From: Aequorivita aurantiaca
GTDB lineage: Bacteria > Bacteroidota > Bacteroidia > Flavobacteriales > Flavobacteriaceae
Assembly (NCBI RefSeq): GCF_030410135.1
Contig: NZ_JAUGQQ010000007.1
Location: 1 to 64,000, forward strand
DNA length: 64,000 nucleotides
Direction of reading: 5' to 3'
The position numbers and the translations under genes were made by a program. The notes under the pieces were generated by a model, which had not been told where the DNA came from, did no database searches, and was given only the letters and a program-made list of their open reading frames with translations. Numbering within the stretch: the stretch's first letter is position 1; each line of letters opens with the position of its first letter. Below are positions 1 to 64,000 of the stretch, piece by piece.

Positions 1-956
1 AAAAAAAAAAGATTCCCGGCTTTCCCACTGCCCAAATCGAGGTTAAATGAAATATCATGGTAATTGGGTACAGCTGAAGTTCCCCCGGCACCTCCTGCCC
101 CTATCAAACCAATAAATGAATACCGTCCAGCAACTAAAAATGAACCATTCTTCTTCCCAAAAGGTCCCTCTGCATCCAATTCAACTCCAGAAAAAATACC
201 CAATTGCGCAGAAAATTCGTAATCGTCTATATTCCCGTTTCTAAAATCTAGGTCAAATACTCCCCCAATGGTATTTCCATATTCCGCCGGGAAGGCCGAC
301 GTGATAAAATCGGAATTCGCAAGCATATTGGGGTTCAACGCTGAGACTGGGCTACCCGTTGTTCCCGCGGTCGCAAAATGATTAGGGCTAGGAATGGGAA
401 TACCCTCTAAACGCCATAGAAGTCCTGAAGGGGAATTACCTCTCACAACTATATCATTTCTACCATCATTAGGGGTAGAGACTCCCGCAAAATTGGCGGC
501 CAATCGACCTACATCTGCTCTTCCGCCCGCAAACCGAGTAACTTCCTCAACTCCGAATTGCCGTACCGAAACTTTGGTCATTTCGTTTAATGCTCCGTCT
601 TGATTGGTTTCTGTGGAAAGCACCACCTCCTCCAATTGATTAAAGGCTTCCAACAATCCAACCTTCAAAAAAATATCCTTCCCTGAGCTAACTAAGATAT
701 CGGAAACTGTATTAGTTTCGAAACCGATATAGCTTATACGAATGGAATGTCTGCCTACGGGCACTTCTTCTAAGATAAACCTTCCATCAAAATCAGTAAT
801 CACCCCAGTCCCCTCTGCCAAATTGAGCAGTTCAATGGTCGCCCCTTCTAAAGGAAGTTCAGATTGTTTATCAATAACAACACCTTTTATGTTTCCTGTT
901 TGTGCTTGATGTCCGGAAACAACCAAAAGCATTAAAATATAAATTAAATTTTTCAT
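1..956 (-). CDS. TonB-dependent receptor with carboxypeptidase-regulatory-like N-terminus (partial, C-terminus outside window)
   Basis: The reverse strand reads open from ATG at 956 to the window edge, about 318 codons, with no stop. The protein begins with a short signal peptide (MKNLIYILMLLVVSG), then a CarboxypepD_reg-like domain (residues about 22-100: GVVIDKQSELPLEGA, then FDGRFILEEVPVGRHSI), then a plug-like region (DIVVRGNSPSGLLWRLEGIP, then SAFPAEYGNTIGGVFDLDFR). This is the usual order in Bacteroidota outer-membrane receptors that import nutrients with TonB energy. The barrel lies beyond the left edge, so the substrate cannot be inferred. It is divergent from the sensor kinase at 1208. 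Confidence 0.88.
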   Translation of the reverse strand, partial: MKNLIYILMLLVVSGHQAQTGNIKGVVIDKQSELPLEGATIELLNLAEGTGVITDFDGRFILEEVPVGRHSIRISYIGFETNTVSDILVSSGKDIFLKVGLLEAFNQLEEVVLSTETNQDGALNEMTKVSVRQFGVEEVTRFAGGRADVGRLAANFAGVSTPNDGRNDIVVRGNSPSGLLWRLEGIPIPSPNHFATAGTTGSPVSALNPNMLANSDFITSAFPAEYGNTIGGVFDLDFRNGNIDDYEFSAQLGIFSGVELDAEGPFGKKNGSFLVAGRYSFIGLIGAGGAGGTSAVPNYHDISFNLDLGSGKAGNLFF

Positions 957-1207
957 GACTAATCATTTTATAATCTGTTCAAAACTATATATATAAGATT
1001 TTGCTAAAGATCATATCTTCTTAAATTGTCAATAAACATATTGAATCATCAAAAAGAAAGTTGAATTGAATAAGAATGGTCATTTTAATGATTTTCAAAT
1101 CAAAGACAAATTTGCACGGTTCAACCCTTATTTTACCAGTTCAGGATATCGCCTTTTATCCAAATCACTTTTATAATTATCTTTAGCATCATTATTTTTT
1201 CAATAAA
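957..1207. other. Divergent intergenic region between receptor and sensor kinase
   Basis: This 251-base AT-rich spacer separates two divergent genes. It holds a TAnnTTTG element for the leftward receptor gene (listed separately) and a near match, TATCTTTA, about 25 bases before the kinase start. I see no gene or stable hairpin in it. Confidence 0.6.
980..987 (-). promoter_or_regulatory. Putative -7 promoter element of TonB receptor
   Basis: The reverse strand reads TAGTTTTG, a full match to the Bacteroidota -7 consensus TAnnTTTG, 24 bases before the ATG at 956. I found no good TTG element at the usual distance upstream. Confidence 0.4.
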
Positions 1208-2293
1208 ATGTCCGTAAAGTCTGGATTTAATCTAAAAAAACTCGGGTTGCAGGTGCTTATCGCCCTAATAATCTATTTAGTAGTCAAATGGACAATGTTT
1301 ACCAATACCTTTGGTAAAGAATCATTTGATCCCACTTCACTCTTTTATTTAATTAGCGCACTTGTCTTTATTATCGGAACTTGGACAGTTAATGACTGGC
1401 TTGTCTACAGACAAGTAAAATCAGGAAAAAGCATTAATTTTTCCAGCGGTGTACGTTTATTACTTGTAAACTTTATTATTGTACTTCCCGTTTGTACGAT
1501 TGTTTATTATTTGTCTAATTATGTTTTTGCCGAAGCTATTTTTTTGCAAAAACATGAAAACCCCGCATTCAATTTTAGGATTGATGTGCTGCGAGCAGCA
1601 ATCATTGCACTAAGTATAATTGTTTTCAACCTTTTTTATCACTCTATGCAACAAAAAAAAGATATGGAGCGTACAATGGATCGCTTACAAAAGGAATTGG
1701 TAACCTCAAAATACCAATTGTTGAAAAATCAGATCAGCCCCCATTTTTTGTTCAATAGTTTTAATACGCTCACAGGATTGATGTACGAGGATAGAGATTT
1801 GGCTTCAGATTTTGTAACTAGGCTGGCCTTGAGTTACCGCTATATATTGGACAATGGAGAGGAAGATATGGTACCTTTAAAAAAAGAGCTTGATTTTCTC
1901 GATGCGTTTATTTTTATGATGAATGTAAGGCACGAAGGTGCCATAGATATAAAGATAAAAATTTTGGTCGATCCAAATATGTTTATGATCCCTACACTTT
2001 CGTTGCAAATGTTGGTCGAAAATGCTTTAAAACACAACTATTTTTCAAAAGAAAAACCGCTTTCAATCCGTATAGAAACTGTTGCTAGCATGTCCATAGT
2101 GGTCATTAATAACCTACGAAAACGGGATACAGCGGAAGCTTCCACTAAACTGGGAATTGCCAACATAAAAAAAAGATATTCGTTCTATACCGATCAAGAA
2201 GTTACGACGGGGACAACTAAAGGTTTTTTTACGGTTACAATGCCCTTGTTAACCAAAAACGCATTTGAAACTTCTGTGTTGTCGTTATCTTAA
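1208..2293 (+). CDS. LytS/YehU-family sensor histidine kinase
   Basis: A 361-residue membrane kinase. Four hydrophobic segments (about residues 13-30, 43-61, 83-104 and 127-145) are followed by a short coiled coil and a His_kinase domain with phospho-acceptor H179 in QISPHFLFNSFN, typical of the LytS family. The ATPase part carries LQMLVENALKHN (N box) and GIANIKKRY. The partner regulator begins 12 bases downstream, so the two form a two-component system. The signal sensed is unknown. No extracellular binding domain is visible, so sensing may be in or near the membrane. Confidence 0.9.
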   Translation: MSVKSGFNLKKLGLQVLIALIIYLVVKWTMFTNTFGKESFDPTSLFYLISALVFIIGTWTVNDWLVYRQVKSGKSINFSSGVRLLLVNFIIVLPVCTIVYYLSNYVFAEAIFLQKHENPAFNFRIDVLRAAIIALSIIVFNLFYHSMQQKKDMERTMDRLQKELVTSKYQLLKNQISPHFLFNSFNTLTGLMYEDRDLASDFVTRLALSYRYILDNGEEDMVPLKKELDFLDAFIFMMNVRHEGAIDIKIKILVDPNMFMIPTLSLQMLVENALKHNYFSKEKPLSIRIETVASMSIVVINNLRKRDTAEASTKLGIANIKKRYSFYTDQEVTTGTTKGFFTVTMPLLTKNAFETSVLSLS

Positions 2294-2305
2294 TAATATT
2301 ATAGT

Positions 2306-3064
2306 ATGAAAGCAGTAATTGTTGAAGATGAGAGTATAGCTTCAAGACGTCTGGCGCAATTGATAGGTGAGCTGGCGCCCGATGTCGAAATTGTTGCCCA
2401 ATTGATATCGGTTGAAAACGGAATACAATGGTTTAAAAAAAATGAACTTCCAGACCTAATATTCTTGGATATTCAGTTGAACGATGGATATGGGTTTGAT
2501 ATTCTGGATACTTTGAAAGACCACCCCCCCATAATTTTTACCACTGCTTATAACGAATATGCCTTGCGTGGCTTCAAATATAACGGATTGGATTATCTAT
2601 TAAAACCCATTGATAAAAAAGATCTTAAGTCTGCTTTAGAAAAGTACCGTAAGTCTAACGATAAACAAATAGATTTTTGGGAGCAGGGAAAAATGAATCA
2701 AATTAAACAATTGTTCAACAAAGAGTATAAACATCGCTTTATGGTCAAAGTGGGCAACCATTTTAAGTCTCTTAATGTGGATGATATTGCCTATTTCAAA
2801 TCGAATGAAGGACTTATTTTTCTCCACGTACACAACGGAAAAACCTTTCCGGTTGAATATACAATCGACCAATTGGAAAAAATATTGGATCCCATACAGT
2901 TTTTTAGGATCAATCGAAAATTTATGGTGTCGGTCAAGGCCGTCGTCGAAATACACAGTTATTTCAATAGCAGATTGTTGCTGAAATTAGATCCGAAAGA
3001 AAATGATCAGGTCATCGTTTCAAGAGAAAGATGCAGCAATTTTAAGCGGTGGCTCGATCTTTAA
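2306..3064 (+). CDS. LytTR-family response regulator
   Basis: A 252-residue regulator with an N-terminal receiver domain (acidic pair E7/D8, phospho-acceptor D55 in LIFLDIQL, and K102 in LKPIDKKDL) and a C-terminal LytTR DNA-binding domain from about residue 140 (RFMVKVGNHFKSLNVDDIAY, then FFRINRKFMVSVKAV). It lies 12 bases after the histidine kinase and should be co-transcribed with it. LytTR regulators bind direct repeats upstream of their targets. No target can be named from this window. Confidence 0.92.
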   Translation: MKAVIVEDESIASRRLAQLIGELAPDVEIVAQLISVENGIQWFKKNELPDLIFLDIQLNDGYGFDILDTLKDHPPIIFTTAYNEYALRGFKYNGLDYLLKPIDKKDLKSALEKYRKSNDKQIDFWEQGKMNQIKQLFNKEYKHRFMVKVGNHFKSLNVDDIAYFKSNEGLIFLHVHNGKTFPVEYTIDQLEKILDPIQFFRINRKFMVSVKAVVEIHSYFNSRLLLKLDPKENDQVIVSRERCSNFKRWLDL

Positions 3065-3535
3065 TATTGAACTGCAAAATATGGACGAGGCAAGAGAGAT
3101 CCTTTGGGGTCTCAACGCAACCTATGTTATATTCATCGTGAACTATCTGCATTGGTGCAATCGTAAAAAATGCAGTCAATAAGGTAAATATTCAAGTATC
3201 TGCAACATCCCATTTGGGAACCTGAATCAGGCGTAGAATTAGGCTATAACTAAAACAAAGTTTTCAATATTATTTAATGAATAATGCTACCACATCATAC
3301 TTATTAAATTGTAAATCTTAAAAAGTCACCTATTCGGTGAGCAAGAAAAACAAGGGTCTTGAAACTCCCTCTTCACGGTGCAATGAGCAGCTACATTCTA
3401 GTTCCTCAGGCCTTCTAAATAAATATTTTAATAAAAATTTAATTATAAAATTTGATGCATACTGTTTAAAATGAAGTAGTGTTGACGTTTTATAAGAAAA
3501 AAAGGAGATTATCTATATTATGAAGATATTATAAA
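3065..3535. other. AT-rich intergenic region without recognised gene
   Basis: About 470 bases follow the LytTR gene. The only open frame I see is a 33-codon stretch from ATG 3081 to TAA at 3182 (starting MDEAREILWGL), with a short hydrophobic middle and no recognisable family. I do not call it a gene. The rest is AT-rich with no convincing structure until the promoter element at 3536. Confidence 0.5.
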
Positions 3536-3543
3536 TATATTTG
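3536..3543 (+). promoter_or_regulatory. Putative -7 element upstream of small RNA
   Basis: TATATTTG matches TAnnTTTG exactly. It would place a transcript start near 3550, with a strong terminator at 3664-3694. No TTG is seen at the ideal upstream spacing. Confidence 0.35.
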
Positions 3544-3549
3544 TGCTCC

Positions 3550-3694
3550 GAAAGTAATTATTGACATATTGGTTCACAATTCGTCAACACGAATTAAAAA
3601 AATTAGCAGATGTCCCGCTGTATCTGGGCCTAAGGGATTAGGTTCAGACCCCAGGCAGGTCACAAAAAGTTAAACATCGCGTTTAACTTTTTTT
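3550..3694 (+). ncRNA. Candidate small structured RNA of about 145 nt
   Basis: This stretch has no meaningful open frame but has the layout of a small RNA gene: a TAnnTTTG element just upstream, internal hairpins and an intrinsic terminator at the end. The clearest fold is a two-part stem around 3628-3658, where CTGGG pairs with CCCAG, CCTAA pairs with TTAGG, and the loop is GGGA (a GNRA tetraloop). A second short stem, TTGAC/GTCAA, sits near 3561-3585. It lacks the SRP RNA core and a tmRNA tag frame. A flavobacterial 6S-type RNA remains possible, but I could not confirm it. Confidence 0.35.
3664..3694 (+). terminator. Strong intrinsic terminator
   Basis: A 12-bp perfect stem (AAAAAGTTAAAC with GTTTAACTTTTT), loop ATCGC, runs directly into a T run. 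It ends the candidate small RNA and lies 13 bases before the tRNA gene. Confidence 0.8.
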
Positions 3695-3707
3695 GTTTTA
3701 GGCATTC

Positions 3708-3790
3708 ACCCGGGTGCTGGAATTGGTAGACAGGCATGGTTGAGGGCCATGTGTCCTACGGACGTGTGGGTTCAAGTCCCATCCCGGGTA
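3708..3790 (+). tRNA. tRNA-Leu (anticodon GAG)
   Basis: An 83-base class II tRNA. The acceptor arms ACCCGGG and CCCGGGT pair fully, followed by discriminator A. The D arm contains AATTGGTAGA. The anticodon stem CATGG/CCATG encloses loop TTGAGGG, giving anticodon GAG (decodes CUC and CUU). The long variable arm GTCC-TAC-GGAC is diagnostic of Leu/Ser-type tRNAs. The T arm is GTGGG-TTCAAGT-CCCAT. The 3' CCA is not encoded. Confidence 0.96.
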
Positions 3791-3921
3791 CTTTAATATC
3801 AAGAATCTTTTCGCTTTGCATTTTCGGATATTATTCTGTACCTCTGTTTAGAGTTATTAGCTCTTAAGTAAACATTCTCACATCTTTTTAGTATTTTCAC
3901 CCAGCTATAAATTTATCTTCC

Positions 3922-4824
3922 GTGGTCAAAACTCAATTTGGAATTAAGGACTTGGAAAACCTGTCGAATGTTAAAGCCCATACTATTAGGATTTGGGAAA
4001 AACGTTACAATCTTCTTGAGCCGGACAGAACCGACACTAATATTAGGAAATACAATATTGAAAATCTGAAAAAGCTTTTGAATGTGGCTTACCTTTACCA
4101 CGCCGGCCATAAAATTTCAAAAATTGCAAGTTTAGATGCATCGGAAATTCAGGTGTTAATACAAAATAGCATCAATGGGGTGGATTCCCAATATTTGGGA
4201 AATGTTTTTAAATCTGCAATGTTTGAGTTTGACGGCGATTTGTTTGATGCTACCCTAGAAAAAATTTTGAAAAAAAAATCCTTCAGAGAAACATTCTCAG
4301 AAGTGTTTGTTCCCATACTTAACGAAACTGGAATTCTGTGGCATTCTGGATCCATAGATCCTTCCCACGAACATTTTATTTCGGAAAAAATCAAGCATTC
4401 CATCATTCAATTTAGCGGCAAACATAAAAAAGTCGCTTCAGAAAGATCCTCCACCCTTTTTGCACTTTATCTTCCTTATAAAGAAATTCACGAAATTGGT
4501 TTGCTTTATGCAAATTACGAATTGGTTTCCGCTGGTTACAGAACTGTTTTCTTAGGCGCAAACATTCCCTCAGACAGCTTGAAACACCTTTTAAAAACTA
4601 AGACAAAGGTTATTTTTATAACCTACTTTACAGTTCTTCCAGAAAATGATAATCTCGAAAAATATCTTTTGGATTTTCAAAAGGAAATTCTTGCCGAAGG
4701 CGGTAGCGAACTTTGGGTGTTAGGTCCCAAGGCGGAAAAAAATATTAAGAAGTCAAAAAATATTATCCTGTTTAAAGATCTCAGACAATTTCAAGAACAT
4801 ATCGAAATTTTCCCCTTTGAATAA
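3922..4824 (+). CDS. MerR-family regulator with B12-binding domain (CarH/LitR-like photoreceptor candidate)
   Basis: A 300-residue protein from a GTG start. Residues 5-70 form a MerR winged helix-turn-helix (FGIKDLENLSNVKAHTIRIW). The middle helical part holds W140 and E150-H151, matching the Wx9EH motif that covers adenosylcobalamin in CarH and LitR. The C-terminal B12-binding (Rossmann) domain has E188-x-H190-x-x-G193, a variant of the DxHxxG motif that supplies the lower cobalt ligand. Family members repress carotenoid genes in the dark, and light breaks the cobalamin-carbon bond and releases DNA. It stands immediately before crtI-crtB-crtZ-crtYcd, which fits that role. The replacement of D by E in the motif is the one oddity. 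Confidence 0.88.
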   Translation: MVKTQFGIKDLENLSNVKAHTIRIWEKRYNLLEPDRTDTNIRKYNIENLKKLLNVAYLYHAGHKISKIASLDASEIQVLIQNSINGVDSQYLGNVFKSAMFEFDGDLFDATLEKILKKKSFRETFSEVFVPILNETGILWHSGSIDPSHEHFISEKIKHSIIQFSGKHKKVASERSSTLFALYLPYKEIHEIGLLYANYELVSAGYRTVFLGANIPSDSLKHLLKTKTKVIFITYFTVLPENDNLEKYLLDFQKEILAEGGSELWVLGPKAEKNIKKSKNIILFKDLRQFQEHIEIFPFE

Positions 4825-4887
4825 TAATCTGTAACTACTGCATAAAAGGTATTATTAAATAAAAGCCAAAATTTATAACCGACCTTC

Positions 4888-4921
4888 TTTTTGTTTAATA
4901 TATTTTTAATTTTGTTAAACA
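4888..4921 (+). promoter_or_regulatory. crtI promoter with overlapping inverted repeat (candidate CarH-type operator)
   Basis: TAATTTTG at 4907-4914 matches TAnnTTTG and lies only 9 bases before the crtI ATG at 4924, implying a very short or absent leader. A perfect inverted repeat, TGTTTAA (4892-4898) and TTAAACA (4915-4921), brackets it. Each arm contains TnnACA on one strand, similar to the core I recall for CarH half-sites. Binding by the adjacent regulator is inferred. Confidence 0.45.
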
Positions 4922-4923
4922 GT

Positions 4924-6387
4924 ATGAAAAAAATTACCATAATTGGCTCCGGTTTTTCCGCTCTCTCAGCCTCCTGTTATCTAGCGAAGGCGGGATATAA
5001 TGTAACAATTCTTGAAAAAAATAGTACCATCGGCGGGCGGGCACGGCAGTTAAAAAAGGATGGTTTTACTTTTGATATGGGCCCCACCTGGTATTGGATG
5101 CCGGATGTTTTTGAGCGTTTTTTCGCCGATTTCGGAAAGAAACCATCGGATTATTATTCTTTACAAAAATTAAATCCCGCCTACCGCGTATTCTTCGGAA
5201 CGGATGATTTTATAACAATTGAAGATTCCATCGAAAAAATTTGCAAAACATTTGAAACTGAAGAAAAGGGCAGTTCTGCCAAACTCAGAAAATTTATGCA
5301 CGCTGCGCTGGACAATTATGAAATAGCCATAAAAAATTTGGTATATCGTCCGGGAATTTCTCCAATGGAGCTCATTAATACCAAAACCATGAGCAAAATA
5401 GGGCAGTTTTTCAGCACTGTCAGTAAAGAAGTTAGAAAGGATTTCAACAACCCAAAGTTAATTTCAATTTTAGAGTTTCCGGTTTTATTCTTGGGCGCCA
5501 AACCTTCCAAGACACCGGCATTTTATAATTTTATGAACTATGCCGATTTCGGCCTCGGCACCTTTCATCCGAAGGATGGAATGTTTTCAGTAGTAAACGG
5601 AATAAAAAATCTTGCGGAAGAATTAGGGGTGACCATCAAAACGAACCAAAATGTTGAAAAAATATTCGTTCAAAATGGAAAAGCATCAGCCTTAGTTATA
5701 AACGGCGAAACGGTAACGACTGATATAGTTTTGAGTGGCGCAGATTATCATCATACCGAAAGCCTTTTGAATTCTGAATATCGCCAATATTCCGAAACAT
5801 ATTGGAATAAAAAAACCTTTGCTCCTGCTGCGCTAATGTTCTACGTTGGGTTCAACAAGAAAATCGACAATGTATCCCATCATACCTTATTTTTTGATGT
5901 GGATTTTGAAAAGCATTCCAAGGAAATTTATGACGTTCCGCAATGGCCAGAGGATCCACTATTTTACGCAAGTTTTCCTTCAAAAACAGATGAAACCGCC
6001 GCACCCAATGGGATGGATGCTGGAATTTTCTTAATTCCATTGGCACCTGGATTGGACGATATACCAGAAATTCGCGAAGAATACTTTGATAAAATTATGA
6101 TGCGTTTTGAGAAATTGACCAACCAAGAGGTTAAAAAATACGTTATATTTAAAGAGTCATTTTGCATAAATGATTTCGTTTCCCAATACAACAGCTATAA
6201 AGGAAACGCCTATGGCCTGGCCAATACTTTGTTACAAACAGCTTTTTTGAGACCGAAACTTAAAAGCGGGAAGGTGCAAAATTTATTCTTTACAGGACAG
6301 TTAACCGTTCCTGGTCCAGGAGTTCCCCCAGCTCTGATTTCTGGAAAATTGGTGGCAGGATTAATTGAAAAAGAAAACAGAAATTGA
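4924..6387 (+). CDS. crtI: Phytoene desaturase
   Basis: A 487-residue FAD enzyme that desaturates phytoene toward lycopene. The N-terminal dinucleotide fold (MKKITIIGSGFSALSASC, with acidic end LEKN at about residue 34 and GGRARQL) and the C-terminal FAD motif (LFFTGQLTVPGPGVPPALIS) are those of the CrtI family. I chose the ATG at 4924, because an in-frame start at 4891 would add 11 residues unlike the family and would overlap the promoter. It shares TTGA with crtB, so translation is probably coupled. Confidence 0.93.
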   Translation: MKKITIIGSGFSALSASCYLAKAGYNVTILEKNSTIGGRARQLKKDGFTFDMGPTWYWMPDVFERFFADFGKKPSDYYSLQKLNPAYRVFFGTDDFITIEDSIEKICKTFETEEKGSSAKLRKFMHAALDNYEIAIKNLVYRPGISPMELINTKTMSKIGQFFSTVSKEVRKDFNNPKLISILEFPVLFLGAKPSKTPAFYNFMNYADFGLGTFHPKDGMFSVVNGIKNLAEELGVTIKTNQNVEKIFVQNGKASALVINGETVTTDIVLSGADYHHTESLLNSEYRQYSETYWNKKTFAPAALMFYVGFNKKIDNVSHHTLFFDVDFEKHSKEIYDVPQWPEDPLFYASFPSKTDETAAPNGMDAGIFLIPLAPGLDDIPEIREEYFDKIMMRFEKLTNQEVKKYVIFKESFCINDFVSQYNSYKGNAYGLANTLLQTAFLRPKLKSGKVQNLFFTGQLTVPGPGVPPALISGKLVAGLIEKENRN

Positions 6388-7226
6388 AAGAACTTTTTGA
6401 CATAGTATCTGAATCCTGCAGCAAAAAGGTAACTGAAACTTACAGCACATCTTTTTCCTGGGCTACGCGTATGCTGGGGCCTTCCATTCGGCAAGATATT
6501 TACAATATCTATGGTTTTGTTCGATTTGCGGATGAAATAGTTGATTCCTTCCACAATTATGAAAAGGAAATTCTTTTTAACCGTTTCGAAACATCACTTG
6601 AAGAAGCACTCCATGACCGCATAAGCCTTAACCCGATTCTAAACTCTTTTCAGAAAACGGTTTATAAATATAATATTGATACCGATTTAATACATGTATT
6701 TATGGAAAGCATGCGGTGGGATCTGACGAAAAACAATTATGCCACTGAACAAGAATTCAACCAATACATTTATGGTTCGGCCGATGTAGTGGGCTTGATG
6801 TGTCTAAAGGTTTTTGTTAAGGGTGACGAAAGAAAATACAACGATTTGAAACAAGCCGCAATGAATTTAGGTTCAGCATTTCAAAAAGTGAATTTTCTGC
6901 GCGATTTGAAAGAAGATCATGAAATTCTGAGTCGGTCCTATTTTCCCAACACCAACTTAAATTCCCTAAATGAACTTTCCAAACAGCGGATTATAGATGA
7001 GATAGACCAAAATTTCAACAAAGGTTACCAAGGTATTTTGTTATTGCCACCAGAGGCAAAACTGGGAGTTTTCATTGCCTATCGATATTATAGGCGGCTG
7101 TTAAAAAAGCTACAGCAAACTCCCGCCGTAGAAATTAAAAACGCGAGAATCCGAGTGCCGAACATTGAAAAAATCGGCCTGTTGACACGAAGCTATGTGA
7201 AATATCAATTAAATTTGGTGAAATAA
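6384..7226 (+). CDS. crtB: Phytoene synthase
   Basis: A 280-residue squalene/phytoene synthase family enzyme condensing two geranylgeranyl diphosphates to phytoene. Both aspartate-rich motifs are visible: D50-EIV-D54 in FVRFADEIVDSF and NFLRDLKEDHE near residue 176. The start is TTG, overlapping the crtI stop by four bases (TTGA). An ATG 28 codons in would cut off conserved sequence. The GGPP synthase gene (crtE) is not in this window. Confidence 0.93.
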   Translation: MKELFDIVSESCSKKVTETYSTSFSWATRMLGPSIRQDIYNIYGFVRFADEIVDSFHNYEKEILFNRFETSLEEALHDRISLNPILNSFQKTVYKYNIDTDLIHVFMESMRWDLTKNNYATEQEFNQYIYGSADVVGLMCLKVFVKGDERKYNDLKQAAMNLGSAFQKVNFLRDLKEDHEILSRSYFPNTNLNSLNELSKQRIIDEIDQNFNKGYQGILLLPPEAKLGVFIAYRYYRRLLKKLQQTPAVEIKNARIRVPNIEKIGLLTRSYVKYQLNLVK

Positions 7227-7341
7227 TTAAACTATCTTTTTCAAAACAATAAGCATTGAAGAATTAGAAAAAACATTTTCCATCAAACTCCAAAATTCAA
7301 ATCCAGCTTTAATTTATCCCAATTAAATAAAACATAAAATA

Positions 7342-7791
7342 ATGACTATCGTTCTTTGGATATTAATTTTCATTTGCACATTCTGCATTATGGAATTTAT
7401 GGCATGGTTCACCCATAAATATATTATGCACGGATTTCTATGGAATTTGCACAAAGATCACCACCACAAGGATCACGGAAGTTGGTGGGAGCGCAATGAT
7501 TATTTCTTTCTTTTCTACGCTTTGGTAAGTATTGGATGTTTTATTGGGTGGAGTTACTACGGCTTTTGGGCGGGCCTTCCCATTGGCCTTGGAATTTTCG
7601 CCTACGGGGTGGCCTATTTTATTGTCCATGATATTTTTATCCATCAAAGGTTCAAAATATTCAGAAATGCGAACAATCGTTATGCGCGCGGAATTAGGCG
7701 CGCACACAAAATGCACCACAAACATTTGGGAAAGGAAAAAGGCGAGTGTTTCGGAATGTTATTTCCGCCTTTAAAATATTTCAAAAAATAA
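7342..7791 (+). CDS. crtZ: Beta-carotene 3-hydroxylase
   Basis: A 149-residue membrane di-iron hydroxylase of the fatty-acid-hydroxylase superfamily. Histidine boxes are clear: HKYIMH, HKDHHHKDH, HDIFIH and HKMHHKH. The protein has about four hydrophobic segments. CrtZ hydroxylates both beta rings, giving zeaxanthin. It lies 115 bases after crtB and 3 bases before the cyclase gene, in the same direction. Confidence 0.9.
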   Translation: MTIVLWILIFICTFCIMEFMAWFTHKYIMHGFLWNLHKDHHHKDHGSWWERNDYFFLFYALVSIGCFIGWSYYGFWAGLPIGLGIFAYGVAYFIVHDIFIHQRFKIFRNANNRYARGIRRAHKMHHKHLGKEKGECFGMLFPPLKYFKK

Positions 7792-7794
7792 ATT

Positions 7795-8499
7795 ATGTGG
7801 CATCTCTATTTAGTGTTGGATATAGCTTCATTAAGTATTCCCTTTCTATTCAGCTTTCATCCAAAACTTAAATTTTATAAACTTTGGAAATACTTTTTTC
7901 CCGCCACTTTCATAATGATGGTAATTTTTATTCCGTGGGATATGATTTTTACGCATCACGGCTTTTGGGGATTCAATGATAGATACCTTTCAGGCATCAA
8001 TTGGGGAAACCTTCCAATGGAGGAATGGCTATTCTTTATTTGTATTCCTTATGCCTGCCTCTTTACTATTTACGCCTTCAAAAATTTATTGCCGAAGTTT
8101 TCATTTTCGAACCGCGTTACTGCCATTGTATATTTTTCACTTCAAACCCTATTGATCGTTTCCCTGCTTTACTTTTATAATCTGTGGTATACGGCAATCA
8201 ACTTCGGCTATGCAATCCTATTGTTGGGGCTGGTCTATAATTTTAAAAGGGAAGCATTGAATGTGTTTTTCCCGATATTCCTTAACCTTTTAATTCCCTT
8301 TTTTATTGTGAACGGATTCCTAACCGGAAGTTGGATAAACGAACAAGTAGTGTGGTACAATGATGCGGAAAACCTCGGTATCCGGCTGGGCACCGTCCCC
8401 ATAGAAGATAGTATTTACGCTTTGAGCATGTTGCTGACTGTATATGTATTAATGGAAAAGTTTAGGCAGAAAAAAGCCTTAAAGAATTGCGCAGATTAG
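7795..8499 (+). CDS. Lycopene beta-cyclase, CrtYcd (fused heterodimeric) type
   Basis: A 234-residue protein with about seven membrane segments. It contains the two repeated lycopene-cyclase-domain signatures LPMEEWLFF (about residue 74) and VPIEDSIYAL (about residue 200), which identify the CrtYc/CrtYd family in a single chain, as is usual in Flavobacteria. It begins 3 bases after crtZ. With crtI, crtB and crtZ it completes a route from GGPP to zeaxanthin. No ketolase gene (crtW) is present here. Confidence 0.88.
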   Translation: MWHLYLVLDIASLSIPFLFSFHPKLKFYKLWKYFFPATFIMMVIFIPWDMIFTHHGFWGFNDRYLSGINWGNLPMEEWLFFICIPYACLFTIYAFKNLLPKFSFSNRVTAIVYFSLQTLLIVSLLYFYNLWYTAINFGYAILLLGLVYNFKREALNVFFPIFLNLLIPFFIVNGFLTGSWINEQVVWYNDAENLGIRLGTVPIEDSIYALSMLLTVYVLMEKFRQKKALKNCAD

Positions 8500-8618
8500 A
8501 CAATTTCCTCCATAAAAATCGGCAAATTAACGGTATTAAAATTTCATAAACAATAGAATTTTGAATGTAAATCAATTGAGTTTTTGCATTACATTTAAAC
8601 AAAAAAATTCTATCCTTT

Positions 8619-9203
8619 ATGATACATCCAAAGACCGAGCTGAAATTTATTAGCAACCAAATTGGATACGGAGTTGTCGCAACTGAGTTCATTCCCGCTG
8701 GAACAATCACCTGGGCGCTAGATGATTTAGATCGCGAATTTACCCCGTCCAAATTGAAAAAAATGAATCCGCTTTATCAAAACATTTTAGAAACTTATTG
8801 CTACAGAAACAATAAAGGAAATTTTGTGCTTTGCTGGGACAATGGCCGATATGTAAACCATAGCTTTAAAAGTAATTGTATATCCACGGCTTATGATTTT
8901 GAAATAGCCATACGCGATATACAAGCGGGCGAGGAATTGACCGACGATTACGGATATTTAAATGTTACCGAACCATTTAGAGGAATTGACGAAGGAACCC
9001 GCCGGAAAACTGTTTATCCCGATGATCTTTTAAATCATTCCGAGGCTTGGGACAAACAACTTATAAAAAATTTCCCAAAAATAGTAAAGGTAGAACAACC
9101 ATTAAAATCCTTGATTACACCAAAATTATGGAAGGATATTACCGCAATTGCTGAAGGGAAAAAGGAAATGAAATCTATTAAAGAAAATCATTTTTTTGGT
9201 TAA
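8619..9203 (+). CDS. SET-domain protein
   Basis: A 194-residue protein built around a SET fold: an N-terminal GYGVVATEFIPAG strand pair, then N80-H81-S82 in YVNHSFKSN and the C-terminal DDYGY (Y111) that closes the active site in lysine methyltransferases. A C-terminal extension (about residues 118-194) has no pattern I know. In eukaryotes the family methylates protein lysines with S-adenosylmethionine. Targets in bacteria are mostly unknown. It stands alone, 119 bases after the carotenoid cluster, and converges on the TlpA gene. Confidence 0.85.
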   Translation: MIHPKTELKFISNQIGYGVVATEFIPAGTITWALDDLDREFTPSKLKKMNPLYQNILETYCYRNNKGNFVLCWDNGRYVNHSFKSNCISTAYDFEIAIRDIQAGEELTDDYGYLNVTEPFRGIDEGTRRKTVYPDDLLNHSEAWDKQLIKNFPKIVKVEQPLKSLITPKLWKDITAIAEGKKEMKSIKENHFFG

Positions 9204-9213
9204 GCTGCAATAG

Positions 9214-9777
9214 TTATTCTTCAAGAAGTTCATCCAATAGGGATTGTATCTTTTTGCTGTTCCAGTCCGCAGCACCTTCTTCGTTTATAACAATTTTTCC
9301 TTTTTTTGAAATTACAAACGTGGTGGGCAGTGCTTCGGACTGCAATTGTTGCGGGGCTTCTTCAATTTGCAAATAAATGGGCATTGAGTATCCATTTTTA
9401 CTCATAAATGCCGAAATTTTATCGCTTTTTTCTGATGTGATAAAATAGAAATCTACCTTCTGCCCATACTTGTCATATAACTTTTGAAATGACGGCATTT
9501 CCGCCACACAAGGCGGGCACCAAGTGGCCCAAAAATTAACTATGGCCACGTTGCCCTGTGAACGAGAAAAGTTTATTTGTTCCGAATTTAATTGGTGTAA
9601 GCTCCATTCGTAGTCCTGTAAGGATTTACGATCATTTTCAGCAGTTTCAGTGGGTGAAAAAGATATCAATCGCTGAACGAAAACCTGGAGAGGCATTCTG
9701 GTTTGAGGAATGAGCATTAGCGCAACGAAGCCAAAAAACAATATGTTGCTCCAATTTTTTTTTAAAAAGGAAATCAT
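9214..9777 (-). CDS. TlpA/ResA-like membrane-anchored thioredoxin
   Basis: A 187-residue thiol-disulfide oxidoreductase. One N-terminal membrane anchor (about residues 10-28) is followed by a periplasmic thioredoxin fold with active site C87-P-P-C90 in NFWATWCPPCVAEM and a cis-proline region (EALPTTFVI). Such proteins reduce cysteines in exported proteins, for example in cytochrome maturation. I chose the ATG at 9777, because an in-frame ATG at 9801 lies inside the terminator of the upstream aconitase gene. Confidence 0.87.
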   Translation of the reverse strand: MISFLKKNWSNILFFGFVALMLIPQTRMPLQVFVQRLISFSPTETAENDRKSLQDYEWSLHQLNSEQINFSRSQGNVAIVNFWATWCPPCVAEMPSFQKLYDKYGQKVDFYFITSEKSDKISAFMSKNGYSMPIYLQIEEAPQQLQSEALPTTFVISKKGKIVINEEGAADWNSKKIQSLLDELLEE

Positions 9778-9788
9778 TTTTATAGATA

Positions 9789-9827
9789 TAAAAAAACCCA
9801 ACAGGTTTCAGAAACCTGTTAGGTTTG
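9789..9827 (-). terminator. Intrinsic terminator of aconitase gene
   Basis: On the reverse strand ACCTAACAGGTTT and AAACCTGTTGGGT pair around a CTG loop, followed by a T run (complement of the A run at 9789-9797). It lies just after the aconitase stop and sets the TlpA start downstream. Confidence 0.8.
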
Positions 9828-9845
9828 GTTGTATAATAATTTTTT

Positions 9846-12110
9846 TTACGCGTTCTGCTTTTTAATCAAATTTAAAGCTGAACCTTCTCGATACCAGCGT
9901 ATTTGTGCATCATTATAAGTATGGTTTACCATAATTATATCCTTATTTCCGTTTTTATGGACCACTTCGAGGGTTAGGGGTTTATTTTCAGCGAAATCTG
10001 AAATATCCGAAAAATTGAAGATATCATCTTCTTGGATTAAATCATAATCGGCTTCGTTGGCAAATGTCAAAGCCAACATTCCCTGTTTTTTCAGGTTAGT
10101 CTCATGTATTCGTGCAAACGATTTCACCAAGACTGCAGCAACACCCAGAAATCTAGGCTGCATAGCGGCATGCTCTCGTGAGGATCCTTCGCCATAATTA
10201 TGGTCACCCACTACTATGGTTTTTATGCCCTTTGCTTTATATTCACGCTGTACATTCGGCACACCGCCGTATTCACCTGTGAGTTGGTTTTTTACAAAAT
10301 TTGTATTTTTATTAAAAGCATTTACGGCACCTATTAAGGTGTTGTTAGCGATATTGTCCAAATGCCCGCGATAACGTAGCCACGGCCCTGCCATTGAAAT
10401 ATGATCCGTAGTACATTTTCCAAAAGCCTTTATCAGCAATCTTACACCTTGCAGTTCAGAATCCTTAATAGCTTCGAACGGTTCCAGAATTTGAAGACGC
10501 TCACTATCTTTCGCGACTTTCACTTCCACGGAGCTCCCATCTTCCTTGGGTGCCAAATAGCCATTATCATCGACTTCAAAGCCCTTTGGTGGAAGTTCCA
10601 GGCCAATTGGTTCGTCCAATTTCACCTCCTGTCCATCTTCATTCAATAGGGTGTCGGTCATTGGGTCAAAATCCAAACGGCCCGATATTGCAATTGCCGC
10701 AACCATTTCTGGCGAGCCAACGAAGGCGTGAGTATTTGGATTTCCGTCAGCACGTTTTGAAAAATTTCGGTTAAATGAATGAACAATAGTATTCTTTTCA
10801 TCACCCTTTCTATCACTCCTATCCCATTGCCCAATGCAAGGACCGCAAGCGTTCGTAAAAATAGTTGCGCCCAATTTCTCAAAAACATCCAGCAATCCAT
10901 CCCGCTCCGCAGTAAAGCGAATTTGTTCTGATCCAGGATTAATTCCAAAATCACTTTTTGGTATTAATCTTTTATCAACAGCCTGTTGCGCGATTGACGC
11001 GGCTCTGGATAAATCTTCATATGAGGAATTTGTACAGGATCCTATCAACCCCCAATCTACTTTTATAGGCCAATCGTTTTTAAGTGCCTTCTCTCCCAAC
11101 TCGCCTACCGGTGTAGCCAAATCTGGGGTAAAGGGCCCATTTAAGTGAGGGCGCAAAGTGGAAAGATCTATTTCAATAACTTGGTCAAAATATTTTTCGG
11201 GATTGGCATACACCTCATCATCGCCTGTTAGATAGGGTCTGATTTTGTTTGCCTCATCTGCAATGTCGGCTCGGTCCGTAGCCCGAAGAAAGCGCTCCAT
11301 GGCATCATCATATCCAAAAGTTGAAGTAGTTGCGCCAATCTCAGCCCCCATGTTACAAATTGTTCCTTTTCCCGTACAAGAGAGGTTTTTTGCACCTGGA
11401 CCGAAATATTCAACAATAGCGCCGGTACCTCCTTTTACGGTAAGTATTCCTGCTACTTTTAAAATAACATCTTTTGATGCCGTCCAACCATTTAACTCGC
11501 CCGTAAGCTTTACTCCAATCAACTTCGGAAATTTTAGTTCCCATGCCATTCCAGCCATTACATCTACGGCGTCTGCACCGCCCACGCCAATGGCAACCAT
11601 TCCCAATCCGCCTGCATTTACGGTATGACTATCGGTACCGATCATCATTCCACCTGGGAATGCATAGTTTTCCAAAACAACTTGATGAATAATTCCTGCT
11701 CCCGGTTTCCAAAATCCGATGCCGTATTTATTTGAAACAGATTCCAAAAAGTCGAAAACTTCGTTGCTAGTTTCATTGGCTCGCTTTAAATCGGGCGCGG
11801 CACCTTGCTTTGCTTGTATTAAGTGATCACAGTGTACAGTAGTGGGCACTGCCACGGTTTTCTTTCCGGCTTGCATGAACTGTAGAAGTGCCATTTGTGC
11901 AGTAGCGTCCTGGCAGGCTATTCTATCAGGCGCAAAATCTACATAGTCCTTTCCGCGCTGGAAAGCTTTTGTTGGATTGCCATCCCATAAGTGGGAATAT
12001 AATATTTTTTCAGAAAGTGTGAGCGGTTTACCCGTAATGTCACGTGCTTTGTCCACACGTACCGCCATTTGGGCATAAACCTTTTTAATCATATCTATAT
12101 CAAAAGCCAT
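9846..12110 (-). CDS. acn: Aconitate hydratase
   Basis: A 754-residue TCA-cycle enzyme that interconverts citrate and isocitrate. Iron-sulfur cluster cysteines lie in [10 protein letters not shown] and [10 protein letters not shown], and the mobile C-terminal domain contains [10 protein letters not shown]. Length and sequence fit the mitochondrial-type aconitase usual in Flavobacteria. I chose [10 protein letters not shown] at 12110 rather than the ATG 14 codons upstream, which adds a poorly conserved extension. A near -7 element (TATTTTCG) lies upstream on the reverse strand. Confidence 0.96.
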
Positions 12111-12232
12111 GTTGCTAATTTTTGTTGAGTGCGAAAATACAAAAATTCGCATTATTTAAAAAATATTTAAAAGAATAGCGTATTTAGTGAATATAGTGCA
12201 TTGAAATACAATTATCGTTGAAGTATATTATT

Positions 12233-12268
12233 AAATTGATAATTAATATTATATAATATTATCAATTT
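12233..12268 (-). terminator. AT-rich inverted repeat, possible terminator after moxR
   Basis: AAATTGATAAT (12233-12243) and ATTATCAATTT (12258-12268) pair perfectly over 11 bp around a 14-base AT loop. It lies 48 bases downstream of the moxR stop and upstream of the aconitase gene. The T run after it is short, so it could instead be a regulatory hairpin. Confidence 0.4.
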
Positions 12269-12315
12269 GCAAATATGGAGATGACAAAAATATGTTAGAA
12301 GTGAAGAAGAAGTTT

Positions 12316-13269
12316 TTAATACAAACTTTTTATAATGTCTTCAATACTCAAACCCTCCGCTTCAGCTTTATAATTTTTAATTAACCTATGTCTGAGAATA
12401 CCAATTGCGGCTTTTTGTACGTCTTCGATATCGGGAGAAAATTTCCCTTGTAGTGCCGCATGGGATTTAGCAGCCAAAATGAGATTTTGTGAGGCACGGG
12501 GACCAGCTCCCCAATCGATGTAATTTCTTACCATTTCCGTAGCTGAAGGGCTGTTAGGGCGAGTTTTACCGACCAAGGTAACTGCATATTCTACCACATT
12601 ATCGGCCACTGGAATTCTTCGTATTAATTGCTGAAATTGAATTATTTCATCGGCCGTGAATAATGCATTTACACGCTGAATTTCGCCGGCGGTGGTTTGT
12701 TTCACAACTTCTACTTCTTCCGAGAAAGTGGGATACTCAAGATTAATTGCGAACATAAATCGATCCAACTGGGCTTCTGGCAAAGGATATGTTCCCTCCT
12801 GCTCTATGGGGTTTTGGGTAGCAAGCACAAAGTAAGGCAGTTCCAATTTATAATGATGACCAGCCACAGTAACGGCACGTTCCTGCATTGCCTCCAAAAG
12901 AGCGGCTTGCGTTTTGGGTGGCGTCCGGTTAATTTCGTCTGCAAGAATAATATTGGCAAATATTGGCCCTTTTATGAATTTAAATTCACGGTCCTTATCC
13001 AAAATTTCTGATCCCAAAATATCACTGGGCATTAAATCTGGAGTAAATTGAATTCTTTTAAATTTCAACCCCAGAGCTTCAGCTACTGTATTTACCAACA
13101 ACGTTTTAGCAAGACCCGGAACACCAATCAATAAGGCGTGGCCACCTGAAAAAATGGCGAGCAGTACTTGCTCAACCACTTCATCCTGACCTACTATCAC
13201 TTTTTTTATTTCCTGCCGAAGGGCATTGTATTTAGAAACCAGTTGCTGAACCGCTGCTACGTCTGACAT
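12316..13269 (-). CDS. MoxR-family AAA ATPase
   Basis: A 317-residue AAA+ ATPase with Walker A GVPGLAKT (about residues 55-62), Walker B ILADEINR (about 117) and sensor ATQNPIEQEGTYPLPEAQLD. MoxR proteins act as chaperones for complexes often linked to VWA-domain proteins, but no VWA gene follows here. It lies 10 bases after the last chaperone gene and shares its direction, so it probably belongs to that operon. Confidence 0.92.
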   Translation of the reverse strand: MSDVAAVQQLVSKYNALRQEIKKVIVGQDEVVEQVLLAIFSGGHALLIGVPGLAKTLLVNTVAEALGLKFKRIQFTPDLMPSDILGSEILDKDREFKFIKGPIFANIILADEINRTPPKTQAALLEAMQERAVTVAGHHYKLELPYFVLATQNPIEQEGTYPLPEAQLDRFMFAINLEYPTFSEEVEVVKQTTAGEIQRVNALFTADEIIQFQQLIRRIPVADNVVEYAVTLVGKTRPNSPSATEMVRNYIDWGAGPRASQNLILAAKSHAALQGKFSPDIEDVQKAAIGILRHRLIKNYKAEAEGLSIEDIIKSLY

Positions 13270-13279
13270 ATTGATATTG

Positions 13280-14716
13280 TTATTTTTTCATCCAATTACC
13301 CGCAAAATCACATTCTTGGTAGTCTTGGTTGATGCTAATATAGGTATCTTTAATTTTTTCGTTCTGCCACTTGTTGATCGCCTTTATCTGCTTTTCGCGA
13401 AGTGCCAATTGCTTTATGCGCTCATAATCCTTTGAATAATCAGCCTTGTGCTCAGGATATTTTTTGGTTACGGTAAGGATTTTCAAACTACTTTTTCCGG
13501 TGCGATCACGATCCGTAAATATTTTTGAAACTTCACCTTCCGTTAGATTATAAACTTGCGCACTCAGGGCCGGATCCATTTTTGTGAGGTCGAATTTAGT
13601 ATCAAATGTAATAGGATTAATCAACTGACCGCCATTATTTCTTGTATCCTTATCATCGGAATTTTTGCGGGCCGCTTCTGCAAAAGTTATCTCACCAGCC
13701 TCAATTTGGGTTTTTAGATCTTCAATTTTTTTCTGTGCTGCGTCAATTGATTTTTGGGAAACTTCAGGAAAAATTAATATATGCCTTACGTCCACTTCTT
13801 GACCGCGAATTTTTTCAACATATAGAATGTGGTATCCAAATTCTGTTTCGAATGGTTCACTTATTTCCCCCTCCAAAAGCGAAAACGCTTGGTCCTTAAA
13901 TTCCTTTGCCCAAGGCGAATCTCTTTTGACAGCCATATAGAGGCCTCCTTTTGAACTGGACCCGGGGTCTTGAGAATATAAAACTGCTTTGGTGGCAAAA
14001 CTGGCTCCATTGTCAATTATATCAGCGCGCATCGCATTTAGTTTTGCGATTGCCTCATCCTTTGCTTGCTGTGTAATTTCAGGATCCACTACGATTTGTG
14101 CAATTTCAATTTCCGCACTAAAAACGGGTCGTTCCTCCTCGGGGATGGAAAAGAAAAACGTACGAACTTCTTCTGGGGTGACCTCAACTTTTTCGATCAC
14201 TTTATCCTGCATCATTCGCGCGAGTTTCAAATTCTTGTTGGCGTCAAAAAGTTCACTTCGCAATTCGGCAATATTATCTTTTCGGTAATAGGCCGCTACT
14301 TTTTCTTCGCTTCCCAATTCACTAACCATATATTGCATTTGTTGGTCAATCATACCATTGATTTCGGCATCTGGTACCATAATGCTGTCCTGTTTTGCTT
14401 GGTGTGAATAAAGTTTATCCTCCATCAATTTTCCCATTAATTGGCACCGGGTTATATCTTCAATAGAAATGCCTTGGGATTGCATTTCAACATATGCCTT
14501 ATCAATATCGCTGTCCAAAATAACGTATTCCCCCACAACCGCACTTACCCCTTCAGCCTTGTAGCGTTGGAAAGGTATCAATGAATCGCGAACCTGAATC
14601 TGTTGAACCGCTAGGGAATCATTGCTTTTTACAACTCCAGTACTGTCGGGCTCCAATACAACTTGGGCTTGCGCTGCAGCCGTAAAAAAAAGGAAAATCA
14701 ATAAATATTTATTCAT
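13280..14716 (-). CDS. SurA-like periplasmic peptidyl-prolyl isomerase (third chaperone gene)
   Basis: A 478-residue secreted protein: signal peptide (MNKYLLIFLFFTAAAQAQ), SurA N-terminal domain, then parvulin (PpiC) domains around residues 200-300 (GSSSKGGLYMAV, FGYHILYVEKIRG) and 300-420 (DVRHILI, NNGGQL). The family assists folding of outer-membrane proteins in the periplasm. I chose ATG 14716, which overlaps the preceding stop by 8 bases. An upstream ATG at 14752 would place residues before the signal peptide. Confidence 0.9.
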   Translation of the reverse strand: MNKYLLIFLFFTAAAQAQVVLEPDSTGVVKSNDSLAVQQIQVRDSLIPFQRYKAEGVSAVVGEYVILDSDIDKAYVEMQSQGISIEDITRCQLMGKLMEDKLYSHQAKQDSIMVPDAEINGMIDQQMQYMVSELGSEEKVAAYYRKDNIAELRSELFDANKNLKLARMMQDKVIEKVEVTPEEVRTFFFSIPEEERPVFSAEIEIAQIVVDPEITQQAKDEAIAKLNAMRADIIDNGASFATKAVLYSQDPGSSSKGGLYMAVKRDSPWAKEFKDQAFSLLEGEISEPFETEFGYHILYVEKIRGQEVDVRHILIFPEVSQKSIDAAQKKIEDLKTQIEAGEITFAEAARKNSDDKDTRNNGGQLINPITFDTKFDLTKMDPALSAQVYNLTEGEVSKIFTDRDRTGKSSLKILTVTKKYPEHKADYSKDYERIKQLALREKQIKAINKWQNEKIKDTYISINQDYQECDFAGNWMKK

Positions 14717-15569
14717 TATTGTAAATTTCAAAATTGTTTGTTTCAATAGCATCTTTTGTGATATCTGTTTCTAATTTTTTTATGAGTTCCAACTTTCTTT
14801 TGTTTAAAATAATCTGTCTCAAAGTTGGCTTAATGTAGGGAAAAGGCGCTGTATCATTGGGATTGAGCACGTTTTCAATTTTCACCAAATATACTCCTAA
14901 TGAATCTTGCAACTGAGCAAAATTTGATTTTTTTAACATTTGCTCGTTATTGCCTTTTAACACCGGCAAAGCAGTGAACAGAACGTCTTTTTTAATCCAA
15001 ACGGAATCGTTAAAATTGGAAGATATGAACTGGTAATCCTGACTGTTAAGCGATTTTTTATCCTTATCATTATACCTATTCAATTTCTCCTTTACGGCGG
15101 CCAAACCTGCATAATTCAAAGGTAGTTGCACATAACGAAGCATCACCAACAGATCCCTTTGCTTGAAATTATCCTTATTTTGTTGGTAATATTCTTGGTA
15201 TTCCTGTTCCGAGATTACGCTGTCCAATTGCTTGCTTACAATCACATTTTTATAGGCCTCCGTGAGCAGATCCGTTCTATATTCTTGAACCAACTTCTCA
15301 AATTGCGAAAGCTTTTCTGCAGTGATATTGATTTTTGCTTGATCAATAAGCAGCTGTTGGGTCGCCCAACGGTTTATATAATTGTTTACGATAAGCGTGC
15401 TATCCTCGGGCGAAATATTTTCAGAAATGAATTTTTCGATATCCGCTTTATATAAATAAGTGTCATTAACACGTGCAATTACTTGATCTTGCTTGGTTTT
15501 CTGCTGAAAATAATCACAGGAAACAAAGAAAGAACAGCAAAGAATTATATAAAGAGAATGTTTTATCAC
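14709..15569 (-). CDS. SurA-N-like lipoprotein chaperone (second chaperone gene)
   Basis: A 286-residue predicted lipoprotein (lipobox FFVSC at about residue 18). It has a SurA-like N-terminal helical domain (VIARVNDTYLYKADIEKFI) but no clear parvulin signature in the C-terminal half. It sits between two PpiC proteins and overlaps both neighbours (4 and 8 bases), so it is probably translated together with them and acts in the same outer-membrane protein pathway. Confidence 0.8.
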   Translation of the reverse strand: MIKHSLYIILCCSFFVSCDYFQQKTKQDQVIARVNDTYLYKADIEKFISENISPEDSTLIVNNYINRWATQQLLIDQAKINITAEKLSQFEKLVQEYRTDLLTEAYKNVIVSKQLDSVISEQEYQEYYQQNKDNFKQRDLLVMLRYVQLPLNYAGLAAVKEKLNRYNDKDKKSLNSQDYQFISSNFNDSVWIKKDVLFTALPVLKGNNEQMLKKSNFAQLQDSLGVYLVKIENVLNPNDTAPFPYIKPTLRQIILNKRKLELIKKLETDITKDAIETNNFEIYNNE

Positions 15570-17521
15570 TTCAATTGCTTCTTAACGCGTTTTAATGTTT
15601 TTTTATTGACTTCCACGGTGTATTTGGCGTGCAAGCTTTCCATCCAAGAAGTTTCCAAATCATTTTGATAGCTGCTCAAAACCTTTCCTTTAACATCCTC
15701 TAATGATTTTGGGCCTGGACCAATGATTTCATTAATATTTACCACAATAAAGGATTCATTACTGGGGTAAATGTTGGAAATGCCTGTCTTGATTTCTAGA
15801 TTATTGGGTAGTTCACGCTGGTCCACTTCAAAAATTCCTGGTGTGGTTAAGACGTTTACTTTATTGCCCGTATTCAAAGCCGTTTTAATGTCTTCTGCCG
15901 TTTTACCTTCACCAAGCATTTTTTGCACCCGTTGAGCAAATTCATTGGAAGTAGCGGCATAAATAGTAGCATCAATACGTTGTTTCCAATGATAATCCTG
16001 CTTTGTTTTATTATAGTATTGCTGCACGCCTATGGAATCATTTTTTCCTTTTTGCCAGATATTTTTGTCCATTACATCGAAAATTAAAAGTCCATCGCGA
16101 TATTCATTTAAAATAGCGGCGTAATCTTCATTTTCATCTTCAAGTTTTTCTTTGAAATAATCCTTCAATTCCTTTGTTTCAAACTCATCATAAAAATCAA
16201 CCAACAGTGTTTCTTTCAGTTTATAGGGCCTTGTCGTTCTTTGACGTTCTTCTATATATTTCGCAAAATCAATATACGTTGATTTTTTATCACCAATAAC
16301 GAATAGAGTTTTATTTTGATCAGCAGGAATGGGAGTCATAACCCATTTTCTTTTCAAAATATCATCGGTAAGGTAAGTATCAAAAAAGGGCAGATAATTA
16401 TTCTCCTTTTTGAATCCGTATTTCTCCTTTATTTTTTTGTTGGTGGCACTGGTAACTATTTTGGATCGATCCCCCTCATTCACTTTTTTCTCGAGTTCGG
16501 CCTTTTGCTGCTCAAAAGTTTCCATTGGGAATTTTTCATCCAAACGGATAATATGCCAGCCAAAATCCGTTTTTACCGGTTTGCTCAAATCCCCTGGATT
16601 TTTTAGTGAGTAGGCTGCATCCTCAAATTCTGGGGCGCGAAGATCGCCTTTCGTGAAAGGTTTCAATTTGCCTCCCATTACCGCTGAATTCTTGTCGTCA
16701 GAAAATTGTTTGGCAAGGCTTTCAAAATTTTCGCCTTGTTGCAGCATACTATAGATTTCATTGATGCGTTCTTCGGGATTAAAATCCCGGGCCCCTTTTT
16801 TATCTGAAATCATAATATGCGATACCGATATTTTCGGCATTCTCTCTCTTTTGTCACTAACCTTAATAATATGATATCCAAAACTTGTTCGCACAATTTC
16901 CGAAATTTCGCCAACGGGAGTGTTATATGCCGCAGTTTCGAACGGATAAACCATATTGAAAACAGTGAAATAGCCTAAATTCCCCTCCGTTTCCTTTGCA
17001 CCCGGCTCTTCGGAATAGGTTTTTGCAAGCTTCGCGAAATCCTCCCCTTTCAGCGCACGCTCACGAATGCCCTTAATTTTATTAAAAGCTGCCAGCGTGT
17101 CCTGGGGCAATGCTTCGTAATCAACACGAATCAGAATATGTGATGCCGCTACATCTTCCTTCCCACGTTGGTAGGCTTCCATTGCAAGCTCTTCGGCCAC
17201 TTTATCCTCAAACAGATAGTTGCGGGATAACTGGTCCCGATATTTTGAGAATTCACTCAAATAATCTTCTTCCTTATCCAAGCCCTGCGCCTGAGCTTCC
17301 GCAATTTTTAGTTTATAATCAATAAAAAGCTGGAGATAACCATCAACGTCCTTTTGCGATTCATCCTGCACCAAATCAAGGTTTTTTTTGTACACACGCT
17401 CAAATTCACTGGCATAAACGGGTTTCCCATTTATGGTCATCAATACATCTTTTTTGTTTTGTGAAACAACGTTTGTTATGCCCAACAAGGCAAAAATGCA
17501 TACGGTAAGAAAATTTTTCAT
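15566..17521 (-). CDS. PpiC/SurA-type peptidyl-prolyl isomerase with two parvulin domains (first chaperone gene)
   Basis: A 651-residue periplasmic protein. After a signal peptide (MKNFLTVCIFALLGITNVVS) and a SurA-type N-terminal region, two parvulin domains follow: about residues 120-225 (ASHILIRVDYEALP, TSFGYHIIKVSDKR) and 228-335 (VSHIMISDKKGARD, TDFGWHIIRLDEK). The C-terminal 300 residues are helical and unassigned. It is the first gene of a four-gene operon with the next two chaperones and moxR, with a TATTTTTG promoter element upstream. Confidence 0.91.
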   Translation of the reverse strand: MKNFLTVCIFALLGITNVVSQNKKDVLMTINGKPVYASEFERVYKKNLDLVQDESQKDVDGYLQLFIDYKLKIAEAQAQGLDKEEDYLSEFSKYRDQLSRNYLFEDKVAEELAMEAYQRGKEDVAASHILIRVDYEALPQDTLAAFNKIKGIRERALKGEDFAKLAKTYSEEPGAKETEGNLGYFTVFNMVYPFETAAYNTPVGEISEIVRTSFGYHIIKVSDKRERMPKISVSHIMISDKKGARDFNPEERINEIYSMLQQGENFESLAKQFSDDKNSAVMGGKLKPFTKGDLRAPEFEDAAYSLKNPGDLSKPVKTDFGWHIIRLDEKFPMETFEQQKAELEKKVNEGDRSKIVTSATNKKIKEKYGFKKENNYLPFFDTYLTDDILKRKWVMTPIPADQNKTLFVIGDKKSTYIDFAKYIEERQRTTRPYKLKETLLVDFYDEFETKELKDYFKEKLEDENEDYAAILNEYRDGLLIFDVMDKNIWQKGKNDSIGVQQYYNKTKQDYHWKQRIDATIYAATSNEFAQRVQKMLGEGKTAEDIKTALNTGNKVNVLTTPGIFEVDQRELPNNLEIKTGISNIYPSNESFIVVNINEIIGPGPKSLEDVKGKVLSSYQNDLETSWMESLHAKYTVEVNKKTLKRVKKQLK

Positions 17522-17588
17522 CTCTGTTGAATATTTTATTTTTTAATGAAGCGACGCACTTGCGCACAAGCTTTTGTGAACAAAGGTG

Positions 17589-17596
17589 CAAAAATA
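17589..17596 (-). promoter_or_regulatory. Putative -7 element of chaperone operon
   Basis: The reverse strand reads TATTTTTG, matching TAnnTTTG, 68 bases before the first chaperone ATG. A matching TTG box at normal spacing is not evident. Confidence 0.4.
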
Positions 17597-17763
17597 GCAA
17601 AAAGCTATGGGAACTTACATCGGAAAGGCAAACGAATTTAATAATAATATAGTGTTCCTTCCTTTTAAAAATATTTTTAAAACCCGTATTTTGCAATTGC
17701 CAAAGAGAGACATTATAATTTACAGTTTTTAGGACAAAATTGGCCCCTTCAAAAAACGACAAA

Positions 17764-18006
17764 ATGACCGAAAGAGTTAAGCTTATCTGGGATTTTCGAG
17801 GGCCCAATGCACATCATATTGCCAAACACCATGCCATACATCTTTCTGAGTTTTCTAATTCCGAAAGTCTGCAGAATGCCTTTACGGGCGATGAGGAAAT
17901 CACACCTATGCATCATATTGCATTTTTGGTTGTTGAAAGAAGTGTGATGGACCGGCTAAGAGAAACTTTGAAACCCCACCGCGGACAAATATTTGATACG
18001 CTTTGA
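17764..18006 (+). CDS. Small conserved-looking protein of unknown function
   Basis: An 80-residue protein (MTERVKLIWDFRGPNAHHIA) with clustered histidines (HHIAKHHAIH, then MHHIAF). I recognise no family. The histidines suggest metal binding, which is inference only. I chose ATG 17764 over an in-frame TTG at 17740. Its stop overlaps the DinB gene start (TTGA), so the two are co-translated. Confidence 0.7.
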   Translation: MTERVKLIWDFRGPNAHHIAKHHAIHLSEFSNSESLQNAFTGDEEITPMHHIAFLVVERSVMDRLRETLKPHRGQIFDTL

Positions 18007-18446
18007 AATCATTTTTTGAAGATATTTTTGAATATACGCACCACAGCAATTTGCAGCTGATAGAAATTTATATTAAAAACCCGGAAATTTATTCTGAAAA
18101 AATAAGATTGTTAGCCAGTCACACTCTTAACGCCCACCACATTTGGAACCATCGAATTCTGGGAAAAAATGCCAAATTAGATGTTTGGCAACCTTTAGAA
18201 CTGGGCGAATTGCAGCCTATCAATAGCATAAATTTTAAACAAACCATGGAAATTCTAGATCAAACAACATTGGAAAATTCCATAAGCTACACAAACAGTA
18301 AAGGACAACTGTTCACGAACACCATTGTCGAAATGCTTTTTCACATTATTAACCACAGCTCCTATCATCGCGGCCAGCTTATGACCCATTTGAAAAACCG
18401 GGGTGTGGAACCCATTTCTACCGACTATATTTTTTATAAGCGATGA
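18003..18446 (+). CDS. DinB-family protein
   Basis: A 147-residue four-helix-bundle protein of the DinB/YfiT superfamily. It has likely metal-ligand histidines in HTLNAHH (about residue 40) and HSSYHRGQ (about residues 119-126). Members are metal-dependent thiol transferases or hydrolases, and this one's substrate is unknown. Its TTG start overlaps the stop of the small gene before it by four bases. Confidence 0.83.
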   Translation: MKSFFEDIFEYTHHSNLQLIEIYIKNPEIYSEKIRLLASHTLNAHHIWNHRILGKNAKLDVWQPLELGELQPINSINFKQTMEILDQTTLENSISYTNSKGQLFTNTIVEMLFHIINHSSYHRGQLMTHLKNRGVEPISTDYIFYKR

Positions 18447-18515
18447 TATAACTTTCTGAATATTATATTTTTTTATAGTAATATTGCGCATTGAATTTAT
18501 TAAAAAACACACAAA

Positions 18516-19031
18516 ATGAAATTTATCAAAATTGCTATTTTCTTTATTAGTCTTACAACATTCGCACAGGGAAAAGTTGGCGCTGTGGATATAGAGTATA
18601 TTCTTTCAAAAATGCCAGAATTAATTTCTGTTGAAACTGAAATACAAACCTATGGAGCCCAATTGGATACAGACCTCAATAAAAAATTGGAAGAATACAA
18701 AAAACTAGTAGAAACCTACAAACAAAGCGAGGCCACTTTCACTGAAGCACAGAAAACGGAAAAGCAAACTGAAATAATTACTATGGAACAGGAAATTCAA
18801 AAGTTCCAACAAAACGGTGCCAAATTAATGGATATAAAACAAACGGAGGCCCTCAAACCTCTTTATCAAAAAATAGGAGTGGCATTGGAAAAAGTCGCGA
18901 AAGCCCAAAATTACACCCAAGTGATGCAAACCACACAAGATATGGTTTATTTAGATCCCGAATATGATCTTACTGTTCCCATACTATTGGAATTAGGCAT
19001 AACCATAAATGCCGGAGAAGCTGGAAAATAA
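18516..19031 (+). CDS. ompH: OmpH/Skp-family periplasmic chaperone
   Basis: A 171-residue secreted protein: signal peptide (MKFIKIAIFFISLTTFAQG), then KVGAVDIEYILSKMPE, typical of OmpH, then a long coiled coil (about residues 40-120) and a C-terminal strand (DLTVPILLELGI). Skp trimers hold unfolded outer-membrane proteins in the periplasm. It stands alone with its own terminator. Confidence 0.9.
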   Translation: MKFIKIAIFFISLTTFAQGKVGAVDIEYILSKMPELISVETEIQTYGAQLDTDLNKKLEEYKKLVETYKQSEATFTEAQKTEKQTEIITMEQEIQKFQQNGAKLMDIKQTEALKPLYQKIGVALEKVAKAQNYTQVMQTTQDMVYLDPEYDLTVPILLELGITINAGEAGK

Positions 19032-19051
19032 TCATTCTTAATCCAAAAAAG

Positions 19052-19084
19052 AAAAACGTGATGCTTTTGGCTTCACGTTTTTTT
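19052..19084 (+). terminator. Intrinsic terminator of ompH
   Basis: AAAAACGTGA and TCACGTTTTT form a 10-bp stem followed by more T residues, about 20 bases after the ompH stop. The A-rich left arm could also serve the convergent guaB gene. Confidence 0.75.
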
Positions 19085-19142
19085 ATATTTAAAAATTACT
19101 CAAATTTTTTATTCAACCTTAAAAAATGTAACCACAGAAAGA

Positions 19143-20615
19143 TTATCTTGAATAGTTAGGTGATTCCTTGGTAATAGTCACATCGTGTGGATGGCTCTCA
19201 TTAATGCCACTTGCGGTAATTTTAATGAACTGTCCGGTTTTCTTCAATGTTTCAATATCCTTGGATCCACAATAGCCCATTCCCGCGCGCAAACCTCCGA
19301 TAAATTGTGTCATGCTTTCAACAAGGTCCCCTTTATATGGCACGCGCCCAACGATACCCTCTGGCACCAATTTTTTTATATCGTCCTCAACATCCTGAAA
19401 ATACCGGTCTTTTGAACCTTGTTTCATTGCCTCGACGGAACCCATGCCTCTGTATGATTTATACTTCCTACCTTCATAAATAATAGTTTCTCCGGGAGAT
19501 TCCTTGGTTCCGGCCAAAAGTGATCCGAGCATTACACAGTCCGCACCGGCAGCAATTGCCTTTGGAATATCGCCTGTATACCTAATTCCCCCATCTGCTA
19601 TAACAGGAATGCCACTACCTTGAATGGCTGCCGCAACTTCCAAGACCGCGGAAAATTGTGGAAAACCAACGCCCGCCACAACTCTCGTTGTGCAAATGGA
19701 TCCCGGACCGATTCCTACTTTTACGGCATCGGCACCGGCAGAAACCAAATATTTTGCCGCATCAGCAGTTGCAATATTTCCGACTATAACATCGAGATCA
19801 GGGAATTTTTGTTTCACTTGTTTCAAAACTTCCACCACCCCTTTTGTATGGCCATGCGCCGTATCAATAATTACGGCATCAATCTGCGCCTTTACCAACG
19901 CTTCGGCTCTTTCCACGGCATCTGCAGTAACACCTAAGGCAGCGGCCACTCTAAGTCGGCCATATTTGTCTTTATTGGCAAAAGGTTTTTGTGTGAGTTT
20001 GGTAATATCTCTAAATGTAATAAGTCCTAAAAGTTTGCCCTCATCGTTCACTACGGGCAATTTTTCAATTTTATTCTTTTGAAGAATAATCTCAGCTTCG
20101 GTCAATGACGTTCCCTGTGCCACGGTAACCAAGTTTTCGGATGTCATTACTTCGTGCAACGGACGTTTCAAATCCTTTTCAAAACGAAGGTCACGATTGG
20201 TAACAATGCCAATCAACTTTCCCTCCTCATCAGTAATAGGAATACCGCCAATACTGTATTCGCGCATTGTTTTTTGGGCATCGCCCACAGTATTTGCTTT
20301 CTTTAGCGTTACCGGGTCTATAATCATTCCGCTTTCGGCGCGTTTTACTTTGCGCACCTCTGCGGCCTGTTGCTCAATGGTCATATTTTTATGCAATACC
20401 CCAATACCCCCTTCGCGTGCAATGGCAATGGCCATTGCGCTTTCAGTTACAGTGTCCATTGCCGCCGAAACAATAGGCACGTTCAGCGTAATATTTCTCG
20501 AAAACTTGGTGGCGATGGAAACTTCTCGGGGTAAAACTTCGGAATAGGCAGGCACCAATAGTACATCGTCATACGTTAGGCCCTCTCCTAGAATTTTGTT
20601 GTCGTGTGCGGTCAT
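19143..20615 (-). CDS. guaB: Inosine-5'-monophosphate dehydrogenase
   Basis: A 490-residue enzyme that oxidises IMP to XMP with NAD, the committed step to GMP. It has paired CBS domains (about residues 95-205) inserted in the TIM barrel, the catalytic-cysteine loop [11 protein letters not shown] and the flap [11 protein letters not shown] chose [10 protein letters not shown] at 20615, because an ATG 7 codons upstream gives an unconserved extension. It has a promoter element at 20667-20674. Confidence 0.96.
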
Positions 20616-20666
20616 TGCAATTAAATTAACTTTCAAGTTTGAAAGTGGTTATGGATTAATTGCGTG

Positions 20667-20674
20667 CAAATGTA
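20667..20674 (-). promoter_or_regulatory. Putative -7 element of guaB
   Basis: The reverse strand reads TACATTTG, matching TAnnTTTG, 52 bases before the chosen guaB start. No clear TTG box is seen 17-23 bases further upstream. Confidence 0.4.
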
Positions 20675-20733
20675 CTATAAATTCTTTAGTAAATTTATAC
20701 GTGAATAAGTAAACTTATTTTTGAAATTGACTC

Positions 20734-21213
20734 CTATCTGAATGAAACCTCTAATTGATGCTTATATTGAAGACGCATCAAGCCGGCCCATTGAAGCAGT
20801 ATTTTCCTTTCATTTTGGGAAAGGTTTCCGTGAATAATTGCATAAGACTTCAGCGGCATTTTTTCATTTTCTATCATTTCCACAAGGGCTTCCAGTTTGT
20901 GCTCCTTTTTGGTGACAGAATATTTGTTCCATTCCGAAACATTAAAATGGCTCTTTCCAGCTTCAATATGATCGTTTAGCCATAAGGAGAACGGGGCAAT
21001 TTCGGCGTACCAAGGATATTGGGTTCTGTCACTATGGCAATCGTAACAGTTTTCCCTTAGAATGGCAGCCACGGTTTCCGAAGGTTTTGTTTCAGCTTCA
21101 AAATAAGCAACACTTTCATAGCTGCCGTTATTTTTTTGGGGCCGAATGAACTGTAATGCAACCAAGGCTAAGAAAACTAAAATTAGGATTGCCTTTGGAA
21201 TTTTTTTCAGCAT
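20734..21213 (-). CDS. Haem-binding-domain protein
   Basis: A 159-residue protein with one N-terminal membrane anchor (about residues 9-24) and a periplasmic domain with a single c-type haem motif, C56-x-x-C59-H60 (NCYDCHSD), followed by YPWYAEIAPFSLW and a later MP pair (NEKMPLKSY). This is the Haem_bd family of Bacteroidota. It probably carries electrons, but its partner is unknown. Its start overlaps the nucleotidase stop by one base. Confidence 0.86.
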   Translation of the reverse strand: MLKKIPKAILILVFLALVALQFIRPQKNNGSYESVAYFEAETKPSETVAAILRENCYDCHSDRTQYPWYAEIAPFSLWLNDHIEAGKSHFNVSEWNKYSVTKKEHKLEALVEMIENEKMPLKSYAIIHGNLSQNERKILLQWAGLMRLQYKHQLEVSFR

Positions 21214-22751
21214 TATTCTTTTAAAGATTTTAAATAGAAGATTATCGCTTTTCTTATATCGGCTGACGTTTCGGTTTCGTTTGGTGTATAAATTTTTATG
21301 ATCCCATTATTTGCGGGAGTTAAAAATGGAATGTCCAATCCTTTCAGCAAAAAGTCGCTTATCGCGACGGAATATGTTTTACTGTCGCTAATAATTTTCC
21401 CGTTAGTTTGCCATTCTCCATTTTCATTTTGTGAAAAATTGTAGCGTTGCAAATAAGCACCTTGTCCACTTTGATTTTTACCATATTCAAGTATTTCCTT
21501 TAAAAGATTTCCTTTTAAATCTACCTTTAAAACGCTACCACCAAAAGGAAGCACTCTAAATATATCCACACTTGTTATATCTCCCACCAATCTATCGTCA
21601 ATTCTTATGGAGCCGCCGTTCACGAGAGCGCCATCTACCTTATTGGCGTAAACATATGCCATTGAACGGGTAATAAGTTCCCCCATATTGGTTTGCTTAC
21701 TTCTGTTTGCGGTATCGGTTCCATCTAGTGGTTTTGCGGCATAATATATTATTTCCTGTGGGTTTTCCACTACTTGCTTTAGTTGTTGGTTCATTAAGTC
21801 TGTCCATTTGCTCACAACACGTTCTACCTTTGCCGAGGAGGCTATTCTGTCCGTAACCATCATCAATTCGGAATTGATGTAGAGGTGCTTTGTCCGCAAG
21901 TTATAAATTAGGGTATGCACGTACACACTTTTCGCATTCGCATCTGCTTTGGCAATCATGGTTCTCCCTTCCTTTTCCAACATATTATTATGTTCGTGCC
22001 CGCCCATAATTAACGGAAGTGTCCTTAAGCGTTTGGCTATTTCAATATCTTCTTCCAACGATACATGCGTGAGGCCGACAACAAAATCAGCTTTTTGGAT
22101 TGCCAGATCGTAAGCCCTTACGGCATTTTCATAAATGTCCGCATAGGAAACATAATCTTTTGGATTGGAGGGAAGCGTAACCCCGAAAACACCAAATTTC
22201 ATTTTGTTTCCATCCGCATCAATGGCGGAAAAAGTTGAAAAATCCGAAGTAGGAACCGTGGAATATTCCCATTTTGTAGTGAAAGGAACGATGCCTTTTT
22301 CAGTTACGTGCCGAACATTTGCGGAGGTCCAGTTGAAATTGGATTCGTTCAAGCGATTTTGCAAGTCCTTTTCGCTTAAATCGAATTCATGGTTTCCGAA
22401 AGTTACTAGATCAATATCCATCGCATTTAGAACGTCAATCATTTGTTTTCCATTTACACGTTCACCGTCCACTTTTAAAGTTCCAATGAGGGATGGGTTA
22501 AGAAAATCGCCTGCCATAAACATAAATGTATTCGGAAATCGTTCTTTAATGGAATCGCGAATATGGGCAACGCGGGCCAAACCTCCATATTCACCACCGT
22601 TCAAAGGAGCTATTTCATAAACATCATTTATTTGAACAAATTTAATGGTTACCGCACCCGCCCCTTTTATGGGATCTTCCGGATACATTTGAAGGACTTC
22701 ACAACTCGAAAAGAAATAGCCCACAACGGCCAAAAGTAAATAGTTTCTCAT
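21213..22751 (-). CDS. Lipoprotein 5'-nucleotidase / metallophosphatase
   Basis: A 512-residue UshA-type protein. It has an N-terminal lipobox (FFSSC at about residue 17) and a calcineurin-like phosphoesterase domain with metal-binding motifs QINDVYEI, GDFLNP, GNHEFD, THVSLEED and GGHEHNN, followed by a C-terminal 5_nucleotid_C domain (VNGGSIRID). It probably removes phosphate from extracellular nucleotides. It starts directly after the HMG-CoA lyase stop, within an operon. Confidence 0.92.
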   Translation of the reverse strand: MRNYLLLAVVGYFFSSCEVLQMYPEDPIKGAGAVTIKFVQINDVYEIAPLNGGEYGGLARVAHIRDSIKERFPNTFMFMAGDFLNPSLIGTLKVDGERVNGKQMIDVLNAMDIDLVTFGNHEFDLSEKDLQNRLNESNFNWTSANVRHVTEKGIVPFTTKWEYSTVPTSDFSTFSAIDADGNKMKFGVFGVTLPSNPKDYVSYADIYENAVRAYDLAIQKADFVVGLTHVSLEEDIEIAKRLRTLPLIMGGHEHNNMLEKEGRTMIAKADANAKSVYVHTLIYNLRTKHLYINSELMMVTDRIASSAKVERVVSKWTDLMNQQLKQVVENPQEIIYYAAKPLDGTDTANRSKQTNMGELITRSMAYVYANKVDGALVNGGSIRIDDRLVGDITSVDIFRVLPFGGSVLKVDLKGNLLKEILEYGKNQSGQGAYLQRYNFSQNENGEWQTNGKIISDSKTYSVAISDFLLKGLDIPFLTPANNGIIKIYTPNETETSADIRKAIIFYLKSLKE

Positions 22752-23615
22752 TTAATGGTATTTAGTAAAAATTTTGGTTGCTTCATTGTGCGCGCTTTCA
22801 AAAGACATGGGATTAATGCTGTTCGAAATTTTTTCGGCCGTAAAATAGCTGATCATTTTTTCGGTTGGCATGTTTCCCGTCAATTCATCCTTTGCCATCG
22901 GGCACCCTCCAAAACCTTGAATGGCACCGTCAAATCTTCTGCAGCCCGCTTTATATGCTGCGTCAATTTTTTCGTGCCAGGCGTTGGGAGTGGTGTGCAA
23001 ATGCGCGCCAAATTCTATGTGGGGATATTTGGGTATCAAGTTAGTAAATAAATATGAAATAATTGCAGGAGTAGATGTGCCCACCGTATCGCTAAGCGAA
23101 AGAATTTTTACGCCCATAGCCGAAAGTTTTTCCGTCCATTCACCCACTATTTCCACATTCCACGGGTCGCCGTAAGGATTGCCAAAGCCCATGGAAAGAT
23201 AGGCCACCACTTCTTTGTTGTGTTTATCGGCAAGGTTTAGAATTTCCTGAAGCAGCACCAAGGATTCCGCAATTGTTTTATGTGTATTGCGCATTTGGAA
23301 ATTTTCCGAAATAGAAAAAGGATATCCCAAATAATCAATTTCGGAATATTCTACGGCTTCCTCCGCCCCTCGGAAATTCGCGATAATGGCCAAGAGTTTA
23401 CTTTTTGAAGCTGAAAGGTCCAAACGAGAAATCACTTCCGCCGTATCCTGCATTTGCGGAATTGCCTTTGGCGAAACGAAACTGCCAAAATCAATGGTAT
23501 CAAAACCGCAGCGCAATAACGACTGAATGTATTGAACCTTTTTTTCAGTGGGAATCCACTCTTTGATACCTTGCATGGCATCACGCGGACATTCTATGAT
23601 TTTTACTTGCTGCAT
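22752..23615 (-). CDS. Hydroxymethylglutaryl-CoA lyase
   Basis: A 287-residue TIM-barrel lyase of leucine and ketone-body breakdown (HMG-CoA to acetyl-CoA and acetoacetate). It shows ECPRDAMQGI near the start (a D-x-Q variant of the DGLQ motif), the metal-binding pair HLHTT, and the signature GFGGCPMAKDELTGNM with the catalytic cysteine. Leucine dehydrogenase lies 5 kb away, which fits branched-chain amino acid catabolism. It follows lysE by 53 bases in the same direction. Confidence 0.92.
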   Translation of the reverse strand: MQQVKIIECPRDAMQGIKEWIPTEKKVQYIQSLLRCGFDTIDFGSFVSPKAIPQMQDTAEVISRLDLSASKSKLLAIIANFRGAEEAVEYSEIDYLGYPFSISENFQMRNTHKTIAESLVLLQEILNLADKHNKEVVAYLSMGFGNPYGDPWNVEIVGEWTEKLSAMGVKILSLSDTVGTSTPAIISYLFTNLIPKYPHIEFGAHLHTTPNAWHEKIDAAYKAGCRRFDGAIQGFGGCPMAKDELTGNMPTEKMISYFTAEKISNSINPMSFESAHNEATKIFTKYH

Positions 23616-23668
23616 TGCTTCAAAGATATAAATTCCTGCTTAGGGAAAAATCTATCCCATTTAAGAAT

Positions 23669-24283
23669 TTAAGGCAGTAAAATGAAAACGGCGATGCCAA
23701 CAAAGACGAGTATTTGGAGCCATTTCAAAACAATCCCCATATCTTTCCAATTTAAAAGCAGGGTTGAAATCCGCCCCGCAGCCAATGAAATTGTACTAAA
23801 GGTGAAAAAGGAAATGGCCATAAAAACCAAACCCAGCACATAAAATTGAAGCACGGTGTTTCCTTCTTTATTCCAAAGAAACCCCGGAAAAAAAGCCAAA
23901 AAGAAAATCATCACTTTCGGGTTCAGTAAATTCATAATTACGCCAGTGTTGAAAAGTTGTAAATATGATTTTTTCGGCGCGTTCTCAGCCAATGAAATGT
24001 GTTCATCACTTTTATAAACCTTGTATGCTAAGTACAGCAAATAGCACGCACCCAAAACTTTTATACCGTAAAACAATTCTTCGGAAGTCGTAATTATCGC
24101 GGAAACGCCAAAAGCTAAAAGAGTAGTGTGGACAATGCAACCGCTGATCAATCCCGCAGTTGTGGCTATGCCGCTTTTGGTTCCGTTCACCAAAGATTGC
24201 GTTAGCACATAAATATTATCGGGTCCCGGGGAAATGGCGAGGGCAAGCGTTGCAATGGAAAATGAAATTAAGGTTTCAATCAT
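23669..24283 (-). CDS. LysE-family amino acid exporter
   Basis: A 204-residue inner-membrane protein with six hydrophobic segments. It shows the LysE/RhtB N-terminal signature [15 protein letters not shown] and a mid-protein [13 protein letters not shown]. Members export amino acids or related compounds, and the substrate is not predictable. Its start overlaps the pyrD stop by four bases. Confidence 0.9.
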
Positions 24284-25308
24284 TTCCGTTCTAAAATCGC
24301 TTTGTTTATTTGCTTTATTAAATCGGGACCTTCGTAAATAAATCCGGTGTAAAGCTGTAGCAAACTCGCTCCCGCATCCAATTTTTCCAAAGCATCATCT
24401 GCCGAATGAATTCCACCAACGCCAATAATTGGAAAAGCTTTATTACTTTTTTCCGACAGAAAACGGATAACCTCAGTGGTCCTAATTTTTAAAGGTTTTC
24501 CGCTCAAACCCCCCATTTCCTTTTTATTTTCGGAAGAAATTCCGTTGCGGGAAATGGTGGTGTTCGTAGCAATAATCCCGTCAATTTTTGTGGTTTCAAC
24601 AATTTCAATAATATCCAAAAGTTGCTCATTGGTTAAATCTGGCGCAATTTTTAAAAGTATGGGTTTACGTTTTTTCCGCGAATTATTTCTATTTTGAAGT
24701 GTTTGCAATAAATCGGTCAACGGTTTCTTTTCCTGCAATTCCCGTAGATTTGGAGTATTCGGCGAACTAACGTTTACCACAAAATAATCCACATAATTAA
24801 AAAGCGCATCAAAACAAATTATATAATCGTTAACCGCTTCCTCATTTGGCGTGATTTTGTTTTTGCCAATATTTCCGCCAATTAAAACATGCTTTTCATT
24901 GAGTGCATTTTTCTTCAATCTTTCGACTGCTTCTTCCACCCCGCCATTATTAAACCCCATTCGGTTTATTATTGCGGAATCTTCCCTCAATCGGAACAAA
25001 CGTGGCTTTTCATTTCCAGGCTGCGGTTTTGGCGTCACGGTTCCTATTTCAATAAAACCAAAACCGAAATTTGAAAGTTCTTTATAAAGTTTCGCGTCCT
25101 TATCAAAACCCGCCGCAAGTCCCACGGGATTTGGAAATTTTAAACCGAAAAGTTCACGTTCAAGTTTGGGATTTTCCACTTTATATACATTACGGAAAAA
25201 ACTTCCGAAGCCAATTTTGTGAAAAAATCTAATTGCCGAAAAAGTAAAATGATGGATTTTTTCCGGGTCGAAACCAAAAAATATTGGGCGGATAAAAGTT
25301 TTGTACAT
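24280..25308 (-). CDS. pyrD: Dihydroorotate dehydrogenase (quinone), class 2
   Basis: A 342-residue membrane-associated flavoenzyme oxidising dihydroorotate to orotate with quinone in pyrimidine synthesis. It has a class 2 N-terminal amphipathic extension, GLAAGFDKD, the catalytic-serine loop [14 protein letters not shown], and FMN phosphate-binding [11 protein letters not shown]. It is the first gene of a leftward operon (pyrD, lysE, HMG-CoA lyase, nucleotidase, haem protein) and diverges from pepT. Confidence 0.95.
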
Positions 25309-25325
25309 AGTTGAAAAATGTGGTA

Positions 25326-25333
25326 CAAAAATA
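25326..25333 (-). promoter_or_regulatory. Putative -7 element of pyrD operon
   Basis: The reverse strand reads TATTTTTG (TAnnTTTG match) 18 bases before the pyrD ATG, implying a leader of about 10 bases. Confidence 0.4.
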
Positions 25334-25393
25334 CACTAAACAATGTATTTGTTCTTTTGAATATGCGTTATTTTGCAACGTAAAAGAAAAGTT

Positions 25394-26656
25394 ATGATTG
25401 AAAAAATACACCTTATTGAACGTTTCAAAAAATACGTTACCATTGACACCGAAAGTGATCCAAACAGCAATACTACCCCAAGCACGAAAAAGCAGTGGGA
25501 CCTCGCAAACTTACTAGCCGAAGAGCTGAAACAGATAGGAATGGAAGACGTAAGCATTGATGAAAATGCATACATCATGGCCACGCTGCCCTCCAATGTT
25601 CCGCATCACGTACCGGTGTTAGGCTTTGTTTCCCATTTTGATACTTCGCCGGATTTTACCGGGGCTAACGTGAAACCGCAAATTGTTGAGAACTACAATG
25701 GAAAGGAAATAGTTTTAAATGCAGAAAAAAATATCGTTCTTTCGCCAGATTATTTTGAGGATTTGTTGCTGTACAAAGGGCAAACTTTAATTACCACCGA
25801 CGGCACAACACTTTTGGGAGCCGATGATAAAGCAGGAATCACAGAAATTGTTTCGGCGATGGAATATTTATTAAACCATCCCGAAATAAAACACGGAAAA
25901 ATCCGCGTTGGCTTCACGCCCGATGAGGAAATTGGCCGTGGCGCGCATAAATTTGATGTGAAGAAATTCGGGGCAGATTGGGCTTACACCATGGACGGAA
26001 GCCAAGTGGGCGAACTTGAATTTGAAAATTTCAATGCCGCAGGCGCTGTTGTCACCATCCAGGGAAAAATTGTGCATCCCGGTTATGCGAAAGGAAAAAT
26101 GGTGAATAGTATGTACATTGCTACGGATTACATCAATTCACTGCCAAGGCTCGAAACCCCCGAACACACCGAAGGCCGCGAAGGATTTTTTCATTTGCAC
26201 AATATTAAGGGGACAGTTGATGAGACTAAATTAGAGTACATTATTCGCGACCATGACAAAAAACATTTTGAGGCACGAAAGGAAATGATGCAAAAACTTG
26301 CCGATGAATTGAATGAGCAGTTTGAAATGGAAATTATTACCGTTGAAATAAAAGATCAATATTTCAATATGCGCGAAAAAATTGAGCCGGTAATGCATAT
26401 TGTGAAAATTGCCAAACAGGCTATGGAGCAAGCAGGCATCGAGCCAATAATAAAACCAATTCGGGGTGGAACGGACGGCTCACAGTTGAGTTTTATGGGA
26501 TTGCCTTGCCCAAATATTTTTGCGGGTGGGCACAACTTTCACGGAAGGTATGAATATGTACCCGTGGAAAGTATGCAAAAAGCGGTGGAAGTAATCGTGA
26601 ATATCGCGCAATTGACCGCACAGGATATTTCCAAATTTAAAATGGAAGAAGAATAA
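25394..26656 (+). CDS. pepT: Peptidase T (tripeptidase)
   Basis: A 420-residue M20 metallopeptidase that removes N-terminal residues from tripeptides. Zinc-ligand motifs include [18 protein letters not shown] and TPDEEIGRG, with a late [12 protein letters not shown] and [12 protein letters not shown] chose ATG 25394 ([11 protein letters not shown]), because the ATG at 25373 adds seven basic residues not seen in the family. Confidence 0.94.
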
Positions 26657-26696
26657 AGGTAAAGTATCCAAAAATCCTAGCTAACTATTTAAAAAA

Positions 26697-26735
26697 AAGC
26701 ACCAAATTCCAAATAAAAATTGGAAGTTGGTGCTT
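26697..26735. terminator. Bidirectional terminator between pepT and yajC
   Basis: AAGCACCAAATTCCA (26697-26711) pairs with TGGAAGTTGGTGCTT (26721-26735), with one small mismatch, around a short AT loop. The reverse strand has an eight-T run after the stem, so it best serves the leftward yajC operon. It lies 40 bases after the pepT stop. Confidence 0.78.
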
Positions 26736-26756
26736 TATATTATTTCCTTTTTACTG

Positions 26757-27047
26757 CTACTTTTTCTCTTTTACCGGAGCATTCAATTTTGCGGTTTTTT
26801 CCATTGAAATAGCTGCCCTTTCAAACTTTATTTTTCCGGCGCCACACTCAATTACGCAAGTTCCATCATCATACAATTCTGAAATTTTACCGTGAATGCC
26901 ACCCAAGGTTATTACTTTGTCGCCTTTTTTCAGTTGGGCGGCAAACTGTTTCTCTTGTTTGGCTTTTTTCATTTGTGGGCGTATCAAGAATAGATACATT
27001 ACCAGAAACAATAAAATTATCGGTAAAAAACTTTGAATTTGATCCAT
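26757..27047 (-). CDS. yajC: Preprotein translocase subunit YajC
   Basis: A 96-residue protein with one N-terminal membrane helix (FLPIILLFLVMYLFLIRPQM) followed by the KKGDKVITLGGIHGKI signature of YajC. It associates with SecDF in the Sec translocase. It is the last gene before a terminator and follows the DUF1573 gene by 25 bases. Confidence 0.95.
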   Translation of the reverse strand: MDQIQSFLPIILLFLVMYLFLIRPQMKKAKQEKQFAAQLKKGDKVITLGGIHGKISELYDDGTCVIECGAGKIKFERAAISMEKTAKLNAPVKEKK

Positions 27048-27072
27048 AGCAATTATTTGGGAATTCTAAATA

Positions 27073-27558
27073 TTATTTAGTGGTTGGAGTTTTTATGGGA
27101 GTGGCAGACGCACCAGCTTTCGGATTTACAAAAGCCTTAATTGTAAGTGTTTCCACACCAGCTTTTGTGTTTGTTGTAAGCGTTACAGTCTTGCTAACTT
27201 GATTTTGACCACTACCGTTAAATTTTACCAACAACTGTCCTTCTGCACCTGGGGCAATTGGCTCCTTAGTGTATTCCGGCACTGTACAACCACAGCTACT
27301 TTTGGCGTTTACAATCATTAAAGGAGCTTCGCCAGTGTTTTTAAATTTAAATAAGTGCTCTACGTTTGTTCCTTGGTCAATAGTTCCGAAATCGAATACA
27401 TCTTCCTCAAAAGTGATTGCTGGAAATTTGCCCGATTCTGCATCGCGTGCTTCCGCAGTGGCAACGTTTTCTTCATTTACTTTGTCTGCGGCATTGTCTT
27501 TACAAGATGCAAAGGCAAAAACAGATAGTATTGCTACTATTAATACTGATTTTTTCAT
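27073..27558 (-). CDS. DUF1573 lipoprotein
   Basis: A 161-residue predicted lipoprotein (lipobox FAFASC at about residue 19). It has an Ig-like DUF1573 domain (residues about 50-145) carrying FDFGTIDQGTNVEHLFKFKN and the paired cysteines SSCGCTVPEY. Function is unknown. The family is common in Bacteroidota and is exported to the periplasm or outer membrane. It lies between nusB and yajC, as in many Flavobacteria. Confidence 0.9.
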   Translation of the reverse strand: MKKSVLIVAILSVFAFASCKDNAADKVNEENVATAEARDAESGKFPAITFEEDVFDFGTIDQGTNVEHLFKFKNTGEAPLMIVNAKSSCGCTVPEYTKEPIAPGAEGQLLVKFNGSGQNQVSKTVTLTTNTKAGVETLTIKAFVNPKAGASATPIKTPTTK

Positions 27559-27587
27559 GATAATTATATTTTATGTTTTTAGCAGGC

Positions 27588-27595
27588 CAAAAATA
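27588..27595 (-). promoter_or_regulatory. Putative -7 element of DUF1573-yajC
   Basis: The reverse strand reads TATTTTTG, 30 bases before the DUF1573 ATG, in the gap after nusB. This suggests the pair can be transcribed separately from nusB. Confidence 0.4.
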
Positions 27596-27610
27596 GGTAT
27601 TTTTTTATTT

Positions 27611-28555
27611 TTACTGAAGGCCACGGCCAATTTTATTCAGTTTGCCCTCCTCTTCAAATTCCTTCACAATCTTGTCCAAAATTCCGTTTACAAAGATGCT
27701 GCTTTTGGGAGTGGAATATTCTTTGGAAACTTCCAGATATTCATTAATTGTAGCCCTTACGGGAATGGATGGGAAATAAAGGAATTCGGCAATGCCCATT
27801 TTAAGGATTATTAAATCTACATCGGCAATGCGCTCTTGGTCCCAATTAGGGGTTTTTCCTTCAATCTGTGCATTGAGTTTGTCCTCGTTCAAAATAACTT
27901 TTCTGAAAAGCTGCAGTGCGTACTCACGATCTTCTTCATTTTTATAAAGGTTGGGAACCAAAAGTGTGGCGGCGTTTTTTTCATTTAATTTGTCGAGCAT
28001 TTTAACGATGGCAGTGTTTACAATGGGAAAGTCATCAACCCACGTCAACCGCTTGTCTTCTAAATAATCGTATAACTTTTCATTGGGGGCGATAATTTCT
28101 TTAAACACCTTAAGAACGAATTCTTGGTCTTCCTTAAAAGTGGTTTCCTTTTTGGAAAGATAGAAATCATACCATTGCTGTTGGCGCAATTCCTTAAATA
28201 TGATGTTTACGTATTCCCCGTCCAGCGCCCAATAATCAAGTTTTTTCTTGTTTATAACATCCTTAAAGATGGTGTTGTTGCCAATTAGCCGTATTAACTT
28301 ATTGTCCACAAAAGTGCGGCTCGGATTTTTTTCTGAAGCAGTGGCAAGATGTTTTTTCTGTGATATTAAAAGATAATTATCCGCTTGTTCCTGAAGTGAT
28401 ACCAAAAATTGCAAAAGCAATAAATATAGGTCCAGCATTTGGTCTATACTGTGAAGCAGAAATTTTTCCTGCGAATCAATATCGGGGTTTACGCGTTGGT
28501 TATAGGCATAAACGGACTGTAACACTTTTACTCGGATATGTCTTCTTGTAAGCAT
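27611..28555 (-). CDS. nusB: Transcription antitermination factor NusB (long Bacteroidota form)
   Basis: A 314-residue protein. The N-terminus (MLTRRHIRVKVLQSVYAYNQ) and C-terminal half (ILKMGIAEFLYFPSIPVRATINEYLEVSKEYS, here partly quoted in pieces of the NusB core IPVRATINEYLE) match NusB. The central 150-residue expansion is usual in Bacteroidota, where NusB is twice the length of the E. coli protein. It binds boxA RNA with NusE during ribosomal RNA transcription. Confidence 0.92.
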   Translation of the reverse strand: MLTRRHIRVKVLQSVYAYNQRVNPDIDSQEKFLLHSIDQMLDLYLLLLQFLVSLQEQADNYLLISQKKHLATASEKNPSRTFVDNKLIRLIGNNTIFKDVINKKKLDYWALDGEYVNIIFKELRQQQWYDFYLSKKETTFKEDQEFVLKVFKEIIAPNEKLYDYLEDKRLTWVDDFPIVNTAIVKMLDKLNEKNAATLLVPNLYKNEEDREYALQLFRKVILNEDKLNAQIEGKTPNWDQERIADVDLIILKMGIAEFLYFPSIPVRATINEYLEVSKEYSTPKSSIFVNGILDKIVKEFEEEGKLNKIGRGLQ

Positions 28556-28590
28556 ATTTTTCTATGAAAGAACTGATTTAAAGGAACAAC

Positions 28591-28622
28591 GCACAAGAAA
28601 ATTCTTGTGCGCCGCAAAGATA
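28591..28622 (-). promoter_or_regulatory. nusB promoter element and leader hairpin
   Basis: The reverse strand has TATCTTTG (28622 to 28615), a TAnnTTTG match. Immediately downstream, GCACAAGA and TCTTGTGC (28591-28610) form a perfect 8-bp stem with a 4-base loop at or near the transcript start. It may stabilise the nusB leader or act as a weak terminator for leucine dehydrogenase transcripts. Confidence 0.45.
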
Positions 28623-28643
28623 GTATTTTATAAAAGAGGAAAT

Positions 28644-29741
28644 TTATTTTTGGCTTTTTCTTGCATCAATTCTGGCCTGTGCCACATTGAATGCCGCCTG
28701 ATAAGTTGTTATGTCTTCCTTATCAGCTTTTTTCAAAATTTCCAAGGTGGTATTGTAAATGTTTTCGGTCTTGCGCATTATTTCCTTTCGGTCATAATTT
28801 TCAAGTTCAGCATAAACGTTTATAATTCCTCCGGCGTTTATTAAAAAATCGGGGGCATAAACGATACCTTTATCTCGAAGCATTTTACCGTGTTTTTGCT
28901 CCTCAGCTAATTGATTGTTGGCCGCACCGGCAATAATGCTTGTGGTTAGTTGATTTATGGTGAAATCATTAACGGTAGCTCCCAAAGCGCATGGGGCATA
29001 AATATCCATTTTTTCGGCGTATAGATTGCTCCCGCCATAAATTTCCACACCATACTTATCGCGAACTTCTTCCAACCGATCTTGGTTAATGTCTGAAATA
29101 TATACTTTGGCGCCTTCATTGCTCAAATATTCCACCAAAGCTTCGCCAACGTTTCCAATTCCTTGAACATAAATAGTTTTATCCTCAAGCACATCGCTTC
29201 CGAATTTATATTTCGCTGCGGCTTTCATTCCCATAAAAACGCCATATGCAGTAACGGGTGAAGGGTTACCCGCACCTCCTTTGGACTCTGAAATTCCGGT
29301 AACGTATGGTGTTACGGTTTTCACCAAATCCATATCGGCCGTGGCCATTCCAACGTCTTCAGCTGTTATGTATTTTCCGCCCAAGGAATTAACGAATTCT
29401 CCAAACTTCAACATCAATTCCGGGGTTTTTTGCGTTTTGGCGTCTCCTATCAACACAGCTTTTCCCCCGCCAAGGTTAAGACCCGTTATGGCACTCTTAT
29501 ATGTCATTCCTCGTGAAAGGCGCAGAACATCATTTAAAGCTTCCCATTCGCTGGTGTAATTCCACATTCGGGTTCCTCCCAAAGCCGGACCCAAAACCGT
29601 ATTATGAATCCCAATTATTGCTTTTAAACCAGTATCTTTGTCATTGCAAAAAACGATTTGCTCGTGATTATCAAAGGACATTTGCCCGAAAACCGGATCC
29701 ATTTTATGAAGTTCGTTTGTATCAATTACCTCAGTTACCAT
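28644..29741 (-). CDS. Leucine dehydrogenase (Glu/Leu/Phe/Val dehydrogenase family)
   Basis: A 365-residue NAD-dependent enzyme that deaminates branched-chain amino acids. It shows GPALGGTRMW, the catalytic-lysine region GLNLGGGKAVLIGD, and the NAD-binding fold YVQGIGNVGEALVEYLSNEG. Its length and short N-terminus fit leucine rather than hexameric glutamate dehydrogenase. It has a well-spaced promoter of its own. Confidence 0.92.
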   Translation of the reverse strand: MVTEVIDTNELHKMDPVFGQMSFDNHEQIVFCNDKDTGLKAIIGIHNTVLGPALGGTRMWNYTSEWEALNDVLRLSRGMTYKSAITGLNLGGGKAVLIGDAKTQKTPELMLKFGEFVNSLGGKYITAEDVGMATADMDLVKTVTPYVTGISESKGGAGNPSPVTAYGVFMGMKAAAKYKFGSDVLEDKTIYVQGIGNVGEALVEYLSNEGAKVYISDINQDRLEEVRDKYGVEIYGGSNLYAEKMDIYAPCALGATVNDFTINQLTTSIIAGAANNQLAEEQKHGKMLRDKGIVYAPDFLINAGGIINVYAELENYDRKEIMRKTENIYNTTLEILKKADKEDITTYQAAFNVAQARIDARKSQK

Positions 29742-29781
29742 AGCTTTTTAATTATTTTGTTTATCCTTTAAAAAGGCGGTG

Positions 29782-29813
29782 CAAAAATAACTTATTGTTG
29801 TCAATAACACAAA
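29782..29813 (-). promoter_or_regulatory. Promoter of leucine dehydrogenase gene, both boxes present
   Basis: On the reverse strand TTTG (29813-29810) is followed after 20 bases by TATTTTTG (29789-29782). This matches the Bacteroidota pattern TTTG-N17-23-TAnnTTTG, 40 bases before the ATG. Confidence 0.65.
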
Positions 29814-29924
29814 GCATTGGTGGATAATTTAAGAATTTTTAAAATCGCAATAGGCGCTCCGTTGAAGGCTAAAGTTCAATAGTATAGTAATTTAAAATTG
29901 TTTAAAACCAACAGAAAAATATAG

Positions 29925-31682
29925 ATGAAAGCATTAAAATATCTCAACAAATATTTTTTGAAATACAAAGGTCGTCTACTGCTTGGGGTTTTTATAACAA
30001 TTGTTGCCACGGTTTTTAAGTTGGTAGTCCCAATGAAAATTGGCGACTCCGTTACGGTTGTAAAACAGTATATGAATGGTGAAATTTCGGACCTTTCATT
30101 TGTTAAGCACCAGCTTCTTATTAATATATTATTGCTTTTGGGAGCGGCATTGCTTTCTGCTTTTTTCACCTTTATGATGCGACAGACTTTCATCGTAGTT
30201 TCCCGTTATGTGGAATATGATCTAAAAAACGAAATCTTCCAACATTATGAGAAGCTCTCGCTCGGCTTCTACAAGCAAAACCGTACCGGCGATTTGATGA
30301 ACCGGATTAGTGAGGACGTTTCCAAAGTGCGGATGTATGTTGGCCCAGCGTTAATGTACAGTATTACCACCGTCACGCTTTTTATTGTGGTGGTCAGCTA
30401 TATGTTTTTCAAGGCGCCCACCCTAACGCTATATGCCATCGCCCCCTTACCCATTCTATCAATTGCAATTTATAAACTCAGCGTTTTAATAAATCATAGA
30501 ACTACCATTGTACAGCAATACCTTTCAAAACTCACCACGTTTACACAAGAAAGTTTCAGCGGAATTGCAGTGATAAAAGCTTACGGAATTGAGCCCAGAA
30601 CCAATGCAAATTTTGAAGAACTTGCCGAAGGCAGCAAAGTGAAAAACATAGATCTCGCAAAGGTGCAAGCGCTGTTTTTTCCATTAATGATGCTGTTGAT
30701 TGGCGTGAGCAACATTCTCGTAATTTACATCGGCGGTATTCGCTATATAAATGGGCAGATTGCCGAGTTTGGGACGATTGTGGAATTTTTGATTTATGTG
30801 AACATGCTAACTTGGCCCGTTGCAGTAGTGGGCTGGGTAACGTCGATGGTGCAACAGGCGGAGGCTTCACAAAAGCGAATTAATGAATTTTTGGAAACCG
30901 AACCGACAATTGTAAATTTAGTTGCGGAAGAAACTCCTGTCCAAGGTAATATTGAATTCAACAACCTTACATTTACTTATCCCGATACCGGAATTACAGC
31001 TTTGAATGATGTTTCGTTCACTGTAAAACCGGGCGAAACTTTGGCGATAGTTGGCAATACTGGCTCGGGAAAATCTACCATTCTTGAATTGATAGGAAGG
31101 CTGTACGATGTGGAGGAAGGAATGCTGAAAATTGACGGTACCGCAATCAGAAATATTAACCTCAACAGTCTGCGCAATAGTATTGGCTACGTGCCGCAGG
31201 ATGCTTTTCTTTTCAGCGATACGCTTCGGAATAATATTCGTTTTGGAAAAGAAAACGCTTCCGAAGAAGAAGTAATTGAGGCCGCAAAAAATGCCGCGGT
31301 GCACAAAAATATTATCGGTTTCACCAAAGGATATGATACCATTCTCGGCGAACGCGGAATTACGTTAAGCGGCGGACAAAAGCAGCGTGTTTCCATTGCA
31401 CGCGCCATCATCAAAGACCCACAAATTCTTCTTTTTGACGATTGCCTTTCAGCCGTTGATACCGAAACCGAAGAGGAAATTCTTCAACACCTGCATAAAA
31501 TTTCTAAAGACAAAACTACGATTATCGTAAGCCACCGAATTTCTTCGGCAAAAAATGCCAACAAGATTATCGTTTTGGAGGACGGAAAAATAATTCAGCA
31601 GGGAACACACAACCAATTGGTAAATTCCGAAGGATATTATAAGGAATTGTACGCAAAACAGCTTTTGGAAAAAGAAATGTAA
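29925..31682 (+). CDS. ABC exporter (fused permease and ATPase, MsbA-like)
   Basis: A 585-residue half-transporter. A six-helix membrane domain (about residues 15-320) precedes an ATPase domain with Walker A GNTGSGKS (about 378), Q loop YVPQDAFLFSD, signature LSGGQKQR and Walker B ILLFDDCLS. It works as a homodimer or heterodimer exporting lipids or drugs, and the substrate is unknown. It diverges from leucine dehydrogenase. Confidence 0.92.
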   Translation: MKALKYLNKYFLKYKGRLLLGVFITIVATVFKLVVPMKIGDSVTVVKQYMNGEISDLSFVKHQLLINILLLLGAALLSAFFTFMMRQTFIVVSRYVEYDLKNEIFQHYEKLSLGFYKQNRTGDLMNRISEDVSKVRMYVGPALMYSITTVTLFIVVVSYMFFKAPTLTLYAIAPLPILSIAIYKLSVLINHRTTIVQQYLSKLTTFTQESFSGIAVIKAYGIEPRTNANFEELAEGSKVKNIDLAKVQALFFPLMMLLIGVSNILVIYIGGIRYINGQIAEFGTIVEFLIYVNMLTWPVAVVGWVTSMVQQAEASQKRINEFLETEPTIVNLVAEETPVQGNIEFNNLTFTYPDTGITALNDVSFTVKPGETLAIVGNTGSGKSTILELIGRLYDVEEGMLKIDGTAIRNINLNSLRNSIGYVPQDAFLFSDTLRNNIRFGKENASEEEVIEAAKNAAVHKNIIGFTKGYDTILGERGITLSGGQKQRVSIARAIIKDPQILLFDDCLSAVDTETEEEILQHLHKISKDKTTIIVSHRISSAKNANKIIVLEDGKIIQQGTHNQLVNSEGYYKELYAKQLLEKEM

Positions 31683-31750
31683 ATTTTGCTTTGGCTGATT
31701 TGGATTTTTTTTGGATTTTTGGCAAAACGTAAGCAATAAACCAAAAAATT

Positions 31751-32146
31751 ATGAGCGACCAATATACGATGGAGCAAGAGGAAATTTTTTCAAAAGTAAT
31801 GCGCGCAGGAAGACGCACTTATTTTTTTGATGTAAGGTCCACAAAAGCGGGAGATTTCTATCTCACAATCACCGAAAGCAAAAAATTCACAAACGATGAT
31901 GGATCCTACCATTATAAAAAACACAAAATCTATCTTTACAAAGAGGATTTCGCTGAATTTAAGGACACTTTGGATGAAATGATAAATTACGTAATCGACG
32001 AAAAAGGTGAAGAAGTAATTAGTGAGCGCCACCAAAAAGACTACAAAAAAGAAACCGATGAAGTGCCTGTGGCTGCTGAAAAAATTTCAGAGAATGGGCA
32101 AACTGACACTAGCAACTTCACCGATATTGAATTTGACGATATATAA
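31751..32146 (+). CDS. PUR-family nucleic-acid-binding protein (DUF3276)
   Basis: A 131-residue protein whose residues 8-95 form a single PUR repeat (KVMRAGRRTYFFDVRSTKAG, then YYLTI-like strand and KIYLYKEDFAEF), as in the Bacteroidota and Borrelia Pur-alpha homologues that bind single-stranded DNA or RNA as dimers. The tail is acidic and disordered (IEFDDI end). It has its own terminator. Confidence 0.88.
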   Translation: MSDQYTMEQEEIFSKVMRAGRRTYFFDVRSTKAGDFYLTITESKKFTNDDGSYHYKKHKIYLYKEDFAEFKDTLDEMINYVIDEKGEEVISERHQKDYKKETDEVPVAAEKISENGQTDTSNFTDIEFDDI

Positions 32147-32163
32147 AAAATATAATTTAAATA

Positions 32164-32200
32164 AAAAACCGGCACGGGCATTACCGTTGCCGGTTTTTTT
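32164..32200 (+). terminator. Intrinsic terminator of PUR gene
   Basis: AAAAACCGGCA and TGCCGGTTTTT form an 11-bp stem with a 14-base loop and a seven-T run, 17 bases after the PUR stop. Confidence 0.85.
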
Positions 32201-32241
32201 ATTCGCTTTCCTAAATATCGGTAATTTTATTCACACAAAAA

Positions 32242-33834
32242 ATGGTCAGTAAACTCTATCAAACTTACAAACCCAATCTTGATTTTTCAGGGCTTGACCA
32301 TATTGTTGTTGGTAGTGGAATGGGTGGTTTAACGGTCGCTACGTGGCTCGCCAAAGCCGGAAAAAAGGTCGCAATTTTTGAAAGGCATTACGTTCCCGGC
32401 GGTTTCACGCACAGTTTTAAAAGAAAGGACGGTTTTCAATGGGATGTGGGCGTGCATTACGTTGGCAATATGGCTGAAGGTTCTTCATTGCGCAGTTTCT
32501 TCGATTTTTTGACGAATGGAAAACTGGAGTGGGAATCGATGGGAGAAATATATGATGTAGCAAATATCGGCGGCACTGAATACGTTTTTAAAGCTGGAAA
32601 GGAAAATTTCAGAAAGCAAATGATTGCCTACTTTCCCGAAGAAGAAAATGCAATTCATACCTATTTAAAACTCATTGAAAAAACTAACAAACGCGCAAAT
32701 GCCTTTTTCCTTGAAAAAGTATTTGAAACTTGGCTCAGCAAAGTTTTCGGTTGGATTTTAAGAGATCGATATTCAAAATATTCCCAAAGAACCACTTGGG
32801 AAGTTTTACAGGAAATTACCAAAAATGAAAGATTGATTGCCGTGCTGTGCGCCCAATGTGGCAATTATGGCTTGTCACCAAATAACAGCAGTTTCGGGGC
32901 ACACGCAATGGTTATCGGCCATTTTTTGGAAGGTGGTTATTATCCCGTTGGTGGCGCCGACCAGATTTGCGAAAAAACTTTGGAAGTCTTTACGGCAAAC
33001 GGTGGGAAGGTTTTTATAAATGCTGATGTCACCGAAATTGTAACCGAAAACAATTGCGTAAAGGGAATCAAACTTGGCGAAAAATTCATTCCGTGTAAAA
33101 ATGTGATCAGCAATATTGGGGTGAACAATACTTTTAATTATTTACTTTCGGAAGAAGATAGAAAAACTTGCAAGTTCAGTTTAAAAAATGTGCAGCCCGC
33201 CAGTGCGCATATTTGTTTGTATTTGGGTTTAAACAAATCCAGCGAAGCTTTAAATCTTCCAAAGCACAATTTGTGGTATTACAAATACCACGGAATTGAT
33301 AAAATTTTTGATGAAGCCACTTTAGAAAATGCTCCTGGAAACTTCGCATATATTTCCTTCCCTTCTGCCAAGGACCCCAACTGGGAAATAAAAAACCCCG
33401 GTACGGCGACCATTCAAGCCATTTCCGTGGGAAATATGGACTGGTTTGAAGCGTATAAAAATTCAAAATGGATGAAGCGCGGCATTGAATATGTGCAACT
33501 CAAAAAGAATTTTGAAACCGAAATGCTAAAAATTCTTTACGAATTCTATCCGCAGATTGAAGGAACCATCATTGCTTCCGAAGTTTCAACACCGCTCTCA
33601 ACCGAAAATTTTACCAATTATAAAAGCGGGGAAATTTATGGTCTGGCCCATTCGCCGGAACGCTTTGCGCTTTCATTCTTACGCCCAAAAACCAAAATAA
33701 AAGGCTTGTATTTAGCCGGGCAGGATATTACTTTGGTAGGTGTGGCAGGGGCTATGCTTTCAGGATTGCTCTGCGCTACCGCGATTCTGAAATTTAATTC
33801 GTGGAAAATATTTAAACAAATTAGAGGTAATTAA
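32242..33834 (+). CDS. Retinol-saturase-like FAD oxidoreductase (CrtI/CrtO superfamily)
   Basis: A 530-residue flavoprotein with an N-terminal FAD motif (VVGSGMGGLTVATWLAKAG, acidic end FERH), GGFTHSFKRKDGFQWDVG, and a C-terminal GLYLAGQDITLVGVAGAMLSG. It belongs to the all-trans-retinol saturase / carotenoid isomerase group, which saturates or isomerises conjugated polyenes. Given the carotenoid cluster 24 kb away, a carotenoid-related substrate is plausible but not shown. The NADPH-dependent flavin reductase gene follows by 65 bases. Confidence 0.87.
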   Translation: MVSKLYQTYKPNLDFSGLDHIVVGSGMGGLTVATWLAKAGKKVAIFERHYVPGGFTHSFKRKDGFQWDVGVHYVGNMAEGSSLRSFFDFLTNGKLEWESMGEIYDVANIGGTEYVFKAGKENFRKQMIAYFPEEENAIHTYLKLIEKTNKRANAFFLEKVFETWLSKVFGWILRDRYSKYSQRTTWEVLQEITKNERLIAVLCAQCGNYGLSPNNSSFGAHAMVIGHFLEGGYYPVGGADQICEKTLEVFTANGGKVFINADVTEIVTENNCVKGIKLGEKFIPCKNVISNIGVNNTFNYLLSEEDRKTCKFSLKNVQPASAHICLYLGLNKSSEALNLPKHNLWYYKYHGIDKIFDEATLENAPGNFAYISFPSAKDPNWEIKNPGTATIQAISVGNMDWFEAYKNSKWMKRGIEYVQLKKNFETEMLKILYEFYPQIEGTIIASEVSTPLSTENFTNYKSGEIYGLAHSPERFALSFLRPKTKIKGLYLAGQDITLVGVAGAMLSGLLCATAILKFNSWKIFKQIRGN

Positions 33835-33899
33835 AATTCTAAAATTTCCTTAACCTAATAGCTGTTTGCTTCATTTTAATGTAACTTTCCAATAAAAAA

Positions 33900-34478
33900 A
33901 TGAAAGCAGTTATACTTTTAGGCACCCTTAAAAAGGAAGAAATTTCCAATACCGAAACCCTTTGCGAATTTTTAATAGATTATCTAGATAAGGAAAATAT
34001 TGAGTGTTCTTTAATAAAATTGGTAGAGCATAATATCTTGCCAGGAACCTATAACGATATGGGCAAAGGCGACCATTGGCCAAAAATTCTCAAACAAATG
34101 GAAGCGGCAGATATTATTATATTCGCCACGCCCATTTGGTGGAACGTCCATTCCTCCGAAATGCAGCGAGTTATTGAAAGACTTGATGAGCTTCACGATG
34201 AAATAAATGAGGGTAAAAAATCACGTTTTGACGGAAAAGTTGCCGGCGTGGTCGTTACCGGTGATTCCGACGGGGCGGAAAGCCTAATTTCCAATTTCGG
34301 AAACTTCTTCAATGCCATTGGCCTTTTGTTTCCACCGTTTTCTTCCCTTACAGTTCTTTCGGTAAAGCATTCAAAGGGCGAAAAAACTCCCAAAAAGGAG
34401 TTGCTCAAATTTTATGAAAAGGAATATGCCGATACGGCCACAAAATTTGTAAAGCAGATGGTGAAATTCAGCAAATAA
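33900..34478 (+). CDS. NAD(P)H-dependent FMN reductase family protein
   Basis: A 192-residue flavodoxin-like protein. Residues 2-12 (KAVILLGTLKK) and 75-85 (IIFATPIWWN) form the FMN phosphate and ring sites, and VVVTGDSDGAES is the second ring loop. Members reduce FMN or quinones with NAD(P)H. It may supply electrons to the flavoprotein before it, which is inference from proximity only. Confidence 0.84.
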   Translation: MKAVILLGTLKKEEISNTETLCEFLIDYLDKENIECSLIKLVEHNILPGTYNDMGKGDHWPKILKQMEAADIIIFATPIWWNVHSSEMQRVIERLDELHDEINEGKKSRFDGKVAGVVVTGDSDGAESLISNFGNFFNAIGLLFPPFSSLTVLSVKHSKGEKTPKKELLKFYEKEYADTATKFVKQMVKFSK

Positions 34479-34507
34479 AGTTCACAACTCTTCTATTTTG
34501 AAAAACC

Positions 34508-34515
34508 TATCTTTG
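34508..34515 (+). promoter_or_regulatory. Putative -7 element of sulP-type gene
   Basis: TATCTTTG matches TAnnTTTG and lies 20 bases before the transporter ATG. No TTG at standard spacing. Confidence 0.4.
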
Positions 34516-34535
34516 CCGCTTTTTAAGCAAAGAAT

Positions 34536-36152
34536 ATGTTATTATCCCTTTTCAAAAACTTTACCCAAAACCCTAAAAATGATATTCTCTCTGGGTTGAC
34601 CGTAGCATTGGCGCTCGTTCCGGAGGCTGTGGCATTTGCTTTTGTAGCTGGCATTGACCCTTTGGTTGGGCTTTATGGAGCATTTATTATGGGCATAGTA
34701 ACAGCGCTTTTTGGTGGCCGTCCGGGTATGATTTCGGGAGCAACCGGCGCAATGGCTGTGGTGATGGTACATTTAATACAAAAGGGAAATGAGGTCGGTT
34801 TAAATTTATCCGAACCCGTACAATATCTTGGTTTACAATGGCTTTTTATAACGCTTCTGCTTGTTGGCGCCATTCAAATTATGGCTGGGGTTTTTAGGTT
34901 GGGAAAATTCGTTCGGCTTATTCCACATCCTGTCATGATGGGATTTGTAAATGGACTTGCCATCGTAATATTTCTATCCCAATTGGGACTCTTTAAAGAA
35001 AGTCGTGGCACCGTTCCACAATGGCTCACCGGTCCAGATTTATGGATTATGCTTGCGTTAGTTGCATTAACCATGGGTGTTATGTTCGGTTTGCCAAAGC
35101 TCACCAAAAAAATTCCGGCGGCATTAATTGCTATAATTGTTGTGGCCTGTATTACTATTTTCGGAAATCTTGATGTAAGCACCGTGGGCTCTTTTATTCG
35201 AGATGGCGGCGGAAGCGGTTTAAAGGGCTCGCTTCCGGTTTTCCAAACACAGATTTTCGGCTTTATTGATACTCTAAATGGCCATTGGGATTTAATTTTT
35301 TCAACAGCATTTTTATTGGCGGCTGTTGGATTAATAGAATCATTGATGACCCTGAATTTAATAGATGAAATGACCGAAACACGCGGAAGCGGCAACCGGG
35401 AATGCGTTGCGCAGGGAAGCGCAAATATTTTGAACGGTCTTTTCGGGGGAATGGGCGGCTGTGCTATGATTGGTCAATCAATTATCAATGTTAGCTCTGG
35501 CGGAAGGGGAAGACTTTCCGGAACGGTGGCAGCGGTAGCTTTGCTGTGTTTTGTGCTTTTTGGCGCGCCTTTAATTGAACAAATTCCTATTGCAGCTTTA
35601 GTGGGTGTAATGTTTATGGTTGTTATCGGCACCTTTGCGTGGAGTAGTTTTAGGATTTTGAATAAAATTCCTCTTGCAGATGCTATTGTTTTAATAACCG
35701 TTTCGGCAGTAACCGTTTGGCAGGATTTGGCAATAGCCGTATTTGTGGGAGTAATTATGAGCGCACTTGTTTTTGCGTGGAAAAGCGCCACGATGATTCG
35801 CGCCCGAAAGCAAATTAAAGAAGATGGAACGAAAGTTTATGAAATCTGGGGGCCGCTATTCTTTGGCTCTACCACTGCTTTCAACAGTAAATTTAATATT
35901 TCAACCGATCCGAATTCCGTGGAGATTGATTTTATAGAATCTAAAATTTCTGATCATTCCGGTGTAGAGGCGGTTCGAAATATCGCAAATAAATATATTG
36001 ACAGCGGGAAACAAATTAAACTTACACACCTCAGCCCAGATTGTAAGGCACTTCTTTTAAAATGGAACCCAGAATTTAAAACCATAATTGAAGATTCCAT
36101 TGAAGACCCGCGCTATTATGTGGTTACGGATACATTGGATGCCGAGCTGTAA
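34536..36152 (+). CDS. SulP-family inorganic anion transporter with STAS domain
   Basis: A 538-residue transporter with about 12 membrane segments (residues 15-415) including the SulP motifs ALALVPEAVAFAFVAGIDP and MISGATGAMAVVMV, and a C-terminal STAS domain (about 440-535). Family members move sulfate, bicarbonate or other anions with sodium or protons. The substrate is not evident, and no sulfate-assimilation or carbonic anhydrase gene is adjacent. Confidence 0.92.
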   Translation: MLLSLFKNFTQNPKNDILSGLTVALALVPEAVAFAFVAGIDPLVGLYGAFIMGIVTALFGGRPGMISGATGAMAVVMVHLIQKGNEVGLNLSEPVQYLGLQWLFITLLLVGAIQIMAGVFRLGKFVRLIPHPVMMGFVNGLAIVIFLSQLGLFKESRGTVPQWLTGPDLWIMLALVALTMGVMFGLPKLTKKIPAALIAIIVVACITIFGNLDVSTVGSFIRDGGGSGLKGSLPVFQTQIFGFIDTLNGHWDLIFSTAFLLAAVGLIESLMTLNLIDEMTETRGSGNRECVAQGSANILNGLFGGMGGCAMIGQSIINVSSGGRGRLSGTVAAVALLCFVLFGAPLIEQIPIAALVGVMFMVVIGTFAWSSFRILNKIPLADAIVLITVSAVTVWQDLAIAVFVGVIMSALVFAWKSATMIRARKQIKEDGTKVYEIWGPLFFGSTTAFNSKFNISTDPNSVEIDFIESKISDHSGVEAVRNIANKYIDSGKQIKLTHLSPDCKALLLKWNPEFKTIIEDSIEDPRYYVVTDTLDAEL

Positions 36153-36154
36153 CG

Positions 36155-36661
36155 TTAGTTCTTTCTCGAAAAAGAAAAGTCAATCTTTTTAGGCACGCCG
36201 TTTACAGTGCCTTCAATCCAAGCGTGAAGCGAATCCTTTGCCGGATTTGTATATATAATCCTATCGGGGAAATCGTGGTTTTTATTTTCGAAAGTGAAAT
36301 GTCCTTTTTCAGAAGAAACCATTTTAAATGTAACAGGTTTTTTCTCATTTTGATTCGCGGTAGCAACCGTTAACAATAGGCTATCTCCTTTTTGTTCCAA
36401 TGCCATGGTTTCGGCAAAAACTGTTTCTTTCCCAACTTGCGTAAAGCTAAATGCCGTAAACGTAGTAGGGCTTTCCTGCGACCAAGTTTCCTGTGAAAAC
36501 TCTTCTCCATTTTCGTTGATCCATGTGCCCAAAAGCCATTGCAACTTATCAATCTTTTCCTCCTTTGCAATAATTTCAGCGCCGGAATTTCCTTTTTCAG
36601 AATTGTTCTTACAGGAATTTAGAAGCAAGGGAATAAAGAGTAAAAAGATGAACTTTTTCAT
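36155..36661 (-). CDS. DUF6265-like lipoprotein
   Basis: A 168-residue predicted lipoprotein (lipobox LLLNSC at about residue 17) with a lipocalin-like barrel pattern: LQWLLGTWINENG at the start, then EETWSQE-like and FENKNHDFPDRIIY near residue 125. This resembles the DUF6265 family, whose function is unknown. It converges on the SulP gene with a 2-base gap. Confidence 0.72.
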   Translation of the reverse strand: MKKFIFLLFIPLLLNSCKNNSEKGNSGAEIIAKEEKIDKLQWLLGTWINENGEEFSQETWSQESPTTFTAFSFTQVGKETVFAETMALEQKGDSLLLTVATANQNEKKPVTFKMVSSEKGHFTFENKNHDFPDRIIYTNPAKDSLHAWIEGTVNGVPKKIDFSFSRKN

Positions 36662-36698
36662 ATTAGTGGATTTTATTCGGTAAAAATAGTAGAATTAA

Positions 36699-37037
36699 TT
36701 AGGAGATGCGCAATCCATTTTGAACCTTCTTTTCCGGTTGCAACAGCGTAACATTTTTTCCTTCCACGGCACCCAAAACAAGACATTCACTCATAATATT
36801 TGCAATTTGTTTCTTTGGAAAATTTACTACCGCCACCACTTGCTTTCCAATCAATTCCTCTTTTGAATAAAGTGAAGTTATTTGTGCCGAAGTTTTCCGA
36901 TGGCCAATTTCTTCTCCAAAATCTATCAAAAGCTGATAGGAAGGATTTCGCGCTTCGGGAAAATCATTGGCTTCAACAATAGTGCCCACGCGCATCTCCA
37001 CTTTTTCGAAATCTTCCCACGAAAGATTATTCGTCAT
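36699..37037 (-). CDS. CsaA-like tRNA-binding-domain protein
   Basis: A 112-residue single EMAP/tRNA-binding OB-fold protein (FEKVEMRVGTIVEA, then GKQVVAVVNFPKKQI and ECLVLGA). It matches CsaA, which binds tRNA-like structures and has chaperone activity with SecA in Bacillus. Its start overlaps the upstream gene by 11 bases. Confidence 0.88.
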   Translation of the reverse strand: MTNNLSWEDFEKVEMRVGTIVEANDFPEARNPSYQLLIDFGEEIGHRKTSAQITSLYSKEELIGKQVVAVVNFPKKQIANIMSECLVLGAVEGKNVTLLQPEKKVQNGLRIS

Positions 37038-37338
37038 GGTGAATGGTGAGTTTTTTAATCATTTCAGGGGAAATCTCGCCTTGATAGGCTCCATACGCAT
37101 CAACGAGCAAGCCTTTTCGGCCGTCATTGGTTTCTATTAAATATAGAATGGTATTGTCTCCCGGATCAGTCATTCCTTCAAAGCGGTAGAATTTCACAAC
37201 GTCCAGTTCGCCTGCTTTCCATTGCTTCTTGAGTGATTTAGATTCAACACCCTCGCCTATTAAATTAAAATCTTCGGTATATCCGTGCTTCTGCAAATCT
37301 TCAATGGCCACAGATAGTGATGAATAGGAATTTTTCAT
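37027..37338 (-). CDS. Small conserved protein of unknown function
   Basis: A 103-residue soluble protein (MKNSYSSLSVAIEDLQKHGY, with VKFYRFEGMTDPGDN in the middle and LLVDAYGAYQGE near the end). I recall similar flavobacterial proteins labelled phosphoribosylpyrophosphate synthetase in databases, but at this length it cannot be that enzyme and it lacks the PRPP loop. It overlaps the CsaA-like gene and is likely co-translated with it. Confidence 0.72.
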   Translation of the reverse strand: MKNSYSSLSVAIEDLQKHGYTEDFNLIGEGVESKSLKKQWKAGELDVVKFYRFEGMTDPGDNTILYLIETNDGRKGLLVDAYGAYQGEISPEMIKKLTIHHDE

Positions 37339-37517
37339 ATTGGATTAGTTTAGATTTTAAAATTAATAGAGATAATGCTTAACAGCAAAATTTTATGGAT
37401 TCTTTAATAAGGAACGGTTGGCAAGATATTCAATTCTCAATTCGCGAGATTCAAAACGAACTGCCCATAACTTAAAAATTGTAACTTTATAACCTATTCC
37501 ATATACAGAAAAATAGA

Positions 37518-38075
37518 ATGGCCAGAACAGAATCCAAAATGCTCGAATTGGGTACCAACGCACCAGATTTTATACTCGTTGATTCCGTCACCAATAAACC
37601 AGTTTCACTAAAGGACATCCGTGGAAAAAAGGGAACGGTGGTAATGTTTATCTGCAACCACTGTCCCTTTGTAAAACACGTGAATGAAGAAATTGTCCGG
37701 CTCTGCAACGATTATCGTGTTACCGGTTTTGGATTTGTAGCAATAAATAGTAACGATATTATAAAATATCCCGAAGATGCCCCGGCAGAAATGTGGCGAA
37801 CCGCCCGAAAAAACAATTATCCCTTCCCCTATTTGTTCGATGAAACCCAAGATATTGCAAAAGCCTACGATGCGGCATGTACACCTGATTTCTATCTTTT
37901 TGATTCCGAATTAAAATTAATTTACCGTGGCCAATTGGACAATTCCCGTCCCGGAAATGGCATTCCCGTAAACGGCCGCGACCTTCGCGAAGCTTTGGAC
38001 AATGTGCTCAACAACAATCCGCAGCGAAAAGACCAAAAACCAAGTATGGGGTGCGGCATTAAGTGGAAGGAATAA
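37518..38075 (+). CDS. Peroxiredoxin/thioredoxin-like protein (AhpC/TSA superfamily)
   Basis: A 185-residue thioredoxin-fold protein. NAPDFILVDS near residue 13 and VVMFICNHCPFVKHVNEE (CxxC at about residues 50-53) are characteristic of the thioredoxin-like group with CNHC in place of CGPC. The C-terminus carries GCGIKWKE. Members are thought to reduce peroxides or disulfides in the cytoplasm. No signal peptide is seen. Confidence 0.85.
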   Translation: MARTESKMLELGTNAPDFILVDSVTNKPVSLKDIRGKKGTVVMFICNHCPFVKHVNEEIVRLCNDYRVTGFGFVAINSNDIIKYPEDAPAEMWRTARKNNYPFPYLFDETQDIAKAYDAACTPDFYLFDSELKLIYRGQLDNSRPGNGIPVNGRDLREALDNVLNNNPQRKDQKPSMGCGIKWKE

Positions 38076-38125
38076 TATGTTTAATCATTCCATTGTTTAT
38101 GTGACAATGTGATTATTGACCATAA

Positions 38126-38153
38126 CTAATTGCTTATTGCTAATTGCTAATTA
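38126..38153. repeat. Tandem 7-bp repeat (unit near CTAATTG), four copies
   Basis: Four consecutive heptamers, CTAATTG, CTTATTG, CTAATTG and CTAATTA, fill the gap between two convergent genes and stop at the DinB-type gene's stop codon. Confidence 0.8.
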
Positions 38154-38690
38154 TCATTTCCACCCGTGCCGTTTCAACAAATTCTCAATATGCGCATAAT
38201 GATGGTTACTGTGCCAGGCATAACTTCCCACGGTTTCTAAAAGTGTATAATTTCGGTTGCGGTCTGGATGGTGAAATTCCTTCAGCAATTGCTCCTGCGA
38301 TAATCCCTTTATCAAATAAACCCATTTTGCATGCAACGAATTTATTGCTGCTAACGACAATGCAATCAGAGCGTTTTTGGCGTCAGCAGTTTCTGCCCAG
38401 GCTTTTTCATCATATGTCTTTATAATGGGGATGGCTTCTGTTAATGCCCACTTATAGCGATTATAAGCATTGTGATGACTGTCATAAATGTGATGGATTG
38501 TCTGCCTTACCGTCCAACCTTCGGGCCTGTATGGTGTATCGAGTTGGTTTTCTGAAAGCGTACTCACCAATTTATTCAACCTATTCGGAAAATGTTCCAA
38601 AATGGAAATCCAAGCTTGCTGTATATCGATGGTAATATTTGAAGGACAATCGAATTTGCCGATTGGGTATTTTAGTTTTTCTATATCCAT
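38154..38690 (-). CDS. YfiT/DinB-family putative metal-dependent hydrolase or thiol transferase
   Basis: A 178-residue four-helix-bundle protein. RPEGWTVRQTIHHIYDSHHN (about residues 55-74) and WHSNHHYAHI near the C-terminus supply the three expected histidine ligands, and the N-terminus (YPIGKFDCP) matches the YfiT/BstA subfamily. In Firmicutes BstA transfers bacillithiol, but Bacteroidota thiol use varies, so the substrate is open. Confidence 0.85.
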   Translation of the reverse strand: MDIEKLKYPIGKFDCPSNITIDIQQAWISILEHFPNRLNKLVSTLSENQLDTPYRPEGWTVRQTIHHIYDSHHNAYNRYKWALTEAIPIIKTYDEKAWAETADAKNALIALSLAAINSLHAKWVYLIKGLSQEQLLKEFHHPDRNRNYTLLETVGSYAWHSNHHYAHIENLLKRHGWK

Positions 38691-38692
38691 TG

Positions 38693-38740
38693 GTGAATTA
38701 GTGAATTAGTGGGTCCGTGAATAAGTGAATTAGTGAGCTG
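38693..38740. repeat. Tandem 8-bp repeat (unit GTGAATTA), six degenerate copies
   Basis: Octamers GTGAATTA, GTGAATTA, GTGGGTCC, GTGAATAA, GTGAATTA and GTGAGCTG lie head to tail in the leader of the YfiT-type gene. A weaker heptamer series (CTAATTC, CTAATTC, CCAATAC) follows at 38799-38819. Confidence 0.7.
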
Positions 38741-38826
38741 TGAATCGTTGAAAAATAGGCTTTAATTAAAAATTTTAAATAGACACTATTCCCTTTCGCT
38801 AATTCCTAATTCCCAATACTTAATAA

Positions 38827-39759
38827 TTATTTCACATCCATCAATTCAACATCAAAAACCAAAGTAGCGTTTGGAGGAATTACCCCGCCAGCGCCGCGCT
38901 CTCCGTAACCCAAATGCGATGGAATTACAAAACGCGCCTTGTCACCCACTTGCAATAATTGAATGCCTTCATCCCACCCTTCAATCACGTGGCCTTGGCC
39001 TAATGGAAAATCGATGGGTTGCTTTCTTTTATATGACGAATCGAACTCGGTTCCATCAGTCAAAGCACCTTTGTAATGCACCGAAACGGTTTTTCCTTTT
39101 TCAGCTTTTTTACCATTTCCTTTTTGGATAATTTTATAAAGAAGTCCGCTTTCGGTTCTATCAAATCCTTCCGAAACTTTTTTAAGTTCTGCTTCTTCCT
39201 TTGCTTTCATATTGGCAATTCGCTGTTCCCTTTCGCCTGTAAAACTTCTAAAAGCCTCCACAGCATTCCACTTTTTGGCTTCCTCGCCTACGCGGATTAT
39301 CTCAACACTTTTCATTGTATCGCCCTGCGCAACACGATCCACAACATCCTGCCCTTCCACTACATTTCCAAAAACGGTATGTTTATTATCCAACCACGGC
39401 GTGGCAACATGTGTGATAAAAAATTGACTGCCATTGCTTGCCGGTCCAGAGTTTGCCATAGAAAGTACGCCCGGAGTATCGTGGCGAAGGTCTTGGTGGA
39501 ATTCATCCTCAAAATCGTAACCCGGTCCGCCGGAACCCGTTCCTTTTGGATCGCCGCCCTGTATCATAAAATCGGGAATCACACGGTGAAATTTAAGGCC
39601 GTCATAATATTTTGTTCCCTGTGGTTTTGCTGCATTTTCTAAGTTTCCCTCAGCCAAGGCAACAAAGTTTCCAACCGTTCCCGGAGTTTTATCGTGCGTA
39701 AGTTTTATAAGGATTTCTCCCTTTTCAGTGGTTATCTTTGCGTAAATACCGTTTTGCAT
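38827..39759 (-). CDS. Cyclophilin-FKBP fusion peptidyl-prolyl isomerase
   Basis: A 310-residue cytoplasmic protein with two different isomerase domains. Residues about 5-160 form a cyclophilin ([37 protein letters not shown]). A charged helical linker (about 165-205) follows, then an FKBP domain ([48 protein letters not shown]). I chose ATG 39759, because the ATG at 39810 adds an atypical basic extension. Such cyclophilin-FKBP chains are known in some Bacteroidota and in protists. Confidence 0.93.
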
Positions 39760-39955
39760 TTTTTTATTTTTTAAATTGAACCGTAAAGGTACGGAAATAC
39801 GATTTATCAAATTCTTAAATTAGATATAAGAGCCATGAGCCCAGAGCGAAAAGCGAAGAGCGGTTAGAGCTGGTAGAAATTCCCTAAAATCAAAAATGTA
39901 ACAAAACCAAACCCCATTCGTCAAACAAATAACGAAACCATCCAAAAACACTTCC

Positions 39956-40852
39956 GTGGAAAATATCCTCACAATCTCCAATCTCACCAAAAAATTTGGC
40001 TCGCTCACTGCCGTCGACAATCTTTCATTCACCATTGAAAAAGGAAACGTTTACGGAATTCTCGGGCCAAACGGCAGTGGAAAGAGCACCACACTTGGCA
40101 TTGTACTAAATGTTGTAAATAAAACCGCCGGCGATTTCAAATGGTTTGACGGCAACACCTCAACACATGACGCGCTAAAAAAAGTAGGAGCCATTATTGA
40201 ACGCCCCAACTTTTACCCGTATATGACGGCTTTTCAAAACCTACAATTGGTTTGCAAAATAAAAGAGGTTTCCGAACAAAAGATTAGCGAGAAACTACAA
40301 CTCGTTGGATTGCTCGACAGAAAAGACAGCAAATTCAGCACTTATTCCTTGGGAATGAAACAGCGGTTGGCAATCGCTTCGGCATTATTGAATGATCCCG
40401 AAATTTTAATTCTCGATGAACCCACCAACGGGCTCGACCCTCAAGGAATCCATCAGATTCGGGAAATCATAAAAACTATTGCCTCAAAAGGGACTACCAT
40501 ATTATTGGCTTCACATTTATTGGACGAAGTGGAAAAAGTATGCAGCCACGTTGTGATTCTTCGTAAAGGTGTGAGTTTGTATTCCGGCAGTGTTGACGCT
40601 ATGAACGCCAGCCACGGTTTTATAACCCTTCAAAGTAAAAACATGGAATTGCTTCAAAATGCCTTGGAAGGAAATCCCGCTTTCGGAATTGTAAAACGCG
40701 AAGGTGATTTTTTGATTGCTTATCTAAACGAACCTATGGACGCTTCCGAAGTGAACAGACTTCTTTTTGAAAAAGGCATTTCTATTTCACATCTCGTGAA
40801 ACGCAAGGAAAGCCTTGAAGAACAATTTTTGCAACTCACCAAACAAAATTAA
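39956..40852 (+). CDS. ABC transporter ATP-binding protein
   Basis: A 298-residue ATPase from a GTG start. It shows Walker A GPNGSGKST (about residue 38), signature YSLGMKQRL, Walker B ILILDEPTNGLDP and switch histidine in LASHLLDEVE. The C-terminal 80 residues are the extension typical of ABC-2 (CcmA-like) ATPases. Its permease begins 3 bases after its stop. Confidence 0.93.
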   Translation: MENILTISNLTKKFGSLTAVDNLSFTIEKGNVYGILGPNGSGKSTTLGIVLNVVNKTAGDFKWFDGNTSTHDALKKVGAIIERPNFYPYMTAFQNLQLVCKIKEVSEQKISEKLQLVGLLDRKDSKFSTYSLGMKQRLAIASALLNDPEILILDEPTNGLDPQGIHQIREIIKTIASKGTTILLASHLLDEVEKVCSHVVILRKGVSLYSGSVDAMNASHGFITLQSKNMELLQNALEGNPAFGIVKREGDFLIAYLNEPMDASEVNRLLFEKGISISHLVKRKESLEEQFLQLTKQN

Positions 40853-40855
40853 CCA

Positions 40856-41686
40856 ATGCTACGATTGTTAACCATAGAACTTCAGAAACTTCGCTACAAC
40901 CGAGCAGCAAAGGTTATTTCCATTATCTATTTTATTCTTATAACTTTTATTGCGCTAATCGCTTCCATTGAATTTAATTTTGGCGATTTTCATTTTCGAC
41001 TGGCCGATCAAGGCATTTTCAACTTTCCGTATATCTGGCATTTCAACACCTACATTGCCGCCATTCTGAAATTGTTTTTGGCTATTGTCATAGTTTCGAT
41101 GATGAGCAACGAATACAGCTACCGAACGCTCAAACAAAATTTAATCGATGGCCTCAGTAAAAAAGAATTTGTGCTTTCAAAGTTTTTGACGGTGCTGCTT
41201 TTCTCAATAATATCTACCATTTTCATATTTGCCGTTTCCTTGATTTTAGGATTTTCCTTTTCAGATTATAATGAAGTTGGCATTATTTTCAGCGACATGG
41301 AATACGTTGCTGCCTATTTTATAAAATTGGTTGCCTTCTTTTCCTTCTGCCTTTTTTTGGGTGTGTTAGTGAAACGTTCGGCCTTTGCATTGGGTTTTCT
41401 TTTTGTTTGGTTTATAGGCGAAAAAATTCTCTGGGGAATTTTGGAGTATAGATTATATAAAGAAAAGGCCGATTCCATTATGCAATTTTTTCCTTTGGAA
41501 GCGATGTCAAATCTCATCAAAGAACCTTTTACACGGTTGGGCGCCGTTCAATCTGCCGCTAATCAATTGGGCGAAAACTTTACAAAGGATTATAATGTAA
41601 GTATGCTCACCATAGGAATTGTTTTGGTGTGGACAGCCCTTTTTCTTTATTGGTCCTATGCTATCTTGAAAAAACGGGATTTGTGA
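40856..41686 (+). CDS. ABC-2 type transporter permease
   Basis: A 276-residue protein with six hydrophobic segments (about residues 20-40, 62-85, 105-135, 148-170, 178-195 and 250-268) and the ABC-2 loop EYSYRTLKQNLIDGLSKKEF. It pairs with the preceding ATPase. The exported substrate is unknown. Confidence 0.88.
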   Translation: MLRLLTIELQKLRYNRAAKVISIIYFILITFIALIASIEFNFGDFHFRLADQGIFNFPYIWHFNTYIAAILKLFLAIVIVSMMSNEYSYRTLKQNLIDGLSKKEFVLSKFLTVLLFSIISTIFIFAVSLILGFSFSDYNEVGIIFSDMEYVAAYFIKLVAFFSFCLFLGVLVKRSAFALGFLFVWFIGEKILWGILEYRLYKEKADSIMQFFPLEAMSNLIKEPFTRLGAVQSAANQLGENFTKDYNVSMLTIGIVLVWTALFLYWSYAILKKRDL

Positions 41687-41793
41687 GTTTATGAATTTGG
41701 GAAACTGTGAGATGCTTTGTTAGTTTAGCAACAATCTTCCATCCTTTTGCGGTTTTTTCCTATATTTAGCTGGCATTCAATTCTCGTTATTTT

Positions 41794-44220
41794 TTGAAGA
41801 AATTATTTTTAATATGTATCCTGCTTATTTCCGCGACGGTATTCCCACAGGATATTGCGCTATTCAAACAATTTAACGGCCATTATGATTACACCGCTTT
41901 TGGCAATACCTTAAATATTGAAGAAAACGGAGCCGGCGGTGAGTGTGCAATCCTTACGGGCAACAGCGCAGAGTTTCAATTGCAACCCAACCAAAGCGTT
42001 ATTGCCGCATATCTGTATTGGGCAGGCTCGGGTCCGGGAGATTTTAACGTTACCTTCAATCAGGAAACGATAACCGCACAACGCACCTTCACTGAAATTT
42101 ACAACAATGGCGGCCAAGATTATATCTATTTTTCCGCCTTTGCCGAAATTACCGAACAAATCCAAACCACCGGCAACGGCAACTATACCCTATCCGATTT
42201 GGATCTCACGCTTGTGATTCCCGCCTACTGCAGCCCCCCGGGTTCCGGAACTAATTTCGGAGGTTGGGCGGTAACTGTGGTTTATGAAGATGCGGCACTC
42301 CCCAATAACCAAGTAAATATTTTTGACGGTTTGGAAAGCGTTTCCCGTAACAACCAGACTTTAGAAATAACGCTAAACAATCTTCTGGTTTTGGACAATG
42401 TGGGCGCCAAAATTGGGTTTCTTGCCTGGGAAGGCGATCGGGGAATATCGGTAAACGAAACCCTTCGAATCAATGGAAATATTCTTAGCAATCCGCCACT
42501 AAACCCCGCAGATAATGCCTTCAATGGCACCAACAGTTTCACGGGCAGCAGCGTTCTTTATAATATGGATATTGATGTATATCCCATTTCCAACTATATA
42601 AATCCGGGAGATACCACAGCCAACATTCAGCTTACCAGCGGACAGGATTTCGTGATGATAAACAACATTATCACAGTTTTAAATACCGAATTACCCGATG
42701 CAACCATTTCCATGGACACGATAATTGGGGGTACGGAATGTGGTAATCGGGAAATGAGTGTGGATTATACGGTTTTTAATTTAAACAGTACCGATATTTT
42801 ACCCGCCGGTATTCCCATTGCATTTTATGCCGATGAAACTCTTGTTGCACAATCTGAAACCAGAGCAATTATTCCTATTGGTGGACAGGAAAATGGAAGT
42901 ATTGTCTTCACTATCCCCAACAATATCGATGCTGATTTTATGTTGAAAGCCGTAGTTGACGATACGGGCAATGGAACGGGAATCATTTCAGAAATAAATG
43001 AGGATAACAACGAAGACGAAACCCCAATTCATTTGCTTTTAAATCCGGTAATTACGGGACTTCAAAATCTGGAAACCTGTGATGTAATTGGCGAAGAATT
43101 TTTTGATCTAACTGAAGCGACTTCGCAAATAGACCCAATTTATGGATTGAGTTTTCACCTAAACGAAGAAGACGCCCAAAATAACGAAAACCCAATCCTC
43201 GACCCAGAATCTTTTCAGAATACTGAAAACCCGCAGACCATTTTCATCCGCGTTTCAAACCCCGATTGCTTTCTTATTGACAGTTTTACCGTGGAAATAC
43301 TTCCCTGCCCTTTGCCCGATGCCACCATTGAACTGCCGGAAATTTCCGCTTGCCGAGACAGGGCGTTAATGTTGCCGTTTACGGTTTATAATCTGGAATC
43401 CACCGGCCCCTTGCCCGCGAATACTTCAATTGCCTTTTATGTTGAAGAAGTTTTATTAGGGCTTTCGCAGACACGGCAATCCATTCCCATAAATGGTAGT
43501 GAAAATGGGGAAATCGAATTAATTCTTTTGGATAATCTTCCCGATACCTTTACAATCACGGCAGTCGTGGACGATGACGGAAACGGTATCGGCAGCGTGG
43601 AAGAACTTCGTGAGGATAACAATAATTTTACACAAACCATTTCATTTGAAAGCATTCCGCCAATTCCCAATTTGCCCGATTTATTGGAGTGCGATAAAGG
43701 TTTTGATACCGCTGTTTTCGATCTGACTATTCAAAATGAATTAATTGGAATTGGGGCAGCAGATTTAATTCAATATTTTACAACTTCCGAAGATGCTTTG
43801 CAAAACACAAACCCCATCTCCAATCCTTCCGAATATCAAAACAGTACCGATCCGCAAACCATTTTTGTGCGCTTGGAAAACGAAATCTGTTTTGCCACCG
43901 CTTCCTTTTTATTGACTACGGAAAACTGTGCGCCGTTCATTCCGCAAGGTTTTTCGCCGAATAATGATGGTATAAATGATGAATTCGAGATAAGCAACCT
44001 TTTGAATATTTACCAAAATTTTGAACTGAACATCTACTCCCGCGACGGCAACTTAATTCACACCGCCCAAAATACAGATGGTTTTTGGGATGGCGTGGCT
44101 ACAAAAGGACTGCTTTTTACCGGAAGCACCGTTCCCGTGGGCACCTATTATTACGTTTTGGTTCTAAACGATCCAAAATACCTCGAACCATTCATTGGGT
44201 GGGTTTATGTGAATTATTAA
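41794..44220 (+). CDS. Large secreted adhesin-like protein with gliding-motility (T9SS type B) C-terminal domain
   Basis: An 808-residue protein from a TTG start with a signal peptide (MKKLFLICILLISATVFPQ). Residues about 20-300 resemble a DUF3344-type N-terminal region. Two CARDB-like Ig repeats (about 305-410 and 510-615), each followed by a partner module with TFIRVSNPDCF or IFVRLENEICF, fill the middle. The C-terminus (FIPQGFSPNNDGINDEFEI to GTYYYVLVLND) is the gliding-motility-associated domain that directs type IX secretion. It is probably surface-attached. Confidence 0.88.
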   Translation: MKKLFLICILLISATVFPQDIALFKQFNGHYDYTAFGNTLNIEENGAGGECAILTGNSAEFQLQPNQSVIAAYLYWAGSGPGDFNVTFNQETITAQRTFTEIYNNGGQDYIYFSAFAEITEQIQTTGNGNYTLSDLDLTLVIPAYCSPPGSGTNFGGWAVTVVYEDAALPNNQVNIFDGLESVSRNNQTLEITLNNLLVLDNVGAKIGFLAWEGDRGISVNETLRINGNILSNPPLNPADNAFNGTNSFTGSSVLYNMDIDVYPISNYINPGDTTANIQLTSGQDFVMINNIITVLNTELPDATISMDTIIGGTECGNREMSVDYTVFNLNSTDILPAGIPIAFYADETLVAQSETRAIIPIGGQENGSIVFTIPNNIDADFMLKAVVDDTGNGTGIISEINEDNNEDETPIHLLLNPVITGLQNLETCDVIGEEFFDLTEATSQIDPIYGLSFHLNEEDAQNNENPILDPESFQNTENPQTIFIRVSNPDCFLIDSFTVEILPCPLPDATIELPEISACRDRALMLPFTVYNLESTGPLPANTSIAFYVEEVLLGLSQTRQSIPINGSENGEIELILLDNLPDTFTITAVVDDDGNGIGSVEELREDNNNFTQTISFESIPPIPNLPDLLECDKGFDTAVFDLTIQNELIGIGAADLIQYFTTSEDALQNTNPISNPSEYQNSTDPQTIFVRLENEICFATASFLLTTENCAPFIPQGFSPNNDGINDEFEISNLLNIYQNFELNIYSRDGNLIHTAQNTDGFWDGVATKGLLFTGSTVPVGTYYYVLVLNDPKYLEPFIGWVYVNY

Positions 44221-44297
44221 AAAAGATAATATCTTCAAAATCCAGTAACAAACCACTAACAAACAAAGACTTATACATTAATTTAAAATTAAAAATT

Positions 44298-44936
44298 ATG
44301 AAAGTTTTTGCTGCTCTATTCATATTTATTATCACCTTTTCATCCTGCGAATCGCAAACCAAGAAAGCTGAAAAAGCCAGTTCCCATATTGTAGTGGGCG
44401 GACCCTGCGAAGGTTGTGAGGCAATTTTTGAATACGGAAACCAACCATTATCCCCTGTTGATACGCTTCCGGATTTTGAAAAAACCGAACCAAAACTAAA
44501 ACTCACGGGAACCGTATTTGAAAATGATGGAAAAACCCCTGCGGAAAATGTTATCGTGTACATTTACCACACTAACAGAAAGGGTATTTATGCAACAAAC
44601 GGAAATGAAATCGGGTGGGCAAAAAGACACGGCTATATTCGGGGGTGGATCAAAACCGATAAAACGGGCAAGTACACCTTTTTCACATCTAGGCCAGCGG
44701 CATATCCAAACGCAAAGGAGCCCGAACATATTCATTTAACTGTGAAGGAACCAAACAAAAATGAATACTATATTGATGATGTGATTTTTGACGATGACCC
44801 ATTCTTAACCCAAAAACACCGGGAAAGATTAACTGATCGCGGTGGCTCGGGAATTGTAAAACCGATATTGAACGGTGGAATTTTATGCTTAAACCGAAAC
44901 ATTATTTTAGGCTTAAATATTCCAGATTATGATTGA
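44298..44936 (+). CDS. Lipoprotein of the intradiol ring-cleavage dioxygenase family
   Basis: A 212-residue predicted lipoprotein (lipobox ITFSSC at about residue 15). The intradiol dioxygenase fold is shown by VYIYHTNRKGIY (first iron tyrosine at its end), HGYIRGWIKTDKTGKYTF, RPAAYP (second tyrosine) and EPEHIHLTV (the two iron histidines). These enzymes cleave catechol rings with non-haem Fe(III). I start at 44298, because earlier in-frame codons lie inside the previous gene and lack a signal peptide. A periplasmic or surface location is unusual for the classical catabolic enzymes. Confidence 0.85.
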   Translation: MKVFAALFIFIITFSSCESQTKKAEKASSHIVVGGPCEGCEAIFEYGNQPLSPVDTLPDFEKTEPKLKLTGTVFENDGKTPAENVIVYIYHTNRKGIYATNGNEIGWAKRHGYIRGWIKTDKTGKYTFFTSRPAAYPNAKEPEHIHLTVKEPNKNEYYIDDVIFDDDPFLTQKHRERLTDRGGSGIVKPILNGGILCLNRNIILGLNIPDYD

Positions 44937-45014
44937 TTCCGTGATTCTTTATTTATGAAATCACAATTTATAATTATATGAATCCAAGTTGGGATTAAAA
45001 GATTTTAAAAAACC

Positions 45015-46368
45015 TCAAACCTTCTCGGCCGCTTCTTCTCCAGTATTTATCGCGCCTTCCATAAATCCTTGCCAATCCGCCAAATGTTCGCCGGCAAATT
45101 GGGTGTGTAAAAATGATTCCTGCAAAATAGGACGCACCCTAAACCATTGGTCTTTTCCATACATAGCGTAGCCCCTCTTTGGAATAATGGTCCGTGCCCC
45201 AATAATAATTTACTTGCTTGTTCAATTTGCCAGACACATCACCAAAATGCGGAGTTAAGGTTTCGGAAACCATCTTTGCATTCCAAGCATCATTTTGGTT
45301 TGCCATTACCGCAGCCTTTTCACCAATACTATACGAAATAAGCACGCCTTTATCAGACTTTTGGTTTTTGGTGGCGTGGTAAAAATAATGCGGACTTTGG
45401 TCTGTAATCATATCAAAGCTTTCATCCTTCCAGAACCGATCGTTGAACAACATTGCGTGTTTGTTGATTCGGGCGTATTGCAATTCGTTGATGGCGCTCA
45501 CTTTTTCCGTGGGCAAACCCGGTTGCCAATCTATTTTGTTCATCGCAAAAGTTGGGATAGTGCAAATAAGTTTATCGGCTTCGAACATAGTTCCGTTATC
45601 GCAATAGACCTTCACTTTTCCATCCTGCACAATTTTGCTTACGGTGTGTTTCAGCAGAATTTTTTCCTTTCCTATTTTTTCCGAAAGACGTTCGGCAAGC
45701 ATTCCGTTGCCACCTTTTATTTTTAGATCCATTTCGTTCTTTTCACTGCTTTCAGCATATTCCGCCAAGGCCGCGAATGATGAAACCTGCCGGATGCTTT
45801 CCCCAAAATCGGTGCTGTCTAAAAGTTCGCGGATATCCAAATCGCGACCGTCGCAACCATTTTGAACCAAATAGCGCCACCAATCCATTTTATCCATTAC
45901 CAACTTATCCTTTTCTGTAAGATTCCCATAATCCTTCAGCATTTTTTTCATTGTGTTGTTCCAAGTGTCGCTATAATCCCATTTCCCAGCCGGGGAATAT
46001 TCGCCTTTGTAAATCATATGCGTATCAAACTGGTTATTTTGAAGTTCCAAATTCAACTCGCCGCACAATTCGTGAATGCGCGTATGCGAATTTCCCACCC
46101 ATTCGCCTCCGAGTTCTACCACTAAATCAGTATCCATTTTATGCGAAAAAACACGGCCGCCAATGCGCGGACGGCTTTCCAAAACAATGCAATCAATATT
46201 GCGCTGTTTCAGTTTATTAGCTGCGGCAAGTCCGGCGAAACCTGCACCGATAATGATAACTGATTTTGCTTTGGGAGTAAAAATGTTGCCGAAGGAAGGA
46301 GTGGGCAATAAAATGGTGCCGGCGGTAGAAACAGCTACCTGCTTGATGAATTTTCTACGGGTTGTCAT
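45015..46368 (-). pseudogene. Tat-exported flavin amine oxidase, interrupted by a one-base frameshift near the C-terminus
   Basis: A flavin-containing amine oxidase. The N-terminus has a twin-arginine signal (TTRRKFIKQ) and an FAD motif (VIIIGAGFAGLAAANKLKQR, GGRVFSH). The frame that starts at 46368 stops at 45139 after DHYSKEGLRYVWKRPMV. Shifting by one base at the C4 run 45172-45175 restores the expected family end: GYAMYGKDQWF, then FAGEHLADWQGFMEGAIN and a stop at 45015-45017. The restored product is about 450 residues. It is either a sequencing error or a recently broken or phase-variable gene. Confidence 0.88.
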
Positions 46369-46471
46369 AACGGTTCGGTTTAGTTGTTTATATATATATT
46401 TTGAAAAAGAAGTCTTTTCAAAAAGTATTTCACTTGCCGTTATTCCCAATCACATACTTTAAATATGAATA

Positions 46472-48190
46472 TTACCAGCTTCCACCGCCACCGCCACCAA
46501 AACCTCCACCTGACGATCCTCCGCCAGAACTGCTTCTTGAGGGTGAACTGACCATAGTTGATTGTGCCGATGAAATGGAACTGGAGAATGAATTTGCGAA
46601 ATTGTGCATAGTGTAAGCCCCTGCATAAGAAGTGTACCAACTGGGCGGTTGCAAATTAAGCGCTTCAAACTTTTGTGCCCATTGATCGAACAATCCGAAG
46701 GCGAGGGCGTAACCCATGGTAGTTTCAAAATAATTGGGACTGTCTTTTAAAAGCATTTTCAGTTTGTTTTCCTCTGCTACTTTTATAAATTGCCTAAAAC
46801 CTTTCAATTCGGAAAAAACCTCGTTGCCCTTATCATTTTTCTTCACCAAATAAACGGTCATAAACAACAGAAAAATAGTAATGGGAATCACTGCCAAAGC
46901 AGCCCATAAGCCCCACGTGAGCAGGAATAACACAAATAAAATAACTGCTATGAGCAATACGCCAATAATTGTTTTTGTCTGCATTTTTTTGGCTTGGGCT
47001 TCGTAGTAGATTTGGGCTTTGGCCTTTAGCTTCGTTTTCGCACTTGCCATTTTTGTGTAGAAAGTATCCTTCAAACTGCTGATTAAAACTTCCTTTTCGC
47101 CAATTTCATTATTGCTTCCGAAGAGCCCGTTGAATATTTCCTCTTCATAATCCGGTGCATCCGAAGGTAAGGGCCGCAATCGCGTTAATTTTGTATCGTC
47201 GCTGCCGAGCCAACCCTTTTTTTCCAGCTGCTCCATTTTAATAATTCCGCGCGCGCCCCAATGTGGGATCAAAGAAATGAGATCTTTGGTGTCTTCATCA
47301 TCGTCTATTAAAAACCCTGCCATTGCGGGATCCATTCCGTTCGGCGGAAAATAGCTGGTTGTGGCCACTACCCTTTCATCTTTGCCATATTTGTTCCAAA
47401 TCCAGTAAAACCCTAGCAACAATACGCCAAGAATTAGCGTCCACCCGTATTCGCTCCAAAATGGCCACAATGGTTTTATTTCCGCAATTGATCCGGGCGG
47501 AAGTTTCAGCAATACCGTAACACTGCTGCCGGGCATCGAAAAAAATGTGGCATTGCTTTTTGCAGTAAAAACCCCGTCACTGTAATTCACATCAAATTGG
47601 GTGCTGGGAATATTATTTCCGGTAACTCCCGAATACACAATAATATCCTCTAAACCTGAATTTATGCTTGCCGGCAAATGGATTGTGAAGTCAAGCTGAT
47701 TGAAAGTTGCGTTCCATCCGTCGGGCTTAATATTCCAGTAAAAATATATTTGGTCATCCTCAAATAAAAATGCGTTATAAACCCGATATTTTATTTGATA
47801 ATGCTGTGGCCCGATAATGGTAACGTCCTTATCGCCAATTTTTATTTGAAGGTTATCGCTTAACTTTTGGACAAAATCTGGATCTGACTCATATTTGTGG
47901 TTTGGAACATCTACATTTTCTATTTTTATTCTGCGTTTTTCCTTTGTACTATCCTCGGTTAGTAAATCATATTTCAACTGTATATCTCTGTAAATACCGT
48001 GTTTATAGGCCGTGAAGTTTAAGTCGTAATTTTCAACCACATCAAAATAACCCTCCTCGCTGATGTAAATATCAACCTTGCTCTGCTTCACTTCAAAGTC
48101 CTGTGAAAATCCTTTCAAAAAAAATAAAACCCCGCAAATTAGAGTAATCAGCGCTTTATGGCGGTTAATGTTATTTCTTAAAAAATTCAT
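46472..48190 (-). CDS. DUF2207 membrane protein
   Basis: A 572-residue protein: signal peptide, a luminal DUF2207 domain (about residues 30-250: VDIYISEEGYFDVVENYDL), a membrane helix near 255, a cytoplasmic or soluble middle, two membrane helices near 408-450, and a Ser/Gly tail ending SGGGFGGGGGGSW. DUF2207 proteins commonly neighbour LemA genes, as here (about 190 bases apart, same direction). Function is unknown. Confidence 0.9.
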   Translation of the reverse strand: MNFLRNNINRHKALITLICGVLFFLKGFSQDFEVKQSKVDIYISEEGYFDVVENYDLNFTAYKHGIYRDIQLKYDLLTEDSTKEKRRIKIENVDVPNHKYESDPDFVQKLSDNLQIKIGDKDVTIIGPQHYQIKYRVYNAFLFEDDQIYFYWNIKPDGWNATFNQLDFTIHLPASINSGLEDIIVYSGVTGNNIPSTQFDVNYSDGVFTAKSNATFFSMPGSSVTVLLKLPPGSIAEIKPLWPFWSEYGWTLILGVLLLGFYWIWNKYGKDERVVATTSYFPPNGMDPAMAGFLIDDDEDTKDLISLIPHWGARGIIKMEQLEKKGWLGSDDTKLTRLRPLPSDAPDYEEEIFNGLFGSNNEIGEKEVLISSLKDTFYTKMASAKTKLKAKAQIYYEAQAKKMQTKTIIGVLLIAVILFVLFLLTWGLWAALAVIPITIFLLFMTVYLVKKNDKGNEVFSELKGFRQFIKVAEENKLKMLLKDSPNYFETTMGYALAFGLFDQWAQKFEALNLQPPSWYTSYAGAYTMHNFANSFSSSISSAQSTMVSSPSRSSSGGGSSGGGFGGGGGGSW

Positions 48191-48310
48191 TTCGAGAGAT
48201 TTTATTGTTTCAATGTGTATTTAAAAAACTGGGGAATTGCTTAAAGCGAAATTATTTATTAAAAAATGCCGAGCCGTGCCCATCGAAGTAGTCACATATT
48301 TCCGTAATAA

Positions 48311-48390
48311 CTTATTCACAAAAAAACCTATTCACATATTAACCTATTCACAGACTAACCTATTCACAAACTAACCTATTTACAAACTAA
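48311..48390. repeat. Tandem 16-bp repeat, five copies
   Basis: Units near CCTATTCACAAACTAA start at 48311 (diverged), 48327, 48343, 48359 and 48375, each exactly 16 bases. The last copy overlaps the stop codon and last codons of the LemA gene. Confidence 0.85.
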
Positions 48391-48937
48391 CCTTAACATT
48401 CTCCCTACTAACCTCATCGGTTTCAAAAAACTCAAAATGTTGATACCGGAAAATTCCCGCAACAAGTACGCCGGGAAAGCTTTCGCCATAGATATTGTTT
48501 TCACGAACGGTGCCATTGTAATATCGGCGACTCCGTTCAAGATTTTCCTCAATTTCGCTCAGCTTTTGCTGCAGGTCTAAATAATTGGTGTTCGCCTTTA
48601 AATCTGGGTAGGCTTCCCCCAAGGCAAAAAGACTGCGAAGGGTTTGCTGCAGCTGGTTTTCGGCATTTATCTTTGCGTTTATTTCATCTGGCGGAACGGA
48701 CATTGCAGCGTTTCTGGCCTTTATCACGTTTTCCAAAGTATTTCTTTCATGGGCGGCATAACCTTTTACGGTTTCCACGAGATTTGGAATCAGGTCGTAG
48801 CGTCGTTTTAGCGCCACGTCAATATTGCTCCACGCGTCCTTCACCACATTTCGGTTTTTCACGAAACGGTTGTAAATAAAAACGACTATAATGCCAAGGA
48901 TAATTAGGAGGACAAGAATAATTAATGGAAGGCTCAT
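48380..48937 (-). CDS. lemA: LemA-family protein
   Basis: A 185-residue protein with one N-terminal membrane helix (LPLIILVLLIILGIIVVFIY) and a three-helix LemA domain (KDAWSNIDVALKRRYDLIPN, then SRRYYNGTVRENN). Function is unclear. The family often pairs with DUF2207 or TPM-domain proteins. The C-terminal two codons and stop fall inside the 16-bp tandem repeat, so the end of the protein may vary between strains. Confidence 0.92.
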   Translation of the reverse strand: MSLPLIILVLLIILGIIVVFIYNRFVKNRNVVKDAWSNIDVALKRRYDLIPNLVETVKGYAAHERNTLENVIKARNAAMSVPPDEINAKINAENQLQQTLRSLFALGEAYPDLKANTNYLDLQQKLSEIEENLERSRRYYNGTVRENNIYGESFPGVLVAGIFRYQHFEFFETDEVSRENVKVSL

Positions 48938-49093
48938 TCGGTGTATTGTTTATTGTGAATTTTTAATTGTTTTTGACAAATCGGGATTCTTCCATCTATC
49001 ATCCGCCTTCAGCCTCAAAATGAAGCTCTAAGATAGTATAAATTCCTTTTGGGCAGACTTTCCCTTCTTCAATTTTTGTGATAGCTTTGACGC

Positions 49094-49705
49094 ATGGAGT
49101 TATTCAATTTTGAAATGGACAGCGGTCGCAACCTTCTACCGCAGGATGGAATTGTAAATTATTTCGGAAGAATTTTTTCTGAAGAAAAAGCCAATAATTA
49201 TTATAAAATTCTGCTTCGCACCATTGACTGGAAAAACGATGAGGCAATCATCTTTGGAAAAAAAATAATCACAAAACGCAAAGCGGCATGGTACGGCGAC
49301 CGCGATTTTGAATACACTTACTCCAAAGTGACCAAAAAAGCCCTACCGTGGACACCAGAATTATTGGAAATAAAGAAAATCGTAGAAGAAAAAAGCTGTG
49401 AAACCTTCAATAGCTGCCTGCTGAACCTATACCATTCGGGCGAGGAGGGAATGGCGTGGCACAGTGATGCCGAAAAGGATTTGAAAAAAAATGCCGCCAT
49501 CGGCTCGGTAAGTTTTGGCGCGGAACGCAAATTTGCATTTAAGCACAAGAAAACGAAGGAGACCATTTCCCTAAATCTGGAGCACGGAAGCCTTTTGATT
49601 ATGACTGGCACAACCCAAACCCATTGGTTACACCGCTTGCCCCCAACCACTAAAGTGCAAACGCCTCGAATTAATCTTACTTTTAGAAGTATTGACGCAA
49701 AGTAG
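49094..49705 (+). CDS. alkB: AlkB-like 2-oxoglutarate-dependent DNA/RNA repair dioxygenase
   Basis: A 203-residue Fe(II)/2-oxoglutarate dioxygenase that removes alkyl groups from nucleic-acid bases. Iron ligands are H123, D125 (AWHSDAEKDL) and H180 (HWLHRLP). The 2-oxoglutarate arginines are R192 and R198 in PRINLTFR. The length and motifs resemble the ALKBH2/3-like branch. TAGCTTTG lies 4 bases before the ATG, so if it is the promoter the message would be leaderless. Confidence 0.92.
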   Translation: MELFNFEMDSGRNLLPQDGIVNYFGRIFSEEKANNYYKILLRTIDWKNDEAIIFGKKIITKRKAAWYGDRDFEYTYSKVTKKALPWTPELLEIKKIVEEKSCETFNSCLLNLYHSGEEGMAWHSDAEKDLKKNAAIGSVSFGAERKFAFKHKKTKETISLNLEHGSLLIMTGTTQTHWLHRLPPTTKVQTPRINLTFRSIDAK

Positions 49706-49824
49706 ATTCGGTGGGTTGAAATAATAAATTTTCACTAGTCGTTGTTATAAAATAAAAAATAAGAATTGGCCGACGGAAATTCAAAAAAGGTCCGAAAATA
49801 AAGCCTTATTCCGATTTGGAAACG

Positions 49825-49853
49825 TTTGTTGTCCGTCCGATGCCGTATCTTTG
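49825..49853 (+). promoter_or_regulatory. Promoter of small coiled-coil lipoprotein gene, both boxes present
   Basis: TTTG at 49825-49828 is followed after 17 bases by TATCTTTG at 49846-49853, 22 bases before the ATG at 49876. Confidence 0.6.
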
Positions 49854-49875
49854 CGCCTAATTCAAAAAAAATGTA

Positions 49876-50160
49876 ATGAAGCTTAAATTAAGTATAATAT
49901 TGGCGCTAATAGTTGGTACTTTTTTTACCTCGTGTGAATATGGCCGCAAAGCTGAAGAAGAATTGAATCGATTAAATTCACATGCCGAGGAACTCGATGC
50001 AATGTTAAATGAAAATCTTGAGAAAATAACTGAATTAGATTCCATTTTGCCGGAAACCCAAAGGAGCCTTAAAAAAGCTGATTCCATTGTAAAGGATGCA
50101 TCCTCAACCTTGGATTCCCTAAATAAAAAGGTGGAGGGAATTCAAAATCTATTTAATTAA
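49876..50160 (+). CDS. Small coiled-coil lipoprotein
   Basis: A 94-residue predicted lipoprotein (lipobox TFFTSC at about residue 20). The whole mature part (ELNRLNSHAEELDAMLNENL, then SSTLDSLNKKVEGIQNLF) is a coiled coil with regular hydrophobic spacing. No family is recognised. A structural role linking envelope layers, like Lpp, is a guess. Confidence 0.75.
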   Translation: MKLKLSIILALIVGTFFTSCEYGRKAEEELNRLNSHAEELDAMLNENLEKITELDSILPETQRSLKKADSIVKDASSTLDSLNKKVEGIQNLFN

Positions 50161-50188
50161 AACTATAAGTTTATAAACCCAAAAGCCA

Positions 50189-50773
50189 ATGAAAAGAACA
50201 CTTGAGGAACAGCGCATTGAATTTTCCAATCAAAAATTTTTGGCCACCCCTTTAGCGGGGTTGATTGTTTGGACAATCATCGGGTTTGCCGGAATTTTTT
50301 TCTCTGACTTTATAGCGGTTTGGACCATTTTTATTGGCACAGGTAGCATTGTGTACCTTGGACTATTCCTTTCAAAATTCACCGGTGAAAATTTTCTGGA
50401 TAAAAGCAAACCAAAAAATGAATTCGATAACCTCTTCCTTTTTACAGCCGGGCAGGCAATATTGGTCTATTCAATAGCCATTCCCTTTTTCCTCCTTGAC
50501 TACACTTCCCTACCAATGACAGTTGGAATTTTAACCGGATTGATGTGGCTGCCATTTTCGTGGATCATAAAACATTGGGTGGGCATTTTCCATGCATTAA
50601 CAAGAACTATAGTATTAGTAGCACTATGGTATCTACTCCCGGAATATAGATTTATAGCTATTCCCTTCGCCATAGTTTTATTATACATAGTTACTTTGTT
50701 TATTCTGAAAACAAGGACAAGAAATAAATTCAAGAATAACACCTCGGCTATAAACGGAACTGGTACTTCGTGA
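50189..50773 (+). CDS. Membrane protein of unknown function
   Basis: A 194-residue protein with five or six hydrophobic segments (for example residues 22-37, 42-62, 85-105, 110-125, 132-148 and 155-172) and a basic C-terminus. It resembles the DUF7010-like group of small membrane proteins, but I am not certain. It lies 28 bases after the coiled-coil lipoprotein gene. Confidence 0.75.
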   Translation: MKRTLEEQRIEFSNQKFLATPLAGLIVWTIIGFAGIFFSDFIAVWTIFIGTGSIVYLGLFLSKFTGENFLDKSKPKNEFDNLFLFTAGQAILVYSIAIPFFLLDYTSLPMTVGILTGLMWLPFSWIIKHWVGIFHALTRTIVLVALWYLLPEYRFIAIPFAIVLLYIVTLFILKTRTRNKFKNNTSAINGTGTS

Positions 50774-50806
50774 GGTTCACCATCCCAAATCCCTATTTCA
50801 AAATCC

Positions 50807-51181
50807 CTATTCTTCATTTACCCCAAGCACCCACCGAACATCAAAAGCATCCGTGAGTTCAATAAGCTTTTGGTCGGAGCAATTCTCTTTTAAAAATCTC
50901 TTTTTATCCTTTGCCAGTTTTGCAACAAGTTCCGTTCTGTCCAAAACATTATTACAACCGAAAAAAATAGCTATAGAATTTCCCAGTTTTCTTCCTTCAG
51001 TGTGCACCAAGTCGGACCCGTGGATGATTATTTTTTCGGAAAGCAATGAGCCGCTTACAACTATTTCATTGAAATGCTGCAGTTCGGAAGGAAAAGGTTC
51101 GAATTTCACATTGCCTCCAAAACAGGATTGGTAAAACGTGAGTGCCTTTTTACAATTTCCGGGAAAGGTTATAAAAACCAT
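50807..51181 (-). CDS. VOC/PhnB-like protein
   Basis: A 124-residue glyoxalase-fold protein (MVFITFPGNCKKALTFYQSC, then SIAIFFGCNN and DVRWVLGVN). This is the PhnB-like branch of the VOC superfamily, whose enzymatic role is usually unknown. I chose ATG 51181 over an in-frame ATG at 51214. It is the last of three leftward genes. Confidence 0.8.
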   Translation of the reverse strand: MVFITFPGNCKKALTFYQSCFGGNVKFEPFPSELQHFNEIVVSGSLLSEKIIIHGSDLVHTEGRKLGNSIAIFFGCNNVLDRTELVAKLAKDKKRFLKENCSDQKLIELTDAFDVRWVLGVNEE

Positions 51182-51231
51182 ATTATTATTAATTGAAAAT
51201 TGAAAATAGAGCATTGAATATTGAATAAACT

Positions 51232-51681
51232 TTAAGCATCCGGAATTTCAGGCTCCACCAGTTTTATCAATTTTTGCAGTGATTCCTGCCAACCCAAATA
51301 GCACATTTTCACAGGGATTTGTTCGGGAATTCCTTCCTGTAAAATGCGAAGCTCCGTCCCGCACGAAACTTCTTTTAGCGTTACGGTGGTGGTCATTTCC
51401 CCGGGCAGATTTGGGTCGTCAAACCTATCGGAATATTTAATTAATTCATTCGGGCTAATTTCCAAATATTCTCCACCAAAGGAATGCCCGTTGCCGGTAC
51501 TGAAATTAATAAAGGTCATTTTAAAAGTACCTCCAACTATAAAATCCATTTGCTGAACGGTGCAAAGAAAACCGTATGGCGGAAACCAAAACGAGTTGGC
51601 GATAGGGTCTGCAAATGCCCGAAATACGTTTTCCGGGCTTGCCTTAATTACTCTGTGTAATGAAACTGTGTTGTTTTTCAT
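51232..51681 (-). CDS. SRPBCC-domain (AHSA1-like) protein
   Basis: A 149-residue START-like protein (VSLHRVIKASPENVFRAFAD, then GGTFKMTFINF and LGWQESLQKLIKLV near the end). It belongs to the AHSA1-like SRPBCC group that binds small hydrophobic molecules. It sits between DoxX-like and VOC genes, an association common in Bacteroidota next to GlxA-type regulators. Confidence 0.85.
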   Translation of the reverse strand: MKNNTVSLHRVIKASPENVFRAFADPIANSFWFPPYGFLCTVQQMDFIVGGTFKMTFINFSTGNGHSFGGEYLEISPNELIKYSDRFDDPNLPGEMTTTVTLKEVSCGTELRILQEGIPEQIPVKMCYLGWQESLQKLIKLVEPEIPDA

Positions 51682-51699
51682 GATTAAAAATTTTAGGCG

Positions 51700-52098
51700 T
51701 TAAGCTTTCTGCCGTAAGCCGGAAGCGGAATTATTATAAATCTTATTTTTATAAATATAGGAAACCGCCAAAATTCCCAAAAACACTAGCGGCATCAGCA
51801 TATATCCAATATTTTTATCCACACAGGAGTGGCTGATAAAGGCAAAGATTAAATTAAAGCTTAAACCCGCATACGCCCATTCCTTGAGCTTGGCTGGAAT
51901 ATTGGGAATAGCAATGGCAATCACTCCCAAAACTTTACAGAAAATAAGCGTATAGGCAAAATAATCAGGATAACCCAGTGGTTTTGTTCCCGCATTCACA
52001 TATTCCGGCGCAAAGAGTACCGTGCTAAGCGGCATCACCCCTTCCCAAAGAATGATAATAATCGTCGCCGTCCAAAAGATGATTTTGTTTTTTTCCAT
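51700..52098 (-). CDS. DoxX-like membrane protein
   Basis: A 132-residue protein with four hydrophobic segments (about residues 8-28, 48-62, 70-90 and 98-115), matching the DoxX-like family. It is the first gene of a three-gene leftward operon and diverges from the AraC-type regulator. Function is unknown. Confidence 0.82.
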   Translation of the reverse strand: MEKNKIIFWTATIIIILWEGVMPLSTVLFAPEYVNAGTKPLGYPDYFAYTLIFCKVLGVIAIAIPNIPAKLKEWAYAGLSFNLIFAFISHSCVDKNIGYMLMPLVFLGILAVSYIYKNKIYNNSASGLRQKA

Positions 52099-52105
52099 AA
52101 TGTGT

Positions 52106-52175
52106 GGTATTGGTTATTGGTTATTGGTTATTGTTCATTATTCATTATTCATTATTCATTATTAATTATTATTTG
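52106..52175. repeat. Tandem 7-bp repeats, ten units of two linked families
   Basis: Four GGTTATT-type heptamers (52106-52133) run directly, still in 7-base phase, into four TTCATTA heptamers (52134-52161) and two degenerate ones. The array occupies the spacer between the divergent DoxX operon and the regulator gene. Confidence 0.88.
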
Positions 52176-52288
52176 ATATTCAAAATTACAACAGCATTTA
52201 AAAAAATTACCGTAGTGAAAATGACAACATTAGGGGTTCATTATGACAAACAATTCCTAATTTAGTGGGCATCTAATTTTTACATATC

Positions 52289-53266
52289 ATGCAAATTTCA
52301 GTCTTTGTACCTGAATACGGAGTAATTGAAGCCATTACGCCACCTTTCCGCAGTTTCAACACGGCCAATGAGTTTTTAAGTGCCTTTGGAAAAGAGCCCA
52401 TTTTTAATGTGGAATATGTGGGCCTAAATGAATACGTTCCCGCAAACAATGGCGAATACACTATAAAAACCAATCGGTTGCTTCAAAATGTAACCCACAC
52501 CGATTTGTTGATAATTCCCCCAACCTTTGGTGATACCAATAAAGGAATACAGGCCAATGCGGAAGCGGTTCCCTATTTCAAAAAACTTTACGGCAACGGC
52601 GCCAGCCTCGCCAGTCTTTGCATCGGTGCTTTTCTTTTGGCCGAAACAGGCTTGCTGAACGGCAAAAAATGCTCTACCCATTGGGCGCATATTGAAGAGT
52701 TCAAAGCAAAATATCCCGATGTGGAAGTTGAGGACGGCGCCATCATAACCGAACACGATAATATTTACAGCAGTGGCGGTGCAAGTAGTTTGTGGAACCT
52801 CATTTTATATTTAATTGAAAAATATTCCGACAGGGAAACGGCGGTAATGATTTCAAAATATTTTGCATTGGATATGGGAAGGGATAGCCAATCGCAATTC
52901 GCTATATTCAGGGGGCAAAGAACCCACGAGGATGCTGAAATACAAACGGTGCAGGATTATATTGAAACGAATTATGAAGACAAAATAACCATCGAAAACC
53001 TGGCGAATTTAATTGGCACAAGCCGTCGGACATTTGAAAGAAGGTTTAAGGCCGCTACCAACAATACCGCCATTGAATATACGCAGCGGGTGAGAATAGA
53101 AGCCGCCAAAAAATCCTTCGAAGCCTCCCGAAAAAATGTTTCCGAAATAATGTTCGATGTAGGTTATACCGACACCAAAGCGTTTCGCGATATTTTCAAA
53201 AAAATAACCGGCCTAACCCCAATTGAATATAGAAACAAGTTTGCCAAAATGGCCTATGAGGTGTAA
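52289..53266 (+). CDS. GlxA-type transcriptional regulator (DJ-1/PfpI plus AraC helix-turn-helix)
   Basis: A 325-residue regulator. Residues 1-190 form a DJ-1/PfpI-like domain with a cysteine in the nucleophile elbow (SLCIGAFLLAE). Residues about 215-320 form an AraC DNA-binding pair (ENLANLIGTSRRTFERRFK, then FDVGYTDTKAFRDIFKKITG). It is divergent from the DoxX-SRPBCC-VOC operon, which it probably controls. The effector is unknown. Confidence 0.92.
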   Translation: MQISVFVPEYGVIEAITPPFRSFNTANEFLSAFGKEPIFNVEYVGLNEYVPANNGEYTIKTNRLLQNVTHTDLLIIPPTFGDTNKGIQANAEAVPYFKKLYGNGASLASLCIGAFLLAETGLLNGKKCSTHWAHIEEFKAKYPDVEVEDGAIITEHDNIYSSGGASSLWNLILYLIEKYSDRETAVMISKYFALDMGRDSQSQFAIFRGQRTHEDAEIQTVQDYIETNYEDKITIENLANLIGTSRRTFERRFKAATNNTAIEYTQRVRIEAAKKSFEASRKNVSEIMFDVGYTDTKAFRDIFKKITGLTPIEYRNKFAKMAYEV

Positions 53267-53298
53267 ACCACACAGCTTCTGGGAAGAATAGGGAAAAT

Positions 53299-53319
53299 CC
53301 ATCAACCATCAACCATCAA
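53299..53319. repeat. Tandem 7-bp repeat CCATCAA, three copies
   Basis: Three exact CCATCAA heptamers lie 9 bases before the DUF1826-like gene. The same heptamer occurs in the larger array at 62754. Confidence 0.8.
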
Positions 53320-53327
53320 CAAATAAA

Positions 53328-54008
53328 ATGACCACCCAAATGCTACAAGTTTCCAATTTTCACGACCTGGTTTCCACTCCTTTTAAGGGAGAAGTGAATG
53401 CAATTTGTTGGAAGCGGGAACTATTGGGTGATTTTTCTGAAATCGTCAAAAAGGTCGAATTGCACGAAAATATAACAACCCTTGAGGAAGAAGAACTTCG
53501 GGAATTAAAATTAAGCGAAGAGGGCCAACTCGCCCGCGAAATCCTTTTGAATGACTTCAAATTATTGAAGGCCCACGGCGCATCCCCAACCCTGAATGTT
53601 ATAAAATACTATGAACGGGATGACGCCTTCCCCTTTTTTCCAACCGATGTTTATTCCTTTCACGTAGATCGCGCCCCCATCCCCGCCGATACTTTTTTAT
53701 GCACTTATCATGGCGCCCCCAGCGATATTTTACCGAATTCACAAGGCATTCAAAAAGTGCTCATCCCGGAAATTCGCGAAAAACTAAAAAAATTATACGG
53801 CGGCGCAGATGATGGTTTTGAAGACTTTTTAAGCGAAAACTTCTTTGACCTCCACTATCAGAAATTACCTAACGCGCAACCCATCAGTTTAGGCATCGGG
53901 CATTTATGGAGGTTGGCAATTGATCATCCGGAAAGCATGGTTCCCCCCTGCCTGCATCGCGCACCAAAGGAAAAAAAAGGTGAACCCCGTTTATTGATGA
54001 TATGTTAA
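53328..54008 (+). CDS. DUF1826-like protein, possible Fe(II)/2-oxoglutarate oxygenase
   Basis: A 226-residue soluble protein. The C-terminal two thirds (SFHVDRAPIPADTFLCTYHG, then GHLWRLAIDHPESMVPPCLH and PRLLMIC) match what I recall of DUF1826. H112-x-D114, H210 and R221 are placed like the HxD...H...R set of 2-oxoglutarate oxygenases, so an oxygenase fold is a fair inference. No signal peptide is present. Confidence 0.68.
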   Translation: MTTQMLQVSNFHDLVSTPFKGEVNAICWKRELLGDFSEIVKKVELHENITTLEEEELRELKLSEEGQLAREILLNDFKLLKAHGASPTLNVIKYYERDDAFPFFPTDVYSFHVDRAPIPADTFLCTYHGAPSDILPNSQGIQKVLIPEIREKLKKLYGGADDGFEDFLSENFFDLHYQKLPNAQPISLGIGHLWRLAIDHPESMVPPCLHRAPKEKKGEPRLLMIC

Positions 54009-54037
54009 ATAGAAAAAAGTCCAAAAGCATTATTCTA

Positions 54038-54072
54038 TTGCAAATCGCTAATTCGAAATATCATTACATTTG
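54038..54072 (+). promoter_or_regulatory. Putative promoter of DUF1275 gene
   Basis: TACATTTG at 54065-54072 matches TAnnTTTG, with a TTG at 54038-54040, 24 bases upstream, one base beyond the usual spacing range. Confidence 0.45.
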
Positions 54073-54133
54073 ATATTTATTTAATTAAAATAAATACCCC
54101 CCAATTTGAAGTCCTCAACTAAATGGCATTAAA

Positions 54134-54871
54134 ATGTTCAGACATCAAGGCAGAAGCAGAACTTTAAAGCACAACCTGCGCATTGCTATAATTTTGTCTT
54201 TCGTTGCCGGAATCGTAAATGTTACTGGCATTTTAGCCTTTAAACAACTTACAACCAATGTAACCGGTCATTTTGCTCTTTTTATTAATGATGTCGCAAA
54301 TTTCGAATTTTGGAAAGGAACAGTTTACTTCCTTTATATTTTTTCCTTTCTTTTCGGGTCCTTTTTTTCAAGTTTTGTAATCGAAAAATTTAAGGAAAAT
54401 CGAAAACCTAACGTTTTTGTTCTATTAACCATAATTGAATCTTTAATTCTATTTTCAATAGCAATCACAAGCAATTCCGAAGAAATAAAATATCCCGATG
54501 TAATTGTTTGTCTACTACTTTTCGCAATGGGTCTCCAAAACTCCTTCGTTACAAAAATTTCAAATGAAGTTGTCAGAACAACGCATCTAACGGGACTGTT
54601 CACCGATTTAGGAATTGAGCTATCGCACCTCTTCTTCCCTAAATCCCACCCTAATAGAGCTAAAATTAAATCCACTATAAAACTGCGAATCTTTATAATT
54701 TGTTTTTTCTTTCTCGGTGGTATAGTGGGCGGATTTCTTTATTCCAGTCTCGACTTAAAACTGAATACGCTCATGTTCGGGGCAGGAATTTTATTAACAA
54801 GTCTTTTTTATGACGATATGAGACATAAATTTATCCGAACAAAACGAAAATATAACCAAAGAAAAATATAG
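54134..54871 (+). CDS. YoaK/DUF1275-family membrane protein
   Basis: A 245-residue protein with six or seven hydrophobic segments. Characteristic features are VAGIVNVTGILAFKQLTTNV, TGHFALFINDVA and ALGLQNS-like AMGLQNSFVTKI, then THLTGLFTDLGIELS. The DUF1275 family is of unknown function. It stands alone. Confidence 0.85.
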   Translation: MFRHQGRSRTLKHNLRIAIILSFVAGIVNVTGILAFKQLTTNVTGHFALFINDVANFEFWKGTVYFLYIFSFLFGSFFSSFVIEKFKENRKPNVFVLLTIIESLILFSIAITSNSEEIKYPDVIVCLLLFAMGLQNSFVTKISNEVVRTTHLTGLFTDLGIELSHLFFPKSHPNRAKIKSTIKLRIFIICFFFLGGIVGGFLYSSLDLKLNTLMFGAGILLTSLFYDDMRHKFIRTKRKYNQRKI

Positions 54872-54917
54872 ATAACTCCGCTGTTTATTATCTATTGAAT
54901 ATAAAATTTCCTCCCTC

Positions 54918-55496
54918 TTGAAAACCACGATTCTCTCGCCAGCACAATTCCTTACCAGTAAATGGTCGGGCGGAAGCAGTACCCAACTTTACATATACCC
55001 AGCAGACGCAACTTATGCCGAACGGAATTTTGAAATAAGAATAAGCACCGCGAAAGTGGAAGTTGAAACCTCAACGTTCACGGCCTTGCCAGGAGTGCAC
55101 CGCAAGCTTATGATTTTGGAGGGAGAAATAAACATAACCCACGAAGGCCAATACAGCAAAAATCTAAAACCGTTCGAGGTAGATACATTTTCCGGCGATT
55201 GGAAAACCACGGCCGTAGGCACCTGCATAGATTTTAATGTAATGACCACTGGCTCGCAGCAAAGCGAGTTATATCATATAGCAATGGAGGCAGGTAACAA
55301 TTATGTTCTAAAACCAAAAGAAACCTGCAAGACTTTGTTTTTATTTCCAACTTCCGGTACTATGCAATTGCAACTTATGAATGAAAATTATATTCTGAAA
55401 ACTGGTAATTTGCTCATTATTGAAGACCTTAGCGTTTATTCAATTTATATCAATAATGCTGAAGCTTTGGGAGTTGTAATCGCAGAAGTATATTAA
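54918..55496 (+). CDS. HutD/Ves-family cupin protein
   Basis: A 192-residue bicupin from a TTG start (MKTTILSPAQFLTSKWSGGS, then LPGVHRKLMILEGEI). This is the HutD/Ves family, linked in proteobacteria to histidine utilisation regulation. No hut genes lie nearby. TTG is the only start that keeps the conserved N-terminus. Confidence 0.8.
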   Translation: MKTTILSPAQFLTSKWSGGSSTQLYIYPADATYAERNFEIRISTAKVEVETSTFTALPGVHRKLMILEGEINITHEGQYSKNLKPFEVDTFSGDWKTTAVGTCIDFNVMTTGSQQSELYHIAMEAGNNYVLKPKETCKTLFLFPTSGTMQLQLMNENYILKTGNLLIIEDLSVYSIYINNAEALGVVIAEVY

Positions 55497-55501
55497 TCAT
55501 C

Positions 55502-55624
55502 CATATTTAAAAATTCACAAAAGGTCATGCTGAGCCTGTCGAAGCACACCTACGCTACTCACCAATTCACCCATCATATTTAAAAATTAACTAAACGTCA
55601 TGCTGAGCCTGTCGAAGCACACCT
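55502..55624. repeat. Direct repeat of about 50 bp, two copies, with a common Bacteroidota intergenic motif
   Basis: CATATTTAAAAATT at 55502 and 55575, and a 28-base block beginning GTCATGCTGAGCC at 55524 and 55597, recur with a 73-base period. The core TGCTGAGCCTGTCGAAGCA can fold back on itself. I recall this kind of motif as a dispersed intergenic element in Bacteroidota. Confidence 0.75.
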
Positions 55625-55641
55625 ATTCAACATTTTATCCT

Positions 55642-55673
55642 TTTGCAAATATTACCAATTTTTGGTACATTTG
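55642..55673 (+). promoter_or_regulatory. Promoter of parDE, both boxes present
   Basis: TTTG at 55642-55645 and TACATTTG at 55666-55673 are separated by 20 bases, an ideal Bacteroidota promoter. The start site would be near 55680, which excludes the in-frame ATG at 55643 as the parD start. Confidence 0.65.
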
Positions 55674-55690
55674 AATCAAATAGAAATAAA

Positions 55691-55942
55691 ATGAGTAAAA
55701 ACACATCAATATCACTCGGAAATTATTTTGACGAATTCGTTCAAAGCAGAATAAAGGAAGGTCGATTTAAAAATGTTAGCGAAGTTATACGCGCAGGATT
55801 AAGACTTTTAGAAGAAGAAGAAACTAAAGTAATTGCATTAAGATCCGCAATTCAAGATGGAATAGAGAGTGGAATTGCACACGATTTTGACCCGAAAAAA
55901 CATCTCGAATCCTTGAAAAAGAAAAAAAACTTAAATGGCTAA
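55691..55942 (+). CDS. parD: ParD-family antitoxin
   Basis: An 83-residue ribbon-helix-helix protein (SISLGNYFDEFVQSRIKEG, then NVSEVIRAGLRLLEEEE) with an acidic and basic tail (DFDPKKHLESL) that should wrap the toxin. It overlaps parE by 8 bases. It binds its own promoter to repress the operon, as is usual for the family. Confidence 0.92.
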   Translation: MSKNTSISLGNYFDEFVQSRIKEGRFKNVSEVIRAGLRLLEEEETKVIALRSAIQDGIESGIAHDFDPKKHLESLKKKKNLNG

Positions 55943-56234
55943 GTTTGAATTAACGAATAAAGCTGTTGAGGATTTGTCCCAGATTTGGGATTATACTTTC
56001 GAAGTTTGGTCTGAAAATCAAGCCGACAAATATTACGAAATGCTAATTTCAAGCTGTCAAGAAATAGCTGAAAACCCAATTTTAGGGAAAAACTATGAGG
56101 GAATTATCCAAAGTCTATTCGCATTCAAAACAAATCGACATATTATTTTCTATCGAAAATTAAATGAAAACTATGTGGAAATAACCAGAATACTTCACGA
56201 AAGAATGGATTTAAAAAAAAGAATAACTGAATAA
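55935..56234 (+). CDS. parE: ParE-family toxin
   Basis: A 99-residue RelE/ParE-fold protein ([20 protein letters not shown], then [20 protein letters not shown]). ParE toxins poison DNA gyrase. The overlap with parD and the shared promoter mark a type II toxin-antitoxin pair. It lies 7 bases before the DUF2130 gene. Confidence 0.92.
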
Positions 56235-56241
56235 TAAAACA

Positions 56242-57597
56242 ATGAACGAAATAATCTGCCCCAGTTGCAAAAAAGCCTTTAAAGTAGACGAAGCCGGATT
56301 TGCCGATATCCTAAAGCAAGTCCGCGACCACGAATTTGAGCACGAACTAAAAAACCGCCTAAATCTCGCCGAAAAGGAAAAGGAAAGCGCCGTAAAACTC
56401 GCCGAGGCTAACATAAAAAACGCCTTGCAGGAACAACTTTCAAAAAAGGATAACGAACTCATCCAACTAAAAGCCAAAAGCAACAGCGAACTCGCCGAAA
56501 AACTCGCCGCCAAGGAAAGGGAAATAAGCGAGCTTAAATATCAAAACGAATGTACGCTTGCCGAAAAACTGGCAAAAAAGGAAGCCGAGATATCCCAGAT
56601 GAAATCCAAAATCCAAAATGCCGAAATCGACAAAAAACTAACCGTAGGCGAAGCCATCCGCGCCATCGAAAAAGAACGCGACACCCTTGCCAGCGATCTT
56701 AAAATAAAGGAAACCGAAAAGCAATTGCTTGAAAAATCCATTCGCGAACAATTCTCAACCCAACTGATGGTAAAGGACGAAACCATCAAAATGAAGGATG
56801 ATGAAATTGATAGGCTAAAGGACTTCAAGCAAAAGCTATCCACAAAAATGATTGGCGAAACCCTGGAACAACATTGCGAAGCCGAATTCAACAAACTGCG
56901 CGCCACCGCCTTCCAAAACGCCTATTTTGAAAAGGACAACGATGCCCGCGGCGGCAACAAAGGAGATTTCATTTATCGGGAATTCGATGAAACTGGCAAT
57001 GAAATCATTTCCATTATGTTCGAAATGAAAAATGAGAACGACGAGACCGCCACAAAAAAACGAAATGAAGATTTCTTCGCAAAACTGGACAAGGACCGCT
57101 CAGATAAAAAATGCGAATACGCCGTGCTCGTTTCCTTACTGGAAGCGGACAATGAATTCTATAACACCGGCATAGTAGATGTATCGCACCGCTGTAAAAA
57201 AATGTACGTGGTGCGGCCCCAATTTTTCATTCCCATTATCACCCTGCTTCGCAATGCGGCAATGAACTCCATGCAATACAAAGCAGAGCTCAGTTTAATA
57301 AAAAACCAAAATGTGGACATTACCAATTTTGAGGAAAAAATAAACACCTTTAAGGAAGGCTTTGCCCGCAATTATGATTTGGCCAGCAGGCAATTTAAAA
57401 CCGCAATTGAGGAAATAGACAAAACAATGGATCATCTCCAAAAAACAAAGGACAGTCTGTTGGCATCCGTAAACAACCTACGCCTTGCCAATAATAAGGC
57501 GGAAGATTTGACTATTAAAAAACTCACCAGAGGCAACCCTACTATGACGGAGAAGTTTGAGGGGCTTTCGGGAAAGGGGAATAATTTGGACCTTTGA
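56242..57597 (+). CDS. DUF2130 protein: zinc-finger-like start, coiled coil, nuclease-like C-terminus
   Basis: A 451-residue protein. The N-terminus has [10 protein letters not shown]. Residues about 25-200 are a long coiled coil rich in Lys and Glu. The C-terminal DUF2130 domain (about 210-350) has [12 protein letters not shown], then [10 protein letters not shown] and [17 protein letters not shown]. The D in GDF and the ExK in FEMK resemble a PD-(D/E)xK nuclease core, which is my inference. DNA handling is plausible. Base composition is like the host (27 G+C in the 60 bases at 56341). Confidence 0.85.
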
Positions 57598-57693
57598 GGC
57601 TTTCCGTAAATGAGAAGTTTGAATTTTGATTAGATTTGATTTTTTTTAAATAAAAAACTAGATATATATTAGCAATAACATTAAAAAATAGAA

Positions 57694-58038
57694 ATGATAA
57701 TAAAATCTATATGGATTTCATACGATTTAGGAATTAAAGGAGATTATCCAAATCTATATGCTTGGCTTGATAATAATAATGCGAAAGAGGCGGGAAACAG
57801 TATTGCGTTCCTAAATTATCAATACAATGGAGGAGAAGAAGACCTTCTCGATATTTTAAAAGCAGATTTAACAAAATCCGTAAATTTTAAACCTGGTGAT
57901 AGAGTTTATGTAATTAGAATGAGAACTGACAAAGGCATAAAAAAAGTCAGTGGAAAATTTATTATTGGAAATAGGAAAGCTACTCCTTGGGAAGGTTATG
58001 GTCAAAAAGGTGAGGATATAATAGACGGAGATGAATAA
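57694..58038 (+). CDS. Unknown protein paired with a PIN-domain gene (possible antitoxin)
   Basis: A 114-residue soluble protein (IKSIWISYDLGIKGDYPNLY, then WLDNNNAKEAGNSIAFLNY). No recognised family and no clear DNA-binding motif. It overlaps the PIN gene by 8 bases. TAGATTTG at 57631-57638 is a candidate -7 element. The arrangement suggests a toxin-antitoxin or RNA-processing pair, but an antitoxin role is inferred only from position. Confidence 0.75.
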   Translation: MIIKSIWISYDLGIKGDYPNLYAWLDNNNAKEAGNSIAFLNYQYNGGEEDLLDILKADLTKSVNFKPGDRVYVIRMRTDKGIKKVSGKFIIGNRKATPWEGYGQKGEDIIDGDE

Positions 58039-58456
58039 TATAATTATTGATACTGGATATTGGTACGCTTTATTTGACTCAAGAGATAAATACCATATTG
58101 ATGCTAATAATCTTTCTGAGTTTTTAGAACTTGGAAATGTATTAATCCCCTATCCAACACTCTATGAATCTTTAAATACACGTTTTTCAAAAAGAAGACA
58201 GTGGATGGAGGAATTTGAAAAAATAATCCAAAGAGGGAACGTTACTTTAGTTGATGATTCTGACTACAAAGACATTGCTCTCAATTTGACATTTGAAACA
58301 ATATTATTACAAAATAGACCAATTAGTTTAGTGGATACAATAATTAGAATAATGTTAGACGATAAAAATTTAAAAATCGATTACCTTCTAAGTTTCAACT
58401 TAAATGATTTTTTTGATGTCTGTCAAAGAAGGAGAATTCAAGTTCTTAACAACTAA
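58031..58456 (+). CDS. PIN-domain ribonuclease-like protein
   Basis: A 141-residue protein with the PIN acidic set: D7 (IIIDTGYWYALF), E46 (PTLYESLN), D102 (SLVDTIIR) and D126 (NLNDFF). PIN domains cut RNA with divalent metal and are the toxin of VapBC pairs. It overlaps the unknown gene before it and lies 138 bases before the nuclease-ATPase operon. Composition is AT-rich, like what follows. Confidence 0.8.
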   Translation: MNNIIIDTGYWYALFDSRDKYHIDANNLSEFLELGNVLIPYPTLYESLNTRFSKRRQWMEEFEKIIQRGNVTLVDDSDYKDIALNLTFETILLQNRPISLVDTIIRIMLDDKNLKIDYLLSFNLNDFFDVCQRRRIQVLNN

Positions 58457-58594
58457 AATACTTTTAATAACACCAAATATAATTTTTTGCTAATCCATAC
58501 CAAGTAATAAAAATTCCCGCGGACTTAATAATTTTAATAGAAAGTTTAAAATATCCTTATACATAAAAGCTGAGGTTAATAAGAAAAATAATAA

Positions 58595-59683
58595 ATGACG
58601 ATTAAAAATAGTTCAGAAATTAATGCGGGAGTTCATGCCAATATTGGAATGGATTTTCAAAAGAATTGCACTATTTACTTATTTCTTGAAAAATATAATC
58701 TTTTAAAAAATCAAAGATATTTTATTGTTTTAGAACACCTCGAAGATATTGTATTTGGATTTTTAGAAAATGAAACCGAGCTTTCAAAAATTGAAACGTA
58801 TCAAGCAAAAAAGTCATCTAAAAAATGGACAAGTGGAAATATTCTTGAAATAATAAAAAAAATTGCTGAAACTAGTCAGTCAATTCTTAATGACCCACAT
58901 CCTAAAACCTCAACATTTAATCAAGAAAACTATTTTGCTACAAACAATACGATAGAATTAAAATCTACAGTTAAAAAACAAGATTTTACTTGTACTGTTA
59001 ATGAAGCAACACAAGTCTACAATTACAAAGACCTTGATCAGAATATAAAAGACAAAATTCTTAAAGGGAATAAAAATGTAACTTTTGACAAAGAAAATGA
59101 AGAAAATTTTGAAACCTTAAAATTTCGATTCATTGACTTAAATAGAACATCACAATCCCAATTAGACCTTTTAAACGGAATGTTCATTTCAGTTTTTGGA
59201 GATAGTATTGCTGACCATAAGGCCGCTCTATATTCATTTTATTATGAATTAAAAACAATCGAAAGCAGACTTAATCAAGGTAATATTGCAAAATTAAGCG
59301 ACAACAAAAAAAGAATTGAGTCATATGAAATTGAAAATATTTTAAATATTCTTACAACTAAGAAATTAGCATTTGACTTTTGGAGGGATAAAGGAGACGA
59401 AATTCGCCAAGAATTAAATATCAATCTTTTTGAGGCAACCACTTTTGAATTACATTATCACAACAGCTTTGATAAATTCAAGGATATAAACGAGAGTGAA
59501 CATCAAAAGATTTTTCATTTTGTAGAAAAAAATAAACAAATTTTCAAAAACCATTCTACCGATAAAGGTTGTATGACTGATTTTATTAACACCTTTAATA
59601 AAGAAAAGTCTTCCACATTATCGAGTCTACAGCTCCAAGCCACAATTGTGGCAGCATATATTGAAATTAAAAATACACTATGA
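58595..59683 (+). CDS. DUF4297/Cap4-like PD-(D/E)xK nuclease, LmuA-like effector of a Lamassu/ABC-3C-type system
   Basis: A 362-residue protein. Its first 90 residues carry the pattern of DUF4297/Cap4 dsDNA nucleases: a GMDFQKN helix (Q22), then LEHLEDI (E50-D51) and YQAKKS (Q70-x-K72), equal to the E...D...QxK nuclease core. The remaining 270 residues are helical and resemble the ABC-3C or LmuA adaptor part only in broad outline. It overlaps the ATPase gene by ATGA, and the two form an operon. In the known systems such an effector cleaves DNA when the ATPase senses phage. It is clearly AT-rich compared with neighbours on its left. Confidence 0.78.
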   Translation: MTIKNSSEINAGVHANIGMDFQKNCTIYLFLEKYNLLKNQRYFIVLEHLEDIVFGFLENETELSKIETYQAKKSSKKWTSGNILEIIKKIAETSQSILNDPHPKTSTFNQENYFATNNTIELKSTVKKQDFTCTVNEATQVYNYKDLDQNIKDKILKGNKNVTFDKENEENFETLKFRFIDLNRTSQSQLDLLNGMFISVFGDSIADHKAALYSFYYELKTIESRLNQGNIAKLSDNKKRIESYEIENILNILTTKKLAFDFWRDKGDEIRQELNINLFEATTFELHYHNSFDKFKDINESEHQKIFHFVEKNKQIFKNHSTDKGCMTDFINTFNKEKSSTLSSLQLQATIVAAYIEIKNTL

Positions 59684-61410
59684 ATTTAAAACTACATATA
59701 GATAGTGTTTTAATACACAGCGAAGAGAACAACAAATTCTTTTTTACGGAATTTAAGGATAAATTAAATGTGATTTATGGCAAAAACACTTCGGGGAAAA
59801 GTACATTAATTCAGTTAATTTTATTTGCATTCGGTATAAATGACAATAAAATAAAATTGTCGGAAATTTTATCAGAAAACATCTTTGTTCGTATTGACTG
59901 TTCCATAAAAAGTGATCAAGAAATGGAAAAATATGTTTTTGTTAGACAAGATGAAACACTTTTAATTAAAGATAAAAACAATAAAGTTATCAGGTTTAAT
60001 GGAATTAGTGCAGACCAATCAGCAGAACACGTCAAATTAAAGAAATATTTCAATGAATTATTTGATTTTAATCTTCAATTAGAATCAAATTCAGGAATTG
60101 ATGAGGCACCAATTGAAACAATTTTTCTTCCATATTATGTATCACAAGAAGTTGGTTGGGTATATCTTAGAAAGTCATTTAGTAATTTGAATTACTATAA
60201 AAACTTCAAAGAAGATTTTTTAGATTACTATTTAGGCATAGAAAATGTCTTTGATAGAGAAGAAAAAAGACGAATTGAAAAAGAAGTAAGTAAAGTACAA
60301 CAGCAGATTCGATTTTATAAGGATGTTGAAAAGGACAATCAAGACTTAAAATTAGCAAATGTTATAGACGAAACCTTAAAAGGTAGGGCGAATACACTAA
60401 TTGCAGATATTTCTGAAAGAAAAAATAGATTATTAGAATTAGAAAAATTATATGTAGATAATTCAAATAAATTAACATTTTATAATCAAAGATTATCAGT
60501 AGTTTCTAAAGTTAATCGAAATCATAAAAATCAAGAACCAGGTAAAGATAGTTGTCCTACTTGTACTCAAATTTTACCATCGAATATAGATGATGTGTAC
60601 TCATTTTTTCAAGAAGAAAATGACACGTTATCCCTGAAAAAAGATTTGAATGAAAAAATAAAGAAAATGCAGTCTTCTTTAAATTCATTAAATAAAAAAA
60701 TCGAGGAGGATAGAGCCAAGATTGGTTCTACTTTTAAGACATTTAATAAATATTCAGAAAATGATATTACTCTTGAAAGCTATATAGAAAGCAAAGCAAA
60801 TACTCAACTTTTAGAAAATCTAATTAAACAAATTGGACAACTAACGATTGATTTAAATCACAAGAAAGAGGAGTTAAAAAAATATAAAACTGATGATGAT
60901 ATAAATTTCGATAGAACCAAAAAGAGTAATATTTTCAAAAGTAAATATTTTACTTTTAACAGTGAGTTAGGTTTACCAGCACTAAAAGATGAGAGGTTTT
61001 ATAAACTATATGAAATTTCTTCATTTCCATTTCAAGGTGTTGAACTTCACAAAGCAGTTTTAAGTTATCACTTTGCTTTCAATTATCTTCTTACACAAAC
61101 AACTGACATTCATAGGCTTCCTTTCATTTTAGATAGCGTGTTCAAAGAAGATATAGATGGAGGTAATAGAATTAAAATCTTGAAATTTATTACTAACAAT
61201 TATCCAACAGATACTCAAACTATATTATCAATTGCGGACGATAAAAATCAAGATTCCAGAATAAAAGAATACAAAAGAGATATATTCAAAGAAAAAGCTC
61301 ATCTAATTTGTATAGGAAATGGAGAGGAAGAAAAAGCATTGTTAAAAGAGAATGATAACTCACAAAAAAGTATGATTGAAGAAACTTTTGAAATAATAGA
61401 AAGTATATAA
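59680..61410 (+). CDS. Rad50/SMC-like ATPase with zinc hook, LmuB-like
   Basis: A 576-residue protein. Walker A is YGKNTSGKST (residues 33-42). Coiled coils (about 190-290 and 310-410) flank a zinc hook with C292-P-T-C295. The C-terminal lobe has an ABC-signature-like FPFQGVELHKAVLSYHFAF (about 449-467) and a Walker B-like LPFILDSVFKEDID (480-493), whose LDS...D form matches ABC-3C and Lamassu ATPases rather than Rad50 DEP. Sampled G+C is 16 in 60 (60241-60300). With the nuclease before it, it suggests DNA-end or structure sensing in phage defence. Confidence 0.82.
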   Translation: MNLKLHIDSVLIHSEENNKFFFTEFKDKLNVIYGKNTSGKSTLIQLILFAFGINDNKIKLSEILSENIFVRIDCSIKSDQEMEKYVFVRQDETLLIKDKNNKVIRFNGISADQSAEHVKLKKYFNELFDFNLQLESNSGIDEAPIETIFLPYYVSQEVGWVYLRKSFSNLNYYKNFKEDFLDYYLGIENVFDREEKRRIEKEVSKVQQQIRFYKDVEKDNQDLKLANVIDETLKGRANTLIADISERKNRLLELEKLYVDNSNKLTFYNQRLSVVSKVNRNHKNQEPGKDSCPTCTQILPSNIDDVYSFFQEENDTLSLKKDLNEKIKKMQSSLNSLNKKIEEDRAKIGSTFKTFNKYSENDITLESYIESKANTQLLENLIKQIGQLTIDLNHKKEELKKYKTDDDINFDRTKKSNIFKSKYFTFNSELGLPALKDERFYKLYEISSFPFQGVELHKAVLSYHFAFNYLLTQTTDIHRLPFILDSVFKEDIDGGNRIKILKFITNNYPTDTQTILSIADDKNQDSRIKEYKRDIFKEKAHLICIGNGEEEKALLKENDNSQKSMIEETFEIIESI

Positions 61411-61458
61411 GTAATAATACTAATAGCTGGCGCGTGTTTGCAATGCGTGTCATTCACC

Positions 61459-61539
61459 CTAAACCCCAACAACCTCCCCCAAAAACCCATCAATCAAATC
61501 CGCAGGATGCCTAGAAGCAACAACTGGAAACTCTAACAA
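61459..61539 (-). pseudogene. Possible 26-residue C-terminal remnant of a lost gene
   Basis: The reverse strand reads LLEFPVVASRHPADLIDGFL and then GEVVGV before a TAG. The composition is protein-like, unlike the surroundings. The minisatellite begins where the rest of a gene would lie. I cannot name the family. Confidence 0.3.
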
Positions 61540-61547
61540 TCACACAC

Positions 61548-61812
61548 AAGCCATTTCAACTTCCGCACGAAGCATTCCACCTCCCGCACGAAGCATTTCA
61601 TCTCCCGCACGAGCCATTTCACCTCCCGCACGAAGCATTTCATCTCCCGCACGAACCATTTCATCTCCCGCACAACACATTTCACCTCCCGCACGAAGCA
61701 TTTCATCTCCCGCACGAGCCATTTCATCTCCCGCACGAATCATTACAACTCTCGCACGAGGCATTTCATCTCCCGCACGAGCCATTTCATCTCCCGCACG
61801 AAGCATTACAAC
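61548..61812. repeat. 21-bp minisatellite, twelve full units plus a partial
   Basis: Units start at 61548 and every 21 bases to 61800. The commonest unit reads GAAGCATTTC then ATCTCCCGCAC. Variation is mainly at bases 2-5 (GAAG, GAGC, GAAC, GAAT) and at 10-14. There are no spacers, so it is not a CRISPR. Because 21 is a multiple of three, two reverse-strand frames stay open, but their repetitive products look like by-products. Confidence 0.9.
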
Positions 61813-61829
61813 AACCATATTGTCAATTG

Positions 61830-61885
61830 ATAATTGCTCATTATTCATTATTATTTGCTCATTGCCCATTGTTAATTATTCATTG
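61830..61885. repeat. Tandem 7-bp repeats, eight degenerate units
   Basis: Heptamers ATAATTG, CTCATTA, TTCATTA, TTATTTG, CTCATTG, CCCATTG, TTAATTA and TTCATTG follow each other in phase. TTCATTA is the same unit as in the array at 52134. Confidence 0.75.
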
Positions 61886-62005
61886 TTAGAACTTTAGCGC
61901 AAAAAAAATTTTGAAAATCCACAAAAGCGTTTTACATTTAAAAACTCCCTAGAATTAATTTCCACAACTAACATTTTAATACTAACAACTAAAAACCAAA
62001 ACACC

Positions 62006-62710
62006 ATGGGATCAACATCAGAAAAAACGTACGGCTCACGCGTGTACAACGCAGAACAAATGTCCACAAACGTAGCAACCTTCACCGGCTATGTACCCAT
62101 AACGCCAGAAACAGCGCTTGTGGAATACAACACTTATATTGATGAACTAAAAGCGAACAACACCCTCATCGCCAGTGCAGAGTCCGATTTCTCATTGGCG
62201 GTAGATGAACGTCAGGACCAATTTTCAAAAAGTCCAACCTCGCTATCCAAACTCTTATCGCCCATCTCAAGTTATGTAAAGGCAAAGTTTGGCAAAAACT
62301 CCCAAGAAGCTGAAGATATCGCAGCACTCGTAAACCAAATACGCGGGGAAAGCACCAAAAAATTAAAAAGAAGTGACGATGGCGAATTCGTTTCAAACTC
62401 CCACCGTTCCTACGGCAGCCAAACACAATATTTAGCAGACTTGATTGCAACCCTAGAAGCCTTTGGTTTGGAATATACCCCAACCAATACCTCAATAACC
62501 GTGGCAAACCTTAAACTAAAGTTAGAAGAATTAACTCAAGCAAACACACAAGTCACAACCACATACAGTGTCAAAAAACCCCTAACCGATGCTCGTATCA
62601 CCAATTATGATGTCCTATCCCAACGTTCTCAAACAATAAAGGAAAGCGTAAAATCGCAATACGGCCTCCAATCCTCAGAATACAAACTAATAAAAGGATA
62701 TAATATCTAA
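62006..62710 (+). CDS. Helical protein of unknown function
   Basis: A 234-residue protein without signal peptide or membrane segment (MGSTSEKTYGSRVYNAEQMS). Predicted mainly helical, with a conserved-looking core (TPETALVEYNTYIDELKANN, then AKFGKNSQEAEDIAALVNQI). It recurs in style, with a late segment QYGLQSSEYKLIKGYNI similar to the KAKFGKNSQEAEDIAAL part, hinting at an internal duplication. It is monocistronic with a strong terminator. I recognise no family. Confidence 0.82.
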   Translation: MGSTSEKTYGSRVYNAEQMSTNVATFTGYVPITPETALVEYNTYIDELKANNTLIASAESDFSLAVDERQDQFSKSPTSLSKLLSPISSYVKAKFGKNSQEAEDIAALVNQIRGESTKKLKRSDDGEFVSNSHRSYGSQTQYLADLIATLEAFGLEYTPTNTSITVANLKLKLEELTQANTQVTTTYSVKKPLTDARITNYDVLSQRSQTIKESVKSQYGLQSSEYKLIKGYNI

Positions 62711-62713
62711 ACC

Positions 62714-62737
62714 AAACGCCCGCAAAAGCGGGCGTTT
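62714..62737 (+). terminator. Intrinsic terminator after the unknown gene
   Basis: AAACGCCCGC and GCGGGCGTTT form a perfect 10-bp stem around an AAAA loop, three bases after the stop codon. Confidence 0.85.
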
Positions 62738-62753
62738 TCATTATATAATTGGA

Positions 62754-62837
62754 CCATCACCCAACAACCATCAACCAACAACCAACAACTATCAACCAAT
62801 AGCCAACAACCATCAACTATCAACCAACAGCTACAAA
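62754..62837. repeat. Tandem 7-bp repeats, twelve units (CCAACAA/CCATCAA family)
   Basis: Twelve heptamers in phase: CCATCAC, CCAACAA, CCATCAA, CCAACAA, CCAACAA, CTATCAA, CCAATAG, CCAACAA, CCATCAA, CTATCAA, CCAACAG, CTACAAA. The array lies between the terminator and the DUF72 gene and has almost no G on this strand. Confidence 0.88.
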
Positions 62838-62891
62838 TTAATAGACAACCACATTTCCGAAACTATTTAGCGGTTATTATCTTTACGGAAT

Positions 62892-63653
62892 ATGGAAAAT
62901 ACCGTTCCCAACAACAAGCAATATTATTCAGGGCTTAGTGGCCTGCAGTTGCCCATTCCCAAATATTTATTCCCACCTCCCTATGAAAATGTGAGTAGAT
63001 TGACCTATTATGCCACCTTCTTTAATAGCATTGAAATCAACAGTTCGTTTTACAAAATCCCCAGACCGGTAACCGTAACCAAATGGGCTGCATCAGTACC
63101 TGAGCATTTTCGCTTCACATTTAAATTGTGGAAAGGCATCACCCATAGCAAAGGCCTAGATTTTAATGAGGATGATGTAGTTTCCTTTCTACATTCCATC
63201 AATTCAGTCAGCGAAAGGAAAGGATGTTTGCTCATCCAATTTCCCCCCAGTATAAGCAGCGCATACACCATTCAATTAGAAAGAATTTTAAGCTGTATAA
63301 AAGAAACGGATCCCGACCAAGGTTGGAAAGTAGCAGTAGAGTTTCGAAATAAATCGTGGTACCAAGAAGATGTTTATGACTTATTGAATTATTACAAAGC
63401 TGCCCTGGTCATTCAGGATAACCCAAAATCCGCAACCCCATTGCTAAATCATAAATCCGATTTTGTATATCTCCGTTTTCACGGACCAGCAGGGAATTAT
63501 CGAGAAAGCTATTCCACAGATTTTTTACAGGAGTACGCAAATATCGTAAGGGAATGGCTTGAGGAGGGAAAAATGGTCTATGTATATTTTAATAACACAA
63601 TGGGCGACGCCTTCAATAATTTAAAAACCTTAAACAATTTTCTTCACAACTAA
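62892..63653 (+). CDS. DUF72 (YecE-like) protein
   Basis: A 253-residue TIM-barrel-like protein: YYSGLSGLQLPIPKYLFPPP near the start, then IEINSSFYKIPRPVTVTKWA, LIQFPPSIS, VEFRNKSWY and YLRFHGPAGNY. These match the DUF72/YecE family, whose role is unknown, although an endonuclease-IV-like fold is reported. It stands alone. Confidence 0.9.
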   Translation: MENTVPNNKQYYSGLSGLQLPIPKYLFPPPYENVSRLTYYATFFNSIEINSSFYKIPRPVTVTKWAASVPEHFRFTFKLWKGITHSKGLDFNEDDVVSFLHSINSVSERKGCLLIQFPPSISSAYTIQLERILSCIKETDPDQGWKVAVEFRNKSWYQEDVYDLLNYYKAALVIQDNPKSATPLLNHKSDFVYLRFHGPAGNYRESYSTDFLQEYANIVREWLEEGKMVYVYFNNTMGDAFNNLKTLNNFLHN

Positions 63654-63772
63654 AGCGGTATAAAGCACCCCCCTAGCGCAAACGTCCCGCCCCACAACCA
63701 GGTCTCCAAAACATTATTTTTTAAACTAAAACGACAAGATTAAAACGCTCTCACTAACCTCTAAAACGTACA

Positions 63773-63807
63773 GCCTAAAGCCTAAAGCCTATAGCCTAAA
63801 GCCTAAA
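63773..63807. repeat. Tandem 7-bp repeat GCCTAAA, five copies
   Basis: GCCTAAA, GCCTAAA, GCCTATA, GCCTAAA and GCCTAAA follow one another, with a partial sixth, about 60 bases before the gene at the right edge. Confidence 0.88.
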
Positions 63808-63864
63808 GCCACAAATTTTAATCTATATTTGAAAAAACCCACCCAGCCCTGACAAGGAGCCAAT

Positions 63865-64000
63865 ATGAAAATCACCGTTTCAAAAATTATAAAAATTGAC
63901 AATATCCCCAGTGGTTCGGGCATCGTAAAATACGGAGAAAACTATCTCGTGATTGGCGATGATTCCCCATTTCTGTTTTCGCTGGATAAAAATTTCAAGC
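63865..64000 (+). CDS. Start of an unidentified protein (truncated by window edge)
   Basis: An open frame from ATG 63865 runs off the window after 45 codons (MKITVSKIIKIDNIPSGSGI, then VKYGENYLVIGDDSPFLFSL). No signal peptide. The pattern, with short beta strands and GDDSPFLFSLD, suggests a beta-propeller-like protein such as the DUF6929 group, but the evidence is slight. Confidence 0.55.
   Translation, partial: MKITVSKIIKIDNIPSGSGIVKYGENYLVIGDDSPFLFSLDKNFK

Follow-up and report, generated by a model that had tools for sequence, protein, structure and literature searches.

We propose that a 64,000-nucleotide stretch of Aequorivita aurantiaca DNA (the window) encodes, beside carotenoid genes, a CarH-type adenosylcobalamin (AdoCbl) photoreceptor-repressor of a flavobacterial branch with an inverted-repeat operator, TGTTTAA-N16-TTAAACA, and regulon-wide control, and we put the probability of this reading at roughly 0.7. 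Computationally, the regulator has the fold of Thermus thermophilus CarH (TtCarH) and equivalents of its pocket residues, the operator is conserved and co-occurs with the regulator among relatives, and the same targets recur. For the wider claim the odds seem about even: that a large branch of the Flavobacteriaceae has a B12-photoreceptor regulon acting through this operator, including proteorhodopsin and Blh in rhodopsin-bearing species, and that its sensor, mostly without the switch histidine of TtCarH, releases DNA by another route.

The carotenoid locus and its regulator

The features of the locus are listed in Table 1. Two-component genes (1208-3064) lie upstream of merR, and a SET-domain protein gene (8619-9203) lies immediately 3' of the crt genes. 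A terminator-like hairpin (AAAAAGTTAAAC-ATCGC-GTTTAACTTTTT, 3664-3694) stands 5' of tRNA-Leu (3708-3791); its arms are similar to the operator half-sites, with a spacing unlike that of the operator.

Table 1. Coordinates of genes, residue codons and sites discussed in the text (window positions unless a locus is named)
Feature	Position	Strand	Evidence or remark
CarH-like MerR-family regulator, 300 aa, GTG start	3922..4824	+	wHTH, four-helix bundle, Rossmann domain; Pfam, AlphaFold2, TtCarH match
crtI phytoene desaturase/3,4-desaturase	4924..6387	+	NCBIfam CrtID 733 bits, cut-off 640
crtB-like phytoene synthase	6384..7226	+	PF00494; start overlaps crtI end
crtZ-like carotene hydroxylase, FA_hydroxylase family	7342..7791	+	PF04116
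Lycopene cyclase	7795..8499	+	PF18916, TIGR03462
W140 (TtCarH W131) and H141 (aligned with TtCarH H132) codons	4339..4344	+	alignment
E150-H151 (TtCarH E141-H142) codons	4369..4374	+	alignment
E188-x-H190-x-x-G193 (H190 = TtCarH H177)	4483..4500	+	alignment
crtI operator TGTTTAA-N16-TTAAACA	4892..4921	.	exact; sole exact match in window and genome; kept in relatives
-7 promoter box TAATTTTG	4907..4914	+	within operator, touching arm 2; TAnnTTTG offset in relatives
Second operator TGTTTAG-N16-GTAAACA	3845..3874	.	12/14 match; 77 bp upstream of merR start
143-aa family members	L081:2561-2986; also L054, L090, L096, L104		

The regulator is 77% identical to that of the closest named record. Pfam matched MerR_1 and B12-binding_2 in the 3922-4824 protein, and an AlphaFold2 model built with 43 homologs (mean pLDDT 90.9) found Thermus CarH with AdoCbl and DNA (5c8e) as its best match among solved structures (Foldseek E 4.7e-14), the predicted full-length fold giving a VIA Z of 18.1 to 5c8e_A over 271 aligned residues. 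Superposed separately on 5c8e, the modelled cobalamin domain has an rmsd of 2.4 A over 197 residues. By Pfam and the model, the MerR wHTH, the four-helix bundle and the Rossmann cobalamin domain are all present, which is the class I CarH/LitR architecture. The likeness to TtCarH (5c8d, 5c8e, 5c8f) runs from this modelled fold to the W-x9-EH and E-x-H-x-x-G motifs and to carotenoid genes as predicted targets. The model also matches photocobilins and CtMerR of Chloracidobacterium (8jbs, 8jbt; Z about 17), the latter a MerR protein whose cobalamin domain responds to light.

The original prediction of a CarH-like protein is supported by the fold match, by the invariant W140, E150 and H190, and by the adjacency of crtI. 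Identity to TtCarH is nevertheless about 20%, and the score of 69.2 bits falls below the 400-bit cut-off of the NCBIfam CarH equivalog NF052513, which counts against CarH identity; all 43 members of homolog set A2 match the NCBIfam CarH profile at E<=0.001. We regard the regulator as a new variant, CarH-like in predicted fold and proposed mode of action and set apart by its sub-cut-off score, its GxxH glycine position and its type of operator. MliR of Bizionia, likewise a MerR-family protein of the Flavobacteriaceae, is iron-linked and has no effector-binding domain (PMC9478572); it was considered as an ortholog and ruled out, as a cobalamin-type domain of 200 residues forms part of the window protein.

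The cobalamin pocket

Translation of the gene gave W140-x9-E150-H151 and E188-I-H190-E-I-G193, as had been reported, so that the window protein carries AdoCbl pocket residues equivalent to W131, E141, H142 and H177 of TtCarH. H177 is the lower cobalt ligand of TtCarH in the dark. Conservation was counted by alignment in 70 close homologs, mostly adjoining crtI, and for E188 also in nine divergent ones. W140, E150, E188 and H190 were each found in 70/70, H151 in 61/70 and G193 in 66/70. The glutamate that replaces aspartate in DxHxxG, earlier thought unusual, proved to be the norm: TtCarH itself reads E-R-H-E-I-G, and glutamate occupies this position in all 70 close and all nine divergent flavobacterial homologs. 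From the SignatureFinder motif (GxxW, EH, GxxH, GxxxP; PMC11796333) the regulator has GILW, EH and GANIP, and at GxxH it reads KEIH; this lysine for glycine sets it apart from TtCarH and counts against the CarH-type reading.

Residues 141 and 151 also count against it. In TtCarH, H132 is the ligand that takes the cobalt after light and so drives tetramer disassembly, and the H132A substitution weakens disassembly by light (PMC10442372). The aligned residue is histidine in 3/70 homologs (H141 of the window protein and two others) and glutamine in 65/70. H151 is replaced by R or S in nine homologs of the window's own clade. Within this clade Q141 always goes with R/S151 (L003, L004, L006-L011, L015), and H141 goes with H151, as in Thermus CarH, in L001, L002 and L005; the two residues look to be changing in a coupled manner.

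These substitutions would suit a protein that binds the operators but is released through another photoreceptor or an antirepressor instead of its own B12. Myxococcus CarA and class II LitR of Pseudomonas, to which the regulator may be likened as CarH-type MerR-family light-response repressors, are both B12-independent (PMC9304148, PMC9758184); CarA of M. xanthus in particular is a CarH homolog able to act without B12, which counts against the CarH-type reading, and the operators of CarA are described as inverted repeats, like the site here (PMC9304148). A BLUF-domain protein that may serve as a second light sensor is encoded elsewhere in the genome (G000 contig C49:36809-37069, L304), which leaves room for such an arrangement. 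We consider it unlikely, however, because W140, E150, E188 and H190 are invariant in the 70 close homologs, the BLUF gene neither adjoins merR nor has an operator upstream at the threshold used, and the window protein has the Rossmann B12 domain that class II LitR lacks (PMC9758184).

A supply of AdoCbl for the CarH-type protein is plausible, since the genome encodes a PF01923 adenosyltransferase and has ORFs similar to MetH, methylmalonyl-CoA mutase and IcmF; from these genes AdoCbl is likely present in the organism. PF01923 was found in 90/100 family genomes. It was not found in G008 and G064, near-complete genomes with the regulator, and this counts against the CarH-type reading. Loss of pocket residues in genomes without the adenosyltransferase was looked for and not seen.

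The crtI operator and promoter

The predicted repeat TGTTTAA-N16-TTAAACA does enclose TAATTTTG just 5' of crtI. The 4892-4921 sequence, TGTTTAATATATTTTTAATTTTGTTAAACA, is the one exact match in the window, where shuffled sequences average 0.01, and the exact motif occurs once in the whole 3.09 Mb genome. In most relatives with a separate crtI promoter the exact repeat stands at the same position, a few nt 5' of crtI, which places it beyond chance and, at the level of sequence, supports the proposal that an inverted repeat overlapping the crt promoter acts as a control element.

The TAnnTTTG box was mapped to -12 to -5 in F. psychrophilum (PMC9723704), and it lies at a single fixed offset in 41/46 crtI operators, these having been chosen by their arms. 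If the box is at -12 to -5 here as well, the crtI start site would be at about 4919, with a leader of about 5 nt, and arm 2 would fall at about -4 to +3, so that a bound protein would cover both the -7 box and the start site. The original prediction had also called the almost leaderless start of crtI unusual. A very short leader stands as a prediction from the box, and the geometry is conserved in the family; leaderless mRNAs make up only 5.5% in F. psychrophilum (PMC9723704).

This arrangement differs from that of TtCarH, whose operator, three direct repeats of 11 bp in tandem (nnnnTnnACAn), covers the -35 region (PMC9304148), whereas the N16 inverted repeat here overlies the -7 box and the predicted start site. 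A direct-repeat reading was tried and rejected, as TnnACA copies on one strand stand 21 bp apart instead of 22, there is no conserved middle copy, and the operators of other genes are often without the G that makes the second copy. TnnACA half-sites do occur, but inverted with N16, and it is the inverted symmetry that is conserved.

The site upstream of merR (Table 1) has counterparts at -80 in L224 and L225, its nearest relatives, and reads TGTTTAG-N16-CTAAACA in L002. In the window genome as a whole, sites were located before crtI (exact), merR, htpG and a GLPGLI gene, and exact arms with N17 before SDR/DUF2867. A looser pattern gave 17 matches against 6 for the control, so that about a third are expected by chance; a pattern with three mismatches gave 517 matches against 844 for the mirror control and was uninformative. 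No rhodopsin gene was found in this genome.

The operator in relatives and the predicted regulon

In 100 Flavobacteriaceae genomes the exact motif has 242 sites against 13 for the mirror control; the sampled genomes being related, such counts overstate independence, and exact matching overlooks weaker sites. Beyond the Flavobacteriaceae but within their class, 16/28 genomes contain the motif (24 sites against 3 for the control, e.g. L205-L215), and about 150 genomes outside the class have 2 against 6. Spacing was compared in a second collection of 80 named loci, whose taxa partly overlap the 100-genome sample, and N16 proved specific. Upstream of merR, 63/80 loci have the site at N16, whereas most other spacings give 1-8 and N10 gives 17; upstream of crtI, 19/26 have it at N16, two at N17 and none at other spacings. 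Where crtI comes straight after merR, the repeat is found before merR and is often TGTTTAA-N16-ATGAACA, which puts the start codon of merR within arm 2.

The genes downstream of the exact sites were read in 30 sampled genomes. Most frequent were crtI and TetR_C_23 (11 each), fasciclin (10), htpG (7) and mnmA (7, divergent from fasciclin), followed by an unnamed 143-aa family (5), SDR/DUF2867 (3), GLPGLI (3) and SRPBCC (2). Targets recur across genera, among them merR itself, the fasciclin lipoprotein and the TetR/ABC1-kinase operons. Pfam analysis of the operator-bearing units placed photolyase behind SRPBCC and ABC1 kinase behind TetR; GTP cyclohydrolase I (FolE) is in the vicinity of the 143-aa gene, glutathione peroxidase and SDR are close by, and UbiA also occurs. 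Photolyase, FolE and SDR are also LitR targets, the light-induced LitR clusters of Pseudomonas including PhrB, FolE and SDR genes (PMC9758184). Sites that match at 13/14 or better with N16 precede 9/20 rhodopsin genes of the family, many of them about 45-55 bp 5' of the start codon; other spacings give 0-2. G034 has one exact site in the interval separating proteorhodopsin from Blh. Judged by these sequences, the site is a regulon-wide operator that extends beyond the one crtI promoter at which it was noted.

With the genes for HtpG, glutathione peroxidase, FolE and ABC1 kinase carrying or following operators, the set might also be read as an oxidative and photo-stress regulon whose regulator binds AdoCbl but senses B12 or redox status, not light. 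Glutamine in most relatives at the position of H132, the residue that couples light to TtCarH disassembly (PMC10442372), would fit this too. We find such a sensor less probable still than release through another photoreceptor: the proteorhodopsin, Blh, photolyase and crt targets point to light, and in the related flavobacterium Chryseobacterium lacus light induces crt genes (PMC7064467).

The site is present in 67/69 genomes with a close regulator and in 5/31 without (Fisher p about 8e-17, ignoring relatedness). That the repeat belongs to a different factor, with the MerR protein a mere neighbour, is therefore very improbable, even though many sites are distant from merR and G079 has six exact sites with no regulator detected, since presence of the regulator predicts the site and the site stands at merR itself, shifting with operon layout so that it lies before merR where crtI follows directly (L010, L030). 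The G079 assembly is only 81% complete, and the absence is probably an assembly gap.

Proposed mechanism

For the CarH-type reading, we infer that the protein binds AdoCbl and in the dark would sit on TGTTTAA-N16-TTAAACA. At crtI the bound regulator would lie over the -7 box and start site and block RNA polymerase; repression as the sign of control is suggested by the position of the operator and by CarH precedent. Light would break the Co-C bond, the oligomer would loosen and the promoter would open. The regulator would control its own gene too. The family regulon would comprise carotenoid genes, proteorhodopsin and Blh where present, photolyase, FolE and glutathione peroxidase, and further HtpG, the TetR/ABC1-kinase operons, fasciclin lipoproteins and SDR/DUF2867.

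Light boosts the growth of some proteorhodopsin-bearing marine flavobacteria. In a literature search that took in papers available without subscription, we found no description of the inverted-repeat operator or of a CarH-proteorhodopsin link; nor did we find a named regulator in the literature for the light effects in proteorhodopsin flavobacteria or for crt induction in C. lacus. The conserved operator offers a concrete candidate for light switching in these flavobacteria, together with a predicted gene list. If B12 is the chromophore, the light response and the expression of phototrophy genes would hinge on vitamin supply.

The conserved 143-aa family (VGRSFTLLESLKMKGIGSKRM) has no Pfam match. 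Five genera have it with the operator, and genes for folE, SDR and glutathione peroxidase are found nearby.
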